From: Chloroflexia bacterium SDU3-3
GTDB lineage: Bacteria > Chloroflexota > Chloroflexia > Chloroflexales > Roseiflexaceae
Assembly (NCBI GenBank): GCA_009268125.1
Contig: WBOU01000003.1
Coordinates: 124,001 to 188,000, forward strand
Length of the DNA stretch: 64,000 nucleotides
Direction of reading: 5' to 3'
Shown here: piece after piece, positions 1-64,000 of the stretch
Layout: every line of letters begins with the position of its first letter
Position numbering within the stretch: the first letter of the stretch is position 1
The notes under the pieces: generated by a model
Databases searched by the model: none
Told to the model about the DNA's origin: nothing
The model's input: only the letters and a program-made list of their open reading frames with translations
Made by a program: the position numbers and the translations under genes

Positions 1-3000
1 GGGAGCAGGTGTGGGCTGGCCACCGTCGGCAGGCGCAGGCGTGGGCGCGGGCTGGCCGCCATCGGCGGGCAGCGGCGTGGATGTCACCGAGCCGGGCGGG
101 CCAGCGCCCACGGGCGTCTCGGTCGGGCCTGCCGGGGCCGCATCATCCGGCGCACGCACGCCCAGGATGATGAACTCGTCGGGCTGCACCCAGGTGTTGG
201 CGGCGGGCATCGAGCTGACCACCGCGTAGGCCGGGAACTTGTCGTAGTCGTCGGGGATCTGGCTGCGATCCTGGTACTGCACGAAGATCATGCCGGTGTT
301 GAAGCCCAGCGCGGCCAGCTTCTCCTTGGCCTGATTCTCGCCGAACCCGCGCAGGTCGGGCATGCGCACCGAGCCAGGCGGCGCGACCGAGTAGATCATA
401 TCGGATGTGCAGTCGGGGATGGAGCCAGCGCCCACCGCGCCGCCCGCGCTGCCGCCCTGCCAGACATACTGGACCTTCTCGTCCTTGCTGGGCTTGGGGG
501 TCTTCCAGACCGTGATCGTGGTGATCATGTCGCCGGGCACGTTCACACCATCGACCACGCGGCAGTAGTTGGCGCTAGATTTCTCCTCGGTCTCACCGGC
601 ATCATTCACCACCTGGGTGGTGGTCTGGCCCAGCTTAGCGACCGTCATCTTGGCGAAGGAGTTGCAGCCGAACTGATCCGCCAGGATATCGTCCTCGGGC
701 GAGGAGGTGGCGGTGGTGGCGGGCGTGCCGAAGAACATGCCGTCGCCTGCAGTGGCGGTGGCGGCGGCGCTGGTGCGCTTCTTGAGCATATCGGGCGAGA
801 ACAGCTCCTCGCCGTAGTAGTTGAACGGGCCGGGCAGCTTGCAGATCTGCTTGCGCACGATGTCGCTGGGCAGCGTAAAGCTGGTGGGCAGCTTGCCGCC
901 ATAGGGTGCGGCCAGCTCCTGCTGGAAGCGGGCATCGGCGAAGATCGCCTCCATCACATCGTGCCAGATCGCGCCGCCGCTGGTCACGCTCTCGACCTTG
1001 GCGGTCGGCTCGTTGTTGTTGTTGCCCGTCCACACGCCCACAGTGACATAGGGCGTGAAGCCCACGGCCCAGGCGTCGCGCCAATCGTTGGTGGTGCCGG
1101 TCTTCACGGCGGCGGGGCGCGAGAGCCTGAGCTTGCTCTGGGTGGTGAATACCGGGGCGCGCGCGGCGTTGTCGGCCAGCATGTCGGTGATGATCGCCAC
1201 GTGGTCGGGGTTCAGCACCTGCTCGCCAGCGGTGGGCGGCGTGGCCACCTTCTCGGGGTCGAAGCTCTCCACGCTCTGGGCCGCCGTGGGCGTGAACTGC
1301 TCTAGCACCTCGCCGCGCGAGTTGACCACCTTGAGCACGGCCACCGGCGGGTAGTAGTGGCCCTGCGAGGCCAGGGTGTTGTAGGCCGTGGTCAGGTCGA
1401 GCGGCGTCACCTCGCCGCCGCCCAGGGTGAGCGAGAGGCCGTAGAAGCCCTCGCCGCGCTGCAGGCCGGTGATGCCCGCGCGGTGCAGCAGATCGAGGGT
1501 ATGATCCAGCCCTGCGAACTTGAGCGCCTTGACGGCGGGCATGTTCAGCGAGTTGGCCAGGGCGGTGCGGGTGCGCAGCGGGCCGTTCCAGCGCCCGTTG
1601 TAGTTCTCGGGGGCGTAGGCATCTAGCCCGCCCAGAAACTCGGTGGGCACATCCCACCACACTGTGGCTGGGGTCGCGCCCTTCTCCATGGCCGAGAGAT
1701 AGGTGAAGGGCTTGAGGGCCGAGCCGGGCTGGCGCTCGCGGGTGGCCACGTTCACCTGGCCATCCAGCACATTGCCGGTCTGGCCCCGGGTGGTGGAAGC
1801 CTTGGTGGCGTTATAGTCGATGCTGCCGACCATGGCCAGCACCTGCCCGGTGTTGGGCTGCATCACCACCACGGCGGCGTTGTGGATGTTGCGCTCGGCC
1901 AGCTCCTGGATGCGGTCCTTGGCCTTCTCCTGCACCATGTGCTGCATGTTCAGATCGAGCGAGGTGTAGATCGACAGGCCCTCGTTGGCGAACTGCTGGC
2001 CGTACTTCTCCTCCAGCAGCTTGCGCACCCAGAACACGAAGTGCGGCGCGTTGAGCGGCGTCTCCTGCTTGGTGAACCGCAGGTCGTCGGCGATTGCGGC
2101 GCGGCCCACCTCTTTGGTCACATAGCCCTCATCCACCATCTGGCTAAGCACAGCGATCTGGCGGCGCTTGGGCGGGGTCAGGCCGCCGGGCAGCGCGTAG
2201 TCATCCTCGTACCAGTTGGCCCCCAGCGTTACGCCGGGCAGGGTGTCGCCATTTTCCAAGAAGCCGTTGGTCACCGGGTCGTAGGCGCTGGGCAGCTGGC
2301 CTAGGCCAGCCAGCAGCGAGGCCTGGGCCAGCGAGAGATCCTTGGCATGCACGCCGAAGTAGCTCTCGGATGCGGCCTCGATACCGTAGGAGAGGTTGCC
2401 GTAGTAGATCTCGTTCAGGTACAGCTCCATGATCTCGTCTTTGCTGTACTGCTTGGTCAGCTCCTGGGCGAGGATCACCTCTTTCACCTTGCGCCAGTAC
2501 TGGTTCTCCTCGTTGCGCTCCACATCGGTCAGCACGGCGCGCTTGACCAGCTGCTGGGTGATCGACGAGCCGCCGCCCGCGATCTCGCCCGAGGTCATAT
2601 TTTTGTAGAAGGCGTAGAGGATGCCGCGCACATCGAAGCCAGCGTTCTTGTAGAACGTCTTGTCCTCGATCGCGATCGTGGCGTTGATCAGCAGGGGCGA
2701 GATCTCGGGGAGCGACACGTGGGTGCGCTTGCCCGCGCCGAGGAACTCGTAGAGCAGGGTGCCGTTGCGATCATAGATGCGCGAGGTCTCGAAGGTGTCG
2801 CGGGTGCTCAGCGCGGCCAGCCGGGGCTTCAGCGAGCTGGCCAGCGAGGCGTAGCTGCTATAGGCGAACACCGTGCCAACCACGGCCAGCGCCACCGCCA
2901 GCACCACAAAGGCCATGAGCACCCTGCCGATGATGGCCAGGATGCCGCTGCGCCGCACCGGTGCCGCGCCGATCATGCTGGGCACCAGCTTGCGCCTGCG

Positions 3001-3051
3001 CTGCACCAGCGTGCGGCGGAACTGTCTATCACGAGAAGAATAACGCGCCAT
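1..3051 (-). CDS. Class A penicillin-binding protein with C-terminal PASTA-like segment (3' end outside window)
   Basis: Bifunctional peptidoglycan glycosyltransferase/transpeptidase. The frame is open from the ATG at 3051 to the window edge, so at least 1017 codons are present and the stop lies outside. A basic cytoplasmic head is followed by a membrane segment at residues 34-62. The GT51 domain has the EDKTFYKNAGFD motif (E129, D130), with Asn where the textbook motif has His. The transpeptidase motifs are S444-x-x-K447 (GSALKPF), a SLN motif and K650-T-G. Near residue 895 the stretch MPDLRGFGENQAKEKL looks like one PASTA unit, followed by a Pro/Gly/Ala-rich tail. It is divergent from the kinase gene, a natural pairing for envelope growth control. 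Family assignment is secure. Whether more PASTA units follow cannot be seen. Confidence 0.95.
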   Translation of the reverse strand, partial: MARYSSRDRQFRRTLVQRRRKLVPSMIGAAPVRRSGILAIIGRVLMAFVVLAVALAVVGTVFAYSSYASLASSLKPRLAALSTRDTFETSRIYDRNGTLLYEFLGAGKRTHVSLPEISPLLINATIAIEDKTFYKNAGFDVRGILYAFYKNMTSGEIAGGGSSITQQLVKRAVLTDVERNEENQYWRKVKEVILAQELTKQYSKDEIMELYLNEIYYGNLSYGIEAASESYFGVHAKDLSLAQASLLAGLGQLPSAYDPVTNGFLENGDTLPGVTLGANWYEDDYALPGGLTPPKRRQIAVLSQMVDEGYVTKEVGRAAIADDLRFTKQETPLNAPHFVFWVRKLLEEKYGQQFANEGLSIYTSLDLNMQHMVQEKAKDRIQELAERNIHNAAVVVMQPNTGQVLAMVGSIDYNATKASTTRGQTGNVLDGQVNVATRERQPGSALKPFTYLSAMEKGATPATVWWDVPTEFLGGLDAYAPENYNGRWNGPLRTRTALANSLNMPAVKALKFAGLDHTLDLLHRAGITGLQRGEGFYGLSLTLGGGEVTPLDLTTAYNTLASQGHYYPPVAVLKVVNSRGEVLEQFTPTAAQSVESFDPEKVATPPTAGEQVLNPDHVAIITDMLADNAARAPVFTTQSKLRLSRPAAVKTGTTNDWRDAWAVGFTPYVTVGVWTGNNNNEPTAKVESVTSGGAIWHDVMEAIFADARFQQELAAPYGGKLPTSFTLPSDIVRKQICKLPGPFNYYGEELFSPDMLKKRTSAAATATAGDGMFFGTPATTATSSPEDDILADQFGCNSFAKMTVAKLGQTTTQVVNDAGETEEKSSANYCRVVDGVNVPGDMITTITVWKTPKPSKDEKVQYVWQGGSAGGAVGAGSIPDCTSDMIYSVAPPGSVRMPDLRGFGENQAKEKLAALGFNTGMIFVQYQDRSQIPDDYDKFPAYAVVSSMPAANTWVQPDEFIILGVRAPDDAAPAGPTETPVGAGPPGSVTSTPLPADGGQPAPTPAPADGGQPTPAP

Positions 3052-3129
3052 AGTGTCGTTTAATATCACATCTAGTATCGGAACCACAGGGCAGCTGGCC
3101 GCGTCTGAAGAGCAGGTAGCTGCGCGCGC

Positions 3130-3138
3130 ATTGTACCA
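3130..3138 (-). promoter_or_regulatory. Extended -10 promoter for the PBP gene
   Basis: Read on the minus strand, TGGTACAAT is an extended -10 element (TGnTACAAT) about 80 bases upstream of the PBP start. No convincing -35 box is seen, as is usual for extended -10 promoters. Prediction only. Confidence 0.4.
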
Positions 3139-3159
3139 TGCCCCGCCGTGGGCTTGGTG

Positions 3160-3188
3160 TTGCCCACCTGATGGGAATGTGATATAAC
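3160..3188 (+). promoter_or_regulatory. Sigma70-type promoter for the kinase gene
   Basis: TTGCCC (3160-3165) and TATAAC (3183-3188) are separated by exactly 17 bases and point toward the kinase. The predicted leader is about 130 bases. It lies back to back with the PBP promoter. Confidence 0.45.
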
Positions 3189-3327
3189 AAACGCCGTTGA
3201 TACCACATATGCGCCGATACCGACCATCCTGCCCCTGGAGCAACAACCGGGCCGCCGACCAGCCGCAGCCCACCTGGCGCAGCTGTGGCCGCCGCGCCCG
3301 CCAGCATTGCCGAGAGCTTGCCATATT

Positions 3328-5313
3328 ATGAGAGCAGATGACCTTCAAGGCCGACAGATCGGGCGGTACCAGATCACCGGCGTGCTGGGGCGAGGCGGCA
3401 TGGCCTCGGTCTACAGCGCGACCGACAGCATCCTCCAGCGTGAGATCGCGCTGAAGGTGCTCTACCCGCAGTACCTAAACGACGAGGACCAGATCGCCCG
3501 ATTCAAGCGCGAGGCCGTGGTGGCGGCGGGGCTGGACCACCCCAACATCGTGCAGATCTATGACATCGGCGAAGACCAGGGCTCTGTGTTTATCGCCATG
3601 CAGCGGCTGGCCGGGCGGGCCTTCTCGGATGTGCTGCGCGAGCGCGGCAGGATGCCGCCCGGCGAGCTGGCCCCGATCATCGACCAGATCGCCTCGGCGC
3701 TGGGCTACGCGCACGCGCGCGGCATCATCCACCGCGACATCAAGCCCGCCAACATCCTGATCGACGAGCACGGGCGGGCGGTGCTGACCGACTTCGGCAT
3801 CGCCAAGCTGCTGGACACGCCGGGCATGACCCGCACCAGCGTGATGGTGGGCACGCCCGACTATATGGCCCCCGAGCAGATCGGCACCCAGCCGATCGAT
3901 GGCCGCGCCGACATCTACGCCATGGGCATCATGATCTTCCGCGCGCTCACCGGCCACCGCCCCTTCGAGGGAGGCACCGACGAGGTGCTGCTGGGCCACC
4001 TGAACGGCAGCATCCCGCCTGTGCGCAGCTACGTGCCCGAGCTGCCGCCGGAGATCGATCATGTCATCCGCATGGCCACGGCGCGCAGGCCCGAGCAGCG
4101 CTACCAGCACGCGGGCGATCTGGCCGCCGACCTGCGGGCTGCCGCGCAGCTGCCGCCCGCGCTGGGCGTGGCCATGGCCCAGGCCGCCCAGCATGCCGCG
4201 CCCGCCGACATCCCCACGGCGGTGGGCCTAGTGCGCCCGCCGCCCGCCGCGCAGCCCCAGCGCACCCACCAGAGCACCACGCGCACCGCGCCGCCCGCCG
4301 CATTCGAGCGCGGCGCGCTGGCCACGCACATGCAGCCCATGCCGATCACCGGCGCGCGGCGAGAGGCGCCGCCCCCACCGCCCCAGCGCCGCAGCCCACT
4401 GTGGGCGGTGGGGGCCGTGGCGCTGCTGGCCATGGCCACCGGCGGCGGCTATATGGCCGCCAACATCCTGGGCAAGGGTAATACCTCGCAGGCATCGGTG
4501 GCACAGCCGCCCACAGCGGCCAGCGCCGCCAGCGCCGCCACGCCCACGAATCTGCCCACCAGCGCGCCCAGCGTGGCCCCAGTGCTGGTGGCCACCGCTG
4601 CCGCGCCCAGCGCCACGCCCGAGGTGGCGGCAGCGCCCACGGTGGCCCCCACCGAGGTGCCTGCCACGCCCACCAGAAGGCCCGCCGCAACCAAGCTGCC
4701 CGCCACGCCCGCGCCGCCCACGCCCACCCAGCTGCTGCCCACCGCGGTGACGCCGCCCGCCACAGCCACGCCGCCCACGCCCAGCGCCACACCAGCGCCC
4801 AGCGCCACGCCCACGCCTAGCACCACAGCGGTGCCGGTGATCAACGGCTTCGGCGCGATCTACGCCGACGAGCGCATCCAGAAGCGGCTGGGCGCAGCGC
4901 AAGCGCCGGAGACCGGCAACCTGGGGGCCGAGCAGCCCTTCGAGCACGGCAGCATGATCTGGACAGGAGATAAGGTCAAAGATCGCTTTGTGGCGTATGT
5001 GTTCCTGGATGACGGTCGCTGGATCGGGTTTATCGATACCGAGGTGACCGGCCCCGACGAGGCGCCGACCGACCTCACGCCTGAGGGCAAGGTGCGCCCA
5101 GTCAGCACCTTTGGCAAAATCTGGGACACCCACGCCGAGATCCGCGATCAGCTGGGGTGGGGAACCAAGGCCGAGTACAACACCGACGCCGCATTCCAGG
5201 GCTTCGAGCACGGCAGCATGCTCTACTCGGAAAAAGGGCTGGGCAAGGGGCCATCGATCTACGTGCTGTACGACAATGGGAAATACGAGCGGCTGGCCGA
5301 CCCGACGAAATAA
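3328..5313 (+). CDS. Membrane-anchored Ser/Thr protein kinase with duplicated extracytoplasmic domain
   Basis: Hanks-type (PknB-like) kinase of 661 residues. The kinase domain spans roughly residues 10-275: glycine loop GRGGMASVY, Lys43, HRDIKPAN (135-142), DFG (155-157) and APE (181-183). A linker rich in Pro/Ala leads to a membrane helix near 358-380, then a long Thr/Pro/Ala stretch. The C-terminal outer domain contains the phrase FEHGSM twice (..EHGSMIW.. and ..EHGSMLY..), each after an LG-type segment, resembling LGFP-like repeats rather than PASTA. The ATG at 3328 is chosen. An in-frame TTG at 3307 would add seven residues without a better ribosome site. The outer domain could sense wall or surface glycan, fitting the adjacent divergent PBP; that role is inferred. 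The next gene starts 6 bases after the stop. Confidence 0.93.
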   Translation: MRADDLQGRQIGRYQITGVLGRGGMASVYSATDSILQREIALKVLYPQYLNDEDQIARFKREAVVAAGLDHPNIVQIYDIGEDQGSVFIAMQRLAGRAFSDVLRERGRMPPGELAPIIDQIASALGYAHARGIIHRDIKPANILIDEHGRAVLTDFGIAKLLDTPGMTRTSVMVGTPDYMAPEQIGTQPIDGRADIYAMGIMIFRALTGHRPFEGGTDEVLLGHLNGSIPPVRSYVPELPPEIDHVIRMATARRPEQRYQHAGDLAADLRAAAQLPPALGVAMAQAAQHAAPADIPTAVGLVRPPPAAQPQRTHQSTTRTAPPAAFERGALATHMQPMPITGARREAPPPPPQRRSPLWAVGAVALLAMATGGGYMAANILGKGNTSQASVAQPPTAASAASAATPTNLPTSAPSVAPVLVATAAAPSATPEVAAAPTVAPTEVPATPTRRPAATKLPATPAPPTPTQLLPTAVTPPATATPPTPSATPAPSATPTPSTTAVPVINGFGAIYADERIQKRLGAAQAPETGNLGAEQPFEHGSMIWTGDKVKDRFVAYVFLDDGRWIGFIDTEVTGPDEAPTDLTPEGKVRPVSTFGKIWDTHAEIRDQLGWGTKAEYNTDAAFQGFEHGSMLYSEKGLGKGPSIYVLYDNGKYERLADPTK

Positions 5314-5319
5314 CATACC

Positions 5320-5622
5320 ATGAGCCGATACGACGTCATCTATACTATCGTGTGCAGCATCCCAACGGGACGAGTATGCACCTATGGGCGGATCGCCGCC
5401 GCCAGCGCCGCCCCGCGCGGGGCCAGGGGCGTGGGCAGCGCGCTCGCGGCGCTCGGCCCCGAGCAGGCCCTCGCCATCCCGTGGTGGCGCGTGGTCAACG
5501 CCGCAGGCCAGATCAGCAACCTGGCCCACGCCGACGCCCAGCGCGCCCTGCTGGAGAGCGAGGGCGTACGGGTCTCGCCCAGCGGTACGATCGACCTCGC
5601 CACCTTTCTCTGGGAGCCATAG
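5320..5622 (+). CDS. Alkyltransferase-like protein (MGMT-fold, no acceptor Cys)
   Basis: 100-residue protein matching only the DNA-binding C-terminal domain of O6-alkylguanine-DNA methyltransferases. Visible landmarks are TYGRIA (21-26), RGVGSAL (36-42) and the active-site segment IPWWRVVNAAGQIS, where the family has PCHRV. The methyl-accepting Cys is replaced by Trp55 and the adjacent His by Trp56, so it cannot transfer alkyl groups. ATL proteins of this type bind O6-alkylguanine and hand it to nucleotide excision repair. It follows the kinase after 6 bases and may be cotranscribed, although no functional link is obvious. Cys-to-Trp is typical of ATLs, while Trp at the His position is less usual. 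Full length for an ATL. Confidence 0.88.
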   Translation: MSRYDVIYTIVCSIPTGRVCTYGRIAAASAAPRGARGVGSALAALGPEQALAIPWWRVVNAAGQISNLAHADAQRALLESEGVRVSPSGTIDLATFLWEP

Positions 5623-5658
5623 CGCGCTAGGGTCTATGCGTCCTCGTTCGGCAGAACG

Positions 5659-5716
5659 TTTTACCACCAAGACGCCAAGGAACACAAGACCCTATATACC
5701 ACGAAGGCGCAAAAGG
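5659..5716. repeat. Dispersed repeat, 'accaccaagacgcc' / 'accacgaaggcgc' type
   Basis: One copy of each of two related short motifs (accaccaagacgccaagg and accacgaaggcgc) side by side in the 195-base gap after the ATL gene. The same motifs recur at 29325-29480, 29696-29770, 35325-35546, 40419-40500 and 41938-42085, always between genes. Confidence 0.75.
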
Positions 5717-5758
5717 GCATCAGACCGAACGCAGAGGCCCTGTAGCGCGACGCAGGCC

Positions 5759-5788
5759 TTGCCGACCCCATGGTGTGGCTGCTATAAT
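5759..5788 (+). promoter_or_regulatory. Promoter of the MoxR/DUF58 operon
   Basis: TTGCCG (5759-5764), an 18-base spacer, then TATAAT (5783-5788) preceded by TGC, giving a consensus extended -10. The predicted transcript starts about 20-25 bases before the ATG at 5818. Confidence 0.6.
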
Positions 5789-5817
5789 GGCCGCACACCT
5801 GCCCAGCTGGAGCACCC

Positions 5818-6801
5818 ATGACCACAACACCAACGCTGCGCCCGATGACCATCACCGAGATCCTCGACGGCGCATTCCGCATCTACCGCAAGCACGTCCT
5901 CACCTTTATTGGCATCGCTGCGCTGCTACAGGTACCGATGATCATCCTGTATAGCGTGTTTATGCTCACCATCTACAAGGGCGCGATGACAGATCTGATG
6001 TCGTTCACGACCAAGACTCCGACTATCGCGCCCGGCACGAACCCGCTGAGTTTCTTCCCAACGGTGTCGTATTTCACTATGCTCGGCTTTGGTCTGCTGC
6101 TCGGCCTGCTCCAGGGCCTGATCATCCACAACCTGATCAGCGGGGCCCTGGCGCGCGCCATCGCCAGCAGCTACATCGGCGAGCCGATGGGCATCTTAGA
6201 GGCCTATCGCATCGGCTGGAAGCGCTTCTTCTCGCTGATCGCGGCATCGATACTGCCCTCGACCATCAGCTTTATCCTGCTGATGCTGGTCGGCGGCGTC
6301 CTGGGGCTGATCATCATGCTGGGGGTGATGGGGAACAACAGCAGCAACACCTCGATCGGCCTGATCATCCTTGGGGTGGTGCTTGCGGGCCTGTTCATGA
6401 TCGCGGCCTTCGTCGTCTCGATCATCGTCTACATCCGCTTCATGCTTTCCACCCAGGCGGTGATGCTAGAGGACGCGGGGCCGATCGTTGCGCTCCGCCG
6501 CAGCTGGAATCTCACCAAGGGCGGTTTCTGGCGCGCCGTTGGGCTGGTGACGATCATGGGCATTATCATCTACTTCGTCGCAGGCATCCCCGGCGCGGCC
6601 TTGAACATGGCCATCCAGCTGGCCATCCGCGACCCCGAGACGGTCATCATGTGGAGCACGCTCGGCTCGGTGCTGAACCAGCTCGGCCTGATCATCGCCA
6701 TGCCGCTGCAGTTCGCCACCTACACGCTGCTCTACTACGATCAGCGCGTGCGCAAAGAGGCCTTCGACCTTGAGCTGAAGATTCAGCAGGCCGCGCTATG
6801 A
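5818..6801 (+). CDS. Polytopic membrane protein, first gene of MoxR/DUF58 operon
   Basis: 327 residues with a short cytoplasmic head (LRPMTITEILDGAFRIYRKH) and about six hydrophobic spans near residues 28-50, 75-100, 138-165, 178-205, 235-260 and 275-300. The tail is charged. The head and overall plan resemble the glycerophosphodiester-phosphodiesterase membrane-domain type of protein, without any catalytic domain. The gene at 8934 encodes a recognisable relative: both begin with an LD-x-G-x-x-x-Y-R-(K/R)-H motif and end near LLY-x-x-x-x-R-x-(K/R)E. It overlaps the next gene by four bases, so translational coupling is likely. Function is unknown. Context suggests an envelope complex with the MoxR ATPase. 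Confidence 0.8.
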   Translation: MTTTPTLRPMTITEILDGAFRIYRKHVLTFIGIAALLQVPMIILYSVFMLTIYKGAMTDLMSFTTKTPTIAPGTNPLSFFPTVSYFTMLGFGLLLGLLQGLIIHNLISGALARAIASSYIGEPMGILEAYRIGWKRFFSLIAASILPSTISFILLMLVGGVLGLIIMLGVMGNNSSNTSIGLIILGVVLAGLFMIAAFVVSIIVYIRFMLSTQAVMLEDAGPIVALRRSWNLTKGGFWRAVGLVTIMGIIIYFVAGIPGAALNMAIQLAIRDPETVIMWSTLGSVLNQLGLIIAMPLQFATYTLLYYDQRVRKEAFDLELKIQQAAL

Positions 6802-7757
6802 CGCCGGGCCAGCATCTGCCACGCCGAACCCTGTGGGCCGCGCTGCTGGCGCTGCTGGTGGCGCTGGCGCTGCCGCTGGGCGCGCGCGCCCAGCAGGAGC
6901 CGCCCACGCTCGACCAGTACCTGGCCCTGCTGCGGCAGGCCTCGGCGGCGGCGCAGCGCAGCGATCGGCTGGCGCTAGAGGAGATCGCCGCCCAGCTGGA
7001 TGCCACCGGCCAGGTGCGCCTGCCCGATGGCACGCTGGCCAGGGCCGACAACCGCTGGCTGTCGCAGGCCATCCAGCCAGCCGACCCCGACTTCGACACC
7101 ATCGCCGAGCAGGTGGGCGCGATCATCAACGCCATCACCCTGCCGCAGAGCGCCGCCCCCGCCGATGCCATGGCGCGGCTGCGCGCGATCTTGGAAAAGC
7201 CGCCCTTCTCCGAGGCCCAGCGTGGCCGCAGCTGGTTCGAGCAGCTGCTCGACTGGCTGGGGCAGCTGCTCGACCGGCTGCTGCGCAGCGGCGGCGGCAG
7301 CGTCACCGCTGGCGGCGACATGGCGGGGCGCGTGATCGTGGCCATCGGCGTGATCATCCTGGTGGCGGTGGTCATCTACCTGCTGCTCTACCTGCGCCGC
7401 CAGATCGTGCGCGAGACCGCCGCCAAGGATGCCGACCCCGAGTCGAACCTGACGGCGCGCACCGCCATGGATCAGGCCAGCAGCATGGCGCGCGGCGGCG
7501 ACCACCGCACCGCCATGCGCTACCTCTACCTCTCGGCGCTGCTGTGGCTGGATGAGCGCGGCCTGCTGCGCTACGACCGCGCGCTCACCAACCGCGAGTA
7601 TCTCGACCGCGCCAGCGCCAACCCGGCCCTGCGCGGGCGGCTCGCGCCGATCGTCGAGACCTTCGACATGGTGTGGTATGGGCACACGCCGCTGGATGAT
7701 AGCGATTTCGCCGCCTATAAGCAGCAGATCGAAGCGCTGCGCTCCGAGCTTTCCTAA
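6798..7757 (+). CDS. DUF4129-domain membrane protein
   Basis: 319 residues. An N-terminal signal-like segment (ALLVALALPLGARA) is followed by an extracytoplasmic helical region of about 150 residues. A single membrane helix lies near 175-195 (VIVAIGVIILVAVVIYLLLYL), and a cytoplasmic C-terminal domain carries the DUF4129 pattern: RTAMRYLYLSALLWLDERGLLRYD, then NREYL and an FxxxWYGH segment. DUF4129 proteins are almost always encoded with MoxR and DUF58, as here. The ATG overlaps the TGA of the preceding gene. The stop is three bases before the next start, indicating a tight operon. The biochemical role of the family is not established. Confidence 0.88.
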   Translation: MTPGQHLPRRTLWAALLALLVALALPLGARAQQEPPTLDQYLALLRQASAAAQRSDRLALEEIAAQLDATGQVRLPDGTLARADNRWLSQAIQPADPDFDTIAEQVGAIINAITLPQSAAPADAMARLRAILEKPPFSEAQRGRSWFEQLLDWLGQLLDRLLRSGGGSVTAGGDMAGRVIVAIGVIILVAVVIYLLLYLRRQIVRETAAKDADPESNLTARTAMDQASSMARGGDHRTAMRYLYLSALLWLDERGLLRYDRALTNREYLDRASANPALRGRLAPIVETFDMVWYGHTPLDDSDFAAYKQQIEALRSELS

Positions 7758-7760
7758 CAC

Positions 7761-8921
7761 ATGAAGAATCGACGCGACATCTTTATTCTGGTCGGGCTGT
7801 TCGTCATCCTGATCATCTTTCTGGCGCTCAGCCCTCGGCTGCTGCCGCCCGAGGTCGACCCCTCGGTGCCGACCACCCGCTCGACCGAGGCCGAGGGCGC
7901 GCAGGCGCTCTACCGCTGGCTGGGCGACATGGGCTACGCGCCGCAGCGGCTGGAGTACCGCGCCTTCAGCCTGGCCAGCGAGGACGACGCGCTGATCATC
8001 CTCAACCCCAGCGAGCCGATCAGCGAGGACGAGGCCGACACCGCGCTGGCCTGGGTCGAGCGCGGCGGCACGCTGGTGCTGGCCGACGACACGGCCAGCA
8101 GCTTCGGGCCGCAGAACGCCCTGCTGGAGCAGCTGGATGTGAGCTTCGAGGTCTACACCAGCACCAACGCGCTCAGCACATCCATCACCCAGGCCCAGCC
8201 GCGCCAGCCCGCCCTGGTGCAGCCCGCCTTCCCGCAGGCCAACGCCAACACATCGCGCATGGTGGTGGCCCCCGACCGCGCCGACGCCGTGACGCTGCTG
8301 GGCACCGATGATGCGCCGCTGATCGTTGGGCTGAAGTACGAGCGCGGCTACATCTACCTGAGCGCGGCCACCTACCCCTTCACCAACGAGGGCCTGCGCT
8401 CGCCCGGCAACGGCGAGCTGGTGCTGAACATGCTGCGCCGTGTGCCTGCGGGCGGCAGCGTGCTGTTCGACGAGTACCACCTGGGCTACTTCGAGCCGCC
8501 CTCGCCCGCCGCGCTGACCATCGGCAGCCCGCTGGGCATCGCCATGGCCTACGCCATCCTGGCCACCGCGCTCTACCTCATCCTGGGCGGGCGGCGCTTC
8601 GGGCGGCCCGTGCCCACCAAGGCCGAGCTGGCCCGCCGCACCAGCGCCGAGTATGTGCACAGCATCGCCGACCTGCTGCAGCGCGGCCAGAAGCGCGAGT
8701 ATATCGCGGCGCACTTCCACACCAGGGCGCGGCGCAGGCTGGCCCGCCGCTTCGGGCTGAACCCCAACCAGGACGACGCCGCGCTGGCCCGCGAGATCGC
8801 CCAGGCCCAGTCCACCGACGAGGCCGCGCTGGCCGGGCTGCTGGGCAGCCTGCGCGCCGCCAAGACCGACGACGCGCTCATCCACGCCCTGCGCCAGGCC
8901 GACGAGGCCGAGCGCCGCTAG
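7761..8921 (+). CDS. DUF4350-domain membrane protein
   Basis: 386 residues: an N-terminal membrane helix (IFILVGLFVILIIFLAL), an extracytoplasmic domain of about 230 residues with the DUF4350 features (ARSTEAEGAQALYRWLGDMGY-like opening, WVERGGTLVLADD, VLFDEYHLGY), a second helix near 255-275, and a cytoplasmic helical tail. The outer domain resembles a Rossmann-like GATase/ABC-type periplasmic fold in which most catalytic residues are missing. It is the usual companion of DUF4129, MoxR and DUF58. It sits between DUF4129 and the second polytopic protein, 13 bases before the latter. Confidence 0.85.
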   Translation: MKNRRDIFILVGLFVILIIFLALSPRLLPPEVDPSVPTTRSTEAEGAQALYRWLGDMGYAPQRLEYRAFSLASEDDALIILNPSEPISEDEADTALAWVERGGTLVLADDTASSFGPQNALLEQLDVSFEVYTSTNALSTSITQAQPRQPALVQPAFPQANANTSRMVVAPDRADAVTLLGTDDAPLIVGLKYERGYIYLSAATYPFTNEGLRSPGNGELVLNMLRRVPAGGSVLFDEYHLGYFEPPSPAALTIGSPLGIAMAYAILATALYLILGGRRFGRPVPTKAELARRTSAEYVHSIADLLQRGQKREYIAAHFHTRARRRLARRFGLNPNQDDAALAREIAQAQSTDEAALAGLLGSLRAAKTDDALIHALRQADEAERR

Positions 8922-8933
8922 AGGAACACCCGC

Positions 8934-9896
8934 ATGCACGAACGGCTTCGCCCAACCCTCGCCCTGCTCGACCAGGGGCTGGCGCTCTACCGCCGCCACT
9001 TCACCAGCTTCCTGCTGGTGGCCGCCGTGTGGTTCGTGCCCACGGCCATCCTGGTGGGCCTAGGCGTGGCGCTGATCACTAGGGTCGAGGTGCTGCCCAT
9101 GTTCGGGCTGATCATCCTCGGCGTGCTGCTGCTGCTGGTGCTGCTGATCTACCTGATGGGAGTGCTCTCGCGGGCAGCCAACCTGGCGCTGGATGACCAG
9201 CCCATCCGTCTGCGCGAGGTGTTCCGCATCCCGCCGCTGCACCTGCTGGGCATGGCGATCTTCAGCATGATCTACACGATCCTGTCGCAGATCGCCATGA
9301 GCATCTTCAGCACGCTGCTGGCCTGCCCGCTGTACATGATCTTCCTGCTGGTGGCGGCGGTCTTCGGCAGCTCCTTCAACTCATCCTCGGGCCTGGGCGC
9401 GACCGGCGGGATGGTGTTCGGCGTGCTTATGGTCGTGCTGGTGGCGGCGCTGTACATGGTCGGCATCTTCATGAGCGGGGCTTCGCTAGGCGGCATGATC
9501 TACGGCCTGCAGGCCTGGGCCTACGGCTACCGCTCGCTGGGCATGGCCATCCAGAACGGCATCAACATGATCGCCTATCGCTTCATCAAGAATGTGGGGA
9601 TCTGGGGCTGCGCGGCGATCGTGATGCTGGGCGCGGGCACGGCGATAACCACCCTGCTCACGATCGTGCTGCCCATCCCCGTGGCGATGCTGCTGGGCGA
9701 GGATAGCATCCTCACCAACTCGCTGGTCGCCGCCACCTGGCTGATGGGCTCGCTGCTGGTGCTGCCGCCCATGCCGATCTGGATGGCGCTGCTCTACCGC
9801 AGCAACCTTACCCTGCGCGAGGGCGCAGATCTTCAGGGCCGAGTCGATACGTGGTGGCGGCAGATCCAGACCACCGCCCAGCCACTGGAAGGATAA
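8934..9896 (+). CDS. Polytopic membrane protein related to the 5818 gene product
   Basis: 320 residues with about six hydrophobic spans. The opening ([20 protein letters not shown]) and closing ([17 protein letters not shown]) segments mirror those of the 5818 product, so the two look like diverged paralogs bracketing DUF4129 and DUF4350. The ATG is preceded by a GAGGAA ribosome site. It ends two bases before the MoxR gene. Function is unknown. A membrane scaffold for the MoxR/DUF58 system is an inference. Confidence 0.8.
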
Positions 9897-9898
9897 CC

Positions 9899-10846
<948 letters not shown>

Positions 10847-10874
10847 GCGCGCCCGCCGCGCGGGGGGCGCGCCC

Positions 10875-12185
10875 ATGATCCCCACGCTGCGCCTGCTGCT
10901 GCTGCTGCTGATCGGCTCGGTGCTGGTGGCCGGGTCGGCCATGGTGCCCGCCCTGGTCTGGCTGGCCATCCTCTACGTGCTGCTGATCGCGGCCTTTGTG
11001 GTGGTGGATTATGTCGTGTCGACCAAGCCGCAGGATCTGGAGATCGAGCGGATCAACGACACCAAGCTGTCGATCGGGGCCGAGAATGGCATCACGCTGC
11101 TGGTCTCCAGCCGCGCCCAGCGCAGCGTCCGCTTCCAGCTGCGCGACGAGTACCCGCACCAGTTCGCCAGCGACGCGCTGATCCTGCGCGGCGAGGTGCG
11201 CCCGTTCGAGGTCTGCGAGCTGCGCTACCGGCTCACCCCCGACCAGCGCGGCGACTATAGCTTCGGCGACACCAACATCCGCTACCCCAGCCTGCTGGGC
11301 ACCTTCGTGCGGCAGCACCGCTACGCCACCGCCGCGCCTGTGAAGGTCTACCCCAACGTGCTGGATGTGCGCACCTACGACCTGCTGGCCCGCAAGGGCA
11401 TGCTGTTCGAGCTGGGGCTGCGCAACGCGCGGGTCTACGGCAGCGGCACCGAGTTCGAGCGCCTGCGCGAGTACACCAGCGACGACGAGTTCCGCCGCAT
11501 CAACTGGCGGGCCACGGCGCGGCGCGGCAAGCCCATCGCCGCCGAGTACGAGACCGAGCGCAGCCAGTATGTGATGAGCGTGATCGACTCGGGGCGGCTC
11601 ATGCGCTCGCCCATCGGCGACCTGGCCAAGCTGGACTACGCGATCAACGCGGCGCTGCTGCTCTCCTACGTGGCCGGGCTGAAGGGCGACCACACCGGCC
11701 TGCTGACCTTCGCCGACGACGTGCGCGACTACCTCGCGCCCAAGCGCGGCAAGGCCCAGTTCCAGCGCATGCTGGAGACGCTCTACAACGTGCAGTTCGA
11801 GCCGGTGGAGGCCGACTACGCCCAGGCGCTGGCCTACCTGTCGCTGAAGCAGAAGCGCCGCTCGCTGATCATCCTGTTCACCGACATTGTGACGCTGGAC
11901 GCGGCCAAGCCGCTGATCACGCACATGGCGCGGCTGGCCCAGCGCCACCTGCCGCTGTGCGTGGTGCTCTCCGACCCGCACATCAGCGCCATGGCCGGGC
12001 AGCCCGCCGATAGCTCGACCCAGATCTACCAGCGCGCCGTGGCCGAGCTGCTGCTGGACGAGCGCCAGGTGGTGCTGGACACGCTGAATAGCCACGGGGT
12101 GCTAACCCTGGACGTGCCCGCCGACAAGCTGAGCATCGCGCTGATCAACAAGTACCTAGAGCTGAAGGGGCGCGGGGCGATCTAG
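10875..12185 (+). CDS. DUF58-domain protein
   Basis: 436 residues. Two N-terminal hydrophobic spans (about 5-50) are followed by a beta-rich outer region, then the DUF58 signature [24 protein letters not shown] near 190-215 and a vWA-like C-terminal domain including VIDSGRLM and [11 protein letters not shown]. It is the last gene of the operon and the usual partner of MoxR. Its final 51 codons plus about 300 bases of downstream DNA (12030-12492) recur, completely or partly, at 14374, 16397 and 18207 next to RHS fragments. This gene itself appears complete. Confidence 0.93.
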
Positions 12186-12492
12186 CGGGGGGGAGAAGGC
12201 GGGCGCGGCGGGCGGGCGCGTGGCCCGCCCGCCTTGGTGTGGGAAGGTGTGGCGAGGGCGTTGTGGCTGCTGGAGCAGCTATGAGCGACTCAGCCGTCGC
12301 AAGCTACGCTCCAACCACAGCGGCTGGGGTAACCGCCAAACCGCCCACAAGCAGCGCCGCATGCCCATAATTGGCCCGCCCATGGTGCCACGCGTGGTCG
12401 ACGACCAAGGCTCTTTTCCTGGCTTCTGCCTTCCCTATGACGCAAGCATGGTCGAATTATGGTAAAGCTATGAGGGGATGTCATGCAATAAG
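12030..12492 (+). repeat. DUF58 tail repeat, original copy (gene end plus flank)
   Basis: This stretch comprises the last 51 codons of DUF58, its hairpin and about 300 bases of non-coding flank ending in atgtcatgcaataag. It is repeated nearly in full at 14374-14833 and in part at 16397-16640 and 18207-18358. The flank itself shows no convincing gene. Confidence 0.85.
12207..12233 (+). terminator. Hairpin terminator after DUF58
   Basis: Perfect 11-bp inverted repeat (12207-12217 with 12223-12233), five-base loop, followed by ttggtgt. There is no long T run. The hairpin is carried along in the tail copies at about 14550-14575 and 16572-16600. Confidence 0.6.
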
Positions 12493-12684
12493 GTCATAAA
12501 TGGTTTTCCATTTGCCGTACCGCTCAGGAATATCAGGCCAGGGGGCACCGGTATGGAGCCTCCAGAAAATACCGTTAATGATCGGGCGATGCTCGTTCCA
12601 TGGATGGCCTGCCTTTTCGCCGTTGCGGGGCAATTCTGGCTCGATCAGGGCATACTGTTCATCAGTCAACTCGTACCGTCCCAT
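12481..12684 (-). pseudogene. Truncated IS5-type transposase, N-terminal piece only
   Basis: 67 residues beginning MGRYELTDEQYALIEP and including NGIFWRLHTGAPWPDIPERYG, the DUF4096-type head of IS5-superfamily transposases, which are normally several times longer. The frame ends where IS sequence meets the end of the DUF58 flank repeat (about 12493), so the catalytic DDE part is gone. An intact promoter (ctgaca, TATAAT on the minus strand near 12717-12747) and a GGAGGAA ribosome site precede it. The outer IS end probably lies near 12740-12755. It marks a rearrangement at the left border of the RHS array. Confidence 0.8.
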
Positions 12685-12786
12685 GATTCCTCCATCTCGA
12701 TTATGGTCAACCTATAATTATACCATATCCGAGACCGGATTGTCAGAAACAGCCTAATGACATGTCTTGTCTTATTTAAAGGAAAC

Positions 12787-13278
12787 TTATGATGGATTCC
12801 ATGTGTATATGATGTTATTGCATTGAATTTCCCATTGACTTCCTTCTGAAAATCGAATTTTATGAACAACATTTCCATTATCTCCGAGAAAAATCTCATC
12901 TATTAACCAGTCACCATGACCTAATTCATTGAAATCACCTTCTTTCGATTCTTTGATAAATCCTAATGTATAAAATTTAACGTCTTTATAATGAAGATTT
13001 ATATATCCATCATGATATGCGCCTAGTAACCTTATATTAATGTCAACATACCGACATTGTGATTCATTTCTATAATGTTCAGATATATTCATGTTTTCAA
13101 GCCACGCATCATTAGGGCATTTTGGGTCTCGGCCATCATAGTGCCATGATGCAATGGCAAACTCAAAAGTTTCTTGCGGTAGATTTTCCTGAATAGAATT
13201 GATGTACTGGATGTAATTATTAAACTTACTTTTAATCATATCTATATCTTTTGTTTCAGGGATATCTAGTATAAACAT
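12787..13278 (-). CDS. Candidate immunity protein 1 (partner of RHS tip 1)
   Basis: 163 acidic residues with no recognised family, AT-rich coding (many AAA, ATT, TAT codons) unlike the chromosome. The start is the ATG at 13278, preceded by the ribosome site GGAGGT (13286-13291). An upstream in-frame ATG at 13293 overlaps that site and is rejected. No signal peptide or membrane helix is seen. It follows RHS tip 1 on the same strand after a 22-bp-stem hairpin, the position where immunity genes of polymorphic toxins lie. The immunity role is inferred from position, size and composition only. Confidence 0.6.
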   Translation of the reverse strand: MFILDIPETKDIDMIKSKFNNYIQYINSIQENLPQETFEFAIASWHYDGRDPKCPNDAWLENMNISEHYRNESQCRYVDINIRLLGAYHDGYINLHYKDVKFYTLGFIKESKEGDFNELGHGDWLIDEIFLGDNGNVVHKIRFSEGSQWEIQCNNIIYTWNPS

Positions 13279-13356
13279 ATATTTAACCTCCATTGATAAA
13301 TTGCTTAAATTAGAGCATATGCCGATAGTACATGTTTAATGTACTATAAATTACGT

Positions 13357-13417
13357 TAATACTAGATGATTATCATATAATATTTTATAGATATCATATG
13401 ATAATCATCTAGTATTA
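13357..13417. repeat. Long perfect hairpin between RHS tip 1 and its candidate immunity gene
   Basis: Arms 13357-13378 and 13396-13417 are perfect 22-base reverse complements with a 17-base loop. It begins ten bases after the toxin stop. It is AT-rich and lacks a clear T run in either direction. It could be a transcription attenuator or a processing site. Confidence 0.8.
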
Positions 13418-13426
13418 AATAGATTA

Positions 13427-14347
13427 TCAGGCTACCCCAGTGTTATACCAAGGATTAGGAAATGGCCCTAAAGGTGTATCTATATACTGAGGGTTTCCCA
13501 TATCTCTGACATCTTTTTCCAACTGAGCATCAAAACTTATTCCATTTTTTGATGCCCGGTTGAATCTATCAATATCATCTATAACCCCTGGAATTAAGGA
13601 TAGTACTAACCCAGTTACCCCCATTATAGTACGCCCCTCAAGTAAGTAGCTTCCATTCTTAATAGATGGAGCAACGCCTTTTTCTGGGATAAGTCCTCTT
13701 CTGCGAAGCTGAGATACATTAACACCATTGATGTTATTTATCACCTCTTCGGGCATGCCTGATGGGATTTCACCTGGTTTATTATGCTTATTTATCCATC
13801 CATCCCGACCAGCAACGATACCTACTTCCTGCCCTCTTGGATTAAAGACATGGATTTCAAAGCCGTCTCCGTTATTAAACGCGTCAATACGATAAGACCA
13901 TCCCTTACCTACAGGATCTCCCTTAGGACCTCGAGGCTCATGTCCTGTTGGGTCTCTATATATTATAGGATTATTTTGTACATAGCTATAGCGGTTGAGG
14001 CTCTGCGGGTTGGCTGGTCCACCCCAATACAACTTATCGGCATGAGACTCCTCTGAATTGAGGCTACTCAGCAGGCCCGGCTCCGCAAAGCTCACGGTCA
14101 GCGGCTTCAGCGCCACGCCATCCATGCCGCCGGAGGCGTTCCCCGGCACCACGGTATCCGCGCTGAGAAAGTGGCCGCTCACCGGGTCGTAGTAGCGGGC
14201 ATTATAGTACAGCAGGCCGGTGGTGTCACGCCGCTGGCCGGTGTAGTCCAGCGTGGTCTCGGGCACGTCGCCCGCGCGCACATTGCCCCACGGGTCGAAC
14301 TCCTGCTTGTGCAGCAGCGCGCCGTTCGCGTCGGTCGTCACGCTCAC
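13427..14347 (-). CDS. RHS C-terminal fragment with toxin tip 1 (headless)
   Basis: About 306 readable residues. The first 70 are the end of an RHS core (QEFDPWGNVRAGD, YTGQRRDTTGLLYYNARYYD, DPVSGHFLSADT), followed by a NRYSYVQNNPIIYRDPTGHE boundary motif that normally precedes the variable tip. The roughly 180-residue tip is AT-rich and not recognised. It contains a beta-rich part (EIHVFNPRGQEVGIV, AGRDGWINKHNKPGE) and a hydrophobic helix (MGVTGLVLSLIPGVI). The codon at 14347 is an internal Val of the core, not a true start, and RHS homology continues to about 14373 with a frame disruption. It is therefore a displaced tip that needs recombination with a full RHS gene, or read-through, to be expressed. 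Confidence 0.8.
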   Translation of the reverse strand: MSVTTDANGALLHKQEFDPWGNVRAGDVPETTLDYTGQRRDTTGLLYYNARYYDPVSGHFLSADTVVPGNASGGMDGVALKPLTVSFAEPGLLSSLNSEESHADKLYWGGPANPQSLNRYSYVQNNPIIYRDPTGHEPRGPKGDPVGKGWSYRIDAFNNGDGFEIHVFNPRGQEVGIVAGRDGWINKHNKPGEIPSGMPEEVINNINGVNVSQLRRRGLIPEKGVAPSIKNGSYLLEGRTIMGVTGLVLSLIPGVIDDIDRFNRASKNGISFDAQLEKDVRDMGNPQYIDTPLGPFPNPWYNTGVA

Positions 14348-14373
14348 CGAGCCGAGGGCGGCGCTGTCCGCAG

Positions 14374-14833
14374 CAGCGCGCCGTGGCCGAGCTGCTGCGG
14401 GACGAGCGCCAGGTGGTGCTAGACACGCTCAATAGCCACGGGGTGCTAACCCTGGACGTGCCCGCCGACAAGCTGAGCATCGCGCGGATCAACAAGTACC
14501 TGGGGCTGAAGGGGCGCGGGGCGATCTAGCGGGGGCGCGGGGACGGGCGAGGCGGGCGGGCAAGTGGCCCGCCCGCTTTGGGGTGTGGGGCGGTGGGGTC
14601 TTGTGGCTACTGGGGTGCAGCTATGAGCGGCAGAGCCGTTGCAAACTGCTCCCCAAACGTAGCAGATGAGGTAGCCGATAAACCGCACGCAAGTAACAAC
14701 GCATGCCTGTAATTGGCCCGCCCATGCACCGCGCGTGCTCGACTACCAACGTTCCTTTCCTAGCTTCCAGTTGCCCTGTGACGCAAGTATGGTCGAGCTA
14801 TGGTAAAGCATGGGAAGGATGTCATGCAATAAG
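14374..14833 (+). repeat. DUF58 tail repeat, copy 1
   Basis: Copy of 12030-12492: 51 in-frame codons of the DUF58 end (stop at 14527-14529), the hairpin, and about 300 bases of flank ending at the same atgtcatgcaataag boundary. It differs from the original by substitutions such as Leu to Arg (cgggacgag, gcgcggatc). Its left end joins the RHS fragment head to head at a shared cagcgcgccg. Confidence 0.85.
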
Positions 14834-14858
14834 ATATAATATGCGTTTCGTCCAGACA

Positions 14859-15305
14859 TTAATGTGTTGGTGGGAAACGTCGAGAGATTAGTATCTGCAA
14901 AAGAGTCATTGGTATTAAAGTGAACAAACACGGTATAAACATGTATATAACAACATAAGGAAAACCTATTATATACATATAAATAAATTTTATATTTTCT
15001 CTTAAAAATATAATATACATTAATTGATAGGCTATAAACTCTAAACATGTTCCATTAATTAACAACAATAAATTACTGAGTATGCTGCGTTTAATATTAA
15101 ATTCATGATAATACAAACTCGATCCACCATTATATATTCTACTTAATATGATATTACTCATAAAAAGTGATGTCGGTACACTAACAATAATAGATATTAG
15201 CTTTATAAACAGTTCTATAGATTGATTGGATAGAACTGTACTCAAAAATATTGCAGTTAAAAGTGAGACGGTGTAAATCACTATGTTTATTGAGTTAAAC
15301 TTCAT
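14859..15305 (-). CDS. Candidate membrane immunity protein 2 (partner of RHS tip 2)
   Basis: 148 very hydrophobic residues with four or five predicted membrane helices (for example VIYTVSLLTAIFLSTVL, LISIIVSVPTSLFMSNIIL, FPYVVIYMFIPCLFTLI), strongly AT-rich. The start is the ATG at 15305 with the ribosome site GGAGA just upstream. An in-frame ATG at 15317 overlaps that site. It follows RHS tip 2 after a 24-bp-stem hairpin. A membrane immunity protein usually pairs with a toxin acting on or near the inner membrane. That pairing is inference. No family is recognised. Confidence 0.6.
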   Translation of the reverse strand: MKFNSINIVIYTVSLLTAIFLSTVLSNQSIELFIKLISIIVSVPTSLFMSNIILSRIYNGGSSLYYHEFNIKRSILSNLLLLINGTCLEFIAYQLMYIIFLRENIKFIYMYIIGFPYVVIYMFIPCLFTLIPMTLLQILISRRFPPTH

Positions 15306-15331
15306 TATCTTCTCCATAATATATTACTTTT

Positions 15332-15386
15332 ATACACTTTTATGAGTCTCAAGGCAGTAAGTGCCCTGAGACTCATAAAAGTGTAT
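15332..15386. repeat. Long hairpin between RHS tip 2 and its candidate immunity gene
   Basis: Arms 15332-15355 and 15363-15386 are 24-base reverse complements with one mismatch and a seven-base loop. The hairpin touches the toxin stop codon at 15387. Its sequence is unrelated to the hairpins of cassettes 1 and 3. Confidence 0.8.
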
Positions 15387-16370
15387 TTATTTCGATAGAG
15401 CATTCAACATTTGCTTGGATGGAGCAATGCGATATGATGGTGTTCTTGCCGTTGATGTAGTAATTTTAGCTGCAAGTGGGCCAACAGCTTTTCCTTCAGC
15501 GGATATATTCGCATATCGTCCACCTGAAAGTCTTACTGCATTGCTTAGAAAATTAGTCCAAACCCCTGTTTGTGCAGCTCTGCCTGGACCAGATACAAAG
15601 GACCAGTCATATATATTATGTGCAGCACCGTTAGCTGCACGGGCTTCAGAGTCAATTCTCACAACTAGGTTACCAGCACTATTCGTATTAACGCTGAAGC
15701 GAATGGCACCAGCTTCAACATGTCCCTTAGCAGTGTATAGTGTGAAGGAGTTATTAGATATATCTCCAACATATACTCCAACTGGTAAGCCCATACCTGT
15801 AATATCTATACGGTCACCTCGATTCAATGCAGTCCCGTTTGTTTTGAATACAGATGTATCCCCATTTGCAAATGCACCGAAGTGATTCCTCATAAGATCA
15901 AAATACTCGTTTTGCGAATATTTCGATCCTGCAATTTCCACCTCGTACGAACGATAATAAACATCGCCAACACCATCGTCTATTGACAAAATATCATCTG
16001 TCCAACTCTCCACTGAGCCACCGCCGCCACCGCCATTACCATACGATGGATGACAATAATCATCACCTTTGCCAGTTTCTGTACAGTGACCATCTGGATC
16101 TGTATTATGTACAGGATTATTTAGGGCATACGAGTAACGATTAAACTGCTGTGGGTTTGTCGGATCTGGCACCACGGTATCCGCGCTGATAAAGTGGCCG
16201 CTCACCGGGTCGTAGTAGCGGGCATTATAGTACAGCAGGCCGGTGCTGTCACGCCGCTGGCCGGTGTAGTCCAGCGTGGTCTCGGGCACGGCGCCCGCGC
16301 GCACGTTGCCCCACGGGTCGAACTCCTGCCCGCTGGCCTTCAGGCCCTGCTCGTTGGTCGTCACGCTCAC
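15387..16370 (-). CDS. RHS C-terminal fragment with toxin tip 2 (headless)
   Basis: About 327 readable residues. The RHS core end (EFDPWGNVRAGAVPETTLDY, YNARYYDPVSGHFISADT, NRYSYALNNPVHNTDPDGH) leads into a Gly-rich spacer and an AT-rich tip of about 200 residues. The tip includes GDRIDITGMGLPVGVYVGD, NSFTLYTAKGHVEAGAIRF and a long amphipathic stretch near VWTNFLSNAVRLSGG. The tip family is not identified with certainty. The membrane nature of the neighbouring candidate immunity protein suggests a membrane-active toxin. The 5' end is truncated and carries the same deletion scar as fragment 1. The codon at 16370 is internal. Confidence 0.8.
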   Translation of the reverse strand: MSVTTNEQGLKASGQEFDPWGNVRAGAVPETTLDYTGQRRDSTGLLYYNARYYDPVSGHFISADTVVPDPTNPQQFNRYSYALNNPVHNTDPDGHCTETGKGDDYCHPSYGNGGGGGGSVESWTDDILSIDDGVGDVYYRSYEVEIAGSKYSQNEYFDLMRNHFGAFANGDTSVFKTNGTALNRGDRIDITGMGLPVGVYVGDISNNSFTLYTAKGHVEAGAIRFSVNTNSAGNLVVRIDSEARAANGAAHNIYDWSFVSGPGRAAQTGVWTNFLSNAVRLSGGRYANISAEGKAVGPLAAKITTSTARTPSYRIAPSKQMLNALSK

Positions 16371-16396
16371 CGAGCCGAGGGCGGCGCTGTCCGCAG

Positions 16397-16640
16397 CAGC
16401 GCGCGGTGGCCGAGCGGCTGCGGGACGAGCGCCAGGTGGTGCTGGACACGCTCAATAGCCACGGGGTGCTAACCCTGGACGTGCCCGCCGACAAGCTGAG
16501 CATCGCGCGGATCAACAAGTACCTGGGGCTGAAGGGGCGCGGGGCGATCTAGCGGAGGGGAGAAGGCGGGCGCGGCGGGCGGGCCACTCGCCCGCCCGCC
16601 GCGTGTGGGGCGGGGGCGTTAGAGCTGCTGGGGGGCAGCC
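16397..16640 (+). repeat. DUF58 tail repeat, copy 2 (short flank)
   Basis: Complete 51-codon DUF58 tail (stop 16550-16552) with the hairpin, but the similarity to the other flanks fades around 16635-16640. The substitutions match copy 1 (gcgcggatc, ctggggctg) rather than the original gene. It is joined head to head to RHS fragment 2. Confidence 0.8.
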
Positions 16641-16705
16641 ACAACGCCCAAAAATTCAGCTCAACGTGAATAAAACAGGTTTACCTACGCTATACAAAAA
16701 TCTTG

Positions 16706-17182
16706 CTACGGCTGCTTACTACGGCTAATTTTAGGAGCAAATAGCGTTTCTATTCCTGTCGATGTACCCCTTAAAACAGCCATTTTCTCACGTTTCAAGA
16801 GTCCTGTATTATGAGGTGGCAACCAGTAGTCATCTCCTCTCTCCAAGTGGAATCTCAAGATAATGCTGTCATCTCCACCTAAATAAAATATCACATTATC
16901 ATCTATCATAGTGTGGATTCTCTCATTCCAAACAAAAATGATACCTTTCCCAATATCCATGAGCACCTTCCTACTAAGATCTCGAGAGATCATATAATCT
17001 AAATGAAAATGATTTTCACTAGCTTCATATCCGACAGGATCGCTTATCATCTTCTCTGCAAAAAACTTCATATTGAGGTTATTTGTTACAACAACAACAC
17101 CGCCTATTTGCTTAAACTTCATAGAAAACAGCATAGATAGCGATTCCATACTATTCCTAAGCAACTCAGCAGGGTCTTGCAT
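16706..17182 (-). CDS. Candidate immunity protein 3 (partner of RHS tip 3)
   Basis: 158 residues, soluble, AT-rich, no recognised family. The ATG at 17182 has a GAGGAG ribosome site six bases upstream. The chain mixes helical and beta segments (IGGVVVVTNNLNMKF, GIIFVWNERIHTMIDD, DDSIILRFHLERGDDYWLPP). It follows RHS tip 3 after an 18-bp-stem hairpin, so a role in neutralising that tip is inferred from position. Confidence 0.6.
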   Translation of the reverse strand: MQDPAELLRNSMESLSMLFSMKFKQIGGVVVVTNNLNMKFFAEKMISDPVGYEASENHFHLDYMISRDLSRKVLMDIGKGIIFVWNERIHTMIDDNVIFYLGGDDSIILRFHLERGDDYWLPPHNTGLLKREKMAVLRGTSTGIETLFAPKISRSKQP

Positions 17183-17196
17183 TATAGGCTCCTCGC

Positions 17197-17242
17197 ATTC
17201 AAGCTAATCATATAAATTTGAGGCTATATGATTAGCTTGAAT
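17197..17242. repeat. Long perfect hairpin between RHS tip 3 and its candidate immunity gene
   Basis: Arms 17197-17214 and 17225-17242 are perfect 18-base reverse complements with a ten-base loop. It lies upstream of the immunity start by 15 bases, so it falls in the leader of that gene. It is unrelated in sequence to the other two hairpins. Confidence 0.8.
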
Positions 17243-17306
17243 ATATGACGATTAATACCTCTATATCCTATATTAACTGCCTATTCAGACTATATTAAGG
17301 CTTCTA

Positions 17307-18152
17307 CTATTTGATGCCTAAATAGTCCTCTACTCCTCTCTTTATAGCCTTAGCAATTTTCTCAATCTTTAGCAGATCTTGCACACTCTTAGGGGCATCC
17401 TTACCATCTTTACCAACGAACTTACCAGTTTCTGGATTGTAGCGATACTTATCCTCCGGTTTATTAGATCCAGCATGTATGTGCACTTCACCTTGCCTAC
17501 CGGCAGGGTTTTCAACATCAACACGTACACCTTTGTCATCCTGATATAAAGTCTTACTCCCAGGGAGCTTTTGACCAACATCAGGCACTGCTGTCTCGGC
17601 AGGCTTATCTGCAGGTTTATCTGCTAATTTCCCCTTATTTGATGCATTCTGTCTCTGCTTAGCCTCATTATAAGACTTTAATGTATCTGCTGCCACATAC
17701 GCAACCCCAGCAGCAACAATAACCACTCCTGTAACAATGAGTGCCGGGACTATCCATGCAGGAGCAGATACAACCAGTAATGGTAGCATGAGCAGTTGAG
17801 CAAAATGCCCGCTCGGATCATTCCAGCGCACTGGGTTGTTGTTCACATACGAGTAGCGATTCAGCTCCTGCGGGTTGGCTGGGCCATTGCCGCCCTTGCC
17901 CCACAGGCCCCGCGCGGTGCTGTCGTTGGGGGCCATGGTCAGCGCGCCCGCGCCGGGGACAATCGTGTCCGCGCTGAGAAAGTGGCCGCTCACCGGGTCG
18001 TCGTAGCGGGCATTATAGTACCGCAGGCCGGTGGTGTCACGCCGCTGGCCGGTATAGTCCAGCGTGGTCTCGGGCACGTCGCCCGCGCGCACGCTGCCCC
18101 ACGGGTCGAACTCCTGCTTGTGCAGCAGCGCGCCGTTCGCGTCGGTGGCCAC
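17307..18152 (-). CDS. RHS C-terminal fragment with toxin tip 3 (headless)
   Basis: 281 readable residues; RHS homology extends back to about 18206 (GALLRATSLTYLHNDYLGS), without the deletion seen in fragments 1 and 2. After the core (QEFDPWGSVRAGD, DPVSGHFLSADT, NRYSYVNNNPVRWNDPSGHF) come two hydrophobic helices (LLMLPLLVVSAPAWIVPALI, VTGVVIVAAGVAYVAA), a Lys/Ala-rich linker, and an 80-residue tip. The tip includes VRVDVENPAGRQGEVHIHAG, KYRYNPETGKFVGKDG and a helical end, a pattern I recall from RHS/WapA tips, though no activity can be assigned. A start codon is lacking. The helices could serve pretoxin or translocation functions. Confidence 0.8.
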   Translation of the reverse strand: MATDANGALLHKQEFDPWGSVRAGDVPETTLDYTGQRRDTTGLRYYNARYDDPVSGHFLSADTIVPGAGALTMAPNDSTARGLWGKGGNGPANPQELNRYSYVNNNPVRWNDPSGHFAQLLMLPLLVVSAPAWIVPALIVTGVVIVAAGVAYVAADTLKSYNEAKQRQNASNKGKLADKPADKPAETAVPDVGQKLPGSKTLYQDDKGVRVDVENPAGRQGEVHIHAGSNKPEDKYRYNPETGKFVGKDGKDAPKSVQDLLKIEKIAKAIKRGVEDYLGIK

Positions 18153-18206
18153 GCTTACCGAGCCGAGGTAGTCGTTGTGCAGGTAGGTCAGGCTGGTGGC
18201 CCGCAG

Positions 18207-18358
18207 CAGCGCGCCGTGGCCGAGCTGCTGCGGGACGAGCTACCGGTGGTGCTGGACACGCGGAACTGCCACGGGGTGCTAACCCTGGACGTGCCCGCCG
18301 ACAAGCTGAGCATCGCGCTGATCAACAAGTACCTAGAGCTGAAGGGGCGCGGGGCGAT
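18207..18358 (+). repeat. DUF58 tail repeat, copy 3 (truncated)
   Basis: About 50 codons of the DUF58 tail, broken at the last codon where it joins the reverse-oriented HEAT-like gene. It begins like copies 1 and 2 (cgggacgag) but ends like the original gene (gcgctgatc, ctagagctg), so it is a mosaic. Confidence 0.8.
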
Positions 18359-18819
18359 TGCATCTCTTCCAAAAGCTTTTTTGCTCTATCCACTATATGC
18401 GAAGATTCATGTGTTTCTAATTGCTTCAATTTAGCAGAAACATCATTAGGAGAAATAGTCTTGAGTGCTTCAGCTACTTCAAGCTGCAACCATATTGATG
18501 GATCATTAAGGAGAGGCCTAAGTAGCTCTAATATGTCCGCATCTCTTATTTCACCCTTATCGTATATCCCTTCCAACGAAAGTATTGCCGTCTCCCGATT
18601 ATCTTCATCGGAACTTGCAAGTAATCGATGGATTATATCAATCCCCTCATCTCTATTCTTTTGAAAGACCTCTTCTCCTGCCAGCTCACGCGTATACACA
18701 TACCCTTTAAGATACTCGAAGATCCATTTCATCACATCACCGCGTGATTCCTCATGGCCTTCCAGTAATTCATTAAGCCGTTCCCATTCCGCGATTCCAC
18801 CACCGAAATCAGGAAGCAA
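18322..18819 (-). pseudogene. HEAT-like repeat protein, 3' end cut by DUF58 tail copy 3
   Basis: About 153 native residues of helical-repeat type (EGIDIIHRLLASSDEDNRETA, LELLRPLLNDPSIWLQLEVAEAL) followed by about 12 residues read from the antisense of the DUF58 tail, so the original C-terminus is lost. The start is also doubtful. The only start-like codon is a TTG at 18819 without a ribosome site, although the frame is open from a stop at 18862. Moderate G+C content lies between the toxin island and the chromosome. It may be the remnant of an immunity gene whose RHS tip was displaced. Confidence 0.55.
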
Positions 18820-18861
18820 CTGCTGTTCGATATAATTGTCGCACCGCCTATATTCCGCACC

Positions 18862-19089
18862 TTATTTCTTTTCTATCAATCCCCATATCACATTAACTAA
18901 CCCTAGAAATAGACCAACCCCCATGCATATCCATAATGAACCACCACCTGGTAATAAACTGCGACCTGTTAATAAGAGAACAGCAAATCCTGCTAACCCT
19001 ATGGCTAGACCGCCTAGTATATCGAAGAATAGAATAACCAGCCAGAGTGGTATTCGTAGGAGGAATTGTTCGAAGATATGTTTCAGCAT
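18862..19089 (-). CDS. Small membrane protein of unknown function
   Basis: 75 residues with two or three membrane helices (IPLWLVILFFDILGGLAIGL, GFAVLLLTG, WICMGVGLFLGLVNVIWGLI). The ATG at 19089 has GGGGAGA upstream. A GTG directly before it is the alternative. It sits between the HEAT-like remnant and the next gene, in the same direction. It may be another orphan immunity protein or part of an envelope system. No family is recognised. Confidence 0.5.
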   Translation of the reverse strand: MLKHIFEQFLLRIPLWLVILFFDILGGLAIGLAGFAVLLLTGRSLLPGGGSLWICMGVGLFLGLVNVIWGLIEKK

Positions 19090-19143
19090 CACAGTCTCCC
19101 CAACGGCGCTGGTAGCTTGATATATCCAATAACTTACCCCTCG

Positions 19144-19716
19144 CTAATCGCGCGCTCCATCTTTGTGCAGCAGTGCATGATATGCCTCTCGCTGCTCTGA
19201 GAACACCAGCTCGCCTAGCTCTCGGATCTCCTCGTTGGTATGCCGCATAGCACGCTCGGCCAGACGCATCGTGATACCCACATCCAGCCGCTCATACAGC
19301 CCAACCAGGAGCGAGTAGGCAATAGATGGGTCGGGATCATGTGGCTCATCAAGGAATGCTTCGGCAGACGCTTCTATGCGAGCCACTACCCAATCATGGG
19401 GCAGGCTAAGAATAGTTTCTCGTACAAAATCAACCGAAGGTATCCAAAATACTGCGAGATAGACCAGTTCATCAAAAATCTGGCATAGCTCATCTTGTGT
19501 CATATAGTCGAAAAGCGTTAACACAAGATAGATATCTTGATTATGTCGAATGTAGTCTTGTATTAATCCAATCCACTGATCATGTGCGAGAGGAGATTCC
19601 TTCGCTACATTATAGAACTCCTCTGCAAGCTGGCGGTATTCCTCAGCACGATTCCCATATGCGGCGGCTAGCTTCTGCATGTGGGAAACAAGCGCCGCCG
19701 GATGTTCTGTATTCAT
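19144..19716 (-). CDS. Helical protein of unknown function, possible orphan immunity protein
   Basis: 190 residues, largely alpha-helical, acidic, with GAGGG before the ATG at 19716. The later part (SIAYSLLVGLYERLDVGITM, RLAERAMRHTNEEIRELGEL) has the rhythm of HEAT-like repeats, as in the neighbouring remnant. Codon use is less GC-rich than the chromosome but richer than the three tip cassettes. It is plausibly the last survivor of an older RHS immunity pair. No direct evidence of function. Confidence 0.55.
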   Translation of the reverse strand: MNTEHPAALVSHMQKLAAAYGNRAEEYRQLAEEFYNVAKESPLAHDQWIGLIQDYIRHNQDIYLVLTLFDYMTQDELCQIFDELVYLAVFWIPSVDFVRETILSLPHDWVVARIEASAEAFLDEPHDPDPSIAYSLLVGLYERLDVGITMRLAERAMRHTNEEIRELGELVFSEQREAYHALLHKDGARD

Positions 19717-19772
19717 ATGCCCTCACGCGAATCTCTGGTGGTCTGCCCCAAAAACACCGCCCCAAACGACAA

Positions 19773-19799
19773 GGGGCGTAGGAAGTATTCCTGCGCCCC
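19773..19799 (-). terminator. Terminator of rfbB
   Basis: Inverted repeat ggggcgtaggaa / ttcctgcgcccc with one mismatch and a three-base loop, followed on the minus strand by ttgtcgttt, about 28 bases after the rfbB stop. Confidence 0.55.
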
Positions 19800-19826
19800 A
19801 TCCGCCCTCAATGCCGCACGACCGAC

Positions 19827-20840
19827 CTAGCCGCGCTGCACGTACTGCTTGTCGTAGTACTCCTTGTACGCGCCCGACTTGATGGGCCGCCACCAGGCCT
19901 CGTTCTCCACATACCAGCGCACTGTGGCCTCGACCGCCTGGTCGAAGCTGTGGCGGCTCTCCCAGCCCAGCGCGCGCAGCTTGGTGGTGTCCAGCGCGTA
20001 GCGGCGGTCGTGCCCGGCGCGGTCGGTCACGTAGGTGATCAGGCTCTCGGGCTTGCCCAGCAGGGCCAGCACCTTCTTGGCCATGTCGATGTTGCGCGTC
20101 TCGACGCCGGTGCCCACGTTGTAGGCCTCGCCCAGCTCGCCCTTGTGCAGCACCAGGTCGATGCCCTCGCAGTGGTCGAGCACAAACTGGTAGTCGCGCT
20201 GCTGGCGGCCGTCGCCGTACAGCGGCAGCGGGATGTCGTCGATGGCGTTGGTGATAAACAGCGGCAGCGCCTTCTCGGGGAAGTGGTAGGGGCCGATGTT
20301 GTTGGAGCCGCGGGTGGTGGTGGTGGGCACGCCGTAGGTGATGAAGTACGAGTACACCAGGTGCTCGGCCCCGGCCTTGGATGCCGAGTAGGGGCTGCGC
20401 GGCTCGAACGGGTCGCCCTCCTTCGAGCGGTTCGGCTCGGGGATCGCGCCGTACACCTCGTCGGTGCTGATCTGGTGGAAGCGCTCAAGCTTCAGCTCGC
20501 GGGCCACCTCGAGCAGCGCCCAGGTGCCATTGACGTTGGCGCGCACCACGGCGTCGGGGTCCATGATCGACCGGTCGACGTGGGTCTCAGCGGCGAAGTT
20601 CACGATCGTGTCGATGCCGTGCTCCTTCACCGCGCCGCGCACCGCAGCCAGGTCGCAGATGTCGCCCTGCACGAAGGCGAAGTGCGGGTTGCCCTTCACG
20701 CGCTCCAGGTTCTCCAGCCGACCGGCGTAGGTCAGCTTATCGTAGACAACGATCTTATAGTCGCTGTACTTCTCCAGCATATAGTGGACAAAGTTCGAGC
20801 CGATGAAACCGGCACCGCCGGTCACGAGAAGATTGCGCAT
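19827..20840 (-). CDS. rfbB: dTDP-glucose 4,6-dehydratase
   Basis: 337 residues, standard length. It converts dTDP-glucose to dTDP-4-keto-6-deoxyglucose, the entry to dTDP-L-rhamnose and other deoxysugars. Visible features are the NAD-binding TGGAGFIGSN (7-16), the catalytic STDEVYG (125-131) with Asp127-Glu128, and Y151SASK155. The substrate-side GSNNIGPYHFPEK segment is also present. The ATG has GGAG ten bases upstream and its own promoter. The rest of the rhamnose pathway (rfbA, C, D) is not adjacent. It supplies precursors for the surface glycans implied elsewhere in the window. Confidence 0.96.
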   Translation of the reverse strand: MRNLLVTGGAGFIGSNFVHYMLEKYSDYKIVVYDKLTYAGRLENLERVKGNPHFAFVQGDICDLAAVRGAVKEHGIDTIVNFAAETHVDRSIMDPDAVVRANVNGTWALLEVARELKLERFHQISTDEVYGAIPEPNRSKEGDPFEPRSPYSASKAGAEHLVYSYFITYGVPTTTTRGSNNIGPYHFPEKALPLFITNAIDDIPLPLYGDGRQQRDYQFVLDHCEGIDLVLHKGELGEAYNVGTGVETRNIDMAKKVLALLGKPESLITYVTDRAGHDRRYALDTTKLRALGWESRHSFDQAVEATVRWYVENEAWWRPIKSGAYKEYYDKQYVQRG

Positions 20841-20916
20841 TGAGTTGCTCCAGCTTCCTTCTATTGTTCAATTGACGCGCCGCCGTATGGCGTTTGTAAG
20901 CGTCGGGCCGTCCGAG

Positions 20917-20944
20917 AGTGTACCATAGTTGCGACACGCGTCAA
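20917..20944 (-). promoter_or_regulatory. Promoter of rfbB
   Basis: On the minus strand TTGACG (20939-20944), a 16-base spacer and TACACT (20917-20922), about 75 bases upstream of the rfbB ATG. Confidence 0.55.
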
Positions 20945-21032
20945 ATGAGCAGGGCCTGGAGCGCGGGTGAGAAAAAGCGCATAGCCCGCAGGCAGCGCCA
21001 GCGGGCCAGAGAAGCAGCGCTGTTAGGAGGGC

Positions 21033-23990
21033 CTACCGCGTAACCGCCGGGACGTAGGTGCGGTAGTAGGGCTTGGTGTTGTCCACCACGAAGCTGGCCG
21101 AGCGCTCGGCGCTGTTGCCAGCCGCGTCGGTGGCGGCGTAGCGCAGGGTGTAGCTGCCGTTGGCCAGGCTGCCCAGCTTCGCCAGCCGGTCGATCGAATC
21201 GACCCACGGGCCGCCGTTCAGGCTATAGCTCAGCTTGGCCACGCCCAGGCCGCCCAGGTCTTCGGCGGCCAGCGCGATGCTCGGCGTCTGAACGAAGGTG
21301 CCACCCAGGGCCAGCGCGCCGCCTGCGGTGGCGTCGGGGATAACCTCAAATACCTCGAAGCCAGGCCGCGCCATGGTGTAGCCCGCCGCCGCGCCGCCGC
21401 TGCGCTCGAAGTACTTGAAGCCCAGGGTGTGCACGCCCGCGCTCAGCGTGATCGTGCCATCCACGATATTCTCGCTGTCGTGCAGGCCGTAGTTGTTCAC
21501 CACCAGCTGGCCATCTACCCACAGCCACGAGCCGTCGTCACTGGCGGTGCGGAAGGTGTACTCGCCCGCCGTGGGCACGCTGAAGGCGCGGGTCTGCTGC
21601 ACCACAAAGCTGTCGGTCGCGCCGCCGACCGGGCCGCCGGTGCCCCAGTCGGTCGGCGCGCCGTTCCAGGCGAAGCTGCCCAGCTGCTCGCCGGTGGCGA
21701 TCGAGAGCGGGTTGGATGTGCGGGCCAGGAAGTTGGCGGGGATGTTGGCCAGGCGATAGACCTGGGCGCGCGCCGCGCCGTCGCCGCCCAGCTCGGCCAG
21801 GGCCGGGGCGCTCTGCTCGGGCGTCACGGTGATAGTGGTCTGGGCCACGCTGGTGGCGTAGTACTTCACGTACTCCTGCACCAGCCCGGCCTGCAGCGTG
21901 ATGGTGCGGCTGGTGGTGCCGGGGTTGCGCATGCGGATGTAGCCCGTGACCGTGCGGGTCTCGCCGGGGGCGAGGGGGCCATTCAGCCCCCAGCGCCACG
22001 GGTAGTAGCCCGTGGCGTCGCTGCCCACCGCCCCGGCGCAGCTCAGCGACACATCGGCCAGGTTCTTCGGCCCCAGCGTCAGGCGAAAGCTGCTCGACTC
22101 CTTGGGGAATGCGCCGTATGACCCAGTGCTGTCGCCAATGAAGCACTCGCCCTCGTCATACACATACGAGTCGTCGGTGCCACTGCTGGCGTCGTTGTAG
22201 CGCGCCCCATCGGGCGAGAGCGTGGCCTGCGGCTCCTGGGTGGCCAGCGTGGTCGAGCCGCTGTTCTTGATCGTGAAGCTGACCTTCAGCAGGCCGCCGC
22301 TAGGCACCTGGCTGGGCTTGCTGGCGTCCGGCCCGGTGAGCGAGACGCTCACCAGGCTGGGGTTGGTGTTGGCCGTATCCTCGGCCACCCACTTCACCGA
22401 GTCGAAGAAGATCACCTTCTGCTGCGCGAACGGCTCGGCCATGTCGCTCAGCACCACCCAGCCGCCCGTGCCAGCGCCGAAGGTGTACGCGCCTAGGTCG
22501 ACCCACTGGTCGGAGGTATTGTGGTCGACCACCCTGGTGTACTCCTCGCCGGACTTCACGTGGATGGTGTAGCTGGCCTTGCCGGTGGCGTAGGGCGGGC
22601 TAGCGAGGCCGCAGCCCTGCGGGATGGAAACGTACACGCGGTAGGTGCCCGCCGTGGGGATGTTGGGCTTCCAGGTGGCCATGTTGGTCGACTCGGCCAC
22701 CGCGTCGGTGGCGTAGGTCCACTGGGTGCTGCCGCCCTCGCCGCAGGCGGCGGTGTGCCAGTCGCCCACCGAGGTGAAGCTGCTCTCCACCTCGTCGACC
22801 TGCAGATCGCCGTTGTCGGTGGCCGTATCGCCCTGGCCGCTGAGCCGGTTCTGCACCTGCTGGCGGATGCTGGGCAAAATGGCCATGAAGGCATCGCCCG
22901 GGCAGGTGGTGTGGCCCGGCGTCACCTGGCGGTGCCCGGCGATGTTGGCGATCACCGATGTGCCGGTTTTCGGCTTGCAGTAGGTCGAGATCGAGCAGCC
23001 GTAGTAGAACGAGGAGCCGAGCGGGTCGATCTTCTTCTGGCTAGCCTTCCAGGCCAGCAGGCTCACCAGGCTCTGCTGGGCGGCGGCGGAGGGGGCGCTG
23101 CTGGTGTAGGTGCCGATCACCGACACGCCCATCGAGCCGTAGTTGGCGGTGTCGTGGAAGCCCACCGCGTCATCGCCGCCCGCGCGGCCCTCGTAGATCA
23201 CGCCGTTGGGGTCGATCAGGTAGTTGTAGCCCACGTCGCCCCAGCCGCGCGTGATGGTGTGGAAGGTCCACTCGGCGCGCACGCGGTCGGCCCAGCTCTG
23301 CTCCTTGCCGGTGAGCGTGCTGGCATCGGCGGTGTGGTGCACCACCATGTGGTTGACGGCGTAGTAGGCGGGCGTGGCGCGGCTGCTCTGGCCGTCGGGG
23401 CTGCCCCAGGCGGTGCGCGAGACCACGGCGGGCTTGCTGATACCGCTGGCGCGGGGCTGGCCCGCGCGGGCGAAGGCCTCGGCCTGCACCGCGCTCTGCT
23501 GGTTCGAGAGCCGGGTGTCGACCGTGTTCACGTCGATCTTGCTGAGCGCGGGGGCGGTGCCGTCGGGCGCGCTGGTGTAGAAGGCCCGCACCTGCCAGAA
23601 CTGGGCCACCGCGCCCACCGAGATGGTGTCGCTCCAGGCCACGTTCGGGCCATCCGAGGGCACCCACAGCTCGTCGTTATCGGGGGCCTGGCCCCAGTCG
23701 GTCCAGCTTTCGCCATCGGCGGAGACACGGATCTGCAGGCTGAGCGCGCCGCCGCTGGGCACGCTGGCCTCGCGCCGCAGCAGCAGGTGGGTGAACGGCT
23801 CGCCGGTGCGGGTGATGCCGGACACGTAGTCCGGCTCGGCGGGCGCTGCGTCGGGCGTGGGCTGCACCCGCAGCTGGATCTGCTCCGGCTGGCCATCGAA
23901 GGGCTTGCTGTCGGCGGCGGCTGCGGGCTGCGCGATCAGGCCGCCCAGCAGGCAGCAGGTGAACACAAAAAGAGAGATTCGAGAACGCAT
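21033..23990 (-). CDS. Secreted PGRP/N-acetylmuramoyl-L-alanine amidase with carbohydrate-binding modules
   Basis: 985 residues. A signal peptide (LFVFTCCLLGGLIAQPAAAA) is followed by about 170 residues of beta structure, then an amidase_2/PGRP domain near 205-375. That domain has zinc ligands in VVHHTA, a GWGDVGYNYLIDPNGVIYEG core and GHRQVTPGHTTCPG. Next is a golvesin-like beta domain near 400-540 (WKPNIPTAGTYRVYVSI), an Ig-like stretch with two Cys, a PA14-like module near 780-885 (GEYTFRTASDDGSWLWVDGQ) and a C-terminal Ig-like domain ending in TYVPAVTR. The likely action is cleavage of the stem peptide from muramic acid outside the cell. It is monocistronic, with about 190 bases to rfbB and 240 bases to tsaD. 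Confidence 0.92.
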   Translation of the reverse strand: MRSRISLFVFTCCLLGGLIAQPAAAADSKPFDGQPEQIQLRVQPTPDAAPAEPDYVSGITRTGEPFTHLLLRREASVPSGGALSLQIRVSADGESWTDWGQAPDNDELWVPSDGPNVAWSDTISVGAVAQFWQVRAFYTSAPDGTAPALSKIDVNTVDTRLSNQQSAVQAEAFARAGQPRASGISKPAVVSRTAWGSPDGQSSRATPAYYAVNHMVVHHTADASTLTGKEQSWADRVRAEWTFHTITRGWGDVGYNYLIDPNGVIYEGRAGGDDAVGFHDTANYGSMGVSVIGTYTSSAPSAAAQQSLVSLLAWKASQKKIDPLGSSFYYGCSISTYCKPKTGTSVIANIAGHRQVTPGHTTCPGDAFMAILPSIRQQVQNRLSGQGDTATDNGDLQVDEVESSFTSVGDWHTAACGEGGSTQWTYATDAVAESTNMATWKPNIPTAGTYRVYVSIPQGCGLASPPYATGKASYTIHVKSGEEYTRVVDHNTSDQWVDLGAYTFGAGTGGWVVLSDMAEPFAQQKVIFFDSVKWVAEDTANTNPSLVSVSLTGPDASKPSQVPSGGLLKVSFTIKNSGSTTLATQEPQATLSPDGARYNDASSGTDDSYVYDEGECFIGDSTGSYGAFPKESSSFRLTLGPKNLADVSLSCAGAVGSDATGYYPWRWGLNGPLAPGETRTVTGYIRMRNPGTTSRTITLQAGLVQEYVKYYATSVAQTTITVTPEQSAPALAELGGDGAARAQVYRLANIPANFLARTSNPLSIATGEQLGSFAWNGAPTDWGTGGPVGGATDSFVVQQTRAFSVPTAGEYTFRTASDDGSWLWVDGQLVVNNYGLHDSENIVDGTITLSAGVHTLGFKYFERSGGAAAGYTMARPGFEVFEVIPDATAGGALALGGTFVQTPSIALAAEDLGGLGVAKLSYSLNGGPWVDSIDRLAKLGSLANGSYTLRYAATDAAGNSAERSASFVVDNTKPYYRTYVPAVTR

Positions 23991-24230
23991 GGGTGTGCTC
24001 CGAAAGAATCCGTCGGGGCGCGCGATGGCTTCACAGAGCCTCGCGCCTCGCCTCGGCGGTCGCCAATCGCTGCTTCGCTTCCTATACTACATGGGGCCAC
24101 AAGGGCTTTCCTGACAGCGGCCTGACAGACGAATGATAAAACAGATCGCCATCGTACGCCTCATGGTAAAATAAACGATACTGACGCGAAATCTGAGCGC
24201 AGCGCTCTGTAATGAAATGATCATGTAGCT

Positions 24231-25355
24231 ATGACACACCAGACACCCCCAGAGAACCTCACCATCCTCGCGATCGAAAGCTCATGCGACGAGACCGCCG
24301 CCGCCGTGGTGCGCGGCGGGCGCGAGGTGCTCTCCAATATCGTCGCCTCGCAGATCGACGAGCACCGCCGCTACGGCGGCGTGGTGCCCGAGGTCGCGTC
24401 GCGGCAGCACATCCTAGCGCTCGAATCGGTGATCGGCGAGGCTGTGCGCGGCGTGCCCGGCGGCTGGCAGGCCATCGACGCGGTGGCGGCCACCCACGGC
24501 CCAGGGCTCTCGGGCGCGCTGCTCACCGGCCTGAATGCGGCCAAGGGCATCGCCTTCGCCCGCGAGCTGCCCTTCGTGGGCGTCAACCACATCGAGGCCC
24601 ACATCTACGCCAGCTGGCTGGGCACCACGCCCGAGACCGCGCCGCAGTTCCCGCTGGTGGCCCTGGTGGTCTCGGGCGGACACACGCTGCTGGCCCTGAT
24701 CGAGGGCCACGGGCGCTACCGCCTGCTGGGCCAGACCCGCGACGACGCGGCGGGCGAGGCCTTCGACAAGTCGGCGCGGATCATGGGCCTGGGCTTCCCC
24801 GGCGGCCCGGCCATCCAGCGCGCCGCCGCCAGCGCCCAGGGCGGCGTGGTGCTGCCCCGCGCCTGGCTGCGCGACAGCTACGACTTTTCGTTCAGCGGCC
24901 TGAAGACGGCGGTGCTGCACCAGATCCAGGCCCGCGACAGCCGCGAGGCCAAGGTGGGCGGCGTGGCCAGCAAGAGCCTGCCGCGCGCCGGGCAGGCCGC
25001 CCCAGCGCCCAGCGCGGCCCCCGCCGAGCAGGCCGGGGTAGATAAGTTCACGGCGCAGATCGCCTACGCCTTCCAGGAGTCGGTGGTGGATGTGCTGGTG
25101 ACCAAGGCGGTGGATGCGGCCAGGGCCTTCGGCGCGACCGAGATCGTGCTGGCGGGCGGGGTGGCCGCCAACGCGCGGCTGCGCGGCGAGATGCAGCGCC
25201 GCGCCAGCATCCCCGTGCGCTTCCCCGCCGTGGATCTGTGCACCGACAACGCCGCCATGGTCGGCGCGGCGGGCTTCTACCGCTTCGAGGCGGGCGTGCA
25301 GAGCGGCTGGGATCTGGATGTCAACCCCAACCTGCCGCTGGCCCTGCCAGGCTAG
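24231..25355 (+). CDS. tsaD: tRNA N6-adenosine threonylcarbamoyltransferase
   Basis: 374 residues. It transfers the threonylcarbamoyl group to A37 of tRNAs that read ANN codons, working with TsaB and TsaE, which are not in this window. The ASKHA-fold core is clear: ILAIESSCDETAAAVV (12-27), metal-binding H120-IEA-H124, SGGHT, and CTDNAAMVG near the end. A Pro/Ala-rich segment of about 35 residues (around 240-275) is inserted between FSFSGLKTAVLHQI and the DKFTAQIAYAFQ helix, where most TsaD proteins are shorter. The ATG at 24231 lacks a strong ribosome site. A putative extended -10 (TGGTAAAAT, 24164-24172) precedes it. Confidence 0.95.
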   Translation: MTHQTPPENLTILAIESSCDETAAAVVRGGREVLSNIVASQIDEHRRYGGVVPEVASRQHILALESVIGEAVRGVPGGWQAIDAVAATHGPGLSGALLTGLNAAKGIAFARELPFVGVNHIEAHIYASWLGTTPETAPQFPLVALVVSGGHTLLALIEGHGRYRLLGQTRDDAAGEAFDKSARIMGLGFPGGPAIQRAAASAQGGVVLPRAWLRDSYDFSFSGLKTAVLHQIQARDSREAKVGGVASKSLPRAGQAAPAPSAAPAEQAGVDKFTAQIAYAFQESVVDVLVTKAVDAARAFGATEIVLAGGVAANARLRGEMQRRASIPVRFPAVDLCTDNAAMVGAAGFYRFEAGVQSGWDLDVNPNLPLALPG

Positions 25356-25365
25356 GCATAGGCAC

Positions 25366-25391
25366 GCCTCCCAACAGCGCCGTTGGGAGGC
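25366..25391 (+). terminator. Hairpin after tsaD
   Basis: Perfect ten-base inverted repeat gcctcccaac / gttgggaggc with a six-base loop, 11 bases after the tsaD stop. No T run. Confidence 0.45.
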
Positions 25392-25451
25392 TCATTGCCA
25401 CCATGTTCTTTCCCTGGCAACCCTGTATCCCTGCGAGCTAAGGTACAGCGC

Positions 25452-26522
25452 ATGAAATCATCTTCGGGGGCGCACTATGTCGCACTCGATCATATCAGGG
25501 CAATCGCGCTGTTTATGGTCTTCTGCTGGCATTTCCTCCACTTTGGCCAAAGCGGCTACCCCATACCGCATAGCTACACCCCCGCTGTCTTCCCCCTCGC
25601 GCTGCTGGATGAGGGCCACACCGGCGTCGCGCTGTTTATGACGCTCAGCGGGTATCTCTTCACCAAGCTGCTCGACGGCAAGAACATCGACTACCGCCTG
25701 TTCCTGCGCAACCGGGCGCTGCGGCTCTTTCCGCTGCTGATCATTATCATCATCGTGAATGGCTGCATATCACTTGCGGCCCGCAAAGATCCGGTGGCCT
25801 ACATCTTCTCGATGATCTCAGGCCTTATCTCCCCAGTATGGCCAAATGGCGGGTGGTCGATCACTGCCGAGCTGCATTTCTACATCATCCTGCCGTTCAT
25901 ACTCAAGCTCGCTCGATCATCAAAGGCAAGGCTCACTGGCATCATCGTTGCGGCAGTTATTGTGCGATTGCTGCTGTATAGGGTGCTTGGGGAGATACAG
26001 TACCTTTCCTACTGGACTATTATCGGAAGAATCGATCAGTTCACCCTGGGGATCATTGGCTACTACGCCAGAGGTTTGTTTAAGAAAAAGCACCTGCTCT
26101 TTATGGCATCATCGCTGCTTTTTATGCTCTTCTACTGGTTTTTTGATCGCTACGGCGGCTACTATCAAAGCCAATCAATCTGGATCTTTATGCCGACAAT
26201 AGAGGGCGTCGCCTACGCTATCTTCATCGCGTGGTACGATACATCATTCCAGCTGAGCAACACAGGGCTATCAAAGGTCATTGGGAAGGTGGGCGAGCTT
26301 TCCTACTCGATCTATCTCATCCACTACTTCTTTGTCTTCAAGCTAGCGAAGTTCATCAACGATCATATCGTACAGCTGGATAATTTCTATATCGCCTGCC
26401 TCGCCGCGTTCTTTGGGCTGATCCTGATGCTGCCGCTTGGCTACCTCTCGTATCGCTGTATCGAGCAGCCTTTTCTCAAATTCAGGAAGAAGTACACGCT
26501 ACCGCTCCCAGCCACACCATAA
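25452..26522 (+). CDS. Acyltransferase 3 family membrane protein (OafA-like)
   Basis: 356 residues, about ten membrane helices. Integral-membrane acyltransferases of this family O-acylate surface sugars. The typical opening YVALDHIRAIALFMVFCWHF holds the family's conserved DxxRxxA motif and a His at residue 27. NRALRLFPLL is the conserved R-x-x-R-(L/I)-x-P segment. The start is the ATG at 25452, preceded by AAGG. A longer in-frame start at 25383 runs through the tsaD hairpin and is rejected. The gene is less GC-rich than its neighbours, a possible sign of transfer. It converges on the 26615 gene across a strong hairpin. Confidence 0.9.
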   Translation: MKSSSGAHYVALDHIRAIALFMVFCWHFLHFGQSGYPIPHSYTPAVFPLALLDEGHTGVALFMTLSGYLFTKLLDGKNIDYRLFLRNRALRLFPLLIIIIIVNGCISLAARKDPVAYIFSMISGLISPVWPNGGWSITAELHFYIILPFILKLARSSKARLTGIIVAAVIVRLLLYRVLGEIQYLSYWTIIGRIDQFTLGIIGYYARGLFKKKHLLFMASSLLFMLFYWFFDRYGGYYQSQSIWIFMPTIEGVAYAIFIAWYDTSFQLSNTGLSKVIGKVGELSYSIYLIHYFFVFKLAKFINDHIVQLDNFYIACLAAFFGLILMLPLGYLSYRCIEQPFLKFRKKYTLPLPATP

Positions 26523-26548
26523 GATAGCTCGGCTCCGGCACATAAAAC

Positions 26549-26592
26549 GGCGAGACTCGGCGACCGCCCATGGGCAGTTGCCGAGTCTCGCC
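26549..26592. terminator. Bidirectional terminator
   Basis: Perfect 13-base inverted repeat (26549-26561 with 26580-26592) with an 18-base loop between two convergent genes. A run of four A bases on the left serves the minus strand. Confidence 0.65.
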
Positions 26593-26614
26593 GCGCCACG
26601 GGCCTATCGCGCGC

Positions 26615-28606
26615 CTAGATCACGTGGTACCTATTCGCGATCCCCAGGCCCCAGCCAGCCAGCCCCAGCCCCACCAGCAGCGCGGCTAGGCCCAGCGCAG
26701 CCGCGCGGCCCCAGCGGCCCCGCCCGTACAGCCAGGCCAGCGCAGGCCCCGCCGAGAGGCACAGCGCCGGGTAGAGGAACAGATCCCAGCGCAGCGTCTG
26801 GTCGCGCGCGGCCAGGGCGGCCAGCGAGAGCAGCGCGCTGGCCCACCAGGCCGCCAGCACCAGCCGCGCCCACAGCAGGCCGCGCCGCGCCCACAGCAGC
26901 CAGGCCGCGCCTGCGGCGGCCAGCAGCATCAGCGGGGGCGTGATGGTGGTGTCGGTGCCCGCGAAGACCCGCCGCAGCTCATCCGCCAGCCGCGTGGGCA
27001 CGCTGCGGGTGGACATGGGCGCGCTGCCGCCCACGGTGAGCAGCAGGTGCAGCTGCGCCGAGTAGTAGAGCAGCCCCAGCAGCGCCGCCGCCGCCGCGCC
27101 CACCGCCAGCAGTGGCAGCACGGCCCGCAGCGAGCGCGCCGAGGCCAGCCACAGCGCCGCGAGGCAGGCCAGGGTCAGCCCCATCGAGATCGTCACGCCC
27201 GAGTGGCCCAGCATGGCCATCAGCAGCAGCGCCAGGGCCAGCGCGGCCACACGCGGCTCGCGCAGCCGCCCGCCGTGCGCGGCCAGCAGGGCCAGCAGCG
27301 GCACCGCCATGGCCTGCCCCGCGATGTTGGCCAGCTCGCCCACGTTGAACGAGCGCAGCGTGGCGCTGGGCGCGAGGTACAGCGCCGCGCCCAGCAGCGC
27401 GGCGGCCTGCCCATAGCCGCCCATGGCCAGCATGTACCAGATCATGGCCACCACTGCGCTGTCCAGCAGCGCGTCGGACACCATCAGCACCAGCTTGTAG
27501 GCCTGCTTCACCGACTCGGCGCCCTGGGGCGGCGCGAACAGCACCTGGGCGGGCGCGGCCACGATGTACTGCCCCACCGGGTAGGGCGCAAGACCGCCGC
27601 CCGTCTCCGACGGCAGCGCCGCGCTCTGGTACACCGCGCCCTCGGCGAACGCGCGCAGCTTGTTGGCATTCATCTCGACATCGCTGAAGAGGATCTGCGG
27701 GTGCAGCATGCCGCCCAGCCGGATGGCGAAGGCCAGCGCCACCAGCCCGGCCATGGCCTGGCGCTGCCAGGGGGCGCAGGGCACGGCCTGCAGCGGCGGC
27801 ACGCGCAGCACCAGCAGCGCCAGCGGGTAGCAGCCCAGCGCCACCAGCCCCAGCGGGGCCGCCCAGCCGGTAATCGCCAGCCGCCACAGCGCCAGCGCCA
27901 CGGCCAGCAGCAGCGCCGCCAGCAGCCCGCCCAGCGCGGCCCAGCGCTGGGCCGCGCCCAGCCTGCGCGCCAGCGCGTAGGCCCCACCCACCGCCAGCGC
28001 CAGCCAGCCCAGCACGGCGGCGGGCGGCAGCTGCCAGCCCACGCTGCGCACGCTGGCGCGGTAGCCCGCGAAGCCCAGCGGGCGCGGGTCGCCCGGCGAA
28101 TCGAGGCGCGGCGTCGAGAAGTGTAGCGCCAGGTCGCCCCACACGTCGGTGGCGAACAGCTGGGCATAGCGCTGCGGGGCGCGGCTCAGCTGCAGCGTGC
28201 TGGTGGTGGTGCCATCGCCCCACACGCTGGGCGTGGGCGTATCCTTGGGCTGGCCCGCCACCGAGATAGCCACCAGCCAGCGCCCGCCGCCCAGGCCGGG
28301 CAGCACCAGGTCGGCCTCGTCCATAGCCCAGCGGTAGCCCTGCTGGCCGCTGGCCCGCCACGCATCCGACAGCCACACCGCATCCACCGGCTCGGGGGCA
28401 TCGTTCCAGCCGCGCAGAAACGGCTCGTCGTCGCGGCGGCGCAGCTGCTCGGCGTCGCCGCCGAACAGGATGGTGTGCTGGTAGGGCACCTGGTAGGCCA
28501 GCGCCCACAGCAGCAGCGCGGCCAGCAGCACCAGCCACAGCGCGCGCTCGCCCAGCGTGCGGGCCAGCGCCAGCGGCTCGGCCAGCGCGGTGCGCGCGCG
28601 GCTCAC
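26615..28606 (-). CDS. Large polytopic membrane protein, glycosyltransferase-like
   Basis: 663 residues. An N-terminal helix (WLVLLAALLLWALAYQVPY) is followed by an extracytoplasmic beta-type domain of about 150 residues (RWAMDEADLVLPGLGGGRWL...) and then 11 or 12 further helices up to the C-terminus. The plan resembles membrane glycosyltransferases of the GT-C kind that use lipid-linked sugars, but no catalytic motif can be confirmed. It starts at a GTG (28606) that overlaps the stop of the upstream methyltransferase by four bases, so the two genes are coupled. A role in decorating or assembling a surface glycan is inferred. Confidence 0.75.
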   Translation of the reverse strand: MSRARTALAEPLALARTLGERALWLVLLAALLLWALAYQVPYQHTILFGGDAEQLRRRDDEPFLRGWNDAPEPVDAVWLSDAWRASGQQGYRWAMDEADLVLPGLGGGRWLVAISVAGQPKDTPTPSVWGDGTTTSTLQLSRAPQRYAQLFATDVWGDLALHFSTPRLDSPGDPRPLGFAGYRASVRSVGWQLPPAAVLGWLALAVGGAYALARRLGAAQRWAALGGLLAALLLAVALALWRLAITGWAAPLGLVALGCYPLALLVLRVPPLQAVPCAPWQRQAMAGLVALAFAIRLGGMLHPQILFSDVEMNANKLRAFAEGAVYQSAALPSETGGGLAPYPVGQYIVAAPAQVLFAPPQGAESVKQAYKLVLMVSDALLDSAVVAMIWYMLAMGGYGQAAALLGAALYLAPSATLRSFNVGELANIAGQAMAVPLLALLAAHGGRLREPRVAALALALLLMAMLGHSGVTISMGLTLACLAALWLASARSLRAVLPLLAVGAAAAALLGLLYYSAQLHLLLTVGGSAPMSTRSVPTRLADELRRVFAGTDTTITPPLMLLAAAGAAWLLWARRGLLWARLVLAAWWASALLSLAALAARDQTLRWDLFLYPALCLSAGPALAWLYGRGRWGRAAALGLAALLVGLGLAGWGLGIANRYHVI

Positions 28607-29241
28607 GGGTGCAGTTCCACCGCGCCGCAGCGGTCCATCACATACACCGCGTAGTCGCAGATGCCCGAGCGGATGGCGTACTCGCGGCGGGTGGCGAAAT
28701 GCGGCCCCATCAGCGCGCGGTAGTCGGCGTCGCTGCGGATGTAGCCGCCCCGGTCCAGCCAGTGCATGGCGTGGCCCGCCAGATTCCAGGCGTCGCGCGG
28801 CGCGATGTCCTCCATGGCCAGCAGAATGCCGCCCGGCTTCAGCACACGGTGCAGCTCGGCCACCGCGCCGCGCACCACCGCGTCGGGCAGGTGGTGGAAC
28901 ACGCCCACCACCAGCGCGGCGTCGAAGCTGGCATCCTGCAGCGGCAGCGCCGCGCCGTTGCCCACCGCGAAGCTGCCCGAGCGGTTGCTGGCCGCCCAGC
29001 GCACATAGTGCAGCCCCAGATCCACGCCGGTGTAGCGCTCGGCGGGGAAGCTGGGCGCGAACTCGCCCGTGCCGCAGCCAAAGTCGAGAAATCGTCGGTC
29101 GGGATCGCCATCCCAGGGGTGGAGCTCATTATCGATCACGGCTCGCTCGCCACGGAACCCTGCCTCCACCGCGCTGCGCAGCACGTTCCAGGCGCTGGGG
29201 TTCTCCGAGAGCCGGTCTAGGGTCGCCTCTAACATAGCCAT
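28603..29241 (-). CDS. SAM-dependent class I methyltransferase
   Basis: 212 residues. Motif I FLDFGCGTGEFAP near 48-60, acidic loop VDLGLHYVRW, motif II region DASFDAALVVGVFHHLPD and post-motif HRVLKPGGILLAMED identify a Methyltransf_11-type enzyme. The start is the ATG at 29241 (MAMLEATLDRL), with GAGAAG upstream. The frame remains open 49 codons further, but that part is dispersed-repeat DNA and is excluded. Coupled by four bases to the membrane protein. Substrate unknown, probably a sugar or lipid-linked glycan given the context. Confidence 0.88.
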   Translation of the reverse strand: MAMLEATLDRLSENPSAWNVLRSAVEAGFRGERAVIDNELHPWDGDPDRRFLDFGCGTGEFAPSFPAERYTGVDLGLHYVRWAASNRSGSFAVGNGAALPLQDASFDAALVVGVFHHLPDAVVRGAVAELHRVLKPGGILLAMEDIAPRDAWNLAGHAMHWLDRGGYIRSDADYRALMGPHFATRREYAIRSGICDYAVYVMDRCGAVELHP

Positions 29242-29324
29242 ACCGCTTCTCTTGTCGTGTGTATCCGGCGGGCTAGTGTACCAGAAGCAGATCTGGCGTG
29301 CAAGCACGGGCAGCGGGAGCGCGA

Positions 29325-29480
29325 ATACCACGAAGGCGCGAGGGGAGAACCGATTCACTACGAAGGCGCGAAGACACGAACGGGACAAAAGGGAAACCTT
29401 TTACCACCAAGACTCCAAGACTCCAAGAGCACCTTTCACCACGAAGGCGCGAAGACACGAACGGGACAAAAGGGGAAGGA
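29325..29480. repeat. Dispersed 'accacgaaggcgcgaag' repeats
   Basis: Three copies of a motif like accacgaaggcgcgaagac followed by acgaacgggacaaaagg, with one copy of the 'accaccaagactccaag' variant between them. The 800-base gap 29242-30043 has no gene. Open frames in it are read through repeats. Confidence 0.8.
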
Positions 29481-29503
29481 TTTAGAGACAACCAGCCCCA
29501 CCC

Positions 29504-29680
29504 ACCCGGCCCATGCGGCGAAGGTGCCGCTCGTACAAACTGGCCATATGCACGAACACCAGCCGCCAGCCGAGCGCATCGGAACGCCTCAAATTGGGGG
29601 ATCGAAGGGGGCCGCGCCCCCTCGCGGGGTTCATAGGGGCTGGCCCCTATGCGCCGCCCGCGCAGGGCATCCACCCACCA
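29504..29680. repeat. Composite repeat (copy 1 of 2 in window)
   Basis: A 70-base block (cacccggcccatgcggcgaa ... caccagccgcca) followed by an 89-base block (29592-29680) that can fold into two hairpins, one with gggggc/gccccc and one with taggggc/gccccta arms. The same composite is at 42769-42949. The first block alone is tandemly repeated near 40.5 and 42.1-42.8 kb. Confidence 0.8.
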
Positions 29681-29695
29681 GATGGAAGGGACTAC

Positions 29696-29770
29696 TTTCA
29701 CCACGAAGACACAAGGGCACGAAAAAAACGAGAAGATTCTTTACCACCAAGGCTCCAAAGCACCAAGAAA
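29696..29770. repeat. Dispersed 'accacgaaga / accaccaagg' repeats
   Basis: Further degenerate copies of the same short motifs. From here to 30043 I see nothing but repeat remnants, an A-rich stretch and the terminator at 29995. Confidence 0.6.
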
Positions 29771-29994
29771 AAAAGGCCGCCGCTGGGGGAAAGGCCACGC
29801 CGCTGCGGTGAGGATTATGGCCAGCATGCAAGCGCAGCACCTTCGCCGGATGGATAAGGCCGCAGCCGGTGACACCCACGTCCGGCCCGGTAGCTTTTAT
29901 CCTGCAGCAGAAAGTGTCAGATCAGAGCGTACCCATCATTTTAAAATCAAAAACTCAAAAACCCACCAAAAAAAGCATCATAGGCAAAAGACAA

Positions 29995-30020
29995 GGCCCC
30001 AGAGCATGCGCCCTGGGGCC
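29995..30020 (-). terminator. Terminator of the glycan cluster
   Basis: Inverted repeat ggccccag / ctggggcc (29995-30002 with 30013-30020), followed on the minus strand by ttgtctttt, 24 bases after the stop of the GmhB-like gene. Confidence 0.65.
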
Positions 30021-30043
30021 AGAAAACGCCGCCAGCTGAGAAA

Positions 30044-30601
30044 CTACACCTCGACCGGCTTGCCCAGCAGCCAGGCCGCCACAGCGGGCAGGTCAGGCAG
30101 CGCCACATCGGCGGCAGGCACCGGCGCGGCGGGCGGCTCGGGCGCGATCAGCACCGTGGCGCAGCCAGCGCGCCGCCCCGCCTCCACATCCGAGACCTTG
30201 TCGCCCACCATCACCGACTGCGCCAGGTCGATGCCCAGCTCGCGGGCGGCCTGCAGGATCATGCCCGGCTCGGGCTTGCGGCAGGCGCAGTGGTCGGCGG
30301 GCGTGTGCATGCAGTAGTACGCGCCATCCAGCAGCACGCCCTGGGCGGCCAGCAGCGCCAGCAGGCGGGCGTGCACCGCGCTCAGGTCATCCTCGGTGTA
30401 GTAGCCGCGCCCCACCCCCGACTGGTTGCTGATCACCACCAGCAGGTAGCCAGCGTCGTGCAGCTGGCGCAGGCCCTCGCCCACGCCCGGCAGCAGAAAC
30501 AGTTTGTCGGGGTGCGAGATATAGCCAGGATCCTCGTTCAGGGTCTTGTCGCGGTCGAGAAAGACCGCGCGCCGCAGCGGCGCGCCAGAGCTATGAGCCA
30601 T
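30044..30601 (-). CDS. HAD-family D-glycero-manno-heptose 1,7-bisphosphate phosphatase (GmhB-like)
   Basis: 185 residues. HAD motif I is FLDRDKTL (nucleophile D16, acid D18); Lys replaces the Gly commonly found before Thr. Motif II ISNQSGVGRG, the zinc loop YYCMHTPADHCACRKP and motif III GDKVSDVEAG all match GmhB/HisB-N phosphatases that act in ADP- or GDP-heptose synthesis. The start is the ATG at 30601 with GAGGTGG upstream. The GTG at 30613 is rejected. It is the last gene of the minus-strand glycan cluster, 16 bases after the SIS gene, with which it would form a GmhA/GmhB pair. Confidence 0.88.
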   Translation of the reverse strand: MAHSSGAPLRRAVFLDRDKTLNEDPGYISHPDKLFLLPGVGEGLRQLHDAGYLLVVISNQSGVGRGYYTEDDLSAVHARLLALLAAQGVLLDGAYYCMHTPADHCACRKPEPGMILQAARELGIDLAQSVMVGDKVSDVEAGRRAGCATVLIAPEPPAAPVPAADVALPDLPAVAAWLLGKPVEV

Positions 30602-30617
30602 AGGGAACACCACCTCG

Positions 30618-31094
30618 CTACTCTAAAAACAGGCCCGGCGAGATCAGCACGTTGATGGTGCGCAGCACCGCCACCATGGCCAGCCGCGCCGCGCCAGCAT
30701 CCGCCGCAGGCACACACATCACAATATCGGACACCTCGCGCAGGGCCAGCGACTCGTCGGTCAGCAGGCCGATAGCGATCAGGCCGCGGTCGCGGGCGGC
30801 CTGGATGACGCCCAGCAGATCATCGGGCGGGGTGCCCACCATGATCACCAGCAGCACATCGCCCGCCTGCCCGGGCGGCAGGAAGACATCGTAGCCCAGG
30901 CCAGCCGCCGCCACCACCGCCCCGCTGATCCGATTGCCGCACACCGTCACGCGGTGGCCGCTGGCCAGGGCGCTGCGCACCACGGCTGCGGCCTCCTCGA
31001 TCGCGCCGTGCAGCAGCTGCTCGGTGCGGCGCAGCATCACGGCGTCCTCGGCAAATACATCGGCGGCCTGTCGATACGCGCTTGATCGTTCCAT
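30618..31094 (-). CDS. SIS-domain phosphosugar isomerase-like protein
   Basis: 158 residues, size and layout of GmhA-type sedoheptulose-7-phosphate isomerases: helical head (AEDAVMLRRTEQLLHGAIEEAA), then a SIS fold with VTVCGNRISGAVVAAAGLGY, GDVLLVIMVGTPPDDLLGVI and LALREVSDIVMCVPA. The phosphate loop reads GNRISG where GmhA enzymes have GNGGSA, so activity is uncertain. The start is the ATG at 31094. The in-frame extension to 31178 overlaps the preceding gene. Its position next to a GmhB-like phosphatase and near a GT9 enzyme suggests heptose synthesis. It may also be a regulatory sugar-binding relative. Confidence 0.75.
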   Translation of the reverse strand: MERSSAYRQAADVFAEDAVMLRRTEQLLHGAIEEAAAVVRSALASGHRVTVCGNRISGAVVAAAGLGYDVFLPPGQAGDVLLVIMVGTPPDDLLGVIQAARDRGLIAIGLLTDESLALREVSDIVMCVPAADAGAARLAMVAVLRTINVLISPGLFLE

Positions 31095-31116
31095 AGTGCT
31101 CGGTTGGCACACCACG

Positions 31117-31842
31117 CTACACCCGCGCCCACGCCAGGCGGGTGCCCGCGATGCGATAAATCGGAAGGTCTCGCACAAGCTCGTTCAGGTAGGTCGTCAC
31201 ACCAGCGCACTCGGGGTGCCGCTCGTCCCACACGTAGTCATCCCACACGATAGCCCCGCCGGGGCGGGCCAGGCGCAGGGCCTGCTCGGAGTCGGCCTTC
31301 ACCGCCGGGTAGCGGTGGTCGGCATCCACAAACACCAGGTCGTACTGGCCAGCGAAGGGCGCGAAGTCGAAGCCGCCCGCGCCCACCGCGTGCTGGGCGA
31401 TCTTCTGGGCCTCGGGGGTGCCGTGGAAGGCCGATCCGGCCACGTAGTGCGGCGGGCGGCCCACGCGGCGGGCGAACTCGTCGGGGGCCAGGTCGAGCGT
31501 GTCGACCCTGGCGTCGGCCAGGGTGTTGCGCGCGATCACGCGGGTGGTCTCGCCGGTGTAGGTGCCGATCTCGAACACGCGGCGGGGCTGGGCCAGCACG
31601 CAGATCGCGGCCATGGCCAGCAGCTCGGCGGCGGGCATGGCCCACTCGTCGGCGCGGGCGGCCAGCGACAGCGGCAGCGCCAGCTCGGCGGCGGCGGGCG
31701 TGGGCCACAGCTCGGCCAGGGACCGCGCGGGCAGGGTAAACTGCGGGTCGGCGCGCGGGTCGCCGCGCCGCCTGCGGTAGATGCGCACCAGCGCGGGCGG
31801 CAGCCACGGCTTCAGGCGATGTCGCAGGGATGGGTTGGGCAC
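31117..31842 (-). CDS. Class I methyltransferase (Methyltransf_24 type)
   Basis: 241 residues, starting at a GTG (31842) with GAGGT upstream. Motif I VFEIGTYTGETTRVIARNTL and the acidic motif DTLDLAPDEF lead to YDLVFVDADHRYPAVKADSEQ and GGAIVWDDYVW, the pattern of O-methyltransferase-like proteins found with glycosyltransferases. It lies between the GT4 gene (4 bases upstream) and the SIS gene. The probable substrate is a sugar residue of the exported glycan, which is an inference. Confidence 0.85.
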   Translation of the reverse strand: MPNPSLRHRLKPWLPPALVRIYRRRRGDPRADPQFTLPARSLAELWPTPAAAELALPLSLAARADEWAMPAAELLAMAAICVLAQPRRVFEIGTYTGETTRVIARNTLADARVDTLDLAPDEFARRVGRPPHYVAGSAFHGTPEAQKIAQHAVGAGGFDFAPFAGQYDLVFVDADHRYPAVKADSEQALRLARPGGAIVWDDYVWDERHPECAGVTTYLNELVRDLPIYRIAGTRLAWARV

Positions 31843-31846
31843 TTGG

Positions 31847-33112
31847 CTACCTCGAAAGTTTCATGTGCGGCAGCTCGCGGCGCAGCTCGCCCAGGGCCAC
31901 GCGGGCGCGGCGCAGCGCCTCGGCCACCGCGTACGGCCCGCGCTGATCCTCGCGGGCGAAGGCGTCGTGGTAGTGCGGCAGGTCGAGCCGCACCGGCGGG
32001 CTGATTATACCAGGGCTGCGCGCCCTGCCAAGCTCGCCCAGCAGCGCGGCCCAGCGCATGGTGGCGGCCTGATCGCTGTAGTTGGTGGCGATGGTGGCGC
32101 GGGCCACGGCGCTCATGCGCTGCCAGAGCGCCACATCCTGGCGCAGCTGGCTGGCCTTGGCCACGAAGCCCTCGGCGCGGTCGGGCGCGATCATGCCGTT
32201 CACATCATCCGTCACCAGCTCGGCGATGCCGCTGCGCATGGGCGAGCAGATCGGCACCACGCCGCAGGACATGGCCTCCATCAGCGCGATCGGCAGGCCC
32301 TCGTAGTCGGAGAGCAGCACCAGGGCGTGGGCGTCGAGCATGGCGGCCTGCACCGCCTCGGGCGCGAGCGCGCCGCCCAGCCGCACCGGCGCGTCGGCCT
32401 GGGCCAGCATGGCCTCGATCGCCGGGCGGGCGTGGCCCTCGCCATACATCACAGCCTCGGCCCCTGGGATGGCGCGGGTGGCGGCCACCAGCGCACGGGC
32501 CACGTCGCTGGCGCGCTTCTGCTCGTCGACCAGCCGCCCCACGTAGATCATGCGGAAGCGCTCGGCGGGAGGCTGGGCCTGGGCCTGCGGCAGCGGCACC
32601 CCGCAGGGAATACGGACGATCTGCGGTCGTCGGCTCACCAGCAGCGCCTGCTTGTGGGCCTGGGCCTCCAGCGACTGCGAGACGCACACCAGCGCGCTGA
32701 GCTGATCTTCGGGCCTGCCGCACACGAACCGCTCGATCAGCGCGTGGTGGAAGGGGTCGTCCGAGTGGATAACGCCCACGGTGGGCACCCCGGCGGCGCG
32801 CGCCCAGCGGGCGGCGTAATAGGCGGGCAGCACCACATTGGGCACCAGCACATCGGGCTGCATCTGCATCAGCGAGAGCACCAGCCAGCGCACGCGCTCC
32901 TCGGTGGTGCGCATGGGCGGCGCGGCGCGGCATGGCACCCCGGCCCGCTCAAGCGCCTGCAGGGTGGGGCACTGCTCGGGCGGGCCGCTGAGCAGGAACA
33001 GGGCCTGGGCATCGATCCCGCGCGTGCGCAGGGCGGGCAGCAGCCGCCGCAGCCACACGTTCGGGCCGTTGAGATGGCCGCTTCCATCGTAGGCGCAGAA
33101 AATCGCTCGCAT
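31847..33112 (-). CDS. Glycosyltransferase family 4
   Basis: 421 residues with the GT-B fold: N-terminal AIFCAYDGSGHLNGPNVWLR glycine-rich acceptor loop, MIYVGRLVDEQKRASDVAR opening the second Rossmann domain, and the donor-binding E-x7-E segment in YEGLPIALMEAMSCG near residues 310-330. The start is the ATG at 33112 with GAGG before it. A TTG six bases upstream is possible. It transfers a nucleotide-activated sugar to the growing glycan; donor unknown. It lies between the GT9 and methyltransferase genes in the same transcription unit. Confidence 0.9.
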   Translation of the reverse strand: MRAIFCAYDGSGHLNGPNVWLRRLLPALRTRGIDAQALFLLSGPPEQCPTLQALERAGVPCRAAPPMRTTEERVRWLVLSLMQMQPDVLVPNVVLPAYYAARWARAAGVPTVGVIHSDDPFHHALIERFVCGRPEDQLSALVCVSQSLEAQAHKQALLVSRRPQIVRIPCGVPLPQAQAQPPAERFRMIYVGRLVDEQKRASDVARALVAATRAIPGAEAVMYGEGHARPAIEAMLAQADAPVRLGGALAPEAVQAAMLDAHALVLLSDYEGLPIALMEAMSCGVVPICSPMRSGIAELVTDDVNGMIAPDRAEGFVAKASQLRQDVALWQRMSAVARATIATNYSDQAATMRWAALLGELGRARSPGIISPPVRLDLPHYHDAFAREDQRGPYAVAEALRRARVALGELRRELPHMKLSR

Positions 33113-33132
33113 CAACAACCTCGCTTCGCAGC

Positions 33133-34092
33133 TCAGAGGAACTCGTGCCCAACCTCCAGCGGCTCCCCGGCGCGCGCCAGCGCCCGATCAACCGCAGCCA
33201 GCACATGCCCCACCTCGATCGCGCGCATGCAGCGGCGGTCGTAGGGGCAGTCGTTTTTCTTCCAGCACGGCGCGCACGGCTCGGGCGAGAACAGGTTCTC
33301 GTTGCAGCCGTAGCCGCCCTGCGCGGGGTTCTCGCGCCCGCCCACCACCACCACGCTGCGGCACTCGACGGCGCGGGCCAGGTGCATGGGGAAGCCCGCG
33401 ATGCCGATGAACAGGCGGGCCTGGCTCAGCAGCGCGGCCATCTGGCGCGCGCTGGTCTTGCCGCGCATGTCGATCGCGCCCGGCAGCGGCGTGTCGCTGG
33501 GCATGCCCACCTGCACCAGCGGGTGGCGCTGGGCCAGCGCGGCGGCCACGGCCTGCATGCGCTCGGGCAACCACTCCTTGTTGGCCATGGGGTAGCGCCC
33601 GGCCAGCCCGCTGCTCTGCATCACGATCTGGCCGGGGGCCAGCCGCCCCGCCGCCCGCTCGGCCTCGGCCAGCCGCAGGTAGGGCCGCAGCGCCACCTCG
33701 CCCGCCAGCCCGGCCTGCCTGCACATGGTGGCGATGAAGTGGCCCGGCGGGATGTCGTCGCGGTCCTCCTCGGGCACATAGGTGGCGTAGCGCGGCTCCA
33801 CCACCCGCGCGCCCACCGCCCGCGCCAGCCGCGCCAGCTGGAAGTTGGCTGGCAGCACGGCGTCCACATCGTCGCTGCCCGCAAACAGCTCGGGCGCGCC
33901 GGTGAGCATCCACAGGCCGCGCCCGCCGCGCCGCCGCAGCTCGCGCAGCACCGCCGTGCACATCAGCTGGTCGCCCACGCCGCCCACGAACGAGAGCACC
34001 ACGCGCGGCGGGCCGCTGCGGGCCACGGTGCGGGCGAACAGGCCGAGCGACCCGGCGGCGATCTGGGCGCGCCGCCATGGGCTAGGCGTCAT
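33133..34092 (-). CDS. Glycosyltransferase family 9 (heptosyltransferase-type)
   Basis: 319 residues. GT9 features: VVLSFVGGVGDQLMCTAVLREL opening, IVMQSSGLAGRYPMANKEW, LFIGIAGFPMHLARAVECR (the family's D/G-x-G-x-x-H-L-A region) and a Cys-rich CAPCWKKNDCPYDRRC segment common to heptosyltransferases. With the GmhA/GmhB-like genes it suggests transfer of a heptose. The start overlaps the end of the ABC ATPase gene by 11 bases, so the genes are translationally linked. The exact donor cannot be read from sequence. Confidence 0.88.
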   Translation of the reverse strand: MTPSPWRRAQIAAGSLGLFARTVARSGPPRVVLSFVGGVGDQLMCTAVLRELRRRGGRGLWMLTGAPELFAGSDDVDAVLPANFQLARLARAVGARVVEPRYATYVPEEDRDDIPPGHFIATMCRQAGLAGEVALRPYLRLAEAERAAGRLAPGQIVMQSSGLAGRYPMANKEWLPERMQAVAAALAQRHPLVQVGMPSDTPLPGAIDMRGKTSARQMAALLSQARLFIGIAGFPMHLARAVECRSVVVVGGRENPAQGGYGCNENLFSPEPCAPCWKKNDCPYDRRCMRAIEVGHVLAAVDRALARAGEPLEVGHEFL

Positions 34093-35314
34093 CGGCCCAG
34101 CCCCACGCGCCCGGCGCGCGCACCCCGCCGGTGTCGCGGATGATCGCGCTGGGCGTGCTTGGGCCGGGCAGCACCTCGATCTGCGCGCAGCCGGGCATGT
34201 AGTCCAGCGCGCTATTGTCGCCCGAGCGCGCGCCCACGTCCAGTGCGTAGTGGCCGGGCTGCAGGTCGAGCCGGGCCAATTCGACGGTGGCGCTGCCGCT
34301 GGCCCCGGCGGGCAGATCGCGCCGATCCGCGCCCACGTCGCTGTCCACGCTCAGGATGCGCACGCCATCCAGTGTGGAGAAGCCGAAGCCCAGGGCCACG
34401 CTGTCGCACTCGGCGCTGGTGGTGTACGAGAAGGTGGCGCGCAGCGGCTCGCCGTGCTGGATGACCGCGCCGTCGTTGAAGGTGATGCCGCTCAGCTTCA
34501 TGCGGCGGCCCATGCCGCCGGTGCGCGGGGTCTCGCGCAGGTCGATCCGCACCAGCGCGGGGTCGAACGAGGTCTGCAGGTAGCGGTCGACCACCTCGAA
34601 CACCGGGCCGTCGGCCACCACGCCGCCCCGGTCTAGCCAGATGGCGCGCTGGCACAGGCCACGGATCGCGCCCATGTTGTGGCTGACAAACAGCACAGTG
34701 CGGCCCGCGCGGGCCACGTCGCCCATCTTGCCCAGGCACTTCTTCTGGAAGGTGGCGTCGCCCACGGCCAGCACCTCATCCACGATCAGGATCTCCGGCT
34801 CGAGGTGCGCGGCCACCGCAAAGGCCAGGCGCAGGTACATGCCGCTGGAGTAGTGCTTCACCGGCGTATCGATAAATCGCTCGACCTCGGCGAACTCGAC
34901 GATCTCATCGAACTTGCGGGCGATCTCGCTGCGGTGCATGCCCAGGATGGCCCCGTTCAGGAAGATGTTCTCGCGCCCGCTCAGCTCGGGGTGGAAGCCA
35001 GTGCCCACCTCCAGCAGGGTGCCCACGCGGCCCCGCAGGCGGATGCGCCCCACCGTGGGGCCGGTGATGCGCGAGAGGATCTTGAGCAGGGTCGACTTGC
35101 CCGCCCCGTTCCGCCCGATGATCCCCACCACCTCGCCCCGCCCGATCTGGAAGCTCAGGTCGCGCAGCGCCCAGAACTGGCCCTCCTCGCCGCCGCGCCG
35201 CAGGGGGGCGCGCACCATGTCGGCCAGGGTGTCGCGCAGGGTGCGGTAGCGCGGCCCAGCGCCGCCCACGCGGTACTGCTTGCCAAGCCCCTCGATTGAG
35301 ATCACTGTGTCCAT
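34082..35314 (-). CDS. Polysaccharide ABC exporter ATPase, Wzt type
   Basis: 410 residues. The nucleotide-binding domain (1-250) has Walker A GRNGAGKST (67-75), the shortened signature YSSGMYLRLAF, Walker B ILIVDEVLAVGD and the H-loop FVSHNM. The extra C-terminal domain of about 150 residues (FNDGAVIQHGEPLRATFSY ...) is the Wzt-type beta-sandwich that in known systems reads the terminal sugar or cap of the chain before export. It pairs with the permease at 35550, from which it is separated by a repeat element. The start is the ATG at 35314 with AAGGGA. The in-frame extension to 35329 is unnecessary. Confidence 0.94.
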   Translation of the reverse strand: MDTVISIEGLGKQYRVGGAGPRYRTLRDTLADMVRAPLRRGGEEGQFWALRDLSFQIGRGEVVGIIGRNGAGKSTLLKILSRITGPTVGRIRLRGRVGTLLEVGTGFHPELSGRENIFLNGAILGMHRSEIARKFDEIVEFAEVERFIDTPVKHYSSGMYLRLAFAVAAHLEPEILIVDEVLAVGDATFQKKCLGKMGDVARAGRTVLFVSHNMGAIRGLCQRAIWLDRGGVVADGPVFEVVDRYLQTSFDPALVRIDLRETPRTGGMGRRMKLSGITFNDGAVIQHGEPLRATFSYTTSAECDSVALGFGFSTLDGVRILSVDSDVGADRRDLPAGASGSATVELARLDLQPGHYALDVGARSGDNSALDYMPGCAQIEVLPGPSTPSAIIRDTGGVRAPGAWGWADDA

Positions 35315-35324
35315 AGTTCCCTTA

Positions 35325-35546
35325 ACCACGAAGAGCCTTTTTTACCACCAAGACTCCAAGGCTCCAAGTTTCTTGAGAAAGAGGTTTTGCGCCAAATAGA
35401 GAGCTTTCTCTTTTTTATAGAAACATATCGCCTTATCGAGTCGAGAACTCCAAGTTTTTCTTAAAAATGGATTCTCTGCTGATTTAGCTGTTTCCGGCTT
35501 TATGTCCATGAACCCTTGGTGTCTTGGTGTCTTGGTGGTTAAACGT
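35325..35546. repeat. MITE-like element with inverted 'accaccaagac' ends
   Basis: The left end (about 35339-35370) reads ttttaccaccaagactcc and continues ctccaag. The right end (about 35513-35546) is its inverse, ccttggtgtcttggtg then gtggtt. The core of about 140 bases is AT-rich and has no gene. It is inserted between the wzt-like and wzm-like genes, which otherwise would be adjacent. Confidence 0.65.
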
Positions 35547-35549
35547 CCC

Positions 35550-36428
35550 TCACACCACATCGGCGAAGGTGCGCTCCATGCGGCGGAAGTAGAACGCGCC
35601 GCTGACCAGCAGGGCCAGCGCGGCCAGGCTGGAGACCAGCACCATCGGGCCGGGGCGGGTGTCGGCCCCCAGCAGCGCCCAGCGGAAGCCCTCGACCACG
35701 CCCACCATGGGGTTCAGGGCCAGCAGCGCGCGCCACTGCTCGGGCACCAGGGTGCTGGGGTAGGCCACCGGCGTGGCGAACAGCCACAGCTGGGTGAGGA
35801 AGGGCACCACGTAGCGCACGTCGCGGAACTGCACGTTCAGCGCCGAGAGCCACAGGCCCACGCCCAGCGCCGTAGCCAGCGCCAGCAGCAGCAGCAGCGG
35901 CAGCCACACCACGTTGGGCGTGGGAGCGACGCGGTAGCCCAGCATCATCACCAGCAGCACCGCGAAGGCCAGCGCGAAGTCGACCGCGCCCGAGAGCACG
36001 GTGGCCACCGGGATGGCCAGGCGCGGGAAGTAGACCTTCTTGATCAGGTTCGAGCTGCCGATCAGGCTGTCCGCCGACTGCGCCAGGCCGGTGGCGAAAA
36101 AGCTCCAGGGCACCAGCGCCGCAAACGACCACAGCGGGTAGGGCGCGCCGCCGGTATCGCGGTTGAAGACCTGGCCCAGGAACAGCGTGAACACCAGCAT
36201 GGTGGTGAGCGGCTGCAGGATGGCCCAGGCCGCGCCTAGCACGGTCTGCTTGTAGCGCACCTTGATATCGCGCCAGACCAAGAAGTACATCAGCTCGCGG
36301 TACTGCCAGAGGTCGCGCAGGTTGAGCGCGGCCCAGCCGTGCTGCGGCTCGATCACAATCTCTGGCTCATCCGCTGCTGCGGGGTGCGCGGGCATAGCGT
36401 GGGGCTCTTGTCGTTCCAAAGGCTGCAC
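35550..36428 (-). CDS. Polysaccharide ABC exporter permease, Wzm type (ABC-2)
   Basis: 292 residues, or 281 if the ATG at 36395 is used. The cytoplasmic head with LRDLWQYRELMYFLVWRDIKVRYKQTVLG is diagnostic of ABC-2 O-antigen/teichoic-type permeases. Six membrane helices follow, with LFATPVAYPSTLVPEQWRALLALNPMVGVVEGFRWALLG between the fifth and sixth. With the Wzt-type ATPase it would export a completed lipid-linked glycan across the cytoplasmic membrane. Neither start (GTG at 36428 or ATG at 36395) has a strong ribosome site. Confidence 0.93.
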   Translation of the reverse strand: MQPLERQEPHAMPAHPAAADEPEIVIEPQHGWAALNLRDLWQYRELMYFLVWRDIKVRYKQTVLGAAWAILQPLTTMLVFTLFLGQVFNRDTGGAPYPLWSFAALVPWSFFATGLAQSADSLIGSSNLIKKVYFPRLAIPVATVLSGAVDFALAFAVLLVMMLGYRVAPTPNVVWLPLLLLLALATALGVGLWLSALNVQFRDVRYVVPFLTQLWLFATPVAYPSTLVPEQWRALLALNPMVGVVEGFRWALLGADTRPGPMVLVSSLAALALLVSGAFYFRRMERTFADVV

Positions 36429-36470
36429 CTAAATATTTTGTCAGAGAGCAGAATTATACCACGGTGGGTG

Positions 36471-37604
36471 TCAGCGCCTGTAGAGCGCGAAGGTGGCGGC
36501 CAGCATGGCGCGCTCGTCGAAGCGGCTGGCCGCCTCGGCCTGGGCGGCGGCCCCCAGCCGCTGGCGCAGCGCCGCGTCGCCCAGCAGCCGCGTTATCGCC
36601 TGGGCCAGCGGCGCGGGCTGGCCGGGCGGCACCAGCAGCCCCGTGCGGCCATGGTCGAGCGCCTCGCGGGTGCCATCCACCTCGGTGGCCACGATGGCGC
36701 GGGCGGCGGCCATGGCCTCCACCACGGCGAAGGGCAGGCCCTCGTAGAGCGAGGGCAGCGCGAACACATCCAGCTCGGCCAGCGCCTGCGGCACCTGCGC
36801 GCGCTCCACCGCCCCCGCGAAGCGCACCCGCCCCGCCGCGCCCAGCCGATCGGCCTGGGCGCGCAGCTGTGGCTCCAGTTCGCCCTGGCCCACAAACACC
36901 GCGTGGGCCTCGGGGAAGCTGGCCCACACGGTGGGCAGCGCATCGAGCAGCAGCGCGTGGCCCTTCTGCCCGCCCAGCCGCCCGACCACGCCCAGCAGCG
37001 GCGCGGCCTCGGGCACGCCCCAGCGGGCGCGCATGCCGCCTGTCCGCGCCGCGAAGGCCGCCGTGTCCACGCCGTTGGGGATGGTGTGCAGACGCTGGGT
37101 GGGGAAGCCGTACTGCCCCACCAGCAGCGCCGCATTGCCGCGCGAGACCGCCACGCCCGCCGTGAAGGTGCGGAACTGGGCGCGGCGGTTGGCCGCCCTG
37201 GCCCAGCCCGCCGCCCCGCCGAAGCGCGGGATGGGCGTGACCAGCTGGAAGGTGGCCAGGCGCGTGGGCACGCGCAGCAGCCACGCGGCCAGCGCCACCT
37301 CGGCGCAGCGGCGCGGGCCATTCAGCACCAGGTGCACGGCGCTGGGCCGCACGCGCTCCAGCAGCCCCAGCGAGCGGCGCAGGTGGCCCAGGCTCACACC
37401 GTCGCGGTGCACGGCTTCAAGGGGGTGCACCGCCGCACCCATCTGGCGGGCGCGATCCACCAGCGGCGCGGTCGCGGGGCGCGTGGGCAGGGCCAGGCCG
37501 ACCCGCATGCCGGTGGCGCAGGCGTGGCGCAGCAGCGTCTCCAGGTACAGCTCGGCCCCGCCCAGGGCCTCGGCGTCGGTCACATACAGCACATCCAGGC
37601 TCAT
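36471..37604 (-). CDS. Glycosyltransferase family 4
   Basis: 377 residues. The N-terminal domain begins VLYVTDAEALGGAELYLETLL. The C-terminal Rossmann domain contains LGVVGRLGGQKGHALLLDAL and the E-x7-E donor site in SLYEGLPFAVVEAMAAARAIV. The start is the ATG at 37604, with GGAGGG nine bases upstream, overlapping the stop of the GT2 gene by four bases. A longer open frame to 37997 is antisense-type shadow coding inside the GT2 gene. It is part of the same unit as the other transferases. Sugar donor unknown. Confidence 0.92.
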   Translation of the reverse strand: MSLDVLYVTDAEALGGAELYLETLLRHACATGMRVGLALPTRPATAPLVDRARQMGAAVHPLEAVHRDGVSLGHLRRSLGLLERVRPSAVHLVLNGPRRCAEVALAAWLLRVPTRLATFQLVTPIPRFGGAAGWARAANRRAQFRTFTAGVAVSRGNAALLVGQYGFPTQRLHTIPNGVDTAAFAARTGGMRARWGVPEAAPLLGVVGRLGGQKGHALLLDALPTVWASFPEAHAVFVGQGELEPQLRAQADRLGAAGRVRFAGAVERAQVPQALAELDVFALPSLYEGLPFAVVEAMAAARAIVATEVDGTREALDHGRTGLLVPPGQPAPLAQAITRLLGDAALRQRLGAAAQAEAASRFDERAMLAATFALYRR

Positions 37605-38509
37605 GCCCCGGCCCTCCGGCGGGCGGCGCGCTCGGCGCGCAGCCGCCGCTCCAGCGTGGCCGCGCGCCGCTCCAGCAGCGCCGGGTCGCCACGCCGCCGC
37701 CTCGCCAGCGCGCGCCGCTCGGCCAGCGTCGCGCCCAGGTGGCGGGCGTTCCAGCGCCAGGCGTCCAGCAGGGCCGGGTCGCGCCAGCGGGCGAACTTCA
37801 CCGCTGTCTTGGCCGCCAGCAGCAGAGCGAAGGGCAGCGCGCGCCGCCAGCGCATCAGCTTCAGGTAGGTGCGCAGGCTGTTCCTGGCCCGCTCGGCATC
37901 CCAGCGGCTGCCCCCGGCGCTGCCGCCGCGCTGGTGGCGCACGAAGGTGCCCAGATCGGCCAGCACCTGGAAGCCCAGCAGCCAGGCCCGCCAGCACAGC
38001 TCGGTGTCCTCCCAGTACATGAAGAAGTGCTCATCGAAGCCGCCCAGCTCGCGCCAGACCGCGCGGCGCACCAGCATGGCCGCGCCAGGGATGGCCGCCA
38101 CCTGCTGGAGCGCGGGGGTGGGCTGCCGCTGCTCTTCGGGGGCCAGGGTGGTGGGGCAGATCAGCGCGTCGGGGAAGCGCGCCGAGCTGGCCCGCAGCCC
38201 GGCCAGCCAGCCCGGCAGCACGCGCACGTCGGGGTTCATGAACACCAGCAGCTCGCCGCCCGCGTGGGCCGCGCCCAGGTTGCAGGCCCGCCCAAAGCCC
38301 AGGTTGGCCCCCGCCTCCACCGCCCGCAGCGCGAAGGGCAGCCGCCCCGCTGCCGATTCCAGCAGGGCCAGCGTGCCGTCGGTCGAGGCGTTGTCCACCA
38401 CCACCAGCTCAAAGCCTGTGTCGCCGCTAGAGGCCAGCGCATCCAAAAAGGATGGCAGCAGATCGGCGCTGTTGTAGGCCACCGCCACCAGCGACACCAG
38501 CTCGCTCAT
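37601..38509 (-). CDS. Glycosyltransferase family 2
   Basis: 302 residues of GT-A fold. LVSLVAVAYNSADLLPSFLD opening, VVVDNASTDGTLALLES, LLVFMNPDVRVLPGWL (DxD-like metal site as NPDV) and FFMYWEDTELCWRAWLLGF are typical of rhamnosyl-type GT2 enzymes, for which the rfbB pathway could provide donor. A basic helical tail of about 60 residues (RRRRGDPALLERRAATLERR) may bind the membrane. It overlaps both neighbours by four bases (ATGA junctions), giving a tightly coupled three-gene set. Confidence 0.92.
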   Translation of the reverse strand: MSELVSLVAVAYNSADLLPSFLDALASSGDTGFELVVVDNASTDGTLALLESAAGRLPFALRAVEAGANLGFGRACNLGAAHAGGELLVFMNPDVRVLPGWLAGLRASSARFPDALICPTTLAPEEQRQPTPALQQVAAIPGAAMLVRRAVWRELGGFDEHFFMYWEDTELCWRAWLLGFQVLADLGTFVRHQRGGSAGGSRWDAERARNSLRTYLKLMRWRRALPFALLLAAKTAVKFARWRDPALLDAWRWNARHLGATLAERRALARRRRGDPALLERRAATLERRLRAERAARRRAGA

Positions 38510-39663
38510 CGCCCGCCCCCCAGCAGCTGGCCGTAGACCCCCAGCATCGCCTCGCGCACGTGGCCCAGCGAGAAGCAGGCCAGGAAGCGCTCGCGGGCCG
38601 CCGCGCCCAGCCGCCCGCGCTGCGCCGCATCCTCCAGCAGCTCGGTCAGCGCGCAGGCCATAGCCCTGGGCTGCTGGGGCGGCACGCAGCGGCCCGCATC
38701 GCCCAGCGCCAGCGGCAGGTCGCCCACGCTGGTGGCCACGATCGGGCGGGCGGCGGCCATGGCCAGGATGAGCTTGGCGGGCATCTGCATCACGCCCTCG
38801 GTCACGGCGCGCTGCGGGATGGCCACCACGTCGCAGGCCGCGTAGGCCGCCGGGTACTCGTGGGCGGCCAGGTAGCCGGTGCAGACCACCCCCGGCGTGG
38901 CCGCCAGCTGCGCGCGGTAGGGGTTGTGCGCGGGCACGCCCACGAACAGCAGCCGCGCCTGCGGGATGGCCACGCGCACCGAGGCGAAGGCCTCCAGCAG
39001 ATCGTCGATGCCCTTGTGGGGGTGGGGCGTGCCGGGGAAGCCGATCGTCGGCGCATCCGCCGCCAGCCCCACCCGCGCGCGGAAGGCCGCGCCGTCGGCG
39101 TGGGCCGGGTCGAAGGCCCGCTCGTCGGCGGCGGTGTAGATGATCTGGCCGCCGAAGTGAGCCTGCAGCGCGCGCGAGTTCACCACCAGCGCGGCGGGCG
39201 CGGTGCGGGCCAGCTGCTCCAGCTCCAGCGCCGCCGCCACCCGCCGCGTGATCGGCAGTCCCCACAGCGCGCGCCGCCAGGCGGGCCAGCGCGCCACGCC
39301 CTCCAAGAACAGGCCCAGCTCCCAGTCATCCAGGTCGAGCACCAGCGGCATCCCGCGCGCCCTGGCCACCGCCGCCGCCGCCGCGAAGTGGGCCTGGTTC
39401 TTGAAGCAGTGCACCAGATCGCACCCGGCCAGCGCCTCGGCCAAGGCCCGCTCGGCGGCGGGGCCGCTAGCGGGGCCAGCCAGCCGCACCACCGGCCAGG
39501 GCAGGCCATCCAGCAGCGGGAACAGCCCGCCGCCGTCATCCCAGCCCACCAGCGTGCAGCGCAGGCCCGGCACACCCTCCATAGCCCGCAGGAAGGGGTA
39601 GACCCGCCCGATATTATTGTGGCTCAGCGAGTGGACCACCACGCCGACATGTGCGCCTTCCAT
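38506..39663 (-). CDS. Glycosyltransferase family 4-like
   Basis: 385 residues. The GT-B head VGVVVHSLSHNNIGRVYPFLRA and the second domain with TIGFPGTPHPHKGIDDLLEAF, LLFVGVPAHNPYRAQL and a donor loop IPQRAVTEGVMQMPAKLILAMAAARPIV identify a GT4-like enzyme. In this loop the second Glu of the E-x7-E motif is replaced by Lys, so donor handling may differ. It starts five bases after the uridine kinase stop and overlaps the GT2 start by four bases. Confidence 0.87.
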   Translation of the reverse strand: MEGAHVGVVVHSLSHNNIGRVYPFLRAMEGVPGLRCTLVGWDDGGGLFPLLDGLPWPVVRLAGPASGPAAERALAEALAGCDLVHCFKNQAHFAAAAAVARARGMPLVLDLDDWELGLFLEGVARWPAWRRALWGLPITRRVAAALELEQLARTAPAALVVNSRALQAHFGGQIIYTAADERAFDPAHADGAAFRARVGLAADAPTIGFPGTPHPHKGIDDLLEAFASVRVAIPQARLLFVGVPAHNPYRAQLAATPGVVCTGYLAAHEYPAAYAACDVVAIPQRAVTEGVMQMPAKLILAMAAARPIVATSVGDLPLALGDAGRCVPPQQPRAMACALTELLEDAAQRGRLGAAARERFLACFSLGHVREAMLGVYGQLLGGGR

Positions 39664-39667
39664 CGGT

Positions 39668-40330
39668 CTAGCCCTCGCCGCCGCGCTCGCGCAGCAGGCC
39701 CTCGATCCGCGCCACCACCATATCGATCGCGATCGAGTTCAGCCCGCCGCGCGGGATGATGATGTCGGCGTAGCGCTTGGACGGCTCCACAAACTCTAGG
39801 TGCATGGGCCGCACCGTCTTCATGTACTGCTCGATCACCGACTCGACGGTGCGCCCGCGCTCGCGGATGTCGCGCTGCAGCCGCCGGATGAAGCGGGTGT
39901 CGCCCTCGGCGTCCACAAACAGCTTGATGTCCATGCGCTTCCGCAGGTCGCGGTCGGCAAAGATCAGGATGCCCTCGATCAGCACCACCGGCTGCGGCAA
40001 CACCAGGCTCACCTCGGCCTGGCGCGTGTAGGTGGTGTAGTTGTAGGTCGGCACATCCACCGGCTCGCCGCGAATCAGCGCATCCAGATGCTCGATGCAC
40101 AGGCCGTTGTCGAAGGCGTCCGGGTGATCCAGGTTCACCTGACGCCGCTGCTCCAGCGGCATATGCGAGAGATCCTGGTAGTACAGGTCGTGCTCCAAAA
40201 ATGCGATGCGGTCCCGCCCGACGCGGCTCAGGATGGCCTGCGAGACGGTCGTCTTCCCCGAGCCGCTGCCGCCCGCGACCCCAATGACCAGCGGCGCTCC
40301 GTGTGCTTTCTCCATAGCCTCTATCACCAT
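39668..40330 (-). CDS. udk: Uridine kinase
   Basis: 220 residues. It phosphorylates uridine (and cytidine) with ATP or GTP in pyrimidine salvage. P-loop GGSGSGKTT (20-28), FLEHDLYYQDLSHMP with the catalytic Asp, NLDHPDAFDN, TYNYTTYTRQ and IIIPRGGLN are all family signatures. ATGs at 40330 and 40315 are both possible. It is the first gene of the minus-strand transferase run, and supplying UMP/UTP for nucleotide sugars would fit, although udk is also a housekeeping gene. A minus-strand TACAAT at 40373-40378 may be its -10 box. Confidence 0.95.
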   Translation of the reverse strand: MVIEAMEKAHGAPLVIGVAGGSGSGKTTVSQAILSRVGRDRIAFLEHDLYYQDLSHMPLEQRRQVNLDHPDAFDNGLCIEHLDALIRGEPVDVPTYNYTTYTRQAEVSLVLPQPVVLIEGILIFADRDLRKRMDIKLFVDAEGDTRFIRRLQRDIRERGRTVESVIEQYMKTVRPMHLEFVEPSKRYADIIIPRGGLNSIAIDMVVARIEGLLRERGGEG

Positions 40331-40418
40331 ACCTGCGGGTGCCGCGCACCCATCGCTCTTACCCGACCAGCCATTGTACCCGATCTCGCCAACCTGGCCA
40401 CGGGGGAGGAAGGGGAAT

Positions 40419-40754
40419 GACTACCACGAAAACGCGAAGGCACGAGGAGGACGCGAGAAACATCTACCACCAAGACGCCAAGCGCACAAAGGGAAGGAGG
40501 AAAAGTGCGGATGAGGAGATCGCCAGCTTTACCCACCCGGCCCATGCGGCGAAGGTGCCGCTAGCGTTTTGCTCGCCATATGCACGAACACCAGCCGCCA
40601 AGACGCCAAGCGCACAAAGGGAAGGATGAAAAATGTGGATGAGGAGATCGCCAGCTTTACCCACCCGGCCCATGCGGCGAAGGTACCGCTAGCGTTTTGA
40701 TAGCCATATGCACGAACACCAGCCGCCAAGACGCCAAGCGCACAAAGGGAAGGA
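40419..40754. repeat. 128-bp tandem repeat array with dispersed motifs
   Basis: 'accacgaaaacgcgaag' and 'accaccaagacgccaag' motifs open the region. A unit beginning caagacgccaagcgcacaaa then recurs at 40471, 40599 and 40727, a period of 128 bases, carrying the 65-base cacccggcccatgcggcgaa block in each full unit. The 530-base gap 40331-40860 holds no gene. A TATACT at 40792-40797 may be the -10 of the next gene. Confidence 0.85.
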
Positions 40755-40860
40755 TGAAAGCAGCCTAGCGCATCTATCGCGGGCGCTGGGGTATACTGTC
40801 GGACACTGCATTGGGATGCGGGCGAGTAGCTTGCCGCACCTTTATCCGAGGAGAGAGACA

Positions 40861-41928
40861 ATGGACCAACCAATAGAGAGCTACGACGTCGCCATCATCG
40901 GCGCGGGGCCGATCGGCCTTGAGCTGGCCGCCTGCCTGCGCCGCGCGGGCGTGCGCTACATCCAGTTCGACGCCCGCCAGATCGGCCACACCCTCACCTG
41001 GTGGCCGCGCGACACCAGCTTCTTCAGCACCACCGAGCGCCTAGCGATCGCGGGCGTGCCCATCCAGAACAGCCACCAGCAGCGCATCACCGGCGAGGAC
41101 TACCTGGCCTACCTGCGCGGCGTGATCGAGCTGCTCGATCTGCGTGTCAACACCTTCGAGCCGGTCACGGCGCTGGCCCCCGCCGAGGGCGGCTTCGCCA
41201 TCACCACCCAGCCGCTGGCGGGCGAGCGCCACTACCGCGCCCGCCGCGTGGTGCTGGCCATCGGCGACATGCACTACCCCAACCTGCTGGGCATCCCCGG
41301 CGAAGATCTGCCCCATGTCTCGCACTACTTCCGCGACCCGCACGACTACTTCCGGCGGCGCGTGCTGATCGTGGGCGGGCGAAACTCGGCGGTGGAGGCC
41401 GCGCTGCGCTGCTGGCGGGCCGGGGCGGATGTGACTCTGAGCTACCGAGGGGCCAGCTTCGACGAGCGCCGCGTCAAGCACTGGCTGCTGCCCGACATCA
41501 TGGCCCAGATCGAGGCCGGTACGATCAGCTTCCTGCCCCAGACTAGCCCGGTGGAGATCGCGCCCGACCACGTGGTGCTCCAGCCCACAGGCGGCGGCAC
41601 CGCCATCCGTCAGCCCGCCGACGCGGTGCTGCTGGCCACCGGCTTCCATGGCGAGCAGGGCCTGCTGCACATGGCGGGCGTGGCCCTGGAGGGCGAGAAC
41701 CGCGTGCCCACCTACAACCCGGCGACCATGGAGACCAACGTGCCCGGGCTGTATGTGGCGGGCACCGTGGCAGCGGGCGTGCAGCAGCGCTACACCCTGT
41801 TTATCGAGAACAGCCACGAGCACGCGGGCAAGATCGCCCAGGCCATCACCGGGCGCTGGCCCGAGGCGCTAGGCAATGTGCCGGGCCGCAACTACCAGCT
41901 CGGCTTCGAGCAGATCGAGGCCAACTAA
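40861..41928 (+). CDS. YpdA-family FAD/NAD(P) oxidoreductase (putative thiol-disulfide reductase)
   Basis: 355 residues. N-terminal FAD site [20 protein letters not shown] (GxGxxG at 14-19), the YpdA-type segment [18 protein letters not shown], a second Rossmann site [20 protein letters not shown] for NAD(P)H, and a C-terminal FAD contact [16 protein letters not shown]. YpdA enzymes reduce bacillithiol disulfide in Firmicutes. The low-molecular-weight thiol of this organism is not known. The ATG has a GGAGAGAG ribosome site. It stands alone between two repeat arrays. Confidence 0.9.
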
Positions 41929-41937
41929 GGAAAACCA

Positions 41938-42085
41938 ATACCACGAAGGCGCGAAGGGAACCGATTCACCACCAAGACGCCAAGGCTCAAGGAGACAAAA
42001 GAGAAAACCAATACCACGAAGGCGCGAAGGCGCGAAGGGAACCGATTCACCACCAAAACACCAAGACACCAAGGAGGCAAAAAGC
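41938..42085. repeat. Dispersed 'accacgaaggcgcgaag / accaccaagacgcc' repeats
   Basis: Two rounds of the pair accacgaaggcgcgaag...accgattcaccaccaaga separated by about 75 bases, directly after the YpdA-like gene. Confidence 0.8.
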
Positions 42086-42112
42086 CATACAACCTACGCA
42101 CAAGCCAGCCCA

Positions 42113-42838
42113 ACCCACCCGGCCCATGCGGCGAAGGTGCCGCTAGCGTTTTGCTGGCCATATGCACGAACACCAGCCGCCAGGGAAGAGCATTGGAACA
42201 CTCAAAAATTGGAGGTTCAAGGTAGCTGGCCCCTCAACAGGTGTCACTTTCTTGCACAGGGCATTCGGATGCGGCAAATAACAAAAGATGGCGTGCCAAG
42301 CCATGCACGGCACGCCACATTGGGAAACCTTACCCACCCGGCCCATGCGGCGAAGGTGCCGCTAGCGTTTTGCTGGCCATATGCACGAACACCAGCCGCC
42401 AGGGAAGAGCATTGGAACACTCAAAATTGGAGGTTCAAGGTAGCTGGCCCCTCAACAGGTGTCACTTTCTTGCACAGGGCATTCGGATGCGGCAAATAAC
42501 AAAAGATGGCGTGCCAAGCCATGCACGGCACACCACATTGGGAAACCTTACCCACCCGGCCCATGCGGCGAAGGTGCCGCTAGCGTTTTGCTGGCCATAT
42601 GCACGAACACCAGCCGCCAGGGAAGAGCATTGGAACACTCAAAATTGAAGGTTCAAGGTGGCTGGCCCCTCAACAGGTGTCACTTTCTTGCACAGGGCAT
42701 TCGGATGCGGCAAATAACAAAAGATGGCGTGCCAAGCCATGCACGGCACGCCACATTGGGAAACCTTACCCACCCGGCCCATGCGGCGAAGGTGCCGCTA
42801 GCGTTTTGCTGGCCATATGCACGAACACCAGCCGCCAG
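42113..42838. repeat. 218-bp tandem repeat array
   Basis: The block ggcccatgcggcgaaggtgc recurs at 42121, 42340, 42558 and 42776, giving three nearly identical full units of 218-219 bases and a fourth partial unit. Each unit joins the 65-base dispersed block to a roughly 150-base segment (ggaacactcaaaattgg ... gggaaacctta) found only here. Open frames across it repeat with the array and are not credible genes. Confidence 0.9.
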
Positions 42839-42860
42839 GGAACGGCATAGGAACGCTCAA

Positions 42861-42949
42861 AATTGGGGGATCGAAGGGGGCATCGCCCCCTCGCGGGGTT
42901 GCTAGGGGCAGGCCCCTAGCCGCCGCCCGCGCAGGGCATCCACCCACCA
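42861..42949. repeat. Two-hairpin element (copy 2)
   Basis: Near-identical to 29592-29680. Predicted hairpins gggggc-atc-gccccc and ctaggggc-a-ggcccctag. The segment 42950-43214 that follows holds only the 21-bp direct repeat below and AT-rich DNA. Confidence 0.75.
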
Positions 42950-43107
42950 ACCACGAGGAATCATCATCGAAACGACAAGCGATCAGCCCGACGCAGAAAT
43001 GCCGTAGAAAGTGATACCTACTGAAAAATACACGCCTATTCTCACCAAATAAATCATGTATCCGGCATATCATATAAAAATCAACATATCATGCGTGCAA
43101 TTCGAAC

Positions 43108-43149
43108 ATCACCATCGCCCGAAGCTTAATCACCATCGCCCGAAGCTTA
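43108..43149. repeat. Tandem pair of a 21-bp repeat
   Basis: atcaccatcgcccgaagctt followed by a occurs at 43108-43128 and again at 43129-43149, with atcacc beginning a third copy. Confidence 0.8.
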
Positions 43150-43214
43150 ATCACCGTTTTTAAGAGGCAAAAATACTTTCCCGCAAACCGCATACATCAA
43201 AAAGTCCCGCAAAC

Positions 43215-43243
43215 AAAAAGGGACCGAGGCTTCCCCCGATCCC
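43215..43243 (-). terminator. Rho-independent terminator of the MFS gene
   Basis: On the minus strand an imperfect GC-rich hairpin (43243-43220: gggatcgggg ... cggtccc) is followed by five T bases (43219-43215), 20 bases after the MFS stop. Confidence 0.75.
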
Positions 43244-43263
43244 TATTTCCTATTTCCTACCCC

Positions 43264-44454
43264 CTACCCCCGCCGCCCGCGCTCCAGCGTCAGAAACACC
43301 ACCGTCATCACCACCCCCACCACCAGCAGGAACGGCCCCAGCAGCTCCAGCCCGAAGTTCCGCGCCAGAAAGCCGAAGCTGCTGGCCAGCAGCGCCCCGC
43401 CCGCCGCCGCAGCCGCGATCTGGAAGCCCACCGTGTTGGCCGAGTGCTCCGGCCCCATGCGCGCGGGCGTCAGCGCGATCAGCGAGGGGAACATCGGGGC
43501 CAGCGCCAGGCCCAGCAGCCCTATCGCCACCATCGTCACCCAGGGCGCAAGGTTCAGCCAGATCAGCGCCGCGCTCAGAAGCGAGAGCGCCATACAGCCG
43601 CGCAGCATCGTCTGCACCGAGAGCCGCGTCACCACAGCCCCCGAGAGCAGGCGGCCCACCGTCAGGCAGCCCCAGTAGCCGCTCACCCAGGCCCCCGCCA
43701 CGCTCGGCGCGATCCCGCGCGACTCGGTCAGCAGCGTGTAGGTCCACTGCCCGGCGCACACCTCCAGCCCGGTGTAGAGAAAGAACATCAGGATGCTCAG
43801 CCAGGTCTTCGGCAGCGACAGTGTGGCCAGCATGGTCGCACTGGGCGCGGCAGGCCCGGCGGGTGTGCCATCCTCGTGGTGGATCTGCCACATGGTGCGG
43901 GTGGCGATGAAGCACAGCGCCAGCACCACCTGGGCCGCGCCCACGATCATATAGCCGGGCCGCCAGCCCCAGCCCGCCGCGATGATGCTGCTCATCAGGA
44001 TGGGGCCGGTGGCCGCGCCCAAGCCGTAGAAGGCGTGCAGCCAGTTCATCATGCTCGGGCTGAACTCATCGGCGGCATAGGTGTTCAGGCCCGAGTCGAT
44101 CGCGCCAGCGCCCAGCCCGGCCAGCAGGCCCAGGCCCACCATCACCGCCCAGGCAGGCGACATGCCGTAGCCCAGCAGGCTCACCGCCGTTACCAGACAG
44201 CTGGCGGCCAGCAGCCAGCCCACGCCGGTGCGCGCCAGGATGCGCCCGCTGCTGAAGCTCGACGCCAGGTAGCCGATGGTGGACATGGTGATCAGCGCGC
44301 CCAGCGCATCCAGCGGCAGCCCGAACTCGGCGCGGATGGAGGGCCAGGCCACGCTGTTCAGGCCATCCGGTAGGCCCAGGCTGATAAAGGCGATGTAGGC
44401 GAGCGCCACGAGCAGCACATGGTGCTTGCGGGCCGCAGGGAAGGAGGAAGTCAC
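43264..44454 (-). CDS. Major facilitator superfamily transporter
   Basis: 396 residues, 12 predicted membrane helices. SVAWPSIRAEFGLPLDALGALITMSTIGYLASSF and the loop GRILARTGVGWLL give the MFS A-like motif. GYGMSPAWAVMVGLGLLAGLGAGAIDSGLNTYAA resembles the fucose/sugar permease branch (FucP-like). It starts at a GTG (44454) and is divergent from the LacI-family gene, with a palindromic operator between the two. Sugar transport under LacI control is inferred. The substrate is unknown. Confidence 0.88.
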   Translation of the reverse strand: MTSSFPAARKHHVLLVALAYIAFISLGLPDGLNSVAWPSIRAEFGLPLDALGALITMSTIGYLASSFSSGRILARTGVGWLLAASCLVTAVSLLGYGMSPAWAVMVGLGLLAGLGAGAIDSGLNTYAADEFSPSMMNWLHAFYGLGAATGPILMSSIIAAGWGWRPGYMIVGAAQVVLALCFIATRTMWQIHHEDGTPAGPAAPSATMLATLSLPKTWLSILMFFLYTGLEVCAGQWTYTLLTESRGIAPSVAGAWVSGYWGCLTVGRLLSGAVVTRLSVQTMLRGCMALSLLSAALIWLNLAPWVTMVAIGLLGLALAPMFPSLIALTPARMGPEHSANTVGFQIAAAAAGGALLASSFGFLARNFGLELLGPFLLVVGVVMTVVFLTLERGRRG

Positions 44455-44480
44455 GAGGTCGCACCCTTTCTAAGCCATTC

Positions 44481-44498
44481 TTCTGTAACGTTTCAGAA
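44481..44498. promoter_or_regulatory. Putative LacI-family operator
   Basis: ttctgtaacgtttcagaa is a near-perfect palindrome centred on AACGTT, the central CpG typical of LacI-family sites. It lies between the divergent MFS and LacI-type genes and overlaps the -35 region of the latter. Confidence 0.65.
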
Positions 44499-44519
44499 TT
44501 GTAGCAGACATGGTATACT
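44491..44519 (+). promoter_or_regulatory. Promoter of the LacI-type gene
   Basis: TTTCAG (44491-44496), 17-base spacer, TATACT (44514-44519), 30 bases before the ATG. The operator covers the -35 box, predicting autorepression. Confidence 0.5.
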
Positions 44520-44548
44520 CCGTCTATCTGCCGAAAGAAGGATCTTGC

Positions 44549-45640
44549 ATGCCCAAGCAGCAACCAGCAGCGCGCGCGCGGGTGCGCATCAGCGACGTCG
44601 CGGCGGCGCTGGGCGTCGCCGTCTCCACCGTCTCCAACGCCTACAACCGCCCCGACCAGCTCTCCGCCGAGCTGCGCGAGCGCGTGCTGGCCACCGCCGC
44701 CCAGCTGGGCTACCCCGGCCCCAGCGCCGTGGCCCGCAGCCTGCGCCAGCAGCGCGCCGACGCGGTGGGCGTGATCTTCGCCGAGCGCCTCTCCTACGCC
44801 TTCGACGACCCGGCGTCCGCCCAGGTGCTGGCCGGCATCGCCAGCGCGCTAGAGGAGGCCCGCCTCGGCCTGCTGCTGGTGCCCGGCAGATCCGACAGCA
44901 CCACCACCGTCGAGCGCGCCCTGGTCGATGGCTTCATCGTCTACTCCATCCTGGAGACCGACCCGATCGTCACCGCCGCGCTGGCCCGCCGCATCCCCAC
45001 CGTGCTGCTCGACCAGCCGCCGCGCGCCGGGGTGCCCTCCATCACCATCGACGACGCCGACGGCGCTCGGCAGGCCGCCGAACACCTGCTGCGCCACGGC
45101 CACCGCCGCCTCGCCATCATCACCGACCGCCTCACCGAGCCGACGGCGGGCGAGCCTCCACCGCTCTCGCTGCACCAGCAGGCCGAGCAGACCTTCTTCG
45201 TGACCCAGATGCGCTTCCGGGGCTACCGCGCCGCCATCGAGCAGGCGGGCATCGCCTGGCCCGACGTGCAGATCGTCGAGCGCGACGACAACAGCGAGGC
45301 CGACGGCGCTTCGGCCATGCGCGCCCTGCTGGGCGACCCGCCCACCGCCGTGCTCTGCCTCACCGACAGGCTGGCCCTGGGGGCCATGCGCGCCGCCCAG
45401 CAGGCCGGGCTGCACGTGCCGCGCGACATCTCGATCGTCGGCTTCGACGACATCCCCGAAACCGCCACCTGCACCCCGCCGCTCACCACCATCCGCCAGG
45501 CCCACCGCGAGAAAGGCAGGCTGGCCGGGCAGGCCCTGCTGGCCCTGCTGCGCCACCAGGGCCAGGTAGCCCACACCAACCTGCCGGTCCAGCTCGTCGA
45601 GCGCGGCTCCAGCGGGCCAGCGCCCCGCAGCCCCGCATAG
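44549..45640 (+). CDS. LacI-family transcriptional regulator
   Basis: 363 residues. HTH at 13-35 (RISDVAAALGVAVSTVSNAYNRP) with hinge helix SAVARSLRQQRA, followed by a periplasmic-binding-protein-like sensor domain (DAVGVIFAERLSY, GFIVYSILETDP, RFRGYRAAIEQAGI, ISIVGFDDIPETATCTPPLTTI). The ATG at 44549 has AGAAGGA upstream. An in-frame start at 44510 precedes the promoter -10 and is rejected. It probably represses the divergent MFS gene and itself through the site at 44481. The effector is unknown. A short direct repeat (gcaggaaaaccagcgcgg type, near 45642 and 45743) lies downstream. Confidence 0.93.
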   Translation: MPKQQPAARARVRISDVAAALGVAVSTVSNAYNRPDQLSAELRERVLATAAQLGYPGPSAVARSLRQQRADAVGVIFAERLSYAFDDPASAQVLAGIASALEEARLGLLLVPGRSDSTTTVERALVDGFIVYSILETDPIVTAALARRIPTVLLDQPPRAGVPSITIDDADGARQAAEHLLRHGHRRLAIITDRLTEPTAGEPPPLSLHQQAEQTFFVTQMRFRGYRAAIEQAGIAWPDVQIVERDDNSEADGASAMRALLGDPPTAVLCLTDRLALGAMRAAQQAGLHVPRDISIVGFDDIPETATCTPPLTTIRQAHREKGRLAGQALLALLRHQGQVAHTNLPVQLVERGSSGPAPRSPA

Positions 45641-45804
45641 GGCAGGAAAAACCAGCGCGGCAGCGCGGCCCAGGCCCTCGCGCTGCGGGCTGGATCATGG
45701 CCAGCCGCCACCCTGCGGCACCTTCGCCGGATGGGCAGAGCGGCAGGAAAACCAGCGCGGTACAGCTCTTGCACCATACATCCGCCATACGCCCCATGGC
45801 GGTA

Positions 45805-45813
45805 TGCTACAAT
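45805..45813 (+). promoter_or_regulatory. Extended -10 promoter
   Basis: TGCTACAAT (TGn plus TACAAT) about 40 bases upstream of the small gene at 45852. No clear -35. Confidence 0.45.
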
Positions 45814-45851
45814 ACAGACCCGAACCGCCATATATGTCAGAGGAGACAGCT

Positions 45852-46073
45852 ATGTTCACGGTTGATGATATTCTCGCCTACACCGAGCGCGTGATCGCCG
45901 AAGACCGGCTCTCCGCCAACCGCGCGGGCCTGGCCAACACCCAGCGCGCCTGCGGGTTCTTGCTGGCCGCAGCCCAGGCCGCAGGCGACAAAGACACCGC
46001 GCGGCGCTTCCAGGTGCTCGCGGCCCAGGCCGCCAACTTCAACGAGCAGCTCGGCGAGCAGAAATCGCGCTAG
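45852..46073 (+). CDS. Small helical protein of unknown function
   Basis: 73 residues, MFTVDDILAYTERVIAEDRL onward, wholly alpha-helical in appearance and Ala-rich, without Cys clusters or membrane span. The ATG has GAGGAGA upstream, and the frame shows GC-rich third positions like neighbouring genes. It lies 81 bases before the threonine dehydratase gene and may share its transcript. Family not recognised. Confidence 0.7.
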   Translation: MFTVDDILAYTERVIAEDRLSANRAGLANTQRACGFLLAAAQAAGDKDTARRFQVLAAQAANFNEQLGEQKSR

Positions 46074-46154
46074 GCGCGGGCCATCATCCAACGCGCGCGG
46101 CATAGCTTGGGGCGGGAATCCTCTGCGCCGAGCAGCGCTCAACAGAATAGAGCC

Positions 46155-47390
46155 ATGACCATCTCACTTGCCGACATCCAGACCGCGCGCGCCACCCTGC
46201 GCGAGATCATCTACCCCACCCCCATCCTGCCGGATGAGCGCCTGGGCCAAGAGCTAGGCGTCCACGTCTACTACAAGGCCGAGAACACCCAGCGCAGCGG
46301 GTCGTTCAAAGTGCGCGGCGCGTACAACAAGATCGCCCAGCTGCCGCCCGAGGAGCGGGCGCGCGGTGTGGTGGCGCACTCGGCGGGCAACCACGCCCAG
46401 GGCGTGGCGCTGGCCGCCCAGGCTCTGGGCATCCCGGCCACCATCGTCATGCCCGAGCGTGCCCCGCTCACCAAGGTGATGTCCACCAAGCGCTACGGTG
46501 CCGAGGTCGTGCTGTCCGGGGCCAGCTTCGACGATGCCGGGGCCACGGCCTACGCCATCCAGAAGGAGCGCGGCCTCACCTTCGTGCACGCCTTCAACGA
46601 CGAGCACGTGATCGCCGGGCAGGGCACCATCGGGCTGGAGATCGCCGAGGCCCTGCCCGACCTCTCCACCATGGTGGTGCCGATCGGCGGCGGCGGCCTG
46701 ATCAGCGGCATCGCCATCGCGCTCAAGGCGCTCATACCCGGCGTGCGGATCGTGGGGGTGCAGGCCGCAGGCTGCGCGCCCGTGCAGGCATCGCTGGCCC
46801 AAGGCCAGCCCGTCACATGGCCCACCGCCAACACCATCGCCGACGGCATCGCCGTCAAGCGCCCCGGCGACAAGACCCTCCCGCTGATCGCCGAGCTGGT
46901 GGACGAGGTCGTCACTGTCACCGACGACGAGATCTGCCGCGCCATCGCCTACTGCGCCCAGAACGTGCGCCTGGTAGTGGAGGGCGCGGGGGCCGCTGGC
47001 CTAGCCGCGCTGCTGGGCGGCAAGATCAGCCTGCGCCAGGGCGAGTCGGTCTGCCCCATCCTGTGTGGCGGCAACATCGACGGCAACCTGCTGGCCCGCG
47101 TGATCGAGCAGGCGCTGCTCAAGCAAGGCCGCTACATCCTGCTGCGCACCACTATCGAGGATCGCCCCGGCAACCTGGCCCCGCTGATCAGCCGGGTGGC
47201 CGAGGCCGGGGCCAACGTGGTCGACATCGTCCACCGCCGCGCCGTGTGGCTCGGCCCCGTCGACCGCGTGGGCATTGAGATGATCCTAGAAGTGCGCGAC
47301 GAGGCCCACGGGCAACAGGTGCTCCAGCACATCACCGAAGCAGGCTACCAGGCCGAGCGCGGCGGCACCCAGGTCTGGCCTGGCTACTAG
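46155..47390 (+). CDS. ilvA: Threonine dehydratase (threonine ammonia-lyase)
   Basis: 411 residues. PLP enzyme converting threonine to 2-oxobutanoate and ammonia, the first step toward isoleucine. PLP Lys52 lies in SGSFKVRGAYN. HSAGNHAQGVALAAQ and the phosphate loop VPIGGGGLISG are typical. The C-terminus (ILLRTTIEDRPGNLAPLISRV...) is a single ACT domain, the short architecture shared by several catabolic and biosynthetic enzymes, so isoleucine feedback control cannot be settled. The start is the ATG at 46155. The upstream in-frame start at 46107 has no ribosome site. Confidence 0.94.
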   Translation: MTISLADIQTARATLREIIYPTPILPDERLGQELGVHVYYKAENTQRSGSFKVRGAYNKIAQLPPEERARGVVAHSAGNHAQGVALAAQALGIPATIVMPERAPLTKVMSTKRYGAEVVLSGASFDDAGATAYAIQKERGLTFVHAFNDEHVIAGQGTIGLEIAEALPDLSTMVVPIGGGGLISGIAIALKALIPGVRIVGVQAAGCAPVQASLAQGQPVTWPTANTIADGIAVKRPGDKTLPLIAELVDEVVTVTDDEICRAIAYCAQNVRLVVEGAGAAGLAALLGGKISLRQGESVCPILCGGNIDGNLLARVIEQALLKQGRYILLRTTIEDRPGNLAPLISRVAEAGANVVDIVHRRAVWLGPVDRVGIEMILEVRDEAHGQQVLQHITEAGYQAERGGTQVWPGY

Positions 47391-47433
47391 CCGTCCCGCC
47401 GCCCTCAGCACATCCCAGCAGAAGGAGCACCCG

Positions 47434-48063
47434 TTGAGCCAACCAGGATCGCCGCTGCCACCCGGCCCCCAGAAAAAAGCCCTGCCCGGCTGGGCGCTGG
47501 CCATGATCGCCATCTTCAGCGGACTGATCGTCCTGTGCGTCGTCGCCGGCGTGGTCGGCGTGTTTGTCATGAACGCGCTCGGCTCGGAGGTGGGCAACAT
47601 CAACCCATTTAAGCAGCTGGGTGGCACAGCGGAGAGCGCCCAGCCCACCCAGCAGGCCGTCGACACAGCCAGCGCCCAGGCGCTCGGCGCGCCGGTGTCC
47701 AGCGGCAGCCTCACGCTGGTGGTGAAGAGCGCCGCGCCCGCCGCCAGCGCCGACGCCGAGCTTCCGCCCGAGGAAGGCAGCACCTACTACAGCATCCAGG
47801 CCGAGATCAGCAATACCTCGGGCGAGGACGTCTTCTTCAACGGCTACGATACCTACATCCAAGATGCCAAAGGCGCAATCTACAAGCTCAGCCCGTTCGC
47901 CCTGGCCTCGGCGGGCGTGCAGAGCGCCGCCGTCTTCCAGCATATCGCGGCGCACAGCACCACCAGCATCACGCTCGACTACGAGGTGCCACTGGATGCC
48001 AGCGGGCTCTACTGGGTGACGCAGACCCAGAGCGCCACCCCAGCGGTGGTCAGGCTACCCTAG
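47434..48063 (+). CDS. Membrane-anchored protein with DUF4352-like domain
   Basis: 209 residues. A Pro-rich head and one membrane helix near 20-46 (WALAMIAIFSGLIVLCVVAGVVGVFV) precede a Ser/Thr/Ala linker and an extracytoplasmic beta-sandwich of about 110 residues (YYSIQAEISNTSGEDVFFNGYDTYIQDAKGAIY) with the look of telokin-like DUF4352 domains. The start is a TTG at 47434 with AAGGAG seven bases upstream. No ATG in frame fits. It follows ilvA by 43 bases. Function unknown. Confidence 0.78.
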   Translation: MSQPGSPLPPGPQKKALPGWALAMIAIFSGLIVLCVVAGVVGVFVMNALGSEVGNINPFKQLGGTAESAQPTQQAVDTASAQALGAPVSSGSLTLVVKSAAPAASADAELPPEEGSTYYSIQAEISNTSGEDVFFNGYDTYIQDAKGAIYKLSPFALASAGVQSAAVFQHIAAHSTTSITLDYEVPLDASGLYWVTQTQSATPAVVRLP

Positions 48064-48091
48064 CGCCGATCGTACGCAGCAGCGCCGTTTC

Positions 48092-48117
48092 GCCGCCCTG
48101 GCAGCCGCCGGGGCGGC
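48092..48117 (+). terminator. Terminator after the DUF4352-like gene
   Basis: gccgccc (48092-48098) pairs with gggcggc (48111-48117), followed by gcatttatt. About 28 bases after the stop. Confidence 0.5.
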
Positions 48118-48120
48118 GCA

Positions 48121-48141
48121 TTTATTGCGGCCCGCAATAAA
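48121..48141. promoter_or_regulatory. 21-bp palindrome upstream of the 72-residue protein
   Basis: tttattgcgg, one central c, then ccgcaataaa: two perfect ten-base arms. It lies just upstream of a likely promoter (TATACT at 48169-48174) for the 48210 gene and may be an operator. A second hairpin of the preceding terminator is the alternative. Confidence 0.45.
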
Positions 48142-48209
48142 CGTAACTTACTGGTAACACAGCCTTCCTATACTTAGCCCTACACACAAGCAGCCAAGGA
48201 GACAAGGAC

Positions 48210-48428
48210 ATGGGCCAGCGCCGAATCGAATCATTTTTATTGCGCATTGTGATCGAAGACCGCCCCAATAATGAGTGGCGTGGTCGTGTCCAGCACGTCA
48301 GCACGGGGATCGAGGAGCACTTCGAGTCGATGGCCGACCTGCTCCGCTTCCTCCAGAGCCAGGCCATCTTCGACGAGACGGCCCTGCCGCAGCCGATGCC
48401 GAAGTCGCTGACCACATCAAACATCTAG
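48210..48428 (+). CDS. Small conserved-looking protein (72 aa)
   Basis: MGQRRIESFLLRIVIEDRPN onward. A compact beta-beta-alpha pattern: FLLRIVIED, WRGRVQHVSTG, then MADLLRFLQSQAIF. AAGGAG lies nine bases before the ATG, a promoter-like TATACT is upstream, and a strong terminator follows, so it looks like a real single gene. It is convergent with the giant regulator. I recall small proteins of this kind near MalT/BTAD-type regulators in Chloroflexota, but this is a memory-based association. Function unknown. Confidence 0.7.
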   Translation: MGQRRIESFLLRIVIEDRPNNEWRGRVQHVSTGIEEHFESMADLLRFLQSQAIFDETALPQPMPKSLTTSNI

Positions 48429-48464
48429 TCGATTCCTGCGCCCTGGCTTGGTCATACCGCATAC

Positions 48465-48517
48465 AAAAGCCGACGGTCGGTGGTGGCGCTGTCCTTCCAC
48501 CCCGACCGTCGGCTTTT
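48465..48517. terminator. Strong bidirectional rho-independent terminator
   Basis: Perfect 16-base arms (48465-48480 with 48502-48517) made of aaaagccgacggtcgg and its complement, giving a T run on either strand. It lies between the convergent genes ending at 48428 and 48537. Confidence 0.9.
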
Positions 48518-48536
48518 TGCACCATGGCGGCGCTCG

Positions 48537-51500
48537 CTACTCGCGCGGCATACGGCCCTCGCTGGCCTCGCGGATGGCCTGAAACAGCGCCGAGGTCTCG
48601 GGCAGCGGCTCGACGCCCAGATCCTGGGCCAGCACTGCCACACAGCGGTTGTACAGCCGCAGCGCCGTGCTACGCTCGCCTAGATACAGGTGGGCGTTCA
48701 TCAGCAGCCGGTAGGCATCCTCCTGAGCCTGGTCGTGCTCCAGCACGCGCCAGCCGAGGCCAATAGCCTCGTGGGCCAGGCCCTCCTCAAGCAGCAGGTT
48801 CCCCAGGCGGATGGCCGTCTCGTTGAACAGCAGCAGCAGGCGCTCGCGCTCCACCACCGTCCAGTCCTCATACATGTTATCGGGCAGGTACGGCCCGCCA
48901 TACAGGCCGATCGCCCGCCGATAGGAGATCACCGCATTCTGCCGGTGCCCGTTCAGATCGGCCTCGCGACCCTCCTCCGCCGCCGTCACAAAGGCCATCG
49001 AGTCCAGCTCATAGTCGGCGGCCAGGTTGAAGGTGTAGGTATCGGCCTGCTGCACCAGGTACGACGAGGGCGCACCGTCGGGCCGATCTGGCTCGATCGC
49101 CTTGCTCATGCGGTTGATCGTCACACGCAGGTTGTTGGCCGCCGCCTCAGCGTCCATCTCGGGCCACAGCGTCTCCAGCAGCCACTCGCGCGGCATGGTC
49201 TTCCCGCGCTCGGTGATCAGGATCTGGAACAGCTGCCGCGCCTTGCTGCTGCGCCAGTCGCGGTCCTTCACCTCTTGGTCGCCGCGCCAGAGCGCGAACG
49301 AGCCAAGCGTGCGCACCCGCAGCGTGTACGATGGCCGGTACACCAGCCGCCCCAGCGAGTCCTCGGCGGCCTGGCGCACGGTGGCGTCGCGGTCCTTCAG
49401 CAGGGCGCGCAGCGCCGCGTAGGCGTTGGTGGCGCTCATGTCGCCCAGCAGCCGCGCCGCGCTGGCCCGCACGCCGGGCTGGGTATCGGTCAGCAGCTCC
49501 TGCAGCACCGCCGCCGCCTGATCGGGGATCTGCCGCCGCAGCACGTAGCCCACCGTCGGCCCCTCGATCCGGGCCAGCAGGGCCGCGCGCGACACCTGGG
49601 ACACCACGGCATTTGGCAGCATCGGCAGGTAGCGGTGGTCATCGGCCACCATCAGGCCCCAGCCAGCGCGCAGCGACTCCTCCTCAAGCGCGGCATCGCC
49701 CGCCTGCCCGGCGAGGTAGGCCACGTACAGCCAGGCGCAGGCCAGATACTGGCGGTAGCCGCTGGCCTGCATCTGCCGCACAATATCAAGCGTCAGCGTC
49801 AGCGCGCGCTGGGTGTTGCCGCTCTCGCCGTAGAGGATGGCCAGCAGCAGCCACATGCGCAGGTCGGGCGACTTGCCAGCCGTATCCTGCAGGCGGCGCA
49901 GCGCGCCGTTCAGGTCGCCATCCATGGGCTGGTGGCCGCGCAGGAAGGTGGCGTACAGCTCAACCACATTCAGCTGGGCCAGCGCCACCGTCTCGCCAAA
50001 GCTGCTGTAGAGCGTGCGGGCCTGGGCCAGGTAGGTGATCGACTCGTCGATCCGGCCCTGCAGCGTGAACAGCAGGCCCAGCTGCCCGGCGCTATAGGCC
50101 ACCATAATATGCTGGTCGTACTCGCTGAGGTGCTGCTGGGCCTCAAGCGACAGGCCGATGCCATCGCTCACCAGGCCCTGCTGGTACAGCGCCAGCCCCT
50201 TCAGACGCAGCAGGTTCTGCCGCAGCCGGTCATCCAGATCGATCGATGACAGGCCCAGCGCGTCGTCGATCGCGGCGATCGCCTCGACCGGGCGGCCCAG
50301 CTTGGTGCTGATGCCTGCAACCAGCATGGAGAGCATCCAGCGCCACGCCGGGTTGAGCGGGAAGGTCGCGGCCTGCCGCGCCACCTTGAGCGCGCCAGTC
50401 TCGCGCCCGCGCCCAAAGAGCATGGCGCTCACGCACACCCGCGAGGCCCCGATCGACCAGTCGTCGCGCAGGCGGTTGGCCAGCATGCACACGCGCTGGG
50501 GCAGCCACTCGTTCTCGCCCGGGCGCGTCTGCCAGAACAGGATGGCGGCCAGATCGCCCAGCGCGCGCATCTCGCGCTCGTACATGCGCGCCTCGTCGTA
50601 CAGGTCGACGGCGCGGCGCAGCACCTGCTGGGCAGCGATCGCATCGGTGGATGCCATGCTCAACCCGTAGATATGCAGCAGATCTGGCTCGCGCTCGCGC
50701 ACATTCAGCGGCAGCTGCTCGATCCAGCGGCGCACGGTGTCGCGGCGCGGGGTGCGCAGCAGCGGCCAGGCCCGCTCGCGCAGCGCCCGGATGAGGTCGG
50801 TGGTGTCGCGCGCCGCCACGTAGTGCTCGATCGCCGACTCAAGGTCGCCGCGCGACTCGAACACCTGCCCGAAGCGGCGCTGCAGCACGCGCAGGCCGAT
50901 ATCATCCAGCTCGCTCACCGTGCTGCGCAGCAGCAGCTCGCGCCACAGCGGGTGGAAGCGCATGCGGATGCCCTGCTCGTCCAGCGGCAGGATGGGCAGG
51001 CCCAGCACACGGGCGCGCTGCAGCAGGTAGTTCACATCCTCGCTCTGCAGCACCTCGGCCAGCAGATCGGAGTCGAACGAGTTGGGGATGGCGGCCAGGC
51101 GCAGGAAGTCAATGATATCGTGCGGCAGGTCGGCCAGCACCTCGGATGCCAGGTAGCTGAGCAGCTGCTCTTGGCTGCCGCCCAGGGCGCGCACAAACTC
51201 CTCGCGGCGGTTTGGCGGCTGGGCGGCCAGGGCGCGAGCCGCCAGCTGCACGCTCAGCGCCCAGCCCTCGGTGCGCTCAAGCAGCATGCGCATGCCGTCG
51301 GGGCTAAGCGCCACATTCTGCGCCGAGAGGATCTGCTGCACCTCGCGGGTGGTCAGGTGCAGCTGGCGCTGGGTGACCTCGACGATGCGGCCCTCGGCGC
51401 GCAGCCGTCCGAGCGGCGCAAACGAGGGGGCTCGGCGCGACGAGAGGATGATATGCAGCGTGGGCGGGGCGGCCCGCACCAGGTAGCCCAAGATCTGGGT

Positions 51501-51980
51501 GATGACGGCGGACTCGACCACCAGATGCAGGTCATCGATGATCAGGAAGGCGGCAGTCAGCACGCGGCGCTGGATGTCGCTGCACAGCGATCCGGCCACC
51601 AGCGGCCAGTCGCGGTCGAGGTTCGCCGCGCTGTGCAGGATGCGCCACGCATCGGTGCCCACCATGGGGAAGGCTGTCTGGATCGAGCCGATCAGGTAGG
51701 CCAGGAACATCGCGGTGTCGCGATCGCCGCTGTCAAGCGATAGCCAGCAGGTGGGTGCCCCAGTGCGATGCAGCTCCTGGTTCCACTGGGAAAGCAGGGT
51801 GGTCTTGCCATAGCCAGCCGGTGCCGTGATCAGTGTGAGCGGGTTCACACGAACATCGGACAGCAGGCCCTGGAGATCCTGACGGAGCAATACGCCAGCA
51901 CGTGGTGGCGGGGCGGTAAACTTGAGCGGGAGAAGGGCATGTGCGGTGCGCATGCGCTCGCCATGGGATACTGCAACCAT
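48537..51980 (-). CDS. Giant MalT/LuxR-like STAND regulator with HEAT repeats and OmpR-type HTH-BTAD end
   Basis: 1147 residues. The N-terminal STAND ATPase has Walker A TAPAGYGKTTL (52-62) and Walker B AFLIIDDLHLV near 142-152. A winged-helix part and a long TPR-like helical region (about 330-800) follow, then HEAT-like repeats near 810-880 (DTQPGVRASAARLLGDMSA, DRDATVRQAAEDSLGRL). The output part is a Trans_reg_C winged helix near 886-975 (TLGSFALWRGDQEVKDRDWR, ANNLRVTINRMSKA) and a BTAD domain to the end (ENLGVEPLPET-type motif as QDLGVEPLPETSAL). Such proteins couple ligand-induced oligomerisation to transcription activation. The ATG at 51980 is used; 51953 is possible. Target genes unknown, perhaps the adjacent small gene. 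Confidence 0.93.
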   Translation of the reverse strand: MVAVSHGERMRTAHALLPLKFTAPPPRAGVLLRQDLQGLLSDVRVNPLTLITAPAGYGKTTLLSQWNQELHRTGAPTCWLSLDSGDRDTAMFLAYLIGSIQTAFPMVGTDAWRILHSAANLDRDWPLVAGSLCSDIQRRVLTAAFLIIDDLHLVVESAVITQILGYLVRAAPPTLHIILSSRRAPSFAPLGRLRAEGRIVEVTQRQLHLTTREVQQILSAQNVALSPDGMRMLLERTEGWALSVQLAARALAAQPPNRREEFVRALGGSQEQLLSYLASEVLADLPHDIIDFLRLAAIPNSFDSDLLAEVLQSEDVNYLLQRARVLGLPILPLDEQGIRMRFHPLWRELLLRSTVSELDDIGLRVLQRRFGQVFESRGDLESAIEHYVAARDTTDLIRALRERAWPLLRTPRRDTVRRWIEQLPLNVREREPDLLHIYGLSMASTDAIAAQQVLRRAVDLYDEARMYEREMRALGDLAAILFWQTRPGENEWLPQRVCMLANRLRDDWSIGASRVCVSAMLFGRGRETGALKVARQAATFPLNPAWRWMLSMLVAGISTKLGRPVEAIAAIDDALGLSSIDLDDRLRQNLLRLKGLALYQQGLVSDGIGLSLEAQQHLSEYDQHIMVAYSAGQLGLLFTLQGRIDESITYLAQARTLYSSFGETVALAQLNVVELYATFLRGHQPMDGDLNGALRRLQDTAGKSPDLRMWLLLAILYGESGNTQRALTLTLDIVRQMQASGYRQYLACAWLYVAYLAGQAGDAALEEESLRAGWGLMVADDHRYLPMLPNAVVSQVSRAALLARIEGPTVGYVLRRQIPDQAAAVLQELLTDTQPGVRASAARLLGDMSATNAYAALRALLKDRDATVRQAAEDSLGRLVYRPSYTLRVRTLGSFALWRGDQEVKDRDWRSSKARQLFQILITERGKTMPREWLLETLWPEMDAEAAANNLRVTINRMSKAIEPDRPDGAPSSYLVQQADTYTFNLAADYELDSMAFVTAAEEGREADLNGHRQNAVISYRRAIGLYGGPYLPDNMYEDWTVVERERLLLLFNETAIRLGNLLLEEGLAHEAIGLGWRVLEHDQAQEDAYRLLMNAHLYLGERSTALRLYNRCVAVLAQDLGVEPLPETSALFQAIREASEGRMPRE

Positions 51981-52023
51981 CGCAGAGGCCTCGCTCTCTA
52001 CGTTATGTCAGACACTGGACTGG

Positions 52024-52052
52024 ATTATAGCATCCAGGTAACGTATGAATCG
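52024..52052 (-). promoter_or_regulatory. Promoter of the giant regulator
   Basis: On the minus strand an extended -10, TGCTATAAT (TATAAT at 52024-52029), with gattca (52047-52052) at 17 bases. In the rest of the 500-base gap 51981-52481 I see no gene, only a plus-strand TATAAT (52365-52370) that may serve the 52482 gene. Confidence 0.5.
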
Positions 52053-52481
52053 TGGCGATTTATCAGCAGGATTGCAATAGAACTGTGCTAAGCATATTCT
52101 AGTATACCACCTAACAGAACGCAATCCATTCATTTATGCCAATATGGCATCACATCCGTAAAGATAACACGATCCCAGCCATATATTCTTGACTCAGATC
52201 AAGCAGTTCATTCACGGGGTGCCACACCAACGATTTATGCTCTGTTAAACGCTGCCTCATGCTGAGATTCGCCGACCTGTAAACTATTCTTCGTGCCAGC
52301 CAGCATCCGCCCAGGCCGCACCGATGCTCCAGCATCACCACCAGCCCCCCAGATCGGCCATGGGTATAATAGAGTATTTTGCACATTTATGGTAGGATAG
52401 ACGAGCAGCATATGATGCTTCATAGGAGAGAAGAGAGAGAGTCGACTGTCCGCGAGTCTCTGAGAGAGAAGAGCATACACT

Positions 52482-53813
52482 ATGGAGTTTCATCCGCAGA
52501 ACGCCGCGCCACCAAGCATTCTTTTTGCGATCTCCGACACCGGCGGCGGCCATCGCTCTGGGGCACAGGCCATCGACACCGCGCTTCAGCAGATCAGCGA
52601 TGGTACGACCACGCGACATATTGTTGATATTCTGGCCAGCACCAATCTGCCGATCATGCGCGACGCGCCCGATCTGTACGATTCGCTCTCCACCCGCTGG
52701 CTCCCGCTCTACGACCACATGTTTGCGCTCACCAACGGCACCAAACGCATGGATGTGCTCACCCACGTGGTCTATGTCGGCGCGCACCGCAGCATCCTGC
52801 GCGTGCTTGAGGAGACCCGGCCCACGCTGGTGGTGTCGGTCCACCCGCTGCTCAATCGGCTGATCGGCAACGCCCGCCGCACCTACAAGCTCTCGTTCCG
52901 CTTCGTGTCGGTGGTCACCGACCTAGTGTCGCTGCACGCAGCCTGGGCCGACCCGAGCATGGAGCTGACCATGGTGCCCACCCAAGAGGCCTACCAGCGC
53001 ATGCTGGCCCTGGGCGTTCCCGAGGAGAAACTGCAGCTCACCGGCTTCCCGGTCAGCCCCAAATTCACCCAGCTGGATCTGACCCCGCAGCAGGGCCGCC
53101 AGCGCCTGGGCCTGGATGCCCAGCCCTTCACCATCCTGCTGACCGCAGGCGGGGTTGGCTCGGGCAACCTGCGCGAGATGGTGCTGAACCTGGTGCAGAG
53201 CTACCCGCAGCACCAGCTGCTGGTGGTGACGGGCAAAAATGCCGCCCTGCGCGAGGAGCTGGAGAAGATGCAGCTGGGGCCGCTGGTGCGCATCTTCGGG
53301 TTTGTGAGCAACATGGAGGAGCTGATGTCCGCCAGCGACATTATCGTCACCAAGGCCGGGCCAGGCACCCTGATGGAGGCCCTGGTGATGCGCCGCCCGG
53401 TGATCGTGACGGCGGCGGTGGGCGCGCAGGAGCAGGGCAACATCGACTTTGTGCTCAACCACGAGCTGGGGGCCTACTGCCCCACCCCCGACCGCGTGGG
53501 GCCTGCCGTGGCCGAGCTGATGCAGCCCGAGGTCTACGCCGCCACCATCGGCCGCCTGCACGACGCGGTGCCGCGCAACGGCGCGGTGAATATCGCCAGC
53601 ACCCTGGTGGAGCAGCTGAAGCTGGCCCCGCCGCCGCGCAGGCGGCTGCTGATGCTGCCCAGCTTTATCTCGCTGAACGGCCTGCGCTCGCGGCGGCTGC
53701 CACTGCCTGTCAGGCTCACCCGCAAGCGCCTGCACGTGCGCCTCAATGCCCGCGCGCTGGCTTCCTCGGTGCGCACCTTCCCCTACCGCCGCCGGGGGCG
53801 CAACAACCCCTAG
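52482..53813 (+). CDS. MGDG synthase/UgtP-type GT28 glycosyltransferase
   Basis: 443 residues. The N-terminal MGDG_synth domain starts ILFAISDTGGGHRSGAQAID and includes VVSVHPLLNRL and VVTDLVSLHAAWADP. The C-terminal GT28 domain has LLTAGGVGSGNLREMVLNLV, IFGFVSNMEELMSASDIIVTKAGPGTLMEAL and AQEQGNIDFVL. Enzymes of this group transfer glucose or galactose from the UDP-sugar to diacylglycerol, forming membrane glycolipids. The basic C-terminal tail of about 60 residues (RKRLHVRLNARALASSVR) probably adds membrane contact. The ATG at 52482 is preceded by GAGAGA. Sugar specificity cannot be read. Confidence 0.92.
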   Translation: MEFHPQNAAPPSILFAISDTGGGHRSGAQAIDTALQQISDGTTTRHIVDILASTNLPIMRDAPDLYDSLSTRWLPLYDHMFALTNGTKRMDVLTHVVYVGAHRSILRVLEETRPTLVVSVHPLLNRLIGNARRTYKLSFRFVSVVTDLVSLHAAWADPSMELTMVPTQEAYQRMLALGVPEEKLQLTGFPVSPKFTQLDLTPQQGRQRLGLDAQPFTILLTAGGVGSGNLREMVLNLVQSYPQHQLLVVTGKNAALREELEKMQLGPLVRIFGFVSNMEELMSASDIIVTKAGPGTLMEALVMRRPVIVTAAVGAQEQGNIDFVLNHELGAYCPTPDRVGPAVAELMQPEVYAATIGRLHDAVPRNGAVNIASTLVEQLKLAPPPRRRLLMLPSFISLNGLRSRRLPLPVRLTRKRLHVRLNARALASSVRTFPYRRRGRNNP

Positions 53814-53829
53814 CCAAGCCGCAGCCCCA

Positions 53830-53862
53830 CCCCAGGCCGCGCCCGCATGGTGCGGCCTGGGG
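53830..53862 (+). terminator. Terminator after the GT28 gene
   Basis: Perfect 11-base inverted repeat ccccaggccgc / gcggcctgggg (53830-53840 with 53852-53862), 17 bases after the stop. Confidence 0.6.
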
Positions 53863-53930
53863 CGCTCTATCCCCTCGCGGCACACCGCTTGCTTGCTACC
53901 ATCCCCAATAGATTTATCATCATATCCTCA

Positions 53931-53960
53931 TTGACAGCGTTTCTGCGCATACAGTATAGT
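53931..53960 (+). promoter_or_regulatory. Strong sigma70-type promoter of the VanW gene
   Basis: TTGACA (53931-53936, full consensus), 18-base spacer, TATAGT (53955-53960). Predicted transcript start near 53967, upstream of the GTG at 54040. An in-frame GTG at 53959 sits inside the -10 box and cannot be the start of this transcript. Confidence 0.75.
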
Positions 53961-54039
53961 GAGCAGCACCGAGCCATCGGGAAGCCTAAGCTCGCCTACA
54001 CTGAAACGCTACACCAACGGTCGCTCTGGAGGGTTACAC

Positions 54040-56019
54040 GTGTCCGCCCAGAAATCTCTACACACCTACGCTGGCACCGACGACGCCTACGCCACCCAGC
54101 GTCTCAGCGCCACACCACTTGTCCAACCCTCGCCCGAGGTGGCCGCACCACGCCAGCGCACGCCCCAGCGCGCCCGATCGGGGCCGCCCGTGGGCCGCTG
54201 GATCGTGCGGATCGTGCTGGCGCTGCTGGCGCTGGCGCTCATCGGCGTCGCCGCCACGATCTACATGATCGACCGCACCTACACCGGCAAGATCTACCCC
54301 AACATCCGCATCGCAGGCGTGCCCGTGGGCGAGATGACGCCCGGCGAGGCCAAGGCCGCGCTCGCAGCCCAGCGCGAGGCCTTCCTGGCCAAGCCGGTGG
54401 TGCTGACCTTCGGCGAGCACACCTGGCAGCCCAGCGCGCAGGATCTGGGGCTGTCGTTCCAGTTCGACCAGGCGGTGGAAAGCGCCTACCAGTCGGGCCA
54501 CGGCCACGACCTGATCGCCGATCTGCGCGCCGTCGTCGGCATCTGGCAGAATGGGCTGGACATCCCGCTGAAGGCCAACATCGACCAGCAGGCCATCCTG
54601 GCGTTCGTGCGCACGGCCAGCGCCGAGATCGAGCAGCCGCCGATAGACGCGCGGCTGTGGCTTGATGGCACCGAGGTGCGCACGTCGCCCATGCAGGTGG
54701 GGCGGCAGGTGCAGATCGACGAGACGGTGCGCGACATCTCCGAGGCGCTGGGCAGCTTCAGCACGCAGACGGTGCCCATGCGCACCCGCGAGCTGCTGCC
54801 GCGCCTGCGCGATAGCGCGGTGCAGCCTGCCCAGCAGCGCCTGAGCACCATCCTGAGCGAGCCGCTGACCTTAAAGGTGGATGCGAAAACCTACACCTGG
54901 AAGCCCGAGACGCTGGCCCTGATGCTCGATATCGCCCGCGTGCCCAAGGACAGCGCGAGCGACCAGATCAGCATCGCCTTCAATCCGATCCAGGTCGACC
55001 GGCGGCTGCGCAAGATGACCGATGCGATCGGGCGCGGCAGCGTGAACCCGCGCGTGGCCTGGAACGGCGGCAATCTGGTCATCACCAAGGAGGGCCGCAC
55101 CGGCCTGCGGCTAGAAGAGGCCCAGGCCCGCAGCCAGATCATGGCGTGGGATGGTAGCGAGAAGACCCTGGCCCTGCCGGTCACGGTCATCCAGCCCGAT
55201 GTGAACGCGGCAAACCTCAACACGCTAGGCATCCGCGAGCTGATCTCCACCGGAAAGAGCGACTTCACCGGCTCCGCCGAGTACCGCATCCAGAACATCG
55301 GCGTGGGCATGCAGAAGTTCAACGGCATCCTGCTGGCCCCCGGCGAGGAGTTCTCGTTCAACGAAAATGTTGGCTCGATCGATGCCGAAAACGGCTTTGT
55401 CGAGGGCTACGCGATCATCCAGAATCGCACCCAGCTTGAGTTTGGCGGCGGCATCTGCCAAGATTCCACCACCATGTTCCGCGCCGCCTTCTGGGCCGGC
55501 CTGCCGATCACCGAGCGCTGGGGCCACACCTTCTACATCAGCTGGTACGACAAGTACGCGCTGGGGCCGCAGGGCGATGGCCCCGGCATGGACGCCACGA
55601 TCTTCACCGGCGGGCCGGATCTGAAGTTCGTGAACAACACCGGCCACTGGATGCTGATCGAGTCTAGCTCGAACCCGACCACTGGGCTGGCCGAGGTGCG
55701 CATGTATGGCACCAAGACCGGCAAGACCGTCAGCATCACCCAGGAGGTCACGGATCGGAAGCCTGCGATCGAGAAGCCGCAGTTTATCGCCGACAAGAGC
55801 CAGCCGCGCGGCACATCCCACCGCACCGACACCAAGCGCGGCGGCATGACCATCCGGGTGACGCGCACGATCACCGACGCGCAGGGCAACACCACCACCG
55901 AGGTGTTCAAGACCGTGTTCCAGCCCTGGGCTGATAAGTACGCGCTCAACCCGGCGGACATTGCCAAAAATGGCCGCCCGCTGATCGCCGGGCCATGGTC
56001 GACATCCGCCCAGAGGTAA
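54040..56019 (+). CDS. VanW-family protein with PG_binding_4 domains, membrane anchored
   Basis: 659 residues. A cytoplasmic Ser/Thr/Pro-rich head precedes a membrane helix at 54-76 (WIVRIVLALLALALIGVAAT). Two PG_binding_4-like regions follow (KIYPNIRIAGVPVGEMTPGEAKAAL; later DARLWLDGTEVRTSPMQVGRQV), then the VanW domain near 425-560 (SDFTGSAEYRIQNIGVGMQKF, LAPGEEFSFNENVG, FGGGICQDSTTMFRAAFWAG, WMLIESS) and a G5-like beta tail. The start is the GTG at 54040 with GGAGGG six bases upstream. It probably acts at peptidoglycan outside the membrane. The precise activity of VanW proteins is unknown. First gene of the plus-strand run to the window end. Confidence 0.92.
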   Translation: MSAQKSLHTYAGTDDAYATQRLSATPLVQPSPEVAAPRQRTPQRARSGPPVGRWIVRIVLALLALALIGVAATIYMIDRTYTGKIYPNIRIAGVPVGEMTPGEAKAALAAQREAFLAKPVVLTFGEHTWQPSAQDLGLSFQFDQAVESAYQSGHGHDLIADLRAVVGIWQNGLDIPLKANIDQQAILAFVRTASAEIEQPPIDARLWLDGTEVRTSPMQVGRQVQIDETVRDISEALGSFSTQTVPMRTRELLPRLRDSAVQPAQQRLSTILSEPLTLKVDAKTYTWKPETLALMLDIARVPKDSASDQISIAFNPIQVDRRLRKMTDAIGRGSVNPRVAWNGGNLVITKEGRTGLRLEEAQARSQIMAWDGSEKTLALPVTVIQPDVNAANLNTLGIRELISTGKSDFTGSAEYRIQNIGVGMQKFNGILLAPGEEFSFNENVGSIDAENGFVEGYAIIQNRTQLEFGGGICQDSTTMFRAAFWAGLPITERWGHTFYISWYDKYALGPQGDGPGMDATIFTGGPDLKFVNNTGHWMLIESSSNPTTGLAEVRMYGTKTGKTVSITQEVTDRKPAIEKPQFIADKSQPRGTSHRTDTKRGGMTIRVTRTITDAQGNTTTEVFKTVFQPWADKYALNPADIAKNGRPLIAGPWSTSAQR

Positions 56020-56024
56020 CTGCT

Positions 56025-57005
56025 ATGCTCAGCTGGCTCCGTAGCCTGGGGGGGCTGCTCGGCGGTACGCCCGTCGAGCAGCCTTCGCCGCACACCGGCG
56101 CGCTGCCTGCGCCGGTCGCGCCGCGCGTGCTGATGATCACGCACAACCCGCCAGTGGCCGAGCACGGCGGCAGGCGGCTGAACGAGCTATTCGGCTGGCA
56201 CGACCCGCATATGCTGGCCCGCCAGTACATCGCCGACCTGCGCGAGGCCAGCCACGGCTATGTCAACTACCAGATCGTCGAGACGATCGACGCCGACTGG
56301 CACCCGCCCAAGGTTGACGGCTTCGCCTACACCAACCAGAGCTTCATCCAGGCCTGGCAATCGCGCCGCATGCACGAGCCAAACGCCATCGACTACCCCG
56401 CCCAAGTGCGCCAGTTCCGCCTGATCGAGCGCTACAACGCCGGCGACTTCGACGAGGCCTGGTTCTTCGCCCACCCCTACAGCGGCGACTACGAGTCCAC
56501 CATGGCGGGGCCGGGCGCGTTCTGGTGCAACTCGCCGCCCGTGCCGGGCACCGACCACGCGCGGCGGCGGTTCGTGATCATGGCCTTTAACTACGAGCGC
56601 GGCGTGGACTGCATGCTCGAAAACTACGGCCACCGCGCCGAGTCGATCATGAGCCGCGTCTACGAGCGGCTGAGCCACGGGCGCAACATGTGGCAGCTGT
56701 TCACCCAGTACGACAAGGTCGCCCCCGGCCAGGCCCAGTGCGGCAATGTGCACTTCGCCCCCAACAGCGAGCGCGACTACGACTGGGGCAACCGCCGCAC
56801 GGTGGTGAGCTACTGCGACGACTGGTACAGCTACCCCGCGCTGCCCGGCATCCCGCGCCGCGTCAGCGCGCCCGAGTGGGGCAATGGCGACATGCGCCTC
56901 CACCACCTCTGGTGGTTCCGCCACATCCCCCACGTGGCGGGTAGCACTAGTGGCGTGTCAAACAACTGGTGGGAGTATATCGTCGACCCCAACCTGGCCG
57001 ACTAG
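56025..57005 (+). CDS. Protein of unknown function, Trp/Tyr-rich, next to VanW gene
   Basis: 326 residues. The ATG at 56025 has AGAGGTAA upstream and lies five bases after the VanW stop. After a short head and a Pro-rich linker comes a segment [20 protein letters not shown], then a Trp-, Tyr- and His-rich domain ([89 protein letters not shown]). No clear signal peptide. The acidic and His residues and the GNVHFAPN segment suggest an enzyme or carbohydrate-binding protein, but no family is recognised with certainty. It seems cotranscribed with the VanW gene and close to the nucleotide-sugar genes. Confidence 0.75.
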
Positions 57006-57016
57006 CGAGGGCAATG

Positions 57017-57571
57017 ATGCCGACCATCCACCCGACCGCAGAGGTCTCGCCCACCGCGATCATCGGTGCGGGCACCCGCATCTGGGCCGGGGCGCAGATC
57101 CGCGAGCGCGCCCAGCTGGGCGCAAACTGCATTGTGGGCCGCAATGTCTATATTGAAAATGATGTAATCATCGGCAGCAATGTAAAAATCCAGAACAACG
57201 CCTCGCTCTACCACGGGCTGACGGTCGAGGACGGCGTGTTCATCGGCCCCCACGTCATCTTCACCAACGACCGTGTCCCGCGCGCCATCCGCCCCGACGG
57301 CCTGCTCAAGAGCGCCGACGACTGGGTGGTGGGCCACACCCGCGTGTGCTACGGCGCGGCGCTGGGCGCTGGCAGCATCGTGATCGCCGGGCTGGCAATT
57401 GGCCGCTGGGCCATGGTCGGCGCGGGCAGTGTGGTGACCCGCAATGTGCCAGATTACGCTCTTGTTATTGGCAACCCAGGGCGGGTGGTGGGCTACATCA
57501 GCGCGGGCGGTGTGCGCTGCGCCACGCAGGCCGAGGCCCAAACCCAGAGCGAGCGCGAATCGCGGAGCTAG
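57017..57571 (+). CDS. Hexapeptide-repeat sugar N-acetyltransferase (WbpD/WlbB-like)
   Basis: 184 residues with left-handed beta-helix repeats throughout: [60 protein letters not shown]. The [16 protein letters not shown] stretch and later [19 protein letters not shown] are typical of enzymes that acetylate the 3-amino group of UDP-GlcNAc-derived uronic acids. Of two adjacent ATGs (57014, 57017) the second is better spaced from GAGGG. It lies 11 bases after the unknown gene and upstream of a matching dehydrogenase and aminotransferase. Confidence 0.9.
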
Positions 57572-57623
57572 GGTCACAATTGAAGATGTGAGCGCAGCCG
57601 CTACCGCTATGCCCAACGAAAGC

Positions 57624-57655
57624 GAAGGGTGCCATGCAGCTGCATGGCACCCTTC
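57624..57655 (+). terminator. 32-bp perfect palindrome, probable terminator
   Basis: The 32 bases are identical to their own complement (arms of 16, e.g. gaagggtgccatgcag), followed by agcgtttctc, about 50 bases after the acetyltransferase stop. Confidence 0.6.
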
Positions 57656-57778
57656 AGCGTTTCTCAGCCCCACGGCAGGCGGCAAATCTTGAACAAAATG
57701 TCACATCAGCCTGGCCTTTATGCATGCCTATCTCACCCAAAAGTACTACAATTCGGACTGTCCACCATTGGCGCTCGA

Positions 57779-57784
57779 TATAAT
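57779..57784 (+). promoter_or_regulatory. -10 box (TATAAT) upstream of the sugar gene set
   Basis: Consensus TATAAT about 70 bases before the ATG at 57855. The candidate -35 (gactgt, 57756-57761) is weak. The remainder of the 283-base gap shows no gene. Confidence 0.45.
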
Positions 57785-57854
57785 ACAGCCATGGCACGAA
57801 ACTATCGCTCTCGCCATTCAATCCACCAAATCATAGATTCTGCCGAGGTATAAC

Positions 57855-58862
57855 ATGCTCAACATCGGTGTTGTGGGGTATGGCTACTGGGGGCCAAACC
57901 TCGTGCGCAACTTTGCCCAAACCCAGGGGGCGCGCGTCGTGAGCGTGTGCGACCCGAGGCCGGAGCGCCGGGCCGCCGTCACCGCGCTCTACCCCGCCAT
58001 CATCCCCACTGCCGCCATGGCCGAGCTACTGGCCACCGACATCGACGCCGTGGCCATCGCCACGCCGGTGTCGAGCCACTTTGATCTGGCCCTCCAGGCC
58101 CTGCAGGCAGGCAAGCACGTCTTCCTTGAAAAGCCCTTCACCGCCACCGCCGCGCAGGCCGAGCGCCTGATCGAGGAGGCCGAGCGCCGCAGCCTGGTGC
58201 TGATGGTCGACCACACCTTCCTCTACACCGGCGCAGTGCAGAAGATCCACCAGCTGGTACACAGCGGCAGCCTGGGGCAGCTCTACTACTACGACTCGGT
58301 ACGGATCAACCTGGGCCTTTTCCAGCACGATGTCAACGTGCTCTGGGATCTGGCCGTGCACGATCTCTCGATCATGGACTATGTGCTGGGCCAGCAGCCA
58401 GTGGCGGTGGCGGCCACCGGCGTGGCCCACATCCCCGGGCAGCCCGAGAATATGGCCTACCTCACCTGTTTCTTCGAGCAGAACCTGATCGCGCACTTCC
58501 ACGTCAACTGGCTGGCCCCGCTCAAGGTGCGCCGCACGCTGGTAAGCGGTTCGGAGAAGATGATCGTCTACGACGACCTTGAGCCAAGCGAGAAGGTCAA
58601 GGTCTACGACAAGGGGGTGACGCTCCAGAATCGGCCCGAGGATATCTACCAGATGCGGGTGGGGTATCGCACGGGCGACATGCACGCGCCGCAGGTGAAC
58701 CTGACCGAGGCGCTGCAGATCGAGGCGCTGCACTTTGCCGAGTGCGTCACCCAGGGCGCCCGCCCGCTCTCCGATGGGCTGGCGGGCTGGCGGATCACCC
58801 GCATCCTTGAGGCAGCCGACCGCTCCATGCAGCAGCGCGGCCAACCAATTGAACTGAAGTAG
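57855..58862 (+). CDS. Gfo/Idh/MocA-family NAD(P)-dependent sugar dehydrogenase
   Basis: 335 residues. Rossmann site IGVVGYGYWGPNLVRNF (GxGxxG at 8-13), the family motif E92-K-P in FLEKPFTATAAQ, and MVDHTFLYTGAVQKI plus DLAVHDLSIMDYVLG in the substrate domain. The layout resembles WlbA/WbpB, which oxidise C3 of UDP-GlcNAcA to allow amination. With the DegT aminotransferase directly downstream and the acetyltransferase upstream, production of a 2,3-diacetamido uronic acid is likely. The initial 6-dehydrogenase is not in the window. Specificity is inferred from context. Confidence 0.92.
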   Translation: MLNIGVVGYGYWGPNLVRNFAQTQGARVVSVCDPRPERRAAVTALYPAIIPTAAMAELLATDIDAVAIATPVSSHFDLALQALQAGKHVFLEKPFTATAAQAERLIEEAERRSLVLMVDHTFLYTGAVQKIHQLVHSGSLGQLYYYDSVRINLGLFQHDVNVLWDLAVHDLSIMDYVLGQQPVAVAATGVAHIPGQPENMAYLTCFFEQNLIAHFHVNWLAPLKVRRTLVSGSEKMIVYDDLEPSEKVKVYDKGVTLQNRPEDIYQMRVGYRTGDMHAPQVNLTEALQIEALHFAECVTQGARPLSDGLAGWRITRILEAADRSMQQRGQPIELK

Positions 58863-58874
58863 CAGGAGAATCCC

Positions 58875-60020
58875 GTGATCCCATTCCTCGATCTGAAGGC
58901 CCAGTATCTCTCGATCAAAGCCGAGATCGACGCCGCCATCATGGGCGTCATCGACCGCTCTGAGTTTATCCTCGGCAGCGAGGTGAGCGCGTTTGAGCAG
59001 GCGTTCGCCGCCTACTGCCAGTCCGATGCGGCGGTCGGCGTCAGCTCGGGCACCAGCGCCCTGCACCTCGCGCTGCTGGCCCTGGGCATCGGCCCCGGCG
59101 ACGAGGTGATCACCACGCCCTTCACCTTCGTGGCCACCGCCGCCGCCATCCTCTACACCGGCGCAACCCCGGTGTTTGTCGATATCGACCCTGCCAGCTT
59201 CACCATCGACCCGGCGCAGATCGAGGCCGCCATCACGCCGCGCACCAAGGCGCTGCTGCCGGTGCACCTCTACGGCCAGCCAGCCGACATGGCCCCGATC
59301 TTGCAGATCGCGCGCCGCCACGGGCTGCCCGTGGTCGAGGATGCCGCCCAGGCCCACGGGGCCGAGTACCAGGGTCGGCGCGTGGGCAGCATCGGCGACA
59401 TCGGCTGCTTCAGCTTCTACCCCGGCAAGAACCTGGGGGCCTATGGCGAGGGCGGCGCGGTGACCACCAGCAACCCCGAGCTGCTGCGCACCGTGCGCAT
59501 GCTGCGCGACTGGGGGGCCGAGCAGAAGTACCACCACGTGCTCAAGGGCTACAACTACCGGCTGGATGGCATCCAGGGCGCAGTGCTAGGCGTCAAGCTG
59601 CGGTACATCGAGGATTGGACCGCCGCACGCCGCGCCCACGCCGCCTACTACACCCGCGCACTGGCGGACAGCTTCCGCACGCCCGCCGAGGCCGCAGGCC
59701 GCCGCCATGTCTACCATGTCTATGCCATCCGCCACGCCCAGCGCGACGCGCTCCAGCAGCACCTGCAGCGCGCGCAGATCGCCACCGGCATCCACTACCC
59801 CATCCCGGTGCACCTGCAGCCCGCCTACGCCGACCTGGGCTACCGCGCGGGCGATTTCCCCCACGCCGAGCGCGCCGCCGCCCAGGTGCTGTCGCTGCCG
59901 CTCTACCCCGAGCTGACCAAGGCGCAGCAGGACACCGTGATCGCGGCTATGGGCGCATGGGTCGGCATCCCCGATCTGGGCTACGCCGCAGCCCAGCTGG
60001 TAGCAGAAAGCGAGCGATAG
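58875..60020 (+). CDS. DegT/DnrJ/EryC1/StrS-family sugar aminotransferase (WbpE-like)
   Basis: 381 residues, GTG start with AGGAG upstream. PLP aminotransferase acting on keto-sugar nucleotides. [45 protein letters not shown] and the PLP Lys185 in [15 protein letters not shown] are family landmarks. It begins [18 protein letters not shown], as in the WbpE/QdtB-like group. Thirteen bases after the Gfo/Idh/MocA gene and one base before the SDR gene. It would aminate the 3-keto sugar made by the preceding dehydrogenase. Confidence 0.94.
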
Positions 60021-60021
60021 C

Positions 60022-61008
60022 ATGAGCACAGCCACTCCCCAGCGCGTCCTCGTCACCGGCGGCGCTGGCCTGATCGGGTCGCACATCGTCGACCTGCTGG
60101 TGGATGACGCCGCCCAGGGCGCATATAGCGAGATCGTCATCCTCGACAACTTCGTGCGCGGCACCCACAAGAACATCGCCAGCGCGGTGGAGCGCGGCCC
60201 GGTGCGCCTGATCACCGGCGACATCCGCGACCGCGAGCTGCTGGCCAGCGCCATGCGGGGCATCGACCTGGTGTTCCACCTGGCCGCCATCCGCATCACC
60301 CAGTGCGCCGAGGAGCCGCGCCTGGCGCTGGAGGTGCTGGTCGACGGCAGCTTCAACGTGCTGGAGGCCGCCGTGCAGGCCGGGGTGAAGAAGGTGGTCG
60401 CCTCATCCAGCGCCTCGGTCTACGGCCTCGCCGAAAGCTTCCCAACCAGCGAGCGCCACCATTCCTACAACAACCGCACGCTCTACGGCGCAGCCAAGGC
60501 CTTCAACGAGGGCCTGCTGCGCAGCTTTAACGACATGTACGACCTGGATTATGTCGCGCTGCGCTACTTCAATGTCTACGGACCGCGCATGGATATCTAC
60601 GGCGCGTACACCGAGGTGCTCATCCGCTGGATGGACCGCATCGCCGAGGGCAAGCCGCCGATCATCTTCGGCGACGGCTCGCAGACCATGGATTTTGTGT
60701 TTGTCGAAGATATCGCCCGCGCCAACATCCTGGCCGCCAAAGCGCCGATCTCGGACGAGGTGTTTAATGTGGCCAGCGGCGTCGAGACCAGCCTGAACGA
60801 TCTGGCCCAGGCCCTGCTGCGCGTGATGGGCTCGGATCTCAGCATCGAGTACGGCCCCGAGCGCAAGGTGAACCCGGTGGCGCGGCGGCTGGCCGACACC
60901 AGCAGCGCCCGCGAGAAGCTGGGCTTTGTGGCCAAGGTCGACCTCGACGAGGGCCTGCGCCGCCTGGTGGCCTGGTGGCTCGCCCAGAAGAGCGAGGCCG
61001 CAGCATGA
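60022..61008 (+). CDS. NAD-dependent sugar epimerase/dehydratase (extended SDR)
   Basis: 328 residues. TGGAGLIGSHIVDLL (12-26) binds NAD. SSSASVYG and Y155GAAK159 form the catalytic Ser/Tyr/Lys set, followed by RYFNVYGPRMDIYGAYTEVLIRW and DFVFVEDIARANILAA. It is of the UDP-glucose/GlcNAc 4-epimerase type, though the product cannot be deduced. It overlaps the second aminotransferase by four bases. Likely role: branching of the nucleotide-sugar pathway for the glycosyltransferases downstream. Confidence 0.92.
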   Translation: MSTATPQRVLVTGGAGLIGSHIVDLLVDDAAQGAYSEIVILDNFVRGTHKNIASAVERGPVRLITGDIRDRELLASAMRGIDLVFHLAAIRITQCAEEPRLALEVLVDGSFNVLEAAVQAGVKKVVASSSASVYGLAESFPTSERHHSYNNRTLYGAAKAFNEGLLRSFNDMYDLDYVALRYFNVYGPRMDIYGAYTEVLIRWMDRIAEGKPPIIFGDGSQTMDFVFVEDIARANILAAKAPISDEVFNVASGVETSLNDLAQALLRVMGSDLSIEYGPERKVNPVARRLADTSSAREKLGFVAKVDLDEGLRRLVAWWLAQKSEAAA

Positions 61009-62165
61009 GAGCCGCACCCGCACCGCGCCGCATCCCGCTGGCGCTCCCGCTCATGGGCGAGGCCGAGGCCGACGCCGCCCGCCGCCCCATCCTCTCTGGC
61101 TGGGTCACACAGGGGCCCGAGGTGGCCGCCTTCGAGCGCGAGTTCGCGGCGGCGGTGGGCGCGCCGCACGCCTGCGCCGTGGCCAACTGCACGGCGGCCC
61201 TGCACCTAGCGCTGCTAGCCGTGGGCGTCGGCCCCGGCGACGAGGTGATCACCGTCAGCCACTCGTACATCGCCACCGCCAACAGCGTGCGCTACTGCGG
61301 CGCAGAGCCGGTGTTTGTCGACATCGACCCGCGCACCTACAACATCGACCCGGCGCTGATCGAGCCTGCCATCACGCCCAGCACACGCGCCATCCTGTGC
61401 GTGCACCAGATGGGCATGCCCTGCGACATCCGCGCCATCCTGCCCATCGCCCAGCGCCACGGCCTGCCCGTGATCGAGGACGCCGCCTGCGCCAGCGGCA
61501 GCGCCTACGCCTACGACGGCGCGGTCGAGCCGGTCGGCAGGCCCCACGGCGACATCGCCTGCTTCTCGTTCCACCCGCGCAAGGTGATCAGCACTGGCGA
61601 CGGCGGCATGCTCACCACCCGCAGCCCCGCGTACGACGCGCAGTTCCGCCTGCTACGCCAGCACGGCATGAGCGTCAACGACCGCGCCCGCCACAGCGCC
61701 CAGACCGTGGTCTTCGAGGAGCATAGCGTGCTGGGCTACAACTACCGCATGACCGACATCCAGGCCGCCGTGGGTCGCGAGCAGCTGCGCCGCCTGCCGG
61801 GGATTGTGGCGCGGCGGCGGGCCATCGCGGCGCGCTACAGCCAGCTGCTGGCCAGCATCCCAGGGCTAGGCACCCCGCACGAGCCAGCCTGGGCTAGCTC
61901 GAACTGGCAGAGCTACGCGGTGCGCCTGCCCGACCGCTGCGACCAGCGCGCCACCATCCAGCGCATGCTCGACCAGGGCATCGCCACGCGGCGCGGGATC
62001 ATGTGCGCGCACCGCGAGGCGCCCTACCAGCACCAGCAGCGCCAAAGTCTGCTAGAATCGGAGCGCGCGCAGGATCGCAGCCTGATCCTGCCACTGTATC
62101 CACAGATGACCGATTCCGATCAGGATTATGTCTGCGAGTGCCTCGCCGCAGCCTGCCGGGGGTAG
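61005..62165 (+). CDS. DegT/DnrJ/EryC1/StrS-family sugar aminotransferase, second paralog
   Basis: 386 residues. It starts at the ATG at 61005, overlapping the SDR stop. [39 protein letters not shown] and the PLP Lys193 in CFSFHPRKVISTGDGGML match the PglE/PseC/perosamine-synthase side of the family, different from the 58875 enzyme. It probably aminates the C4-keto sugar from another dehydratase (rfbB product type or the SDR neighbour). Substrate not determinable. Confidence 0.93.
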   Translation: MRAAPAPRRIPLALPLMGEAEADAARRPILSGWVTQGPEVAAFEREFAAAVGAPHACAVANCTAALHLALLAVGVGPGDEVITVSHSYIATANSVRYCGAEPVFVDIDPRTYNIDPALIEPAITPSTRAILCVHQMGMPCDIRAILPIAQRHGLPVIEDAACASGSAYAYDGAVEPVGRPHGDIACFSFHPRKVISTGDGGMLTTRSPAYDAQFRLLRQHGMSVNDRARHSAQTVVFEEHSVLGYNYRMTDIQAAVGREQLRRLPGIVARRRAIAARYSQLLASIPGLGTPHEPAWASSNWQSYAVRLPDRCDQRATIQRMLDQGIATRRGIMCAHREAPYQHQQRQSLLESERAQDRSLILPLYPQMTDSDQDYVCECLAAACRG

Positions 62166-62186
62166 CGCACCCTGCGGGAAGAAAGT

Positions 62187-63383
62187 ATGAGCCACATGAA
62201 CCAAGCATCTGTTCAGCAGCAGGCCCACGCCCAAGAATCGGGCGATGCGCGCATCCGCGTGCTGCTCTTCACCAACAGCATTGTGGTTGGCGGCATGGAG
62301 GAGCATGTCGAGCTGCTGGCCCGCGACCTCGACCGCCAGCAGTTCGAGGTCTACGCCATCTGCCCCGACTGGCCGCAGACCGCCCCGTTCGGCCAATCGC
62401 TCGCCAGGCTCGCCGACCGCTTCGCCATGTTCACCCCCGATCATCGCTACGGCCTGCTGAAGCTCTACCGCGACAGCATCCGGCTCTACCGGCAGATCCG
62501 CAGGTGGGGCATCCAGGTGATGCATATGCACTCCACCACCTACCGTGGCCAGTACTACGCGCTGCTGGCCGCACGGCTGGCCGGGGTGCGCGCTATCTAC
62601 GTCACCGAGCACCTCGCCCCCGAGCAGCGGCTGCCCCCGCTCGAACTGCTGACCCGCAACGCCTTCAGCGCGCTGGTCGACGGCATTGTCTGCGTGTCGC
62701 AGAAGAACTTCGCCGCCCGCGCCGCCCACATCTACACCCCCGCCGAGCGCACCACGGTGGTGAATAACGGGGTTGATCTTGGCGATTTTCCGCCGATCGA
62801 CCCGGCGACGCTGGCCAGCCTGCGCAAGCGCTACCGCATCCCCGCCCACGCGCAGGTGGTCGGCACCGCCGTGCGCTTCGAGCCTGAGAAAGGGCTAGAG
62901 TACCTGATCGACGCCATGCCCATCATCCGCAGCACCTGCCCAGACGCCTACTTTCTGATGGTGGGCGACGGCACGCTGCGCGCCCAGCTTGAGCGCCAGG
63001 TGGACGCGCTGGGAATGGGCGACTACGTCCGCTTTACCGGCTTCCAGGATGACCCTCGGCCCTTCCTGGGCCTGATGGATGCCTTCGTGCTGCCGGTGCC
63101 AGTCGGCTCGATGTCGATCGGGCTGCTTGAGGCCATGGCCATGCAGCGCGCGGTGGTGATGACCTTCGGCGGCACCGGCGAGGCTGTCATCCATGGCGAA
63201 AATGGATTCTGCGCCGAGCCGCGCAGCGCCGAGTCTATCGCGCTCTACGTCACCCAGCTCCTCAACGACCCAGCGCTGCGCATGCGGCTGGGCACAGCAG
63301 CGCGCCAGCGGATCGAGAGCGACTTCTCATCCCAGCAGGTCGCCGAGAAGCTCAGCCAGATCTATCGCCATGGCCGCAGCTAG
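62187..63383 (+). CDS. Glycosyltransferase family 4
   Basis: 398 residues. A polar head of about 20 residues, then VLLFTNSIVVGGMEEHVELLARDL (acceptor loop), a linker to VVGTAVRFEPEKGLEYLIDAMPII and YFLMVGDGTLRAQLERQV, and a donor region PVPVGSMSIGLLEAMAMQRAVVMTFGGTGEAV. Follows the aminotransferase by 21 bases. Probably adds the amino sugar made by the upstream genes. Confidence 0.92.
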   Translation: MSHMNQASVQQQAHAQESGDARIRVLLFTNSIVVGGMEEHVELLARDLDRQQFEVYAICPDWPQTAPFGQSLARLADRFAMFTPDHRYGLLKLYRDSIRLYRQIRRWGIQVMHMHSTTYRGQYYALLAARLAGVRAIYVTEHLAPEQRLPPLELLTRNAFSALVDGIVCVSQKNFAARAAHIYTPAERTTVVNNGVDLGDFPPIDPATLASLRKRYRIPAHAQVVGTAVRFEPEKGLEYLIDAMPIIRSTCPDAYFLMVGDGTLRAQLERQVDALGMGDYVRFTGFQDDPRPFLGLMDAFVLPVPVGSMSIGLLEAMAMQRAVVMTFGGTGEAVIHGENGFCAEPRSAESIALYVTQLLNDPALRMRLGTAARQRIESDFSSQQVAEKLSQIYRHGRS

Positions 63384-63395
63384 AGGATGCCGCAG

Positions 63396-64000
63396 ATGAC
63401 CTACCAGTTTGGCTTTGTGATGGACCAGATCGCAGGCCATATCACCACCTACAAGAACCTGCGGGCCGTGGCCAGCCAGCACGCCGACATCGCCGCCGAC
63501 TGGCACGAGATCGCCTACTACCGCGAGGGCGGGGCGATCGAGCGGCTGCGGAAGGCGCTGCCCTTCATCCCCGGCTACGCCACCGGCATCGCCCGCGCCA
63601 CCCAGGAGATGCGCCGCGCCGTGCGCAGCCGCCCCTACGACGCGCTCTACAACAACGCCTCGGTGTTCGTGTTCTTCAGCAAAACCTACCGGCGCATCCC
63701 CACCCTGATCGACTTCGACTCGACGCCCGTGCAGCTCGACCGCATGGAGGCCTACGGCGCGCAGCCCGACCCCGCACCTGTGGCCAAGCTCAAGTGGACG
63801 CTGACCCGCAGCGCCTACCAGAGCGCCGCGCTGCTCCAGGTCTGGTCGCGCTGGGTCAAAAGCTCGCTGATCGACGACTACCAGATCGACGCCGAGAAGA
63901 TCGTGATCAACCCTCCAGGGATCGACCTGAGCCTCTGGCAACCCGGCCCGCCCCGCGAGGAACAGGCGGGCCATCCGCTGCGCGTGCTGTTCGTGGGTGG
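63396..64000 (+). CDS. Probable glycosyltransferase (3' end outside window)
   Basis: At least 201 codons, open at the right edge. Start ATG at 63396, 12 bases after the preceding stop, with AGAGGA upstream. The visible part is the N-terminal domain of a GT-B protein (FGFVMDQIAGHITTYKNLRA, RPYDALYNNASVFVFFSK, YQSAALLQVWSRWVKSSLID, KIVINPPGIDLSLWQPG) and ends as the second Rossmann domain begins (LRVLFVGG). The PPGIDLSLW segment is typical of GT4 enzymes. Confidence 0.85.
   Translation, partial: MTYQFGFVMDQIAGHITTYKNLRAVASQHADIAADWHEIAYYREGGAIERLRKALPFIPGYATGIARATQEMRRAVRSRPYDALYNNASVFVFFSKTYRRIPTLIDFDSTPVQLDRMEAYGAQPDPAPVAKLKWTLTRSAYQSAALLQVWSRWVKSSLIDDYQIDAEKIVINPPGIDLSLWQPGPPREEQAGHPLRVLFVG

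Follow-up and report, generated by a model that had tools for sequence, protein, structure and literature searches.

What is the small repeat-ended sequence that lies between the wzm and wzt genes of Chloroflexia bacterium SDU3-3, and what provides its ends? The preliminary description of the locus proposed a MITE-like insertion of about 205 bases that splits the two genes, and suggested that a short motif dispersed in the same DNA is the terminal repeat of a small mobile element. Here the locus is considered in the window (the whole 64,000-nucleotide stretch of DNA that was analysed), in the genome, and beside related loci of the class and of many phyla.

The element in the wzm-wzt spacer

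The element measures 204 bp end to end (35340-35543) and is bounded by inverted arms of 29 nt each that are 86% complementary, close to the size and structure first described. The left arm (35340-35368, + strand) is the unit TTTTACCACCAAGACTCCAAGGCTCCAAG, which consists of three 8-bp words, and the right arm (35515-35543, - strand) is the reverse-complement unit TTTAACCACCAAGACACCAAGACACCAAG. Each arm is a single unit of about 28 bp, TTT-ACCACCAAGACNCCAAGNCNCCAAG, in which the three words follow one another with an 8-bp period; the unit consensus of the dispersed copies is TTT followed by ACCACcAAGACgCcAAGgCaCcAAGg. The 146 nt between the arms form the core (35369-35514), to which no strand is assigned. 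Just beyond the left arm, at 35325-35333 (+ strand), there is a partial outer unit, ACCACGAAG, which is of the CGAAG (sister) type. The 162-bp stretch between two matched 17-mers of the element has 40% G+C and open stretches of at most 53 aa. Remnants of a GxxExxY or four-helix-bundle gene within the element are ruled out, because tblastn at E <= 10 found no trace of either protein in 35325-35546. A known RNA family is likewise rejected, as the window has no Rfam match along its whole length. As single-stranded DNA, 35325-35546 is predicted to fold much more stably than its shuffles (z -5.61, 0/200 as good).

Both flanking genes are intact, so the element separates wzm and wzt and does not split them. 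The ABC-2 permease gene wzm (35550-36428, - strand; Pfam PF01061 ABC2_membrane) lies upstream of the insertion in the operon, and the ABC ATPase gene wzt (34082-35314, - strand; PF00005 ABC_tran and Wzt_C PF14524) lies downstream. Their spacer of 235 bp holds both arms, and an in-frame GTG of wzt at 35329 falls within the partial outer unit. The copy would be tolerated because it lies past the stop codon of one gene and ahead of where the next begins.

The junction was compared in nine loci of relatives with a close Wzm (L040-L048). In seven of these, wzm and wzt are near-adjacent, from an overlap to a spacer of about 60 bp, and against these loci the sequence in the window stands as an insertion. 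The two nearest relatives, G010 and G013, which belong to one other genus of the same family, have junctions of 315 and 586 bp that consist of other sequences. In G013 the insert codes for a four-helix-bundle protein (TIGR02436, 91.2 bits; PF05635, 99 bits; L047:735-1154), and its gene sits between inverted arrays of a different word, TTGCAGGT. The junction has thus taken up different array-ended inserts in separate lineages. The 158 genomes of the class include none of the same genus, from which an exact empty site for the window element might have been read.

The dispersed word and the MITE reading

At one mismatch or fewer, ACCACCAAGAC has 12 matches in the window against 0.54 expected. Dispersed copies of the end word include those at 5663-5673 (+ strand), at 29403-29413 (+ strand, with CGAAG-type copies nearby at 29423-29464 and 29685-29726) and at 40466-40476 (+ strand, preceded by a CGAAG-type unit). 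A four-unit array in which CGAAG and CCAAG types alternate occupies 41940-42075 (+ strand). The window also holds longer tandem arrays at 40470-40759 (128-bp unit, 2.3 copies, 96%) and 42113-42866 (218-bp unit, 3.5 copies, 98%). These flank the flavoprotein gene at 40861-41928 (Pyr_redox_3) on either side, both contain ACCCACCCGGCCCATGCGGCGAAGGT, and the 128-bp unit contains CGCCAAGACGCCAAG, which is related to the array word. Two further tandem repeats are an AT-rich 32-bp repeat in 2 copies (13366-13429) and a perfect 21-bp repeat in 2.3 copies (43108-43155).

Over the genome (6,761,922 bp), ACCACCAAGACNCCAAG at two mismatches or fewer occurs at 890 places, whereas the reversed control gives 9; for its sister word ACCACGAAGNCNCGAAG the counts are 1088 and 55. 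The two sets of places overlap because the words differ at only two positions. Contigs C3 and C4 (1,002,852 bp together) carry 290 merged copies, 138 on the + strand and 152 on the - strand. Where consecutive copies within 600 bp have opposite orientations, 31 pairs face inward and 3 outward. Units often follow one another in tandem at spacings of about 30-45 bp, and CCAAG and CGAAG types occur together; the unit boundary is sharp between TTT and ACCAC, and the flanking bases are not conserved. The suggestion that the dispersed motif is the terminal repeat of a small element is thus borne out, in that the motif acts as an element end. The motif is not always solitary or conserved at orthologous positions: inward pairs are common, and the wzm/wzt site varies among relatives.

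By a simple gene caller written for the analysis, 280 of the 290 copies on C3 and C4 are intergenic and 10 lie inside genes, though genes cover 83-84% of these contigs. This distribution and the strong predicted folding would suit inverted pairs that are retained as hairpins, in RNA or DNA, and serve the host as terminators, mRNA-stability or processing sites, or protein-binding sites. Between co-directed genes on C3 and C4, the array word opposes the gene direction in 91 of 128 cases (57 + 34 against 22 + 15), which also points that way. So does the RNase III cleavage of S23-bearing rRNA intervening sequences at their inverted-repeat stem, which is described in the relevant passage of PMC4990558. 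A host hairpin would not need a single polarity, yet inward pairs far outnumber outward ones, and the wzm/wzt pair is absent from most of the relatives' loci examined. We consider this explanation improbable.

The window element resembles MITEs in that it is small, non-coding and inverted at its ends, and its intergenic insertion also suits an ordinary MITE of a transposase-bearing insertion sequence. A MITE family should share its interior, and here most inverted pairs do not have similar cores. The 31 inward-pair cores on C3 and C4, which range from 11 to 452 bp, are mostly unrelated; seven share partial segments pairwise, and the window core matches none of the 30 others. The middle part of the element (positions 72-174 out of 222) has no other match in the genome among the 40 scored of 439 first-look candidates. 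Target duplications gave a mixed result. The best direct match at the ends of 29 clusters averages 3.0 bases against 2.22 in permutations (sd 0.26; 0/200 as high) and reaches 5 bases or more in only two clusters. There is no clear duplication; one of 3-4 bp at the ends is possible, and a long one is not. An element with such ends that carries a gene encodes GxxExxY, not a transposase, and no insertion sequence with these ends occurs among the loci examined. Unlike MITEs, the family has no common core, no clear target duplication and no transposase partner in a search that covered Y1 transposases. A classic MITE is rejected because the copies lack a common core, and the more general MITE explanation is very unlikely. 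The inverted pair, and the insertion relative to the seven relatives' loci, stand.

GxxExxY and four-helix-bundle genes between inverted arrays

The genome has a single GxxExxY gene (TIGR04256, 133.8 bits). It lies between carA and carB, inside inward arrays of the same word: three + units stand to the left of the gene and one - unit to the right. The array at this locus has a period of 8, and the window arms also show an 8-bp period. The right end of this GxxExxY element is the best match of the window element elsewhere (95% over 38 bp, among the 40 of 439 candidates scored). TIGR02436 and PF05635 have no match in this genome. Of the features by which GxxExxY array elements are defined in this analysis, the window element has the inverted arrays of 8-9-bp period; it does not carry the gene and is therefore at most a gene-less member.

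The GxxExxY protein also matches PF13366 (PDDEXK_3). Seven residues are invariant in 23 aligned homologues (G31, E34, Y37, D74, E84, K86, and Q98), and the E, D, ExK, and Q among them are those expected of a PD-(D/E)XK nuclease. The AlphaFold2 model is confident (pLDDT 95.0, pTM 0.87). Foldseek found no solved structure at E <= 0.001 for this model; its best solved match is SSO0001 (4ic1; E 0.011, TM 0.48 by query length), a Cas4 nuclease, and lambda exonuclease is among the next. A sequence search of the PDB gave no match at E <= 1. From the predicted fold and the invariant residues we infer that GxxExxY is a small Cas4/lambda-exonuclease-like PD-(D/E)XK nuclease.

Inverted arrays around such genes are widespread. 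The 300 bp on either side of the gene were compared for inverted similarity, with the 99th percentile of sham sites as the threshold. There were 28 and 27 such sites for the two sets from the class and 576 for the set from many phyla. The threshold is exceeded by 27 of 31 GxxExxY loci of the class, by 57 of 78 from many phyla, and by 24 of 31 TIGR02436 loci. The class loci are those listed for part of the GxxExxY and TIGR02436 matches, and the multi-phylum set comprises 80 of at least 553 confirmed loci, less 2 with short flanks. As a control, the score passed by 57 of 77 GxxExxY loci was applied to other ORFs of the same multi-phylum loci, and 5 of 302 lie above it; this control left out further loci with runs of N. 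The 21 of 78 multi-phylum and 4 of 31 class GxxExxY loci that lack inverted arrays over the threshold count against a helper role of the gene. Direct repeats around the gene are also frequent (15/31 class GxxExxY, 24/78 multi-phylum, and 7/31 TIGR02436 loci), as expected where several arrays cluster, and for GxxExxY they too count against that role. The TIGR02436 four-helix-bundle genes (L047:735-1154, L151-L180), which stand amid inverted arrays of mostly 7-bp words, look like a parallel system.

The array words differ by lineage (for example CACAAAGG, CACAGAGA, CGCAGATTA, CACGGATTA, and CACGAAGGA), and their periods differ by protein family. The arm period is 8 or 9 in 19 of 26 class and 37 of 57 multi-phylum GxxExxY loci, and 7 (or 14) in 22 of 23 TIGR02436 loci, where the lone exception is the G013 insert with a period of 8. 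Compared with shuffles, 15/26, 29/57, and 17/23 arm sets of class GxxExxY, multi-phylum GxxExxY, and TIGR02436, respectively, pass the 95% level for periodicity. In the same order, arms of different loci match each other in 79/299, 70/774, and 22/300 comparisons, because array words resemble each other; for GxxExxY these matches are a further point against the helper role. Array similarity tracks protein similarity over 83 loci (r 0.33, 0/999 permutations), also for pairs below 60% identity (r 0.26, 0/999 permutations), a correlation of which vertical descent of array and protein could be an alternative source.

GxxExxY is present in 54 of the 158 genomes of the class. It occurs in 14 of 14 genomes with at least ten ACCACNAAG arrays and in 40 of the 144 others (p 8.5e-8), and for TIGR02436 the same split gives 11/14 against 81/144 (p 0.16); the cut of ten arrays was set after the counts were known, and the p values here and below ignore relatedness. 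For the CAGAG form, GxxExxY occurs in 12/14 against 42/144 genomes (p 5.1e-5, relatedness uncorrected). TIGR02436 tracks this form too (14/14 against 78/144, p 3.8e-4, also uncorrected), and the genome-level association is therefore not specific for it. A search for the GxxExxY gene in the CAGAG-rich genomes G017 and G046 found none. The single contig of G046 (5.3 Mb) carries 58 CAGAG arrays; 25 of the 27 places listed, in the first half of the contig, are on the + strand. On contigs of other class genomes with at least two places among those listed, neighbours within 600 bp face inward in 33 cases and outward in 5. Most of these inward pairs, among the places listed, are 38-62 bp start to start and form short hairpins.

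Gene placement was also seen to recur between genomes. By eye, 8 of the 31 class GxxExxY loci (L122, L124, L126, L127, L128, L133, L140, and L141) lie just upstream of one gene whose protein starts like ...TTEGGLLPADILD..., a shared position that reflects either a common insertion site or common descent with that operon. Also by eye, GxxExxY lies between apparently the same two genes in L146 and L148, from two Herpetosiphon-like genomes (genus g11), the pattern expected if a resident copy were inherited vertically.

One Roseiflexus site was found in two states. G015 and G019 carry a gene-bearing element at a common site. G019 is identical to Roseiflexus sp. SKYG45 over 3,233 bp, which places the window's family in Roseiflexaceae. 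Contig C540 of G019 lacks 534 bp, including the gene, that contig C167 has, and its flanks match C167 over 140 bp at 100% on the left and 402 bp at 97.5% on the right. What remains on C540 is a bare inverted pair, and the two flank matches overlap by a 26-bp array copy in which the breakpoints lie. G019 is a metagenome bin in which several strains may be combined, and C540 and C167 both end close to the site; by its sequence, the polymorphism would fit an insertion into the array or, equally, a deletion between two directly repeated copies of the array. At this site G017 lacks the gene and has a degenerate inverted pair. In G002 and G012 (also Roseiflexus) there is no array near either of the genes that flank the G015 element; these genes are 5.1 and 1.8 kb apart there, and the loci are therefore not clean empty sites.

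In another explanation, arrays might spread and shrink by recombination, slippage or another enzyme, with GxxExxY and four-helix-bundle genes as passengers that insert into arrays or are kept between them. The mostly unrelated cores of inward pairs would follow from this, as would the persistence of arrays without the gene in G046 and G017. The G019 breakpoints fall within a direct repeat, as recombinational deletion would give, and two protein families occur in similar settings. Passengers would have no need of the family-specific periods, 8-9 bp for GxxExxY and 7 bp for TIGR02436, or of an array sequence that follows the protein sequence. We regard passenger genes as a possible, if doubtful, account.

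A working model and known systems

At about even confidence, we read the window element as a REPIN-like, gene-less (non-autonomous) member of a family that is ended by inverted arrays of two to four 8-9-bp words, with GxxExxY as the candidate helper that would mobilise it. In this model, the GxxExxY protein would recognise the array, or the hairpin formed by an inward pair, and cut there. Repair would then use another array as partner or landing place, and array-bounded DNA would be copied to new intergenic sites. If arrays served both as element ends and as preferred targets, nested units, lone arrays, bare hairpin pairs, and pairs whose cores are unrelated would all follow.

More tentatively, the window element may belong to a class of selfish DNA that has no transposase, occurs in many bacterial phyla and in some archaea, and uses inverted arrays of short words both as its ends and as its preferred targets. 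In this class, GxxExxY (Cas4-like) would serve arrays of 8-9-bp words and the S23/IVP protein those of 7-bp words, and these two systems would have produced both the intervening sequences of rRNA and the unexplained intergenic repeats of 7-8 bp in many genomes. Intergenic arrays of 7-9-bp words have been known in bacterial genomes for decades. We know of no agreed cause for them, and GxxExxY and S23/IVP are common families that have, to our knowledge, no known role. With array and protein linked by family, both acquire a function that can be tested, and the spacers gained by operons such as wzm-wzt and carA-carB would have an explanation. Whether the S23 gene serves the mobility of rRNA intervening sequences becomes testable likewise. 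A search of one open-access collection of papers yielded no link between GxxExxY or the array words and mobility; there, GxxExxY is named in PMC12085832 and PMC8934634, neither of which is about repeats, and the papers that contain the array words concern other topics, judged by their titles.

REPIN/RAYT is the closest working model. Those systems consist of hundreds of short intergenic repeats, as singles, hairpin-forming inward doublets, clusters and tandem arrays, with a single-copy helper gene flanked by repeats, in the passages of PMC3116915 that describe them. The window family likewise has dispersed intergenic repeats, inward doublets and one single-copy candidate helper, a layout that invites the view that its copies are REP/REPIN elements moved by a Y1 (RAYT) transposase. 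The RAYT gene flanked by repeats is missing: no copy of the motif occurs in the 3,354-bp loci (L273 and L274) of the two Y1_Tnp (PF01797) genes of this genome, while the GxxExxY gene has several around it. Membership in REPIN/RAYT is rejected on this ground, and movement by a Y1 transposase is very unlikely. Further differences from REPIN/RAYT are ends made of tandem 8-9-bp words, a candidate helper with a PD-(D/E)XK fold, and cores that vary from pair to pair.

The nearest known gene-bearing element is the S23 (IVP) intervening sequence of 23S rRNA, in which a small protein gene lies between stem-forming inverted repeats; in the same passage, which quotes Ralph and McClelland 1993, mobility based on this ORF is long proposed and never demonstrated (PMC4990558). 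The likeness is direct in G013, where a TIGR02436 gene occupies the same wzm/wzt junction. Those intervening sequences lie within rRNA genes and are cut out of the RNA, whereas the window element has no gene and is placed in the spacer of an operon; the GxxExxY family, too, is unrelated to theirs. The window element does not belong to S23/IVP: it has no ORF and is not in 23S rRNA, and its genome has neither TIGR02436 nor PF05635.

Heptanucleotide repeats such as TAACTGA in Beggiatoaceae and cyanobacteria are intergenic and form mostly oriented arrays, for which a mobile or repeat-binding protein has been suggested (PMC4679880). In the passages on them they are 7-bp direct repeats with no named helper gene. 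The arrays described here, unlike these, are inverted pairs of 8-9-bp words around GxxExxY, and those of 7-bp words surround TIGR02436.
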